From IMG/VR virus record IMGVR_UViG_3300031379_000034, positions 1 through 21,175 of that record: 21,175 nucleotides of DNA. The stretch is one strand, 5' to 3'. Position 1 is the first letter of the stretch, and the number at the start of each line of letters is the position of its first letter. The notes under the pieces were generated by a model. The model was not told the DNA's origin and made no database searches. It was given only the letters and a program-made list of their open reading frames with translations. Shown here one piece after another: positions 1 through 21,175 of the stretch. The position numbers were made by a program, and so were the translations under genes. The DNA comes from a virus.

Positions 1-1
1 G

Positions 2-103
2 AACGCTAAAATGATTTTTAAAAATGAAAATACAGGTTGGAGAAGAAGTTGGAGTGGTAGCGTGTGTTGGAGTAGAAGTTGTAGCAAAAGCCAGAGTAAA
101 TAA
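2..103 (+). CDS. C-terminal end of a Ser-rich ORF, truncated by window edge
   Basis: This frame is open from the window edge to TAA at 101-103. From its first ATG (11) it would give 30 aa, with no visible SD. The last ~20 residues alternate serine with another residue (WSGS, WSRS, SKSQS) and come from degenerate GGAGT/AGAAGT-type short repeats. It may be the tail of a longer low-complexity protein or may be non-coding. I assign no function. Confidence 0.3.
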   Translation, partial: NAKMIFKNENTGWRRSWSGSVCWSRSCSKSQSK

Positions 104-104
104 G

Positions 105-185
105 ATGGCGTATGATATAATTGTTGGTATTGCGATAATTTATCTTTTATTTTTGGTTGTCCTTTGGTATCGACAACAACTATAA
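105..185 (+). CDS. Possible 26-aa single-span membrane micropeptide
   Basis: The ATG lies one base after the upstream stop. The product is almost entirely hydrophobic (residues 5-22, rich in Ile, Leu and Val) and ends in a short basic tail, WYRQQL. That is the shape of a single-pass membrane peptide such as a mini-holin or membrane toxin-like peptide. No good SD is visible, so translation would depend on coupling to the upstream frame. The next gene also begins with a membrane anchor, so this may belong to a membrane-protein cluster. Function is unknown and the gene is tentative. Confidence 0.3.
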   Translation: MAYDIIVGIAIIYLLFLVVLWYRQQL

Positions 186-232
186 AGAAACACGGTAATC
201 GAACCAGATAACTATTTTTCGGAGTGAATAAA

Positions 233-670
233 ATGTTGTATAATATAATTACGTATGGTTTCATAATTTGTTTTGCTGTGGCAATAATTTTTTCTTTAAT
301 TTACGCAATTAGGGCGTCAAAAATACGTAATAATTCTTATCAAGAATATTTACATAAAAAATTGCTTGAAGAAAAGAAAAACAATTTGACAAGATTGGAA
401 TCATCGTATTACGACAACACGTTGAAAGAAAAATACGAAGAATCAAAACAAATAGCGTTACAAGACCTTGAAATCATTAAGGATGCGAAATGGTATAGCG
501 ATGATAGATTGTATTACCGTAATACTTGGATGTTATTCGAAGGAATTGATGTGAGATGTAAAAGGATTGAAATATGGATTAAGAAAGCAGAAACGAAATT
601 CGTTAAATCGCACCAAAAAGAAATATTAGAATTAGCAGCGGAAATGTGTGAAAAATATGCTAAGGGTTAG
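233..670 (+). CDS. Membrane-anchored coiled-coil protein, unknown function
   Basis: The 145-aa product has one N-terminal transmembrane helix (about residues 5-26) followed by a long charged helical region rich in Glu and Lys (residues 30-145), probably coiled coil. I chose ATG 233 over the in-frame GTG at 224 because the GGAG at 221-224 overlaps that GTG and sits 8 nt before the ATG. A short protein with an N-terminal anchor and a helical body resembles the general shape of phage Rz-type inner-membrane spanins, but no endolysin or outer spanin is visible nearby, so this is only a possibility. The gene overlaps the next membrane-protein gene by 23 nt. Confidence 0.7.
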   Translation: MLYNIITYGFIICFAVAIIFSLIYAIRASKIRNNSYQEYLHKKLLEEKKNNLTRLESSYYDNTLKEKYEESKQIALQDLEIIKDAKWYSDDRLYYRNTWMLFEGIDVRCKRIEIWIKKAETKFVKSHQKEILELAAEMCEKYAKG

Positions 671-989
671 AATAGTTTTGTTAACGCTATTTGTTTGCGT
701 ACTAAACACGGTAGATTCGATATTCAGTTGGTATTGGTTAGAAAATGGTATGGCAGGCGAAGCAAATGTATTTATGCGTGAGCTATATAGCGTAAATCCG
801 TATTTATTTTTATCATATAAAGTGATAATCATTAATATGTTAATAATGTTTATAGGGGTGTATTACGATAAGGTTAAATCTGCTAAAATCGGTATTATTG
901 TGTGTTTATTGGCATATTCTTTTGTTATATTTTGCCATATATACGGCGTATATCTGAATTTTTATTTGAATACGGAATATTATGTGTAA
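648..989 (+). CDS. DUF5658-like multi-span membrane protein
   Basis: The 113-aa product has about three transmembrane helices (roughly residues 5-27, 52-72 and 80-105). After the first helix comes the pattern N-x-x-D ... L-x-x-G-x-x-x-E-A-N (NTVDSIFSWYWLENGMAGEAN), followed by a Lys-led second helix (YKVIII). This matches my recollection of the DUF5658 family, small membrane proteins of unknown function. GTG 648 has GGAA just upstream; ATG 657 in the same frame is the alternative start and loses only three residues. It overlaps the preceding gene and ends the membrane cluster. Role unknown; a lysis or host-envelope role would be speculation. Confidence 0.65.
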   Translation: MKNMLRVRIVLLTLFVCVLNTVDSIFSWYWLENGMAGEANVFMRELYSVNPYLFLSYKVIIINMLIMFIGVYYDKVKSAKIGIIVCLLAYSFVIFCHIYGVYLNFYLNTEYYV

Positions 990-1104
990 TAAGCCAAGAA
1001 TCTTTTACGTTCCAGGTTATATTCATTAGCAGAAAAGCGAAAGTATAAAAAATAATAGACCCCTAGGTATAACGACTTTAATGTCGTGAAAGGAGGTGGT
1101 TATA

Positions 1105-1182
1105 ATGTTTATCGCCGGTAATAGGCGATGGGAACGATTATTCCGATCAACGTTAGTATCAATGGGGATACGAACGTATTAA
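1105..1182 (+). CDS. Possible 25-aa leader peptide
   Basis: A 25-codon ORF starts 8 nt after AGGAGG (1091-1096), one of the best SD sites in the window. The peptide is short and basic, beginning MFIAGNRRWERLF and ending GIRTY, without a signal peptide or membrane segment. Its codons contain the 5' arm of the long inverted repeat (1133-1146) and a whole hairpin (1150-1177), so a translating ribosome would open both. It could be a leader peptide controlling the downstream deaminase gene or simply a tiny phage protein. Confidence 0.45.
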   Translation: MFIAGNRRWERLFRSTLVSMGIRTY

Positions 1183-1254
1183 AAAAACGAGTAAAAAACA
1201 GTCAAAGATGTATCGTAAAGTTTGGTTTTGTTATGCCTATTCGGAATAATCGTT
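1133..1254 (+). repeat. 14-bp perfect inverted repeat enclosing a hairpin
   Basis: AACGATTATTCCGA at 1133-1146 is exactly complementary to 1241-1254; up to three G-T pairs could extend the base of the stem. The 94-nt loop contains a second hairpin (1150-1160 with 1167-1177, one A-G mismatch). The 3' arm is followed by T bases (1253-1257), so the closed form resembles an intrinsic terminator before the gene at 1290. Confidence 0.6.
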
Positions 1255-1289
1255 TTTATAATTATCCTTTCATTAGAAGGTTGATATAA

Positions 1290-1883
1290 ATGGAAAATAA
1301 ATTTAATAGCGTTACGGGGATGTGCGGAAATTGCGGATATATAAGTGATCGCACAGGGTTATTATGTTGTCCAAAATGCGGAGAGAAAGCAAACACTAGC
1401 AATACCACCGATAATCCGCGTATCAAATTATTTAATACGAATAGACCTACATTCGAACACGTTTATATGAGTTTAGCCAAAATTTTATCACTACGTTCTA
1501 CCTGTTCCAGAAGGAAGGTAGGATGTGTAATAACATCCCACGATTATAAAAGGGTATTTTCTGTTGGTTACAACGGAAATGCTAGCGGGCTTCCTAATGG
1601 GTGCGATGAGCCAAATAAATCGGGAGAATGCGGTTGTTTACACGCGGAGGAAAACGCTATAATATCTTGTAGCGAACCGCCATACGTTCCAAAAATAATA
1701 TTTACAACTGTATATCCGTGTAAAATGTGCGCTAAAAGAATGATACAATTAGGCGGAGTAATACACGTATTTTATTTGGACGATTATCACAACATGGAAG
1801 CCAAATTATTGTTTGACGAATCGGATATAGTGATAAGTCCTGTAAATATAGATAATTTGTTGAGTTATGAGAGAACGTCCTAA
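1290..1883 (+). CDS. dCMP deaminase-like protein with N-terminal zinc ribbon
   Basis: This is a zinc-dependent deaminase of the cytidine/deoxycytidylate family; dCMP deaminases convert dCMP to dUMP and so feed dTMP synthesis for phage DNA. In the 197-aa product the catalytic motifs are HAE (118-120; His118 zinc ligand, Glu120 proton shuttle) and PCKMC (143-147; Cys144 and Cys147 zinc ligands), with the typical GYNG at 93-96 ahead of them. An extra N-terminal zinc ribbon is formed by Cys12, Cys15, Cys27 and Cys30, joined by a polar linker (33-50). ATG 1290 has AAGG about 9 nt upstream. The gene follows a structured leader and overlaps the next gene by 17 nt. The substrate is inferred; a ComEB-like or other deaminase is possible. 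Confidence 0.88.
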   Translation: MENKFNSVTGMCGNCGYISDRTGLLCCPKCGEKANTSNTTDNPRIKLFNTNRPTFEHVYMSLAKILSLRSTCSRRKVGCVITSHDYKRVFSVGYNGNASGLPNGCDEPNKSGECGCLHAEENAIISCSEPPYVPKIIFTTVYPCKMCAKRMIQLGGVIHVFYLDDYHNMEAKLLFDESDIVISPVNIDNLLSYERTS

Positions 1884-2094
1884 AATTCCGCTAGGCGGAG
1901 CAATAGTTAATCCGTATACATTAGAAAGAGATTCAGGAAATTATTTAATAATGTCTTGTGGTGGTTCTGATGAACAATTCGGTAGCTTTGTTTCGGATGA
2001 AAGCAAAAATATCCCCCTTAGAAGATGGATAAACGTGCAACAATTAGGATTAGGGAAGGTGTTAAGAAAGGTTGAAAGCGATGAAGCTTACTAA
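1867..2094 (+). CDS. Small hypothetical protein
   Basis: The 75-aa product is soluble with no motif I recognise: a basic start (MRERPKIPLGG), a Gly/Ser-containing middle and a basic helical end (LGKVLRKVESDEAY). Its start overlaps the deaminase end by 17 nt and its stop lies 14 nt inside the next gene, so translation is probably coupled in a compact operon. There is no strong SD before ATG 1867. The overlaps on both sides and a different frame from its neighbours support a real but weakly evidenced gene. Confidence 0.6.
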   Translation: MRERPKIPLGGAIVNPYTLERDSGNYLIMSCGGSDEQFGSFVSDESKNIPLRRWINVQQLGLGKVLRKVESDEAY

Positions 2095-2758
2095 AGAACA
2101 AATGAAAGAAGCCGTGATGAGAATATACGGCATGTTTTGTTCCGGAGATGATGAAGCAGACGTATTGGATGAAATGGGTATTAGCGCCGAACAATATGAA
2201 AATATGAAAGAAAAAATGTTTGAGTCTAAGACTCAGGAGTTCAAAACCAAACCAATAGAATATACCTATATACAATATATAATAGATCAAACTGCCAATT
2301 TAAACAGATTGGATGAATTCATAATATCAAATAATGACAATAAAAGTAGAAGTTCGCAAAGCGTAGTTGGAGCAATCCGAGCTAAAAGTGAAATATTGGA
2401 TAAAATTATAGCTCGCGGCCAAGAATTTGGGATAATAAAGAAAGTGGCAAACCGTAGCGAAGTTGTTGCGGGCGTGTTAATTGCCGAATTATCTAACACC
2501 CAGTTAAAAAAAGAAATCACCACTTCCTTGGATTCGTTGAATCTTTTGTTAAAAAAATACGGCGATAAGGATATAATAGATGTTAGTCCTGGAACTATTC
2601 GTTCAGGAAAAGAATTGCCCGAGGCGGTTTTGAAAACAGAAGAAGAAAATAAAGATGACGGAATAGTGGTTAGAAGTATTAAAAAGAGTTCTAAAAAGAA
2701 CACTAAAAGGAGGGATAAGGCGCGTTTGAATCGGCGTGTCGTAAGAAAGAAGGAATAA
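2081..2758 (+). CDS. Candidate terminase small subunit
   Basis: The 225-aa product is mostly helical. Residues ~10-45 look like a small helix-turn-helix unit (acidic helix, then DEMGISAEQYENMKEKMFE). Residues ~70-140 hold helices with NLNRLDEFI and a run reading AIRAKSEILDKIIARGQEFGIIKK, a style I associate with phage small terminase proteins, which bind phage DNA and present it to the ATPase-nuclease. The C-terminal ~35 residues are strongly basic and would suit DNA binding. I chose ATG 2081 because AGAAAGG lies about 9 nt upstream; TTG 2072 is the alternative. It lies some 6.4 kb upstream of the large subunit, unusual but known in large phages. A generic DNA-binding protein is the main alternative. 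Confidence 0.45.
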   Translation: MKLTKEQMKEAVMRIYGMFCSGDDEADVLDEMGISAEQYENMKEKMFESKTQEFKTKPIEYTYIQYIIDQTANLNRLDEFIISNNDNKSRSSQSVVGAIRAKSEILDKIIARGQEFGIIKKVANRSEVVAGVLIAELSNTQLKKEITTSLDSLNLLLKKYGDKDIIDVSPGTIRSGKELPEAVLKTEEENKDDGIVVRSIKKSSKKNTKRRDKARLNRRVVRKKE

Positions 2759-2759
2759 A

Positions 2760-3035
2760 ATGAACGCACTAGCAAGAAAATTAGATTGTTATCACGATTG
2801 GACGGAAGTATGTCGAGTTTATCATCGCCGTACCAATCAAGAAGGCGTTGCATTACGTTGTAAAAAGTGCTCTCAACTAGGCTTTCAGAAGCTTAGCTAT
2901 CTCAATCCTGTATCGGATATACAAGAACGCCACAAACGCCAGGGAGAAATCATTCTCGTCAGCGGTATGGATGTTTGTCAAACGGAATACGGAATAGACG
3001 GCCGACCTACTTATATTTGGGATACACACCTATAA
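2760..3035 (+). CDS. Small hypothetical protein with a possible metal site
   Basis: The 91-aa product starts one base after the previous stop and has a good SD (GAAGGAATAAA then ATG). His12, Cys18, Cys34 and Cys37 (CKKC) could make a small zinc site, but the spacing fits no family I know. The rest is polar with a Tyr/Trp-containing tail. It ends immediately before an AT-rich hairpin (3035-3052) and the first copy of the duplicated leader, so it is probably the last gene of its transcription unit. Confidence 0.65.
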   Translation: MNALARKLDCYHDWTEVCRVYHRRTNQEGVALRCKKCSQLGFQKLSYLNPVSDIQERHKRQGEIILVSGMDVCQTEYGIDGRPTYIWDTHL

Positions 3036-3052
3036 TCTTAATATTTTAAGAT
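3035..3052 (+). terminator. AT-rich hairpin before leader copy 1
   Basis: ATCTTAA (3035-3041) pairs with TTAAGAT (3046-3052) around a 4-nt loop, at the stop codon of the preceding gene and just before the duplicated leader. The stem is weak and no long T run follows, so it may be a weak terminator or an mRNA 3' end. The second leader copy is likewise preceded by a hairpin. Confidence 0.3.
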
Positions 3053-3088
3053 ATTTACAAAAAAAATTGTAGTTATTGTATTTTTTAC

Positions 3089-3117
3089 TTTACTTTCATT
3101 ATACAACTTCTTATACT
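3089..3117 (+). promoter_or_regulatory. Candidate promoter in leader copy 1
   Basis: TTTACT (3089-3094) and TATACT (3112-3117) lie 17 bp apart and match the sigma-70-type -35 and -10 consensus at 4/6 and 5/6. An alternative pair, TTGTAT (3076-3081) with TATACA (3100-3105), has an 18-bp spacer. An A8 tract upstream could act as an UP element. The start would fall near 3123-3126, just before the 5' hairpin. The choice between the two pairs is not settled by sequence. Confidence 0.5.
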
Positions 3118-3131
3118 CTATATATAGGTTA

Positions 3132-3148
3132 CGGGATAACAAATCCCG
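3132..3148 (+). promoter_or_regulatory. 5'-UTR hairpin, copy 1
   Basis: A 6-bp GC-containing stem (CGGGAT with ATCCCG, loop AACAA) sits near the predicted 5' end of the transcript, about 10 nt before the SD. It is unchanged in the second leader copy. A short 5' stem that leaves the SD free is a known way to protect phage mRNA from 5'-end-dependent decay; that role is inferred. Confidence 0.6.
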
Positions 3149-3168
3149 AAAAACAAAGGAGAACGAAA

Positions 3169-3372
3169 ATGAGAGGATATGGTCTTCCAAGGCACGACGA
3201 TGTCGAAAATCCCGATGTTGCTGATATCAAGTTGTACGGGTTGAAAACTTCGACAGGCGGAAGACGTTACCAGAGCTCTTCCGCCAAGAAGAGTTCCAGG
3301 AGAATCTGGAAAAAGAGGGAGCGAGACCTTGCGCACGAGTATTGCAAGGAGAATTTTAAAGAAGAGTATTAA
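3169..3372 (+). CDS. Small basic protein driven by leader copy 1
   Basis: The 67-aa product begins MRGYGLPRHDDVENPDV and ends in a basic helical stretch (SSAKKSSRRIWKKRERDLAHEY). It has no membrane segment or recognised domain. I chose ATG 3169 because the SD AAAGGAG sits 7 nt upstream and the same SD and ATG are retained in the second leader copy; an in-frame ATG at 3076 lies inside the promoter and is not credible. The R/K-rich SxxRRxxKKxxR pattern is common in small phage proteins and could bind nucleic acid. It lies 11 nt upstream of the J-domain gene and probably shares its transcript. Confidence 0.75.
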   Translation: MRGYGLPRHDDVENPDVADIKLYGLKTSTGGRRYQSSSAKKSSRRIWKKRERDLAHEYCKENFKEEY

Positions 3373-3383
3373 AGAGGGGCGAA

Positions 3384-4097
3384 ATGAGTTTTGAAAAAGA
3401 GTTGAATTTTTTCGGTCTCAAGAGAGACTATTCCATTCAGGAATTGAAAGTCGCATTCAGACAAGTTGCGTTTAAAATTCATCCTGATGTTGGTGGTATT
3501 AGAGAAGAATTTGAAAGAGCGATGTCTTTTTTCAATATTCTTTCTAATCAGTGTATTAATTTCGGAAAGAGACCGGACGGTACGGTTGTTGAAGATAAAA
3601 CAGTCGAAGGGCGTAAACTGGTTGATCTCGGGAAGGGGTATCCTATTACCGAAAGTGCTAAAACTTGTGAAGTTTGTAACGGTAAAGGATACACAAGTTT
3701 CAGGAAAGAATGTGATAAGAAATATCAAACTTGTGATGATTGTAACGGAATTGGCCTTTTCAGTTACCCATGTAAAAAGTGTGATGGTAGCGGAAAGTAT
3801 TCAAGGAATGGCAAAATTATAGGGGAATGTAATTTGTGCGGAGGTAGCGGTAGGTTTTATCCCGAGAATAAAAGACCGTGGTGGTTAAGAGGGCCTTATA
3901 GCGCTAATAAATATATTCCAGGGACGATGAAATTTGGCATTCCATGTAAAAAGTGCGGAGGGAGTGGACAGGTTTGGGTACCTGTTATGGGCGATAAGTT
4001 GTTTCACGCCGTTTGCTATGTGTGCGATGGAATTGGCGAGATCAGGATTTTTAATCCTGTATTACCAAGAGGACTTTTTGTTGGAGCGAACAAATAA
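3384..4097 (+). CDS. J-domain protein with six CxxCxGxG zinc motifs
   Basis: J-domain proteins stimulate Hsp70 (DnaK) ATPase and deliver clients. The 237-aa product has an N-terminal J domain (about residues 5-55) with the essential HPD at 33-35. A zinc-finger region of six CxxCxGxG repeats follows, starting at Cys95, Cys117, Cys130, Cys149, Cys188 and Cys211. Typical DnaJ has four such motifs, then large beta-sheet substrate domains; here those C-terminal domains are absent and motifs five and six are separated from four by a Trp/Pro-rich insert (160-187). The Gly/Phe linker is replaced by residues 56-93. The SD is GAGGGG 4 nt before the ATG. The product probably diverts or assists host DnaK, for example in head assembly. 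The J-domain call is strong; the role is inferred. Confidence 0.85.
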   Translation: MSFEKELNFFGLKRDYSIQELKVAFRQVAFKIHPDVGGIREEFERAMSFFNILSNQCINFGKRPDGTVVEDKTVEGRKLVDLGKGYPITESAKTCEVCNGKGYTSFRKECDKKYQTCDDCNGIGLFSYPCKKCDGSGKYSRNGKIIGECNLCGGSGRFYPENKRPWWLRGPYSANKYIPGTMKFGIPCKKCGGSGQVWVPVMGDKLFHAVCYVCDGIGEIRIFNPVLPRGLFVGANK

Positions 4098-4123
4098 ATG
4101 TTAATTTATTATAAAATTAACAT
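4098..4123 (+). terminator. AT-rich hairpin after the J-protein gene
   Basis: A perfect 10-bp stem (4098-4107 with 4114-4123, 6-nt loop) begins directly after the J-protein stop codon and ends 3 nt before leader copy 2. It is AT-rich and has no T run, so termination would be weak. It may instead protect the mRNA 3' end. Confidence 0.4.
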
Positions 4124-4126
4124 GAG

Positions 4127-4243
4127 TTACAAAAAAAATTGTAGTTATTGTATTTTTACTTTACTTTCATTATACAACTTCTTATGCTCTATATATAGGT
4201 TACGGGATAACAAATCCCGAAAAACAAAGGAGAACGAAAATGA
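4127..4243 (+). repeat. Promoter/leader direct repeat, copy 2
   Basis: This 117-nt segment is near-identical to 3055-3172. The differences are a T tract shorter by one and an A-to-G change at the position equivalent to 3115, which turns the -10-like TATACT into TATGCT. The 5' hairpin (4203-4219) and SD are unchanged. It ends on the ATG of the 58-aa gene at 4240. The copies lie 1,072 bp apart and could recombine, deleting the J-protein gene. Confidence 0.9.
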
Positions 4244-4416
4244 CGCGTTTAACTGCATACGAAGCAATCGAGTACAAAAGAACAAATCCCGACGTTAAGC
4301 TCTGTAAATATGCAGATGACACCGAAGGACATTTAGGCGATATCTGCGTTGAATATGCAGAGGAAATAGCGTCAGAGGATCCAGGACTTATCTATCTTGA
4401 CGCATACGACAAGTAG
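4240..4416 (+). CDS. 58-aa acidic protein driven by leader copy 2
   Basis: This short gene lies exactly where the duplicated leader predicts, with the SD AAAGGAG 7 nt before ATG. The product (MTRLTAYEAIEYKRTNPDV...) is soluble, acidic and predicted helical, with two cysteines (Cys22, Cys36) and no recognised family. Its NPDV echoes the NPDV in the product at 3169, but there is no other similarity. The stop is followed 41 nt later by another gene with the same SD context, so these are probably co-transcribed. Such small acidic products are typical early phage proteins that bind host proteins; that is inference. Confidence 0.75.
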   Translation: MTRLTAYEAIEYKRTNPDVKLCKYADDTEGHLGDICVEYAEEIASEDPGLIYLDAYDK

Positions 4417-4457
4417 GGAGAATAACGGCCGATTAACCAAAACAAAGGAGAACGAAA

Positions 4458-5183
4458 ATGAAGAAACCAATAGAAAAAATTGCAACGTATCGGTGTGTTA
4501 ATCTTGACGTGTCGGGACTAGAGGAAACAGAGAACTCCAACTGGATTTCCCGTACACAACGAGGCGTTGTATATACGATTAAAGGCGTTCCGTCTTCCGA
4601 TTTAGACATCTTAATTGTTCCAGAACAAGATGGAATGGTACGTGTTCTGGACATCGGAGTGAAAACCGGTAAATATGGTGGCAACAGAAATCGTATTACC
4701 GTACGAAATGTACCGTTGCATCAGACATATGGGTTACCATGTGTTGCTGTTTGGTTTGAATTATTAGGTGCTCATGCAGTTATTCATATTGGTGATGACA
4801 CGTATACGTTCGGTCGATATAGAACTGATTTGGACTCGTCATCAAATTTAGAAAAAATCATAAGGTGGCATTATTCGCGTTATTATCGGATGTTATCAGA
4901 GAGTGATGTAAGGGCAACAGAAGTCGAATTCCGCGATATTGTTGAGTCTTCATCCATGACTTTAGCTGAGGCCAACCGATTAGCCTCAAGACTACTTTAT
5001 CGCATCGCACGAGGGAGTGGATATAGAAAGTTAACGTTACGTGAACAACGAAAGCTCGGTTTGGTTGGACAATGGCACCCTGAAGCCGAGTATGCTGCGG
5101 CGCACAATCGTATCCAATCCTCGAAATACTCGCCTACGGGCGCAAGCGAGTATTCGTTGCGTGCGGCCAATTTAATTTCGTAG
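4458..5183 (+). CDS. Hypothetical protein with a charged C-terminal domain
   Basis: The 241-aa product has an apparently beta-rich first half (residues 1-120, with DLDILIVPEQDG and GDDTYTFGRYR) and a helical, Arg-rich second half (residues 125-215). I recognise no catalytic motif. The ATG is preceded by the block's shared AAAGGAGAACGAA. Arg codons are mostly CGN, unlike the AGA-dominated terminase and portal genes. A strong hairpin (stem 5125-5133/5146-5154) lies in the last 20 codons. Function unknown. Confidence 0.75.
   Translation: MKKPIEKIATYRCVNLDVSGLEETENSNWISRTQRGVVYTIKGVPSSDLDILIVPEQDGMVRVLDIGVKTGKYGGNRNRITVRNVPLHQTYGLPCVAVWFELLGAHAVIHIGDDTYTFGRYRTDLDSSSNLEKIIRWHYSRYYRMLSESDVRATEVEFRDIVESSSMTLAEANRLASRLLYRIARGSGYRKLTLREQRKLGLVGQWHPEAEYAAAHNRIQSSKYSPTGASEYSLRAANLIS
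5122..5156 (+). repeat. Intragenic hairpin near the gene end
   Basis: Nine perfect pairs (5125-5133 with 5146-5154) are extended by two more across a bulge; the loop is 12 nt. It lies within the last codons of the 241-aa gene. No T run follows, so it is not a standard terminator. A protein-binding or RNase-processing site is possible. Confidence 0.45.
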
Positions 5184-5238
5184 AGAATTTGATGCCGATA
5201 ACCCATGAGTATTATCAGCAGTAGAAAGGAGGAATAAA

Positions 5239-5445
5239 ATGAAAACCAAACAAAAAAAACGAGAAGAGGCCTTGGAACGGTTATACGATCTATATTTAAA
5301 ATACTCAGATGGTAAATGCATGCCGTCTAAGTCTAATAAGGACTTGAAAATATCGTGGTACAACCATTCCACTTTTGTTGCCGAAAAAATTCTCAGAATC
5401 GAAGATGAGATTGGTATTCTCGAACAAAAATTAAAGAGTTTATAA
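5239..5445 (+). CDS. Small helical hypothetical protein
   Basis: The 68-aa product is Lys/Glu-rich and predicted largely helical (MKTKQKKREEALERLYDLY at the start, ILRIEDEIGILEQKLKSL heptad-like at the end), suggesting a small coiled-coil protein. The SD is strong (AAAGGAGG, 6 nt before the ATG) but differs from the block's shared version. The 55-nt gap upstream contains a weak imperfect hairpin (5193-5220). No family recognised. Confidence 0.7.
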   Translation: MKTKQKKREEALERLYDLYLKYSDGKCMPSKSNKDLKISWYNHSTFVAEKILRIEDEIGILEQKLKSL

Positions 5446-5462
5446 AAGAAAAGGAGAACGAA

Positions 5463-5753
5463 GTGACAAAAAGGCAATTAAATAAAGTTATCAAAAGTTG
5501 GTATAAATCGATACGCAACACTAACATCCAAGTTATCATCTATAACGATAACGGAAAAGTGAAAACTATTTTTGAATTCGGTCGAAATATGTTTATAGCC
5601 GATGGACGACAATCGGCGTATTTAAAACAATTATTGGGACAAATAACCGGAACTTTCGATATCACGGAAGTCCCGGGCGAATTCTCACGAGATACCTTTA
5701 ATCCAAGTATAAAGATTTACGGCGAAAAGCTAGAAAAAACGAAGGGCAAATAA
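5463..5753 (+). CDS. Hypothetical protein, GTG start
   Basis: The 96-aa product has a basic helical N-terminus (MTKRQLNKVIKSWYKSI) followed by alternating hydrophobic strands (IQVIIYND, VKTIFEFG, FDITEVPG), so a small alpha/beta or beta-barrel fold is likely. The GTG start is fixed by the shared SD AAAGGAGAACGAA directly upstream. It is followed with a single-base gap by the receiver-domain gene, so the two are translationally coupled and may work together, but nothing in the sequence shows how. Confidence 0.7.
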   Translation: MTKRQLNKVIKSWYKSIRNTNIQVIIYNDNGKVKTIFEFGRNMFIADGRQSAYLKQLLGQITGTFDITEVPGEFSRDTFNPSIKIYGEKLEKTKGK

Positions 5754-5754
5754 A

Positions 5755-6105
5755 TTGGAAAGCAAAGATCTCAATCTGTTAGTTATTGATGACGATTTAT
5801 CAATAAGAAGAATGTTGAAAAGGTTGTTAAAAAATCATTTTAAATCTGTAAAAGTTGTAGAATCTTCCACTACAGGAATACATGAAGCGCAAAAAGGCGA
5901 ATTTGACATAATATTAACGGATTGGGAATGTCCGGAACACGACGGAGCAATCAAAGTAATGGATAGCGTAAATATTCCGGTTGTTATAATGACTGGAAAT
6001 ATCGCTAATAAACGTACCGACGTTAAAGTGATTTACAAACCATTTGAAATTGATCACATTATAAGTTCTCTTGTTGAGGCTTATAATAACAAAAATAATA
6101 AATAG
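5755..6105 (+). CDS. Stand-alone CheY-like response-regulator receiver
   Basis: Receiver domains are phosphorylated on a conserved Asp by histidine kinases. The 116-aa product consists of a receiver only, and the full active site is present: acidic pair Asp12-Asp13, phospho-acceptor Asp56 (ILTDWE), Thr80 (VVIMTGN) and Lys95 followed by cis-Pro96 (YKPF). No output or DNA-binding domain follows, so it would act by protein contact or as a phosphate sink. The TTG start, one base after the preceding stop with a weak AAGGG upstream, implies coupled translation. No histidine kinase is in the window, so a host kinase would be the partner. Stand-alone receivers are uncommon in phages. The fold call is firm; the target is unknown. 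Confidence 0.88.
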   Translation: MESKDLNLLVIDDDLSIRRMLKRLLKNHFKSVKVVESSTTGIHEAQKGEFDIILTDWECPEHDGAIKVMDSVNIPVVIMTGNIANKRTDVKVIYKPFEIDHIISSLVEAYNNKNNK

Positions 6106-6128
6106 GCAAAATAAAAAGGAGAACGAAG

Positions 6129-6413
6129 ATGTCGTTTATACACAGAAGGAGAATAAGGGATTCGAAGAAGAGGTGCGATATTCTAGGCGATATGGCAAAC
6201 AATCCGGAAGGGTACTCCAGACTTCAAAAAATTGAAGCGCTTGTTTCGGTAGGAATACCGATAAGTCGAAAATGCGATAAAAATCGCGTTGATAAAAAAT
6301 TGAAAGATTCGTATGAAAAAGCGACTCAAGTATATTCGAGTATGCACGAAGAACGGATTGCGGCAAATCGTAAAAGAAGAATACATAAACAACGTAATAT
6401 TCAAAATACATAA
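6129..6413 (+). CDS. Small basic protein
   Basis: The 94-aa product is very basic, with Arg/Lys clusters at both ends (MSFIHRRRIRDSKKR and ANRKRRIHKQRN) and predicted helices between. This suits nucleic-acid or ribosome contact, but no domain is recognised. The start is fixed by AAAGGAGAACGAAG before ATG, the last of the five genes with this SD context. It is followed 10 nt later by the DNA ligase. Confidence 0.7.
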   Translation: MSFIHRRRIRDSKKRCDILGDMANNPEGYSRLQKIEALVSVGIPISRKCDKNRVDKKLKDSYEKATQVYSSMHEERIAANRKRRIHKQRNIQNT

Positions 6414-6423
6414 GGAAGATGAA

Positions 6424-7332
6424 ATGTTTAACAGGCCGATGAAAGCAACGGAATTAAAAAACTTCGAAGAATTAAGGTTTCCGGTTATAGCAACGCCCAA
6501 AGTAGATGGAATACGTTGTTTAAAGCCGGATAATAGAGTATTGGCGGCTTCATTTAAACCAATACCTAATGATCACATACGCAACGTCTTGGAGAAATAT
6601 CTCCCAGCAGGCGCAGATGGAGAGATAATTACGTCTTCCAAATTTAATCGCGTTTCATCGGATGTTATGTCAAAAGATGGTAAACCGGATTTTATATTTT
6701 GGATGTTTGATTATGTAAAATCAGGCGAATTGAATATGCCATATTCGACAAGATTATCGAATATGTTGGAATGGTTTTACATGAAAGGAAACAAATATAT
6801 ATGTAAGTATATCAAAGCTTTGCCTTTCAAATTTATAAGTTGTGTTGATGAATTAAGGGATTACGAAAAAGGCGTGTTGGCACAAGGTTACGAAGGGGTT
6901 GTTGTAAGAGATCCACAAGGACCTTACAAATGCGGTTATTCCACTTGGAAAGAGCAATGGATGGTCAAGTGGAAAAGATTTGTTGATTCCGAAGCTATTA
7001 TTCTTGGCTTTCAAGAACAACTTAGCAACCAAAACAAGCTCGAGAAGAATGAGTTAGGAATGGCCAAACGTTCTGGTAAAAAATCTGGTAAGGTTCCTAC
7101 TGGGAGATTGGGTAAATTCCTAGCCAAAGATATACATAACGGATTGGAATTTAAGTGCGGTACGGGAAAGGGTCTTACTCTTAAATTGAGAGAAGAAATT
7201 TGGAATAATCAACCCGAATATCTCGGTAAGATATTTAAATATAAGTATCAACCGCACGGGGTTAAAAAACTCCCAAGAATACCGATATGGTTAGGATTTA
7301 GAGATCCGATAGATATCACAAGCAAGGAGTGA
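6424..7332 (+). CDS. ATP-dependent DNA ligase
   Basis: The enzyme seals nicks in duplex DNA through an adenylated lysine. The 302-aa product shows the nucleotidyltransferase motifs in order: motif I KVDGIR with Lys26 as nucleophile, motif III DGE (65-67), motif IIIa FWMFDY (92-97), motif IV EGVVVR (157-162) and motif V VKWK (Lys182, Lys184). An OB-fold domain follows (about 185-295). The size and the lack of extra domains resemble small phage ligases such as that of T7. I chose ATG 6424 because AAGGA lies 7 nt upstream; in-frame codons back to 6313 overlap the previous gene and lie outside the fold. It would join Okazaki fragments or repair phage DNA. Confidence 0.93.
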   Translation: MFNRPMKATELKNFEELRFPVIATPKVDGIRCLKPDNRVLAASFKPIPNDHIRNVLEKYLPAGADGEIITSSKFNRVSSDVMSKDGKPDFIFWMFDYVKSGELNMPYSTRLSNMLEWFYMKGNKYICKYIKALPFKFISCVDELRDYEKGVLAQGYEGVVVRDPQGPYKCGYSTWKEQWMVKWKRFVDSEAIILGFQEQLSNQNKLEKNELGMAKRSGKKSGKVPTGRLGKFLAKDIHNGLEFKCGTGKGLTLKLREEIWNNQPEYLGKIFKYKYQPHGVKKLPRIPIWLGFRDPIDITSKE

Positions 7333-7334
7333 TG

Positions 7335-7550
7335 ATGAAAGAATATATTCCAGGTACAGAAATACCGAAACCATTAGTTGAATTAACAGGTAAGGATGGC
7401 AACGCTTATTCAATAATGGGAAGAGTTAGAAGGGCTTTACAAAAAGCGGGAGCGCCGGCAGAAGTGTTGGACGAATATTACAATGAATCCACTAAAGGGG
7501 ATTACGATAATTTATTACGTGTTGCCATTAAATATGTAAAGGTGGTGTGA
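7335..7550 (+). CDS. Small conserved phage protein (LTGKDGNAYSIMGRV type)
   Basis: The 71-aa product carries the pattern LTGKDGNAYSIMGRVRRALQKAG followed by YDNLLRVAIKYV. I recall this as a recurrent small protein family in phages and mobile elements, of unknown function. AAGGAG (7324-7329) overlaps the end of the ligase gene and best fits ATG 7335; ATG 7332 and GTG 7329 are in-frame alternatives. The stop is immediately followed by the next ATG. Confidence 0.75.
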   Translation: MKEYIPGTEIPKPLVELTGKDGNAYSIMGRVRRALQKAGAPAEVLDEYYNESTKGDYDNLLRVAIKYVKVV

Positions 7551-7760
7551 ATGAAGCCATCTATAATATGTCCAGCATGTAAAAATAAGATGATTCGCCT
7601 AAACGTTCTTAAGCCGGAGTTTTTAGACTCGGCTTATTGGTGTCGATTTTGTGGTACTTTCAAATGCACAAAAGATGAAACTTGTATGATAACCGAAACA
7701 GGGAAATATTGGAAAAAAATAATGGAAGACTGTGGGCTAACAGATGATGATAAAATATAA
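7551..7760 (+). CDS. Small zinc-ribbon protein
   Basis: The 69-aa product has a zinc ribbon formed by Cys7 and Cys10 (CPAC) and Cys31 and Cys34 (CRFC), then an acidic tail. The first ATG directly abuts the previous stop and AAGGTGG lies just upstream. Such ribbons usually bind nucleic acid or proteins; the specific role is unknown. It overlaps the next gene by 17 nt. Confidence 0.75.
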   Translation: MKPSIICPACKNKMIRLNVLKPEFLDSAYWCRFCGTFKCTKDETCMITETGKYWKKIMEDCGLTDDDKI

Positions 7761-7983
7761 AGACGATGAAGTGTATGAATACGAAATAGGACCTGACAAG
7801 GGCGAAGAAGGAAGATGTGAACACATCGAATACGTATCTGTTCATCCAAGCGTATTAATAGGGGGATTCAATTCAGGAAGATGTAAAAATAAAGCCTTGC
7901 CCGGATGTCGATTTTGTCACATACACACTTCGAGGGATGTTTTACCTATGTTGGTGGATATGATGCTGAGAAGAACGAGATAA
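7744..7983 (+). CDS. Small Cys/His-rich protein
   Basis: The 79-aa product contains Cys25, Cys47, Cys55, Cys58, His59 and His61 (RCKNKALPGCRFCHIH), a probable single zinc site, with an acidic N-terminus and a helical basic end. Two adjacent ATGs (7744 and 7747) are possible; there is no strong SD, so coupling to the overlapping upstream gene is likely. The RCxNxxxxGxxFCxxH style resembles short zinc motifs in many small phage proteins. It is the last gene before a 171-nt gap and the structural block. Confidence 0.7.
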   Translation: MMIKYKDDEVYEYEIGPDKGEEGRCEHIEYVSVHPSVLIGGFNSGRCKNKALPGCRFCHIHTSRDVLPMLVDMMLRRTR

Positions 7984-8154
7984 TCAATTCATAATTCTTT
8001 TAAATTCCCTTCCTATGTTTTGTTGCAAAACAAAATGATTGATAAAAATTAGCCGAAAATACAGATTGCTATTATCCTTAAATACGGTTACGGTTTAGCA
8101 TCCACATTAATAACGGATGTTAATAGTTGTTAACATTTAAGTATGGAGGATAAA
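7984..8154 (+). promoter_or_regulatory. Noncoding gap before the structural block
   Basis: This AT-rich gap separates the replication-side genes from the structural genes. It contains a 7-bp hairpin (8016-8022/8026-8032, loop TTG) without a T run and a second 7-bp hairpin (8117-8123/8130-8136) just upstream of the SD ATGGAGG. A late promoter would be expected here, but I see no convincing -35/-10 pair; TATTAT at 8070-8075 is the best -10 candidate. Confidence 0.35.
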
Positions 8155-8451
8155 ATGGCAAGTGGCGGAACGAGAATGAAATGCGGTACGGTTACCGCAA
8201 CAGGTTCGGCGATGGATATCACAACGGTAGGTTTCAAACCGCGAAGAGTTAAATGTTATAATGTCTCCGATATTGCGATTCTAGAATGGAATGAAGCGAT
8301 GCCTGATGCTACGGGAGTTCAATTTGACGCAGGCACCCCAACCTATTTATCTTCAGGCGGAATAACGCCCTTGTCCAATGGTTTTACGTTGGGCGCGGAC
8401 GGCGATGTTAACGTTGCAACTGAAACTGTTCATTGGGAAGCTTACGAATAA
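8155..8451 (+). CDS. Small beta-rich putative structural protein
   Basis: The 98-aa product is Gly/Thr-rich and predicted all-beta (GTVTATGSAMDITTVGFKPRR ... NGFTLGADGDVNVATETVHWEA), in the style of small virion surface or decoration proteins seen in tailed phages. ATG 8155 follows GGAGG by about 6 nt; the in-frame ATG at 8143 is part of the SD and is rejected. It opens the structural block, upstream of a second beta-rich protein and the terminase. The virion location is inferred. Confidence 0.65.
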   Translation: MASGGTRMKCGTVTATGSAMDITTVGFKPRRVKCYNVSDIAILEWNEAMPDATGVQFDAGTPTYLSSGGITPLSNGFTLGADGDVNVATETVHWEAYE

Positions 8452-8466
8452 AAGCGGGGTAACCCT

Positions 8467-8841
8467 ATGTCGATAAAATCATCTCCGAATACAGCGCCAT
8501 CATACGCTTTATACAGAGAAGGCGTAGTGGCGGCAGACGCCGATGTTACTGTATTCACAAAAAAACACGGTTGTAATGCGAGTATGTATAAGTATGCGCA
8601 TATACAAATTATTCCTTCTGATGATGCGAATCCAAATGTTGCAGTTTGGTGGTGGAGCGATCAAGCCGATAGGTTTATCCAGGAGCAAACGCCAATTGCT
8701 AAAACTGGAGTAGGGGCAAATACGCCCTATGAGTTTTCGATAGAACCTATGGGACGTATTTTCTTTGTACAAGTAGCTACACTTGCTGAAGGCAGCGTTG
8801 ATATATTAGTATCGGGATTCGAGTCAATTCAACTATCCTAA
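8467..8841 (+). CDS. Second small beta-rich putative structural protein
   Basis: The 124-aa product is predicted mainly beta (YAHIQIIPSDDANPNVAVWWWSD, FFVQVATLAEGSVDILVSGF), with a striking WWW at the centre and no charged low-complexity region. It follows the first beta-rich gene by 15 nt with GCGGGG as SD. The alternating strands and neighbours suggest a virion component (decoration, fibre base or head-surface protein), but I recognise no family. Confidence 0.65.
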   Translation: MSIKSSPNTAPSYALYREGVVAADADVTVFTKKHGCNASMYKYAHIQIIPSDDANPNVAVWWWSDQADRFIQEQTPIAKTGVGANTPYEFSIEPMGRIFFVQVATLAEGSVDILVSGFESIQLS

Positions 8842-8853
8842 CAGGAGGTTGGT

Positions 8854-9117
8854 TTGCCTTATCCAAATGAACACGCTGCTAGACAATTAGACCCTAAACA
8901 ATTTAGACGTTTCGCTCGTTCTTCAAGGAATTTCCCCAAAGGCGTGTCGGCAATAATAGGATGGCTTCCTAACGGTAAAAGTAAAATACAATCGTTGCGA
9001 TTTAATATTAGATATTGGTCGGCAGAACAAGCTAGACGTTGGTTGAATAAACACGGCTATAAATCCAATATAGAGGAAGCAACATCGAAAAATATTAGTT
9101 GGGGAAGCGTATTGTAA
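8854..9117 (+). CDS. Small phage protein of the PYPNEHAAR type
   Basis: The 87-aa product begins MPYPNEHAARQLDPKQFRRF and ends with AEQARRWLNKHGYK. I recall this arrangement as a recurrent short domain in tailed phages, found alone or fused to prohead-protease-like proteins; its function is not established. The TTG start is supported by AGGAGG (8843-8848) 5 nt upstream. The stop overlaps the terminase start by one base (TAATG), so translation of the two is coupled. Confidence 0.8.
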   Translation: MPYPNEHAARQLDPKQFRRFARSSRNFPKGVSAIIGWLPNGKSKIQSLRFNIRYWSAEQARRWLNKHGYKSNIEEATSKNISWGSVL

Positions 9118-10568
9118 TGTCTATTTCGTTAAGAGATATTGAAAATGCCGAAAGAAGCGAATTAATAAGCGGATTGAGTCGTTATCGCGACATACAGAAT
9201 GAATGGATTAGAAGACAAGTAATAAAAAACAACAGAATTGATATATTGGCTACCGAAGTTCTTGGATATCAAGTGCAACCATTCCATTTAGATATGATGA
9301 AATATCAATTCTTACATAGGGATAGTTTGCAATTAGCTTTCCGAGGAGCAGGAAAAACTACCGTCTGCACGATATCTAAAGCAATACACTATTTGGTTAA
9401 AAATCCTAACCTACGGTTGTTAATTGTTTCTCGAACGTCCGGACATGCTGAATCTATATTGAAAGAAATAAAGGTTCATTTCGAAGATAATGAGTTGTTG
9501 GCCGAAATATTTGGCGCGTATTATAATCCGCGCATGTCGAGAAAATGGGATAACGGGGAAATAGAAGTCGCGCCGAGAACCCTTAAAGCGAAAGAGTCTA
9601 GTATAACAACACTAGGGGTGGGTTCGCAGGTTGTTGGAAAGCATTACGACATTATACTTAGCGACGATATAGTCGATGAAGATAATTCTCGCACGGAACA
9701 CCAAAGAGAGAAGGTGAAAACATGGTATTACCAAACGTTGGATCCTACGCTAGAGCCTCCAGAGGATAAGGTAGAGCACAGAGGCGAACATCATAGATTG
9801 GGAACGAGATATCATTACGAAGATTTGTATGGACACTTGATAAAAAATGAATTAAAAAACGATCACAATACGATACCGGCATTGGACGACAAAGGTAGAA
9901 GTCCTTGGCCAAAAAAATTCCCTTCGTCTTGGTTCTTAAAGAAAAAGAAACAATCCGGAATAATAATTTTTAACGCACAATACCAATGCGATACCGAAGC
10001 TATGAAGGGAGAAATATTCCAATATGATTGGTGTCAATTAATAGAACCGGATAGTATTCCCAATAAATTAAGGATATACATGGGAATAGATTTGGCTATT
10101 ACAGAAAAAGAAAGCGGCGATAAATTCGCCATTTGTATAATCGGAATGGATAAAAGCGGAAATAGATACGTATTAGATTTTTTAGACGAACATCTCAGAT
10201 TTGGCGAACAAACAAGAGCAATAATCAAGTATTACGAGAAGTGGAAACCCGTAAGAGGGTGTATAGAAATTAACGCTTATCAACAGGCACAATATCAACA
10301 TTTAAAAGATGAATACGATATAGACATAAGAATAAGGCCTGTAACGCAGATTAAAGATAAAATAACAAGAGCGTGGAAATTAGAACCTATTTTCGAAGAT
10401 AAAAGAATGTTTTTCAAAAAAGAAGGAAATATGCATCTTATGATAGAACAATTGGTGTTATTTCCTAATCACAAATATAAAGATTTATTTGATGCGTTGG
10501 ATTTAGCAGTAAGGGCCAGTAAGATAAAGAAAAGAAATTCTAGGAAAAACGAACCTGGATTATTTTAA
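9117..10568 (+). CDS. terL: Terminase large subunit (packaging ATPase-nuclease)
   Basis: The motor protein pumps DNA into the prohead and cuts the concatemer. The 483-aa product has an N-terminal ATPase with Walker A FRGAGKTT (75-82), Walker B IILSDD (179-184) and a following GTRYHYEDL segment. A C-terminal RNase H-like nuclease has its first acidic residue at Asp325 (MGIDLA), a second at Glu in CIEINAYQ and a third in FDALDLA. I chose ATG 9117, which overlaps the previous stop (TAATG) with GGGGAAG upstream; TTG 9099 is in frame but less likely. The length is typical. A likely small subunit is far upstream at 2081. Packaging type (cos or headful) cannot be told from the sequence. Confidence 0.95.
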   Translation: MSISLRDIENAERSELISGLSRYRDIQNEWIRRQVIKNNRIDILATEVLGYQVQPFHLDMMKYQFLHRDSLQLAFRGAGKTTVCTISKAIHYLVKNPNLRLLIVSRTSGHAESILKEIKVHFEDNELLAEIFGAYYNPRMSRKWDNGEIEVAPRTLKAKESSITTLGVGSQVVGKHYDIILSDDIVDEDNSRTEHQREKVKTWYYQTLDPTLEPPEDKVEHRGEHHRLGTRYHYEDLYGHLIKNELKNDHNTIPALDDKGRSPWPKKFPSSWFLKKKKQSGIIIFNAQYQCDTEAMKGEIFQYDWCQLIEPDSIPNKLRIYMGIDLAITEKESGDKFAICIIGMDKSGNRYVLDFLDEHLRFGEQTRAIIKYYEKWKPVRGCIEINAYQQAQYQHLKDEYDIDIRIRPVTQIKDKITRAWKLEPIFEDKRMFFKKEGNMHLMIEQLVLFPNHKYKDLFDALDLAVRASKIKKRNSRKNEPGLF

Positions 10569-10581
10569 AGGAAAAAAAATT

Positions 10582-12345
10582 ATGTCTATAGATAATAGCG
10601 AAGCGATAAAAATAGGAAACGTACAAAACGAAGTTAGTTCAAAAGCTAATCAAAAAATTCTTAGAAAGATTAACGCGAAAACATTTTATGTTGAAAAACA
10701 ATCTGAAAAACCTGGTAAGTCACAAAGCGTTCCTCAAGATCCGTTTCACACATTAGCGGCCACAGGGGACGTAATAGAACCGCCTTTTGATTTACTTACA
10801 TTATCTATGTTGCCAGAACATTGCGGAGAAATGGTACAATGTTTGGATGCTTTAGCAGTAAATATAGATGGTTTTAATCATAGGTTTGTTTCTAGAGTCA
10901 AAAAAGGAGTTGATGGAGAAGAGATACCTGAAGAATTAAAAAAATCGGTAAATAAAGAGAAAGTGAAATTGGTGAACTTTTTTCAATATTGTACTGAAGA
11001 AAGTTTCGTTGATTTTAGAAGAAAACTTAGAGTGGATTTGGAAACAACCGGAAATTCTTATTTCGAAGTAATAAGGAATTTTTCCGGAGAAATACAATCG
11101 TTTGTTCACCTTCCTAGTTATCAAATGAGAATCGGAAGATTAGACGATAAACACCAATTGGTAGAAAAGAAAATCTTAAAATTACAAGAAGATGGAAGCG
11201 TCGAAGTAGACACTATGAAAGTGTTTCGTCGTTTTCGGAAATACGTACAAAGTAAAATAACACATAGACGTAATCTTTCCACGATAGGCGGCTACAAAAC
11301 AAGTTGGTTTAAACAATATGGCGATCCAAGAAATTATAGCGTAGAGACGGGCGAAGTTGTAGAAGATGATTATCCGAAAGATAAATTAGCCAATGAAGTA
11401 GTGCACTTTAAAATATATTCTCCGAGAACGCCTTACGGTCTTCCTAGATATATAGGAAGCTTACTTTCCATATTCGGAGATAGAGCGGCAGAAGAAATAA
11501 ATTACACTACATTTAAAAATAACAACATCCCTTCTATGGCGATATTAGTAAGCAACGGACAATTGACAGAAGGTTCGATAGATAGAATACAAGATTTCGT
11601 AGAAAGCCAAATACAAGGAAGTGATAATTATAGTAAATTCTTGTTGTTGGAAGCAGAAGGCGTTATGGAAGGGGAAGAATCAGGAAGCCACATTAAAGTT
11701 GAAATTAAGCCGCTTACCGAACAACAACATAAAGATGCGTTATTCCAAAATTATAGCAAAGGGAATCAAGACAGAGTAAGAAGAGTCTGGAGATTGCCGC
11801 CTATATTCGTAGGAAGGACCGACGAATATACAAGAACTACGGCAGAATCTTCAAGAGTTTTAGCGGACGAACAGATATTTGCTCCGGAACGTAATTCATT
11901 CGACGAATTTATGAATAGAGTTATTTTCCCTGAAATGGGAATAATTTATCACAAATATTGTAGTAATAGTCCTAATACAACGGATAATCAACAATTAGTA
12001 AAGATACTTTCTGGTAGCGAGAAGACCGGAGGAATGACTCCAATTATAGCAAGAGAGATATTGGAGGACATATTAAGTAAAGAACTCCCGCCCTTCCCGA
12101 AAGATTTTCCAGCGGATATACCGTTTAGCCTTACTATGGCAGAAGCGGTAAAGAATCAAGCAGATGCGTCCGAACCGGGGCAACAAGTTACGGCGTTGAA
12201 GATGGAATATAAATCTGCTGAACAAATTGCCGATGTTATTAAGAATGTTGCAAGTTGGAGAACTTATTTAGAAAGCGAATTCGAGAAAGCCATAGAGAGT
12301 GAAAGAACACCAATAGAATTGACCGAAACTGATATGGATGTATAG
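10582..12345 (+). CDS. Portal protein
   Basis: The portal is the 12-subunit ring at the head vertex through which DNA enters and to which the tail attaches. The 587-aa product resembles PBSX/HK97-type portals: an early helical segment with MVQCLDALAVNIDGF, a middle with TGNSYFEVIRN, VVHFKIYSPRTPYGLPRY and a long helical region, and the late motif RRVWRLPPIFVGRTDEYTRTTAE followed by FAPERNSFDEFMN. It is longer than typical HK97 portals (~430 aa) and ends in an acidic tail. Start ATG 10582 follows AAAGGAAAA. Its position after the terminase and before the Mu F-like gene is the standard order. Confidence 0.93.
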   Translation: MSIDNSEAIKIGNVQNEVSSKANQKILRKINAKTFYVEKQSEKPGKSQSVPQDPFHTLAATGDVIEPPFDLLTLSMLPEHCGEMVQCLDALAVNIDGFNHRFVSRVKKGVDGEEIPEELKKSVNKEKVKLVNFFQYCTEESFVDFRRKLRVDLETTGNSYFEVIRNFSGEIQSFVHLPSYQMRIGRLDDKHQLVEKKILKLQEDGSVEVDTMKVFRRFRKYVQSKITHRRNLSTIGGYKTSWFKQYGDPRNYSVETGEVVEDDYPKDKLANEVVHFKIYSPRTPYGLPRYIGSLLSIFGDRAAEEINYTTFKNNNIPSMAILVSNGQLTEGSIDRIQDFVESQIQGSDNYSKFLLLEAEGVMEGEESGSHIKVEIKPLTEQQHKDALFQNYSKGNQDRVRRVWRLPPIFVGRTDEYTRTTAESSRVLADEQIFAPERNSFDEFMNRVIFPEMGIIYHKYCSNSPNTTDNQQLVKILSGSEKTGGMTPIIAREILEDILSKELPPFPKDFPADIPFSLTMAEAVKNQADASEPGQQVTALKMEYKSAEQIADVIKNVASWRTYLESEFEKAIESERTPIELTETDMDV

Positions 12346-12356
12346 GGAGGCTAATC

Positions 12357-13427
12357 GTGTGTAATACCTGCGAGGAAGCGCCCTATTCGCTTATAGACAA
12401 ATCATACTTGGATTTGTTGTACGCAGATTTATGGGTGGAAAAAGCTTTAGGGTTAAAAGAAATATCTAGAATAGCCAAAGCTGAAATGAGGCTTCGGAAG
12501 TATTTAGAGGGGAAGTGGAATGTTAGAAGAAGCGAAGCTATTGAATCGGCAATTAGTTTGGCTAAAAATAGGAAATCCTATAAAACAATTTCGTCAAGCA
12601 TAAACAGGATAATGAATAAATGGCCAAGAGATGTTCTTCCTGTTTATAATTCTGAAATGCGAGAAGTATACAAATTGGCTAGAATAGCCGGTCATAAAAA
12701 AGCCTCGGGCAAAACATCCGCATCATTACAATTCAATGTCCCTAAAACAACTCCTGTTAAAAAAGCAGACTCAAACATTTCTGTTGATTTTGATTTGGTA
12801 GATGAAAATACAATGGAAGCTTTAGAAAACAGAAATATATTTTGGGTCGGGGAACATTACGATAAAAATATATCCGATTCGGTAAAGGATACAGCCAAAT
12901 CCGTTATGGTAGAAGCTGGCGAATCAACTTCATTAGCAGGCCAATTGATGGGAGAACGTATCAAGGAGATTTTAAGCAAATTTATAACTCCGGGCGGATT
13001 TGTTGGAACAGAAAAACAATATTTTGAAGGATTGGTTTCTAATGCTATGACAGTAGGAAGAGTGTATGGCCAAATGCGCTCTTTTTCACAGATAGGAATA
13101 ACGAGATATGAAATTGTTAATCCAGGCGGAAGTAGGATGTGTGATGTATGTGCTAGCATCCAAGGAACAACTTTCGATATAAAACAAGGTTTAGAACAAA
13201 TAACCAAAGAATTCAAATCTTCATCTCCGGAAGATATTAAAAAGATACATCCGTGGTTAGCTAGTTCTAAAGTAATAGGCAAGAGTTCCGATTCTTTAGC
13301 GTCTATGGGTCTTTCTTTACCTCCGTATCATTTTAGGTGTAGGTGTACTATAGACGTATCAAGTGAAGTCGAATCATTCGAGGATTTAACTCCTATTCCG
13401 TTCCCCGTTCCTTCTAAAGCAGCATAA
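12357..13427 (+). CDS. Mu F / SPP1 gp7-like head morphogenesis protein
   Basis: Proteins of this family are minor head components acting with the portal in assembly or DNA ejection. The 356-aa product has a helical N-terminal half (about 1-150), then a segment of the Mu F type (~180-330) with CDVCASIQGTTF (Cys262, Cys265) and PPYHFRCRC (His325, Cys328, Cys330), which together look like a metal site. The GTG start is supported by GGGAGG (12345-12350) about 6 nt upstream. The gene follows the portal by 11 nt. The next 147 nt are AT-rich and noncoding. Confidence 0.9.
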   Translation: MCNTCEEAPYSLIDKSYLDLLYADLWVEKALGLKEISRIAKAEMRLRKYLEGKWNVRRSEAIESAISLAKNRKSYKTISSSINRIMNKWPRDVLPVYNSEMREVYKLARIAGHKKASGKTSASLQFNVPKTTPVKKADSNISVDFDLVDENTMEALENRNIFWVGEHYDKNISDSVKDTAKSVMVEAGESTSLAGQLMGERIKEILSKFITPGGFVGTEKQYFEGLVSNAMTVGRVYGQMRSFSQIGITRYEIVNPGGSRMCDVCASIQGTTFDIKQGLEQITKEFKSSSPEDIKKIHPWLASSKVIGKSSDSLASMGLSLPPYHFRCRCTIDVSSEVESFEDLTPIPFPVPSKAA

Positions 13428-13574
13428 AATATAACGTAGTATATAATTTTGGTACGTAAAATATGCTATCTTATATAACAATTATTTTTATTTGTATTGT
13501 CAGTATTATGAATAATTTTTGCCATTCTTTTTAATTTTCAATAAGTCATTTTAATCTATATACGCGTGAGGTGA
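13428..13574 (+). promoter_or_regulatory. AT-rich intergenic gap with candidate promoter
   Basis: This 147-nt gap is the longest inside the head module. TTGGTA (13449-13454) and TATATA (13472-13477) are 17 bp apart and match -35 and -10 consensus at 4/6 each. Several T-rich stretches follow. A promoter here would give separate transcription of protease, scaffold and capsid, which are needed in large amounts. No clear terminator hairpin is seen. Confidence 0.35.
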
Positions 13575-14186
13575 ATGTTGAGTAACTCAATTAAAAGAAT
13601 AGCAATTCCATCCGAAGAAAAAAATAAAAGAATTGTGACCGCCAAAATTATTGGCGAAAGTGATTTGGCGTCGTCAGGCAAAAAAAATCCTGCTTCCGTG
13701 GGGGATAGCGGAATACCCTTAGAAGAAGACGAAGACAAAAAGCGTAAAAAGAAAAAAGAAGTTGACGAAAGTGTTAATAAAAACATATTTGTCCCGATAA
13801 TAAAATCTAATCAACAAGAAAGAACAATAACCGGAATAGTGTTACAACCTGAAGTAGTGGACGCACAAGGCGATATTATGGATAAAGACGTAATACGCAA
13901 AGCTGCCCATCGATTCCTTTCTAAATACAACAAGGCCACTGAATTAGGGTTGATGCACAAATATTTTGGAGACACAGGATTCGAATTGTATGAATCGTGG
14001 ATTGCTCCACAAGATGTTGTGATTAAAGACGCCTTGGTCAAAGAAGGTTCTTGGCTTATGACTGTATACGTTGGAAAAGATAAAATATGGAAAATGGTAA
14101 ACGATGGAAAACTTAAAGGATTTTCTATTGGCGGCAAGGCAAAAGCCAAGAGCATAAGTAATGAAAAAGAGGGACTAGATGGCTAA
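13575..14186 (+). CDS. XkdF-like putative prohead protease
   Basis: The XkdF family is annotated as phage serine proteases that process scaffold and capsid during maturation. The 203-aa product has a charged low-complexity N-terminus (residues 25-65, EEDEDKKRKKKKEVDES) followed by the family domain (about 75-195). Recognisable segments are TGIVLQPEVVDAQGDIM, IRKAAHRFLSKY, LMHKY, YESWIAPQDVVI, GSWLMTVYVGKDKIWKMV and GKLKGFSIGGKAK. I cannot assign catalytic residues with confidence. ATG 13575 follows GAGGTG closely. It overlaps the next gene by 8 nt in another frame. Confidence 0.88.
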   Translation: MLSNSIKRIAIPSEEKNKRIVTAKIIGESDLASSGKKNPASVGDSGIPLEEDEDKKRKKKKEVDESVNKNIFVPIIKSNQQERTITGIVLQPEVVDAQGDIMDKDVIRKAAHRFLSKYNKATELGLMHKYFGDTGFELYESWIAPQDVVIKDALVKEGSWLMTVYVGKDKIWKMVNDGKLKGFSIGGKAKAKSISNEKEGLDG

Positions 14187-14991
14187 TGTTCCAAAGAGAA
14201 GATTCGTAGAATTAAGCGTAGACGAGGTTTCAATAGTTGATAGTCCGGCAAATGAAGAACATTTCATTGTTATTAAAAATTTACAGGATTTACAGGAGGT
14301 AAACATGCCCGGAGAGAAGAACGAAGAAGTCACTCAGGATGTTGTGAAGAATGACGAGACCGCCCAACAGAATCCCGAAAAGGTTTCTGTTGAGGTCGAT
14401 AAGGCTACTGATGAAGCAGTTGCAAAAGCAATGGAACAAGTTGCTGATTTGATTAACAACATCTCAAAGGCTTTTGATAATTCCGGCGAAAAAGACGGAA
14501 GCGAAAGCGACAACAAACAAACGAACGTCAAGAAAGAAGAGAAGAAAGAGAAGGAAGGGGAGGAGACCAAAAAGAACATCGAAGAACCAAAAGTTTCTAT
14601 ACAAGAAGCGGCATCAGAAGCTGTGTACGAAGCGATAGCAAAAGCCAAACGTTTTACGCCAACACGAGAAGCGGCTTTGAAGGCAGCCATAGAAACTTTG
14701 AATAAGTTGGCAAAGGAACTTGGTATGCAAGAAATACCTGTTGGTTCTTCTCCGTCTACAAACACGCCGTCTGGTACTACGTTTGGTTCGAGTTCGATTA
14801 CCAAATCCATGGAAGACTTTGTAACAAAGTTATCAGCAGGCATGGAAAAGATAGTGGAAACCACCAAAAACCTTGGCAGCAGGATGGAGAAAATTGAAAA
14901 GATGGCTGCTCCGTCGAAAAGCGTAGAAGGCGACGGGGAAACCGATAGTAAAGTGGAAAAGAATCAGAATTTTTGGAAGGGCGTCATTTAA
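14179..14991 (+). CDS. Scaffold-like protein with VDEVSIVDSPAN N-terminal segment
   Basis: The 270-aa product starts with a short conserved segment (RRFVELSVDEVSIVDSPANEEHFIVIKN, residues 6-34) that in other phages is associated with XkdF-type protease or scaffold proteins. The rest (45-270) is highly charged, Glu/Lys-rich and probably coiled coil, with a Ser/Thr/Gly linker (~192-212) and a basic end. That is the profile of an internal scaffold that nucleates the capsid shell and is later degraded. It lies between protease and major capsid protein, the usual place. The start overlaps the protease stop (ATGGCTAA), so translation is coupled. An internal start at 14305 would give a shorter form. 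Confidence 0.8.
   Translation: MANVPKRRFVELSVDEVSIVDSPANEEHFIVIKNLQDLQEVNMPGEKNEEVTQDVVKNDETAQQNPEKVSVEVDKATDEAVAKAMEQVADLINNISKAFDNSGEKDGSESDNKQTNVKKEEKKEKEGEETKKNIEEPKVSIQEAASEAVYEAIAKAKRFTPTREAALKAAIETLNKLAKELGMQEIPVGSSPSTNTPSGTTFGSSSITKSMEDFVTKLSAGMEKIVETTKNLGSRMEKIEKMAAPSKSVEGDGETDSKVEKNQNFWKGVI
14305..14991 (+). CDS. Nested short scaffold form from an internal start
   Basis: Inside the scaffold-like gene, in the same frame, a perfect AGGAGG (14294-14299) sits 5 nt before ATG 14305. This is a stronger initiation site than that of the full-length form. It gives a 228-aa product beginning MPGEKNEEV that lacks the VDEVSIVDSPAN segment and keeps the whole charged helical body. Same-frame nested scaffolds are known in tailed phages (for example lambda Nu3 within C). 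Two products from one gene are therefore likely, with the short form being the main scaffold. Confidence 0.65.
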   Translation: MPGEKNEEVTQDVVKNDETAQQNPEKVSVEVDKATDEAVAKAMEQVADLINNISKAFDNSGEKDGSESDNKQTNVKKEEKKEKEGEETKKNIEEPKVSIQEAASEAVYEAIAKAKRFTPTREAALKAAIETLNKLAKELGMQEIPVGSSPSTNTPSGTTFGSSSITKSMEDFVTKLSAGMEKIVETTKNLGSRMEKIEKMAAPSKSVEGDGETDSKVEKNQNFWKGVI

Positions 14992-15023
14992 TTGTTTGTA
15001 GTAAATAAATTTACACTAAACAA
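14992..15023 (+). promoter_or_regulatory. Hairpin in the capsid gene leader
   Basis: Directly after the scaffold stop, TTGTTT (14992-14997) pairs with AAACAA (15018-15023), and GTAAA (15001-15005) with TTTAC (15010-15014) inside it. The SD of the capsid gene starts about 10 nt later. It may separate expression of scaffold and capsid by mRNA processing or stability; no T run, so termination is unlikely. Confidence 0.4.
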
Positions 15024-15045
15024 TAGAAACCGATAGGAGATAAAA

Positions 15046-16230
15046 ATGCCTGATATTTCAAACGAAGAATTAGTACAAAAAGCAGTTATTACGGCGGACG
15101 CCTTAGCTAGCAGCGGTAAATTGAATACGGCGCAATCAAATCGTTTCATCGATTACGTGATTGACGAAACGGCGTTAAAAGACAACGCAAGGATTATCCG
15201 ATTCAGAAATGAATCCCTAGATATCGATAAGATTGGCGTTGGCGCAAGACTCGCTGTTCCGAAATCAGAAGCCAGAGACCCTGGCATTCGTAGGGGCGTC
15301 ACGACCTCCAAAATCACGCTAACCCCTAAAGAGATTATGGTTCCTTTTGAGATTGGCGATACGTTCCGAGAGATAAACATCGAGGGCGATAGCATCGAAA
15401 ATCACATAATCTCTATGATGGCCCGACAAGCCGCTAACGACATCGAAGAGTTGTATATCAACGGCAACACGTTAGGTCCGGCAGAGATTGAAGGGAATAT
15501 AGTTCCCGGTGGAAGCGCTACTCAATACATCAAAGACAGTTATTTAGCGTTGTTCGATGGTTGGTTGAAGCTTCTCGATAGCGCAAATATTGTTGACGCA
15601 GAAGGAGCTAACATCGGCCTTAGCGTTCTTGGTAAAACGTTTAGAGCGATGCCAACCAAATACCGTCGAATATTAAAGGACATGCGCTTCTATATGGCTC
15701 CTGATTTGGAGCAAATTTATTACGAGAAACTTTCCACCAGAGCCACTTCGTTGGGCGATTCGGTGGCGGGCGGAATGGGACATCGACCGTTCGGCATTCC
15801 TATAGTCGGCGTTCCTCTGCTTGACTTCTTGCCTTCTATAACGGAACACCACACGTTTACAGTCGGCTCTACATATTCATTAGCAAACGCTCCTGTTCAA
15901 AATGTTGTTATCACTCCAGCAACACTAGATGATACGCCTACTACTCCTTATGTAGAGGACACTGCTTATACGTTGAATGAAGCTACCGGATTGATAACCG
16001 ATATTGGCAATGCTCTCGGCGCGGCTAAAATAACATACGACGCAAATCCTGAAATTCTTCTTACGCACATGAACAACCTCATCGTAGGAATCGGAAGAGA
16101 CGTTAGAATCGAAAAAGACCGTGACATCTTTAAGGGCGTCAACCAATACGCTATAACCTTGAAAGTTGCGGTGCAAATTGAAGAATTAACGGCAGCGGTG
16201 AAGACTCGTAACGTAGGCCAAGGCGTTTAA
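15046..16230 (+). CDS. Major capsid protein (HK97 fold)
   Basis: This protein forms the icosahedral shell. The 394-aa product has an HK97-type layout: a helical N-terminus (about 1-45), a long strand and E-loop-like region (60-110, including KSEARDPGIRRGVTTSKITLTPKEIMVPFEIGD), the spine-helix region (MMARQAANDIEELYINGN), and a late segment with AMPTKYRRILKDMRFYMAPDLEQ and FGIPIVGVPLLDF. Residues ~275-335 look like an inserted beta domain (VVITPATLDDTPTTPYVEDTAYTLN ... AAKITYDAN). The SD is AGGAG 8 nt upstream. Codon choice shows more CGT/CGA and ATC than neighbours, fitting high expression. A hairpin precedes the gene and a strong terminator follows it. Confidence 0.92.
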   Translation: MPDISNEELVQKAVITADALASSGKLNTAQSNRFIDYVIDETALKDNARIIRFRNESLDIDKIGVGARLAVPKSEARDPGIRRGVTTSKITLTPKEIMVPFEIGDTFREINIEGDSIENHIISMMARQAANDIEELYINGNTLGPAEIEGNIVPGGSATQYIKDSYLALFDGWLKLLDSANIVDAEGANIGLSVLGKTFRAMPTKYRRILKDMRFYMAPDLEQIYYEKLSTRATSLGDSVAGGMGHRPFGIPIVGVPLLDFLPSITEHHTFTVGSTYSLANAPVQNVVITPATLDDTPTTPYVEDTAYTLNEATGLITDIGNALGAAKITYDANPEILLTHMNNLIVGIGRDVRIEKDRDIFKGVNQYAITLKVAVQIEELTAAVKTRNVGQGV

Positions 16231-16243
16231 TTCCACAACCTTG

Positions 16244-16273
16244 TTAGAATTGGGAGAAAACTCCCAATTCTAA
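16244..16273 (+). terminator. Strong intrinsic terminator after the capsid gene
   Basis: A perfect 13-bp stem (16244-16256 with 16261-16273) with an AAAA loop sits 13 nt after the capsid stop, followed by TCTTTAA. It has GC pairs next to the loop and an AT base. The T run is short, so it may be a partial terminator that also protects the capsid mRNA 3' end. Confidence 0.8.
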
Positions 16274-16305
16274 TCTTTAACTCTAGTCATTAATTGGAGG
16301 CAAAA

Positions 16306-16806
16306 ATGACAATAAAAGCAAGAGTGGAACTGATAGGAAGTTTCACGCACAACAGCCACTGGAGGAAATTCCGTAAAGGAAGTCCTCAAATCCTTACTAA
16401 TCCGTCAGAAATACAATATTACCAAAACCAATACGGTTTTGATGTTGTATTATTAGATTCGGAAACAAAAGAAAAAGTCGTAAAAGAAGTAATTAAAAAA
16501 GTGAAATCAAAATCCAAAACGAAAGTTAATGACGACGTTGTAAAGTCGGAAGAAAACGAAGCAGAGGAAGAGCACTACGAAGACGAAGAATGCGAAGAGC
16601 GTGAAGACGACGAAGAATATGAAGAAGACGACGAAGAATATGAAGAAGAAGACGAAGAGGAGGAAGATACCGGTTATACAGAAGGGATGCTCAAAGATTT
16701 CAAGAAATCACAATTGAAATCCCTTGCCAACGATTTGGAATTAGATATCGAAGGGACAAAGAAAGAATTGATGGCTAGAATAATAGACGCCACCAATCAA
16801 TCATAA
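16306..16806 (+). CDS. Acidic protein with C-terminal SAP/HeH-like domain
   Basis: The 166-aa product has three parts: an N-terminal small beta-like domain (1-50), a Lys-rich then extremely acidic linker (55-128, including tandem DDEEYEE), and a C-terminal helix-extended-helix segment (about 130-162, MLKDFKKSQLKSLANDLELDIEGTKKELMARI) of the SAP/HeH type that usually contacts DNA or protein. Such proteins often lie after the capsid gene in tailed phages, near the head-tail connector genes. ATG 16306 is supported by TTGGAGG upstream (the in-frame TTG 16294 is part of the SD). Its role in the virion is not established. Confidence 0.75.
   Translation: MTIKARVELIGSFTHNSHWRKFRKGSPQILTNPSEIQYYQNQYGFDVVLLDSETKEKVVKEVIKKVKSKSKTKVNDDVVKSEENEAEEEHYEDEECEEREDDEEYEEDDEEYEEEDEEEEDTGYTEGMLKDFKKSQLKSLANDLELDIEGTKKELMARIIDATNQS
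16606..16647 (+). repeat. Two tandem 21-nt units encoding DDEEYEE
   Basis: A 21-nt unit (16606-16626) is repeated exactly at 16627-16647 within the acidic linker of the preceding gene. Surrounding GAA/GAC-rich sequence is a degenerate extension. It probably grew by slippage and its copy number may vary between relatives. Confidence 0.8.
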
Positions 16807-16834
16807 ATGTTCCTTATAGAAAATGGAGGGTAAA

Positions 16835-17182
16835 ATGTCGTTAGTGAAAATACAAGTTCGTAAAAATATACACCCTCGTCAAATTGAATTCGGTGATGGC
16901 GTAGAGCGCTCTCAACCAGGCGCTTTATACTTTGTTCCAGGAGTCGTAAAAACAATAACATCAGACGAATACAATTGGATAGAGAAACACCACAAAGATT
17001 TTTTTAAACAACTTGTAGTGCTACCTTCGGACGTTAGTAAGACGCCTGCTCGAAAAAATATCGTTAAATCCCATAATAACAAAAGCGACTCATCAACACA
17101 TAATCCCGTTATAACGTCAAAGAAAAATAGTCCCAAAGAGGATGTTAAAAACGAAAAGAAATTTGACGAAAAGGGAAAGTAA
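16835..17182 (+). CDS. Hypothetical protein in head-tail connector region
   Basis: The 115-aa product has a small folded first half (residues 1-70, beta-like, with PGALYFVPGVVKTITSDEYNWIEKHH) and a disordered basic Lys/Ser/Asn-rich tail (70-115). The pattern of a short beta domain followed by a low-complexity tail is common among minor structural proteins after the capsid gene, but I recognise no family. ATG 16835 follows TGGAGGG; the in-frame ATG 16823 forms part of that SD. Confidence 0.65.
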   Translation: MSLVKIQVRKNIHPRQIEFGDGVERSQPGALYFVPGVVKTITSDEYNWIEKHHKDFFKQLVVLPSDVSKTPARKNIVKSHNNKSDSSTHNPVITSKKNSPKEDVKNEKKFDEKGK

Positions 17183-17238
17183 GTATACAATTTTAGTTCG
17201 CTTTTGCCTTGCTTGGTTTTAGCCAATAAGGATTTCAA

Positions 17239-17676
17239 TTGATAAGAATAAATACAAAATATGGCGATTCGTTTAATTTTGATTTAGATGATAGCGATCA
17301 AGCAGCTAAAATCATTCGTTTATTGGAAGATAAACAATTCCAAAAAATAATAACTGGTATCACTTTGTTACACAATTATAAACGCAAATATAGGTGCGTT
17401 AACGAAAAGTGTAAACGGATATCCAAATTGATATGTCCAAAATGCGGGGAACTTGAAGATGGATATTTTACCTATACTAGCCACTGTACGTTAGTTAGAC
17501 CTCGTATGGATGATGTAAAATTCGGCGTAGGGAAAGCACACAAAATTGACGATAACAAAATAATAATCGGAGAAAAATTATTTTGTAAGGCCGGAGAAAC
17601 AAATTTATCTATCACGCAATATAAACGCCAACCTGCTTCTAGGATAATTTTGGCGTCAAATGAAACAGATATATAA
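17239..17676 (+). CDS. Hypothetical protein with zinc ribbon, TTG start
   Basis: The 145-aa product has a zinc ribbon made of Cys53, Cys58, Cys66 and Cys69 (CVNEKC ... CPKCG) between a helical N-terminal part and a beta-rich C-terminal half. TTG 17239 is chosen because AAGGA (17228-17232) lies 6 nt upstream and no other start codon occurs early in this frame. It lies among structural genes, so a minor virion or assembly role is possible; no family is recognised. Confidence 0.65.
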   Translation: MIRINTKYGDSFNFDLDDSDQAAKIIRLLEDKQFQKIITGITLLHNYKRKYRCVNEKCKRISKLICPKCGELEDGYFTYTSHCTLVRPRMDDVKFGVGKAHKIDDNKIIIGEKLFCKAGETNLSITQYKRQPASRIILASNETDI

Positions 17677-17715
17677 TTTTATAGACGAATATCGTCAAAT
17701 GATAGGAGCTTGGAT

Positions 17716-19389
17716 ATGGCAATTGGTGATGATTTTTCTATTGATTCAAGTAAAAACATTAGATACGAAGGTGCTGCTCATGAAGCATCAGGAGCTGGAT
17801 ATTACACCGTATTAGAATTCCACCGATGGTTACAAGATTTAGCGGACGATGCATCGTCAACAGGCGATGATCTATTAGATATAACCAAGCCTCCGCCGTC
17901 TGATAAACAATACGACACAATTATAACTCTTGCTAATGGTTACAACATAGACCAGGAGGCATCAGAACATCTTTACGGCGGCTCAATAATTCAAAATGAC
18001 GGAGATGATATATGGGATGGAATAGCAAATTACGGCACAGAAGGAATACATATAGAAATAATGCAAAATGGTGCTATTTTTGCTAACGACTTTTGGAATT
18101 CCGTACCAAACGGAGAAAGCACAAAAGGCTTAAATAGAGATGTAGCGTCCGGAATATCTCACCAATTTATGTTACAAGTTAGAAGTAGCGGAACAGATAT
18201 AGACGGAAGACGCCTAATAGGGATGAATCGTGAATTCAATTATACTTATGGCGAATTCAAGATAAACGGAACAAGTAGAGGAGTTAATGTTTTAGCGCTC
18301 ACTCATACTAGTGATTTAAATAATCAAACAGCGGAAGGTACGGTGTCTGGTTGGACTAATATAACTAATACCGAAGGTTATCGCGCTATAGATGTTAACG
18401 GAGACAGTTCCGATGAGTATTATTATTCCGAATGGAATAGGGATACGCAATCCATAAATGATTTGTACGAACGAATAAAATGGCTAACCAGAAGGGGAAC
18501 TAGTTCTACTGTGTACGGATTGGATGGTGATTTATTTCGCGGAATAACCCACGAAATAGACGTTGATAATCCCAGCGGAACTTTCAACGCAATAGAACTT
18601 GTGTCTTGGTCTACGGGAACCGGACAAATGCTTGCGATAAACAGCCCTACGGCGCCTACGAAGATGTGGATACAGATACTTACGGGGGTAGCGCCTACCG
18701 ATGGCGTAACAATTACCGGTACCGACTCGTCAGCTACGTGTGATGTTGATACTACGGTAACGGAAAGATCAATATCAATAGCAGGCCCTTCAGGAATACA
18801 ATCGACAGGAACAGCAATAATAGGACCGTATGGTCTTGGCGTAGAAGCGGCTGACCTTTCTTCTTCTGATCGACTTACAGATTTAACTGATACACAGAGA
18901 ACGCCTCCTAATAATGTTACATTCTACGTACTAGGTTTAGTTTCTGGCGAGGATTACGTTTTAGTAGGTCCGGAATCTGGCGGAGTGATAGAAGAGGATC
19001 AATTGTCCGCAAGCGGAGCTTATTCGGGCGGAGAAAATACGTTTATTGTACAAGAATCTATTCCCGGTGATACTCCCACTACAGGAACTTTTAGAGTTTG
19101 GAATGGTTCAACTTATTCTAGGGTAACTTATACCGGTTGGTCTGGTTCTTCTTTCACTGGTTGTTCAGGAGTTCCAATTTGTTCTAACGGAGCTGACGTG
19201 TGGATATCTTATATAGATAAATTGGCAGACTCAACATCATTATCATTTACAGGAGTTTATCAAAGTGATAGAAGCTTGATTATCAAAGCAAGAGACGGAG
19301 GGGGTACCCCCATCAAACCGTTCGAATCTACAGCAACATTAGGAACTTCAGGCGGTTCAATTACTATTATACGTACTTCGGATGTGTAA
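17716..19389 (+). CDS. Large putative virion structural protein
   Basis: The 557-aa product starts MAIGDDFSIDSSKNIRYEG..., then YYTVLEFHRWLQDLADDAS, and continues as a mainly beta protein rich in Gly, Ser and Thr with many short loops and no signal peptide or membrane helix. I recall proteins with this N-terminal layout (GDDFSID, then a WLQD-type segment and a TLANGYNI segment) as structural components in large environmental phages, exact location unknown. C-terminal sequence resembles small adhesin or fibre-like domains (~400-557). ATG 17716 is favoured by AGGAG 8 nt upstream; TTG 17710 is too close. It ends two bases before the next gene, which is probably its partner. Confidence 0.75.
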   Translation: MAIGDDFSIDSSKNIRYEGAAHEASGAGYYTVLEFHRWLQDLADDASSTGDDLLDITKPPPSDKQYDTIITLANGYNIDQEASEHLYGGSIIQNDGDDIWDGIANYGTEGIHIEIMQNGAIFANDFWNSVPNGESTKGLNRDVASGISHQFMLQVRSSGTDIDGRRLIGMNREFNYTYGEFKINGTSRGVNVLALTHTSDLNNQTAEGTVSGWTNITNTEGYRAIDVNGDSSDEYYYSEWNRDTQSINDLYERIKWLTRRGTSSTVYGLDGDLFRGITHEIDVDNPSGTFNAIELVSWSTGTGQMLAINSPTAPTKMWIQILTGVAPTDGVTITGTDSSATCDVDTTVTERSISIAGPSGIQSTGTAIIGPYGLGVEAADLSSSDRLTDLTDTQRTPPNNVTFYVLGLVSGEDYVLVGPESGGVIEEDQLSASGAYSGGENTFIVQESIPGDTPTTGTFRVWNGSTYSRVTYTGWSGSSFTGCSGVPICSNGADVWISYIDKLADSTSLSFTGVYQSDRSLIIKARDGGGTPIKPFESTATLGTSGGSITIIRTSDV

Positions 19390-19391
19390 TT

Positions 19392-21175
19392 ATGGCCAAT
19401 TATACTGCCACAACAAATATGACTTTAGAAGCAGCTATCGCTGCCGGTCCTATGACGGACGGAGACAATCTAACCATAAGTAACGGGGCGATTGTAACAT
19501 GTACGCAAACACCAAGCGTGTTAATAGGACAAATAAATGTTAACGATGGAAAATTATTAATAGATGGTAAAAATATAATCTCTGGGAATTTGATTAATTT
19601 CTGTGGCGAGTATTTAGAAGAAATCAATATATACGCAAAAGGGACATTGGAAGTTGATGGAGATTGGTATTCTATCGGAACTACTGATGGTTCTAATAGC
19701 CAAGCACTCGGCCTATCTTCTTATTGGGGAGGAACTCTTGAAGATTTAATACCTGCTATATGGGTTGAAACCGGCAGGAGAATTGATTTCGATAATGATT
19801 CCGGAGTTACACCAGAAGTAGACGATTGGCTATATAAAACTTCTGATGATCTGGTGATGGGTAGAATTGTTGAAGTACAATCTACTTATGTTGTAGTTAA
19901 ATTTTTAACTGGAAGTTTGATAGATAACGACGCAATAGAAATAAGAAAAATAATTGATAATGATGGTCCTGATTATCAAATAACGTGGACGGCACAAGTT
20001 GCAAATGCAAGCGGGGATATTAAAGAATCCGGAGTTTACCAAGAATTTGCTAATGCTGTTGCGAATGGCTCTAGTTATATAAGTACGTTTAATCATCATT
20101 TAGCAGGCTTTGTATTCGAACAAACGTATCAATCCAATACTTTAACTATGGGATCAAGTGTTGGTGGCGGTTTTGTACCGCCTAGTGGTTGCGACATAAA
20201 AGTCCCGAATGTACACTTTTCAACTTCTGATTTATCAAATTATTCTAGCGGGGATACTTATCAAGACGGCTCTAATTCCGAAAACAATAGATATGAAATA
20301 GTAATGGCGGGAGCCGGCAAGGTCGATTTAAGTGTTTGTAACGTAGGAAGTTCTTATTTAGGTACTGCGAATGGAAAATATTATTATGCTGATTATGTAG
20401 GTGCTTCCGTAGCAATAGGTTCCTCCAGTTGTGTATCAAAACAAATTTTTAATAATTGCGTTTTAATATGTGATCCTTTTGCGGTAGCTGTTGGCGCTAA
20501 TGCTTTAAATCTTTCAGATTGTATGTTAGGGGCCGACGTAAATGATTGCTTAGTTGTTCAAGCATATGCTACTAATTCCTATTTAGGCGCTACTACGGCG
20601 GCAAACGTATTAATAAAGAATTGTATATCTATAATTGGCGGAAGTGCTTATGGTTCGGCCTATACTTTATATTGTTATTACGTTAGAAGGTGTGAAAATA
20701 TTAGTTTTGAGAATTGTGTTGGAATTAGCGCTTACATACATAACGCCGCTAAAGTATTAGGAATTTTAGATTGCAATGACGTAACTGTAGAAAATATTAT
20801 TGCAGCATCAGAACAAGATTATGCTAATCCTACGGGCGTATACAATGCGCTACTTATGGAAAACGCTAAAGACATAGTTATTAGAGGATGGAAGATATTA
20901 GGTCCTTCTACATATAGGATTTTTAATTTTACGGATTGTTTTAGAGTAAAATTCCGATGTATCGGAATGATAGATGATCCTGATGACTTGAATTTCAAAA
21001 GTCGGGAGTTGATTTCCTTAACAGGTAGTAATACTGATATAGATTTCTCTAGATTGTATTGTAAAAATACTAGTTATAATTTCATAGTATCGTTATTACC
21101 AACTTCTAATAGGATTTCGATAAATAATTGCGGATATGATTACGCAAAATTATTTGATGTTGCTGGAAGCAATAC
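19392..21175 (+). CDS. Partial beta-helix-like structural protein, runs off window
   Basis: The frame is open from ATG 19392 to the window end (594 codons). The N-terminus, with short irregular beta repeats (MTLEAAIAAG ... NLTISNGAIVTC), resembles the start of a right-handed beta helix. Residues ~300-595 hold recurring short turns with Asn-Cys and Asn pairs (FNNCVLIC, IKNCISII, FENCVGIS, ILDCNDVTVENI, INNCGYDY), typical of stacked beta-helix coils. Such proteins often form tail spikes or fibres, but a head or baseplate site is possible. There is no strong SD; initiation is probably coupled to the preceding gene, 2 nt upstream. The C-terminus is not visible. Confidence 0.75.
   Translation, partial: MANYTATTNMTLEAAIAAGPMTDGDNLTISNGAIVTCTQTPSVLIGQINVNDGKLLIDGKNIISGNLINFCGEYLEEINIYAKGTLEVDGDWYSIGTTDGSNSQALGLSSYWGGTLEDLIPAIWVETGRRIDFDNDSGVTPEVDDWLYKTSDDLVMGRIVEVQSTYVVVKFLTGSLIDNDAIEIRKIIDNDGPDYQITWTAQVANASGDIKESGVYQEFANAVANGSSYISTFNHHLAGFVFEQTYQSNTLTMGSSVGGGFVPPSGCDIKVPNVHFSTSDLSNYSSGDTYQDGSNSENNRYEIVMAGAGKVDLSVCNVGSSYLGTANGKYYYADYVGASVAIGSSSCVSKQIFNNCVLICDPFAVAVGANALNLSDCMLGADVNDCLVVQAYATNSYLGATTAANVLIKNCISIIGGSAYGSAYTLYCYYVRRCENISFENCVGISAYIHNAAKVLGILDCNDVTVENIIAASEQDYANPTGVYNALLMENAKDIVIRGWKILGPSTYRIFNFTDCFRVKFRCIGMIDDPDDLNFKSRELISLTGSNTDIDFSRLYCKNTSYNFIVSLLPTSNRISINNCGYDYAKLFDVAGSN

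Follow-up and report, generated by a model that had tools for sequence, protein, structure and literature searches.

Why does the gene lying between the head maturation protease and the major head protein of this virus contain a second, strong, in-frame translation start, and what is the N-terminal extension that this start would leave out? The window (the whole 21,175-base virus record analyzed here) contains a head module made of a large terminase, a portal, a Mu F-like protein, an XkdF-type protease, an ORF in the scaffold position (ORF2, 14179-14991) and a presumed major head protein (15046-16230), assigned by its position and by a match to phrog_1623 (virion structural protein, E=1.2e-76). 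From the protease to the major head protein, all features discussed lie on the plus strand. The 203-residue ORF at 13575-14186 matches PF14550 (E=7.3e-29; 100.8 bits for a gathering threshold of 24) and phrog_3017 (E=4.6e-33). It displays a His within GLMHKY and a Ser within GFSIGG; in the numbering of a 133-residue protease piece, H58 and S114 are invariant in A1. This ORF is predicted to encode a phage S78_2 / XkdF head maturation protease. It ends ahead of the final EVSxVDxPAN segment, and the EVSxVDxPAN motif was not found in it. The VSxVDxxAN segment, which is known from fused members of the family and lies outside the PF14550 model, is not in the protease ORF but in ORF2, and the same holds for all split relatives. 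The two ORFs are in different frames and overlap by 8 nt.

ORF2 has two candidate starts. ATG 14179 would give a long form of 270 residues (14179-14991), comprising the protease segment and the scaffold, while ATG 14305, codon 43 of the ORF, would give a short form of 228 residues (14305-14991), the scaffold body alone, ending in NFWKGVI. The first-pass annotation had proposed these two products, and the ORF and in-frame ATG that they call for are present. As it also stated, a perfect AGGAGG (14294-14299) stands 5 nt (taaac) ahead of the internal ATG, 42 codons into the gene, and this start is the stronger one: the pairing energy with the anti-Shine-Dalgarno 16S tail is -11.6 kcal/mol at 14305 versus -6.3 kcal/mol at 14179. 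The extended Shine-Dalgarno sequence AGGAGGT (14294-14300) is the strongest internal site in the window. Indeed, ATG 14305 is a clear outlier, since the next best of the 111 internal in-frame ATGs in the 29 window ORFs only reaches -6.4. Predicted accessibility is alike at the two sites. The upstream start had been thought to rely on the 8-nt overlap with the protease. The overlap is real, but ATG 14179 has its own moderate Shine-Dalgarno-like sequence, AGAGGG (14168-14173), at a spacing of 5 nt; thus, this start does not depend on the overlap alone. Moreover, a TAG at 14176-14178 ends the frame of ORF2 immediately upstream, making 14179 the earliest possible start near the overlap. A tandem 9-nt repeat of the GATTTACAG type (14281-14299) is found immediately ahead of the internal Shine-Dalgarno sequence; two relatives (L007 and L008) have a single unit, so the linker varies in length while staying in frame.

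Loss of the internal site in close relatives would have spoken against two forms. This comparison was run and the site is retained: AGGAGGTAAACATG is identical in eight close viral contigs, several of which are nearly identical to one another and therefore count for fewer than eight independent cases. In L009, where the protease is 57% identical, AGGAGG and an in-frame ATG persist, with changed neighbors and another spacing. Codon changes among the close relatives number 0-3 nonsynonymous versus 4-8 synonymous in the 42-codon extension, and 11-43 nonsynonymous in the scaffold body. This pattern, together with the identical site, indicates that the extension is kept as protein and the internal site as DNA. 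It bears directly on the possibility that only the short form is made and that 14179 is a mis-annotated start, for which the far greater strength of the internal site could be invoked. However, close relatives conserve the extension at the protein level, its motif recurs across phages, a 9-nt length difference among the close relatives preserves the frame, and the upstream ATG has a Shine-Dalgarno sequence, which leaves this possibility highly improbable. Two forms from two starts are likely, with translation of both predicted, and nested tethered and free scaffolds, as first proposed, are the reading that conservation appears to support best.

The nature of the extension was addressed by profile comparison. 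The N-terminus of the long form, FVELSVDEVSIVDSPANEEHFIVIK, matches a segment found inside the protease chain in other phages; the segment proper, RRFVELSVDEVSIVDSPANEEHFIVIK, spans 14197-14277. A profile of split segments matched that of the N-terminal segment of fused XkdF proteins (98.4%, E=7.8e-15). Taken singly, 8 of 25 split segments matched Peptidase_S78 (PF04586) and 24 of 25 matched phrog_3017. Peptidase_S78 was matched with E=0.0067 by the best single member and with E=0.14 by that of the window, whose match covers positions 129-152 of 165, close to the C-terminal end of the domain. The match of the split segment to HK97 alone is weak, PDB sequence searches gave no useful match, and tblastn of ORF2 against named phages gave none.

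The segment occupies different places in different phages. In HK97 gp4, a like segment, LREISVCTFPAN, containing LREISVCTFPANEQ, is located in cis, C-terminal to the Ser motif and strand. In the fused XkdF proteins of Bacillus PBP180, Lactococcus 28201, Enterococcus EG-TP1 and Dulem virus 37, a like segment, VSYVDKAANQKKFFLMK, lies N-terminal to the protease domain within a single chain (N-fused). In C-fused proteins of Bacillales prophages, from Thermoactinomycetaceae, Geobacillus and Aneurinibacillus (L208, L211-L214 and L221), the segment NAVSLVDEPxVPKAKFLVIKS follows the protease in cis, ahead of the scaffold part, and phiCh1 also has its segment, SEISDVDIPAV, in cis after the protease. 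Finally, the segment opens a following gene in the window, MSTV1, RcZahn, RHph_TM16, RcTiptonus, DC31, Boevelstad and Curvibacter P26059A. Judged from these sequence comparisons, the extension is very likely homologous to the protease segment.

Loci were picked on protease similarity and not on the segment. The first-screened loci comprised 75 split and 18 N-fused cases and none with the segment in both places, as scored with a motif pattern written after examples had been seen and completed by eye with a few weak forms. In every split locus examined, the protease ORF is devoid of the segment and a following gene carries it N-terminally. Three further loci were resolved on inspection: phiCh1, with its segment in cis, and two apparent exceptions (L056 and L100), which have it in a gene further downstream, beyond about 850 nt of inserted DNA and an ORF of 82 residues. 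The split layout appears to recur across many unrelated phages. An 8-nt overlap, and fusion of the segment in other phages, might also suggest that programmed frameshifting joins the protease and ORF2 in one chain. However, the window allows a shift only within 14179-14186, and among the split loci the relative frame of the two ORFs is variable (33/27/15) and their spacing ranges from -82 to +588 nt, with other ORFs between them in places. Frameshift fusion was rejected because frames and spacing vary in this way, and we give it very little credence. At the Curvibacter P26059A locus (L019), a GIY-YIG endonuclease gene (3386-3991) separates the protease from the segment-bearing ORF, an arrangement that resembles insertion of a mobile gene at the place of the split.

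Internal starts were also assayed across the family, the tested site being an in-frame ATG 8 to 26 codons past the segment (a range set after the first loci had been seen) and the control being same-length windows further down the same genes. A pairing energy of -6 or lower was found in 39 of 58 non-redundant split loci versus 39 of 761 control windows, and the -8 level was reached in 27 split loci versus 11 control windows. About one third of the non-redundant split loci lack a good Shine-Dalgarno/ATG at the tested place. These counts bear on the possibility that the gene yields the long form alone and that the internal site simply results from the coding of a Gln-Glu-Val stretch. The region is Glu-rich and consequently yields many Shine-Dalgarno-like sites by chance: a synonymous-codon null that kept the protein (200 runs) gave 10.6±2.3 of 58 at -8. 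Nevertheless, the observed number well exceeds the null maximum of 17, ATG itself is enriched 10-19 codons past the segment, and 14305 is the strongest of the 111 sites in the window; production of the long form only is thus unlikely. Prokaryote genomes, added later, gave a further set of loci with the same site; its pairing energy is mostly -6.3 and reaches -12.0, and many of these loci are close kin from Myxococcota. An internal Shine-Dalgarno/ATG was detected in 26 of 33 non-redundant N-fused loci (null 15.2±2.7), and the six C-fused loci include four with a site at an ATG and one with a site at a GTG. Since such sites occur in split, N-fused and C-fused loci, a scaffold-only start seems to be a general feature of the family, irrespective of the position of the segment.

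The structure of the segment was predicted with AlphaFold2. In L102, a natural N-fused protein, it forms a strand at residues 15-30. For the split type, a relative with both ORFs in one frame (L034) was modeled by reading the protease through its stop, entered as a residue, into ORF2. In this model, which represents a relative rather than the window and in which the two chains are covalently linked, residues 143-156 (RFLDLSVNEISVVD) form a 14-residue strand past a low-confidence linker; the blocks that hold it have mean pLDDT values of 95 and 92. All other strands belong to the protease, except for a two-residue bridge (166-167). A strand of this length requires a partner, and the model therefore suggests that it pairs with the protease. 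Alternatively, the extension could be a signal for targeting or cleavage that the protease recognizes, and no part of its fold, as its N-terminal position on a protein that the protease may digest would allow. Two points argue against such a signal: a strand is confidently predicted, and in three other architectures the homologues share one chain with the protease domain, lying within it or right beside it. We regard this reading as quite unlikely.

Altogether, we consider it probable that the best explanation of this locus is a split protease that receives a strand from the long scaffold, combined with a nested start for free scaffold. The ribosome would end the protease at 14186 and start or restart at 14179, beside the stop, so that the long form would be made next to a new protease. 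The first 35 or so residues of the long form would supply what the protease ORF is missing, namely the beta strand(s) that close its herpesvirus-protease-like fold. By docking on the protease, a probable interaction between separate chains, the long form would complete it in trans and tie the scaffold to it; non-covalent binding would here stand in for the single chain by which fused protease-scaffold proteins achieve this in cis. The short form started at 14305, without the strand, would be the bulk free scaffold; the strong internal site would produce it in excess, and the ratio of the two starts would set the proportion of protease-bound to free scaffold. Such an excess would fit what is seen in HK97 proheads, where the protease is present in low copy number: about 60 for 415 head proteins (PMC12749128). 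In phage proteases, the third catalytic residue is C-terminal to the Ser (PMC7411985, PMC5694885). The strand may carry such a residue, but neither of two candidates, the Glu before VS (61 of 66 split loci) and the Asp of VD (59 of 66), is invariant, and this Glu is not found in the fused types.

The remainder of ORF2, located between the protease and the major head protein, gave no family match above the cut-off, and we infer from this position that it is a scaffold. Its C-terminus, FWKGVI (14968-14988), is common to both forms. A (F/L/M)WxG(V/I)L end, of the WxGVL type, recurs in many relatives, and the split-type ends resemble those of fused XkdF proteins (IWDGLL, YLAGIL). This conserved end may be a contact with the head protein.

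It has long been asked how prohead proteases are recruited and what holds them inactive while the shell is still being assembled. If the proposed mechanism is true, a protease that is incomplete without scaffold would link activation to head assembly and offer a simple answer. It would also explain the apparently truncated proteases, and the scaffolds with an odd conserved head, of many phages, and would improve the annotation of both genes. With less assurance than for the window itself, we lean towards a widespread class of tailed phages in which a split protease obtains in trans, from the long scaffold isoform, a closing beta strand and perhaps also an acidic residue of its active site. In this class, the protease would be incomplete until it met the scaffold, and the nested start would give free scaffold.

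Nested scaffold starts are already known. In lambda C/Nu3, a longer frame encodes protease and scaffold, and an in-frame start within it yields the scaffold alone, according to Shaw and Murialdo (1980) as cited in PMC8508860; the lambda protease carries an S49 annotation (PMC10695390). The window would work like C/Nu3, with an in-frame internal start and its own Shine-Dalgarno sequence for the scaffold alone (here read from the DNA only), yet its arrangement differs: lambda protease and scaffold form one gene, whereas here the protease has a separate ORF in a different frame and the long form carries the protease strand only. XkdF-type protease-scaffolds (PBSX-like, Lactococcus 28201, Bacillus PBP180; PF14550 / phrog_3017) share the protease family, the VSxVDxxAN segment, a similar scaffold tail and the internal Shine-Dalgarno/ATG, but have the segment at the protease N-terminus in one chain and not at the opening of the next gene. 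HK97 gp4 (Peptidase_S78) has its segment on the C-terminal side of the Ser motif but in cis, and HK97 has no separate scaffold, this role being played by the delta domain of its major capsid protein (PMC12749128). In two-polypeptide phage endolysins, one gene with two in-frame starts also gives two isoforms, which form a complex (PMC9430671), but these are lysis enzymes and unrelated proteins. A limited search of open-licence papers found no description of a strand carried by the scaffold.

Three other genes of the window deserve mention. A response regulator receiver domain (5755-6105; PF00072, E=2e-10) stands alone in this phage, and the product of 3384-4097 is DnaJ-like, its central domain being a zinc finger (PF00684). 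Directly after the major head protein, ORF 16294-16806 encodes a protein that is very acidic and has a SAP domain at its C-terminus.
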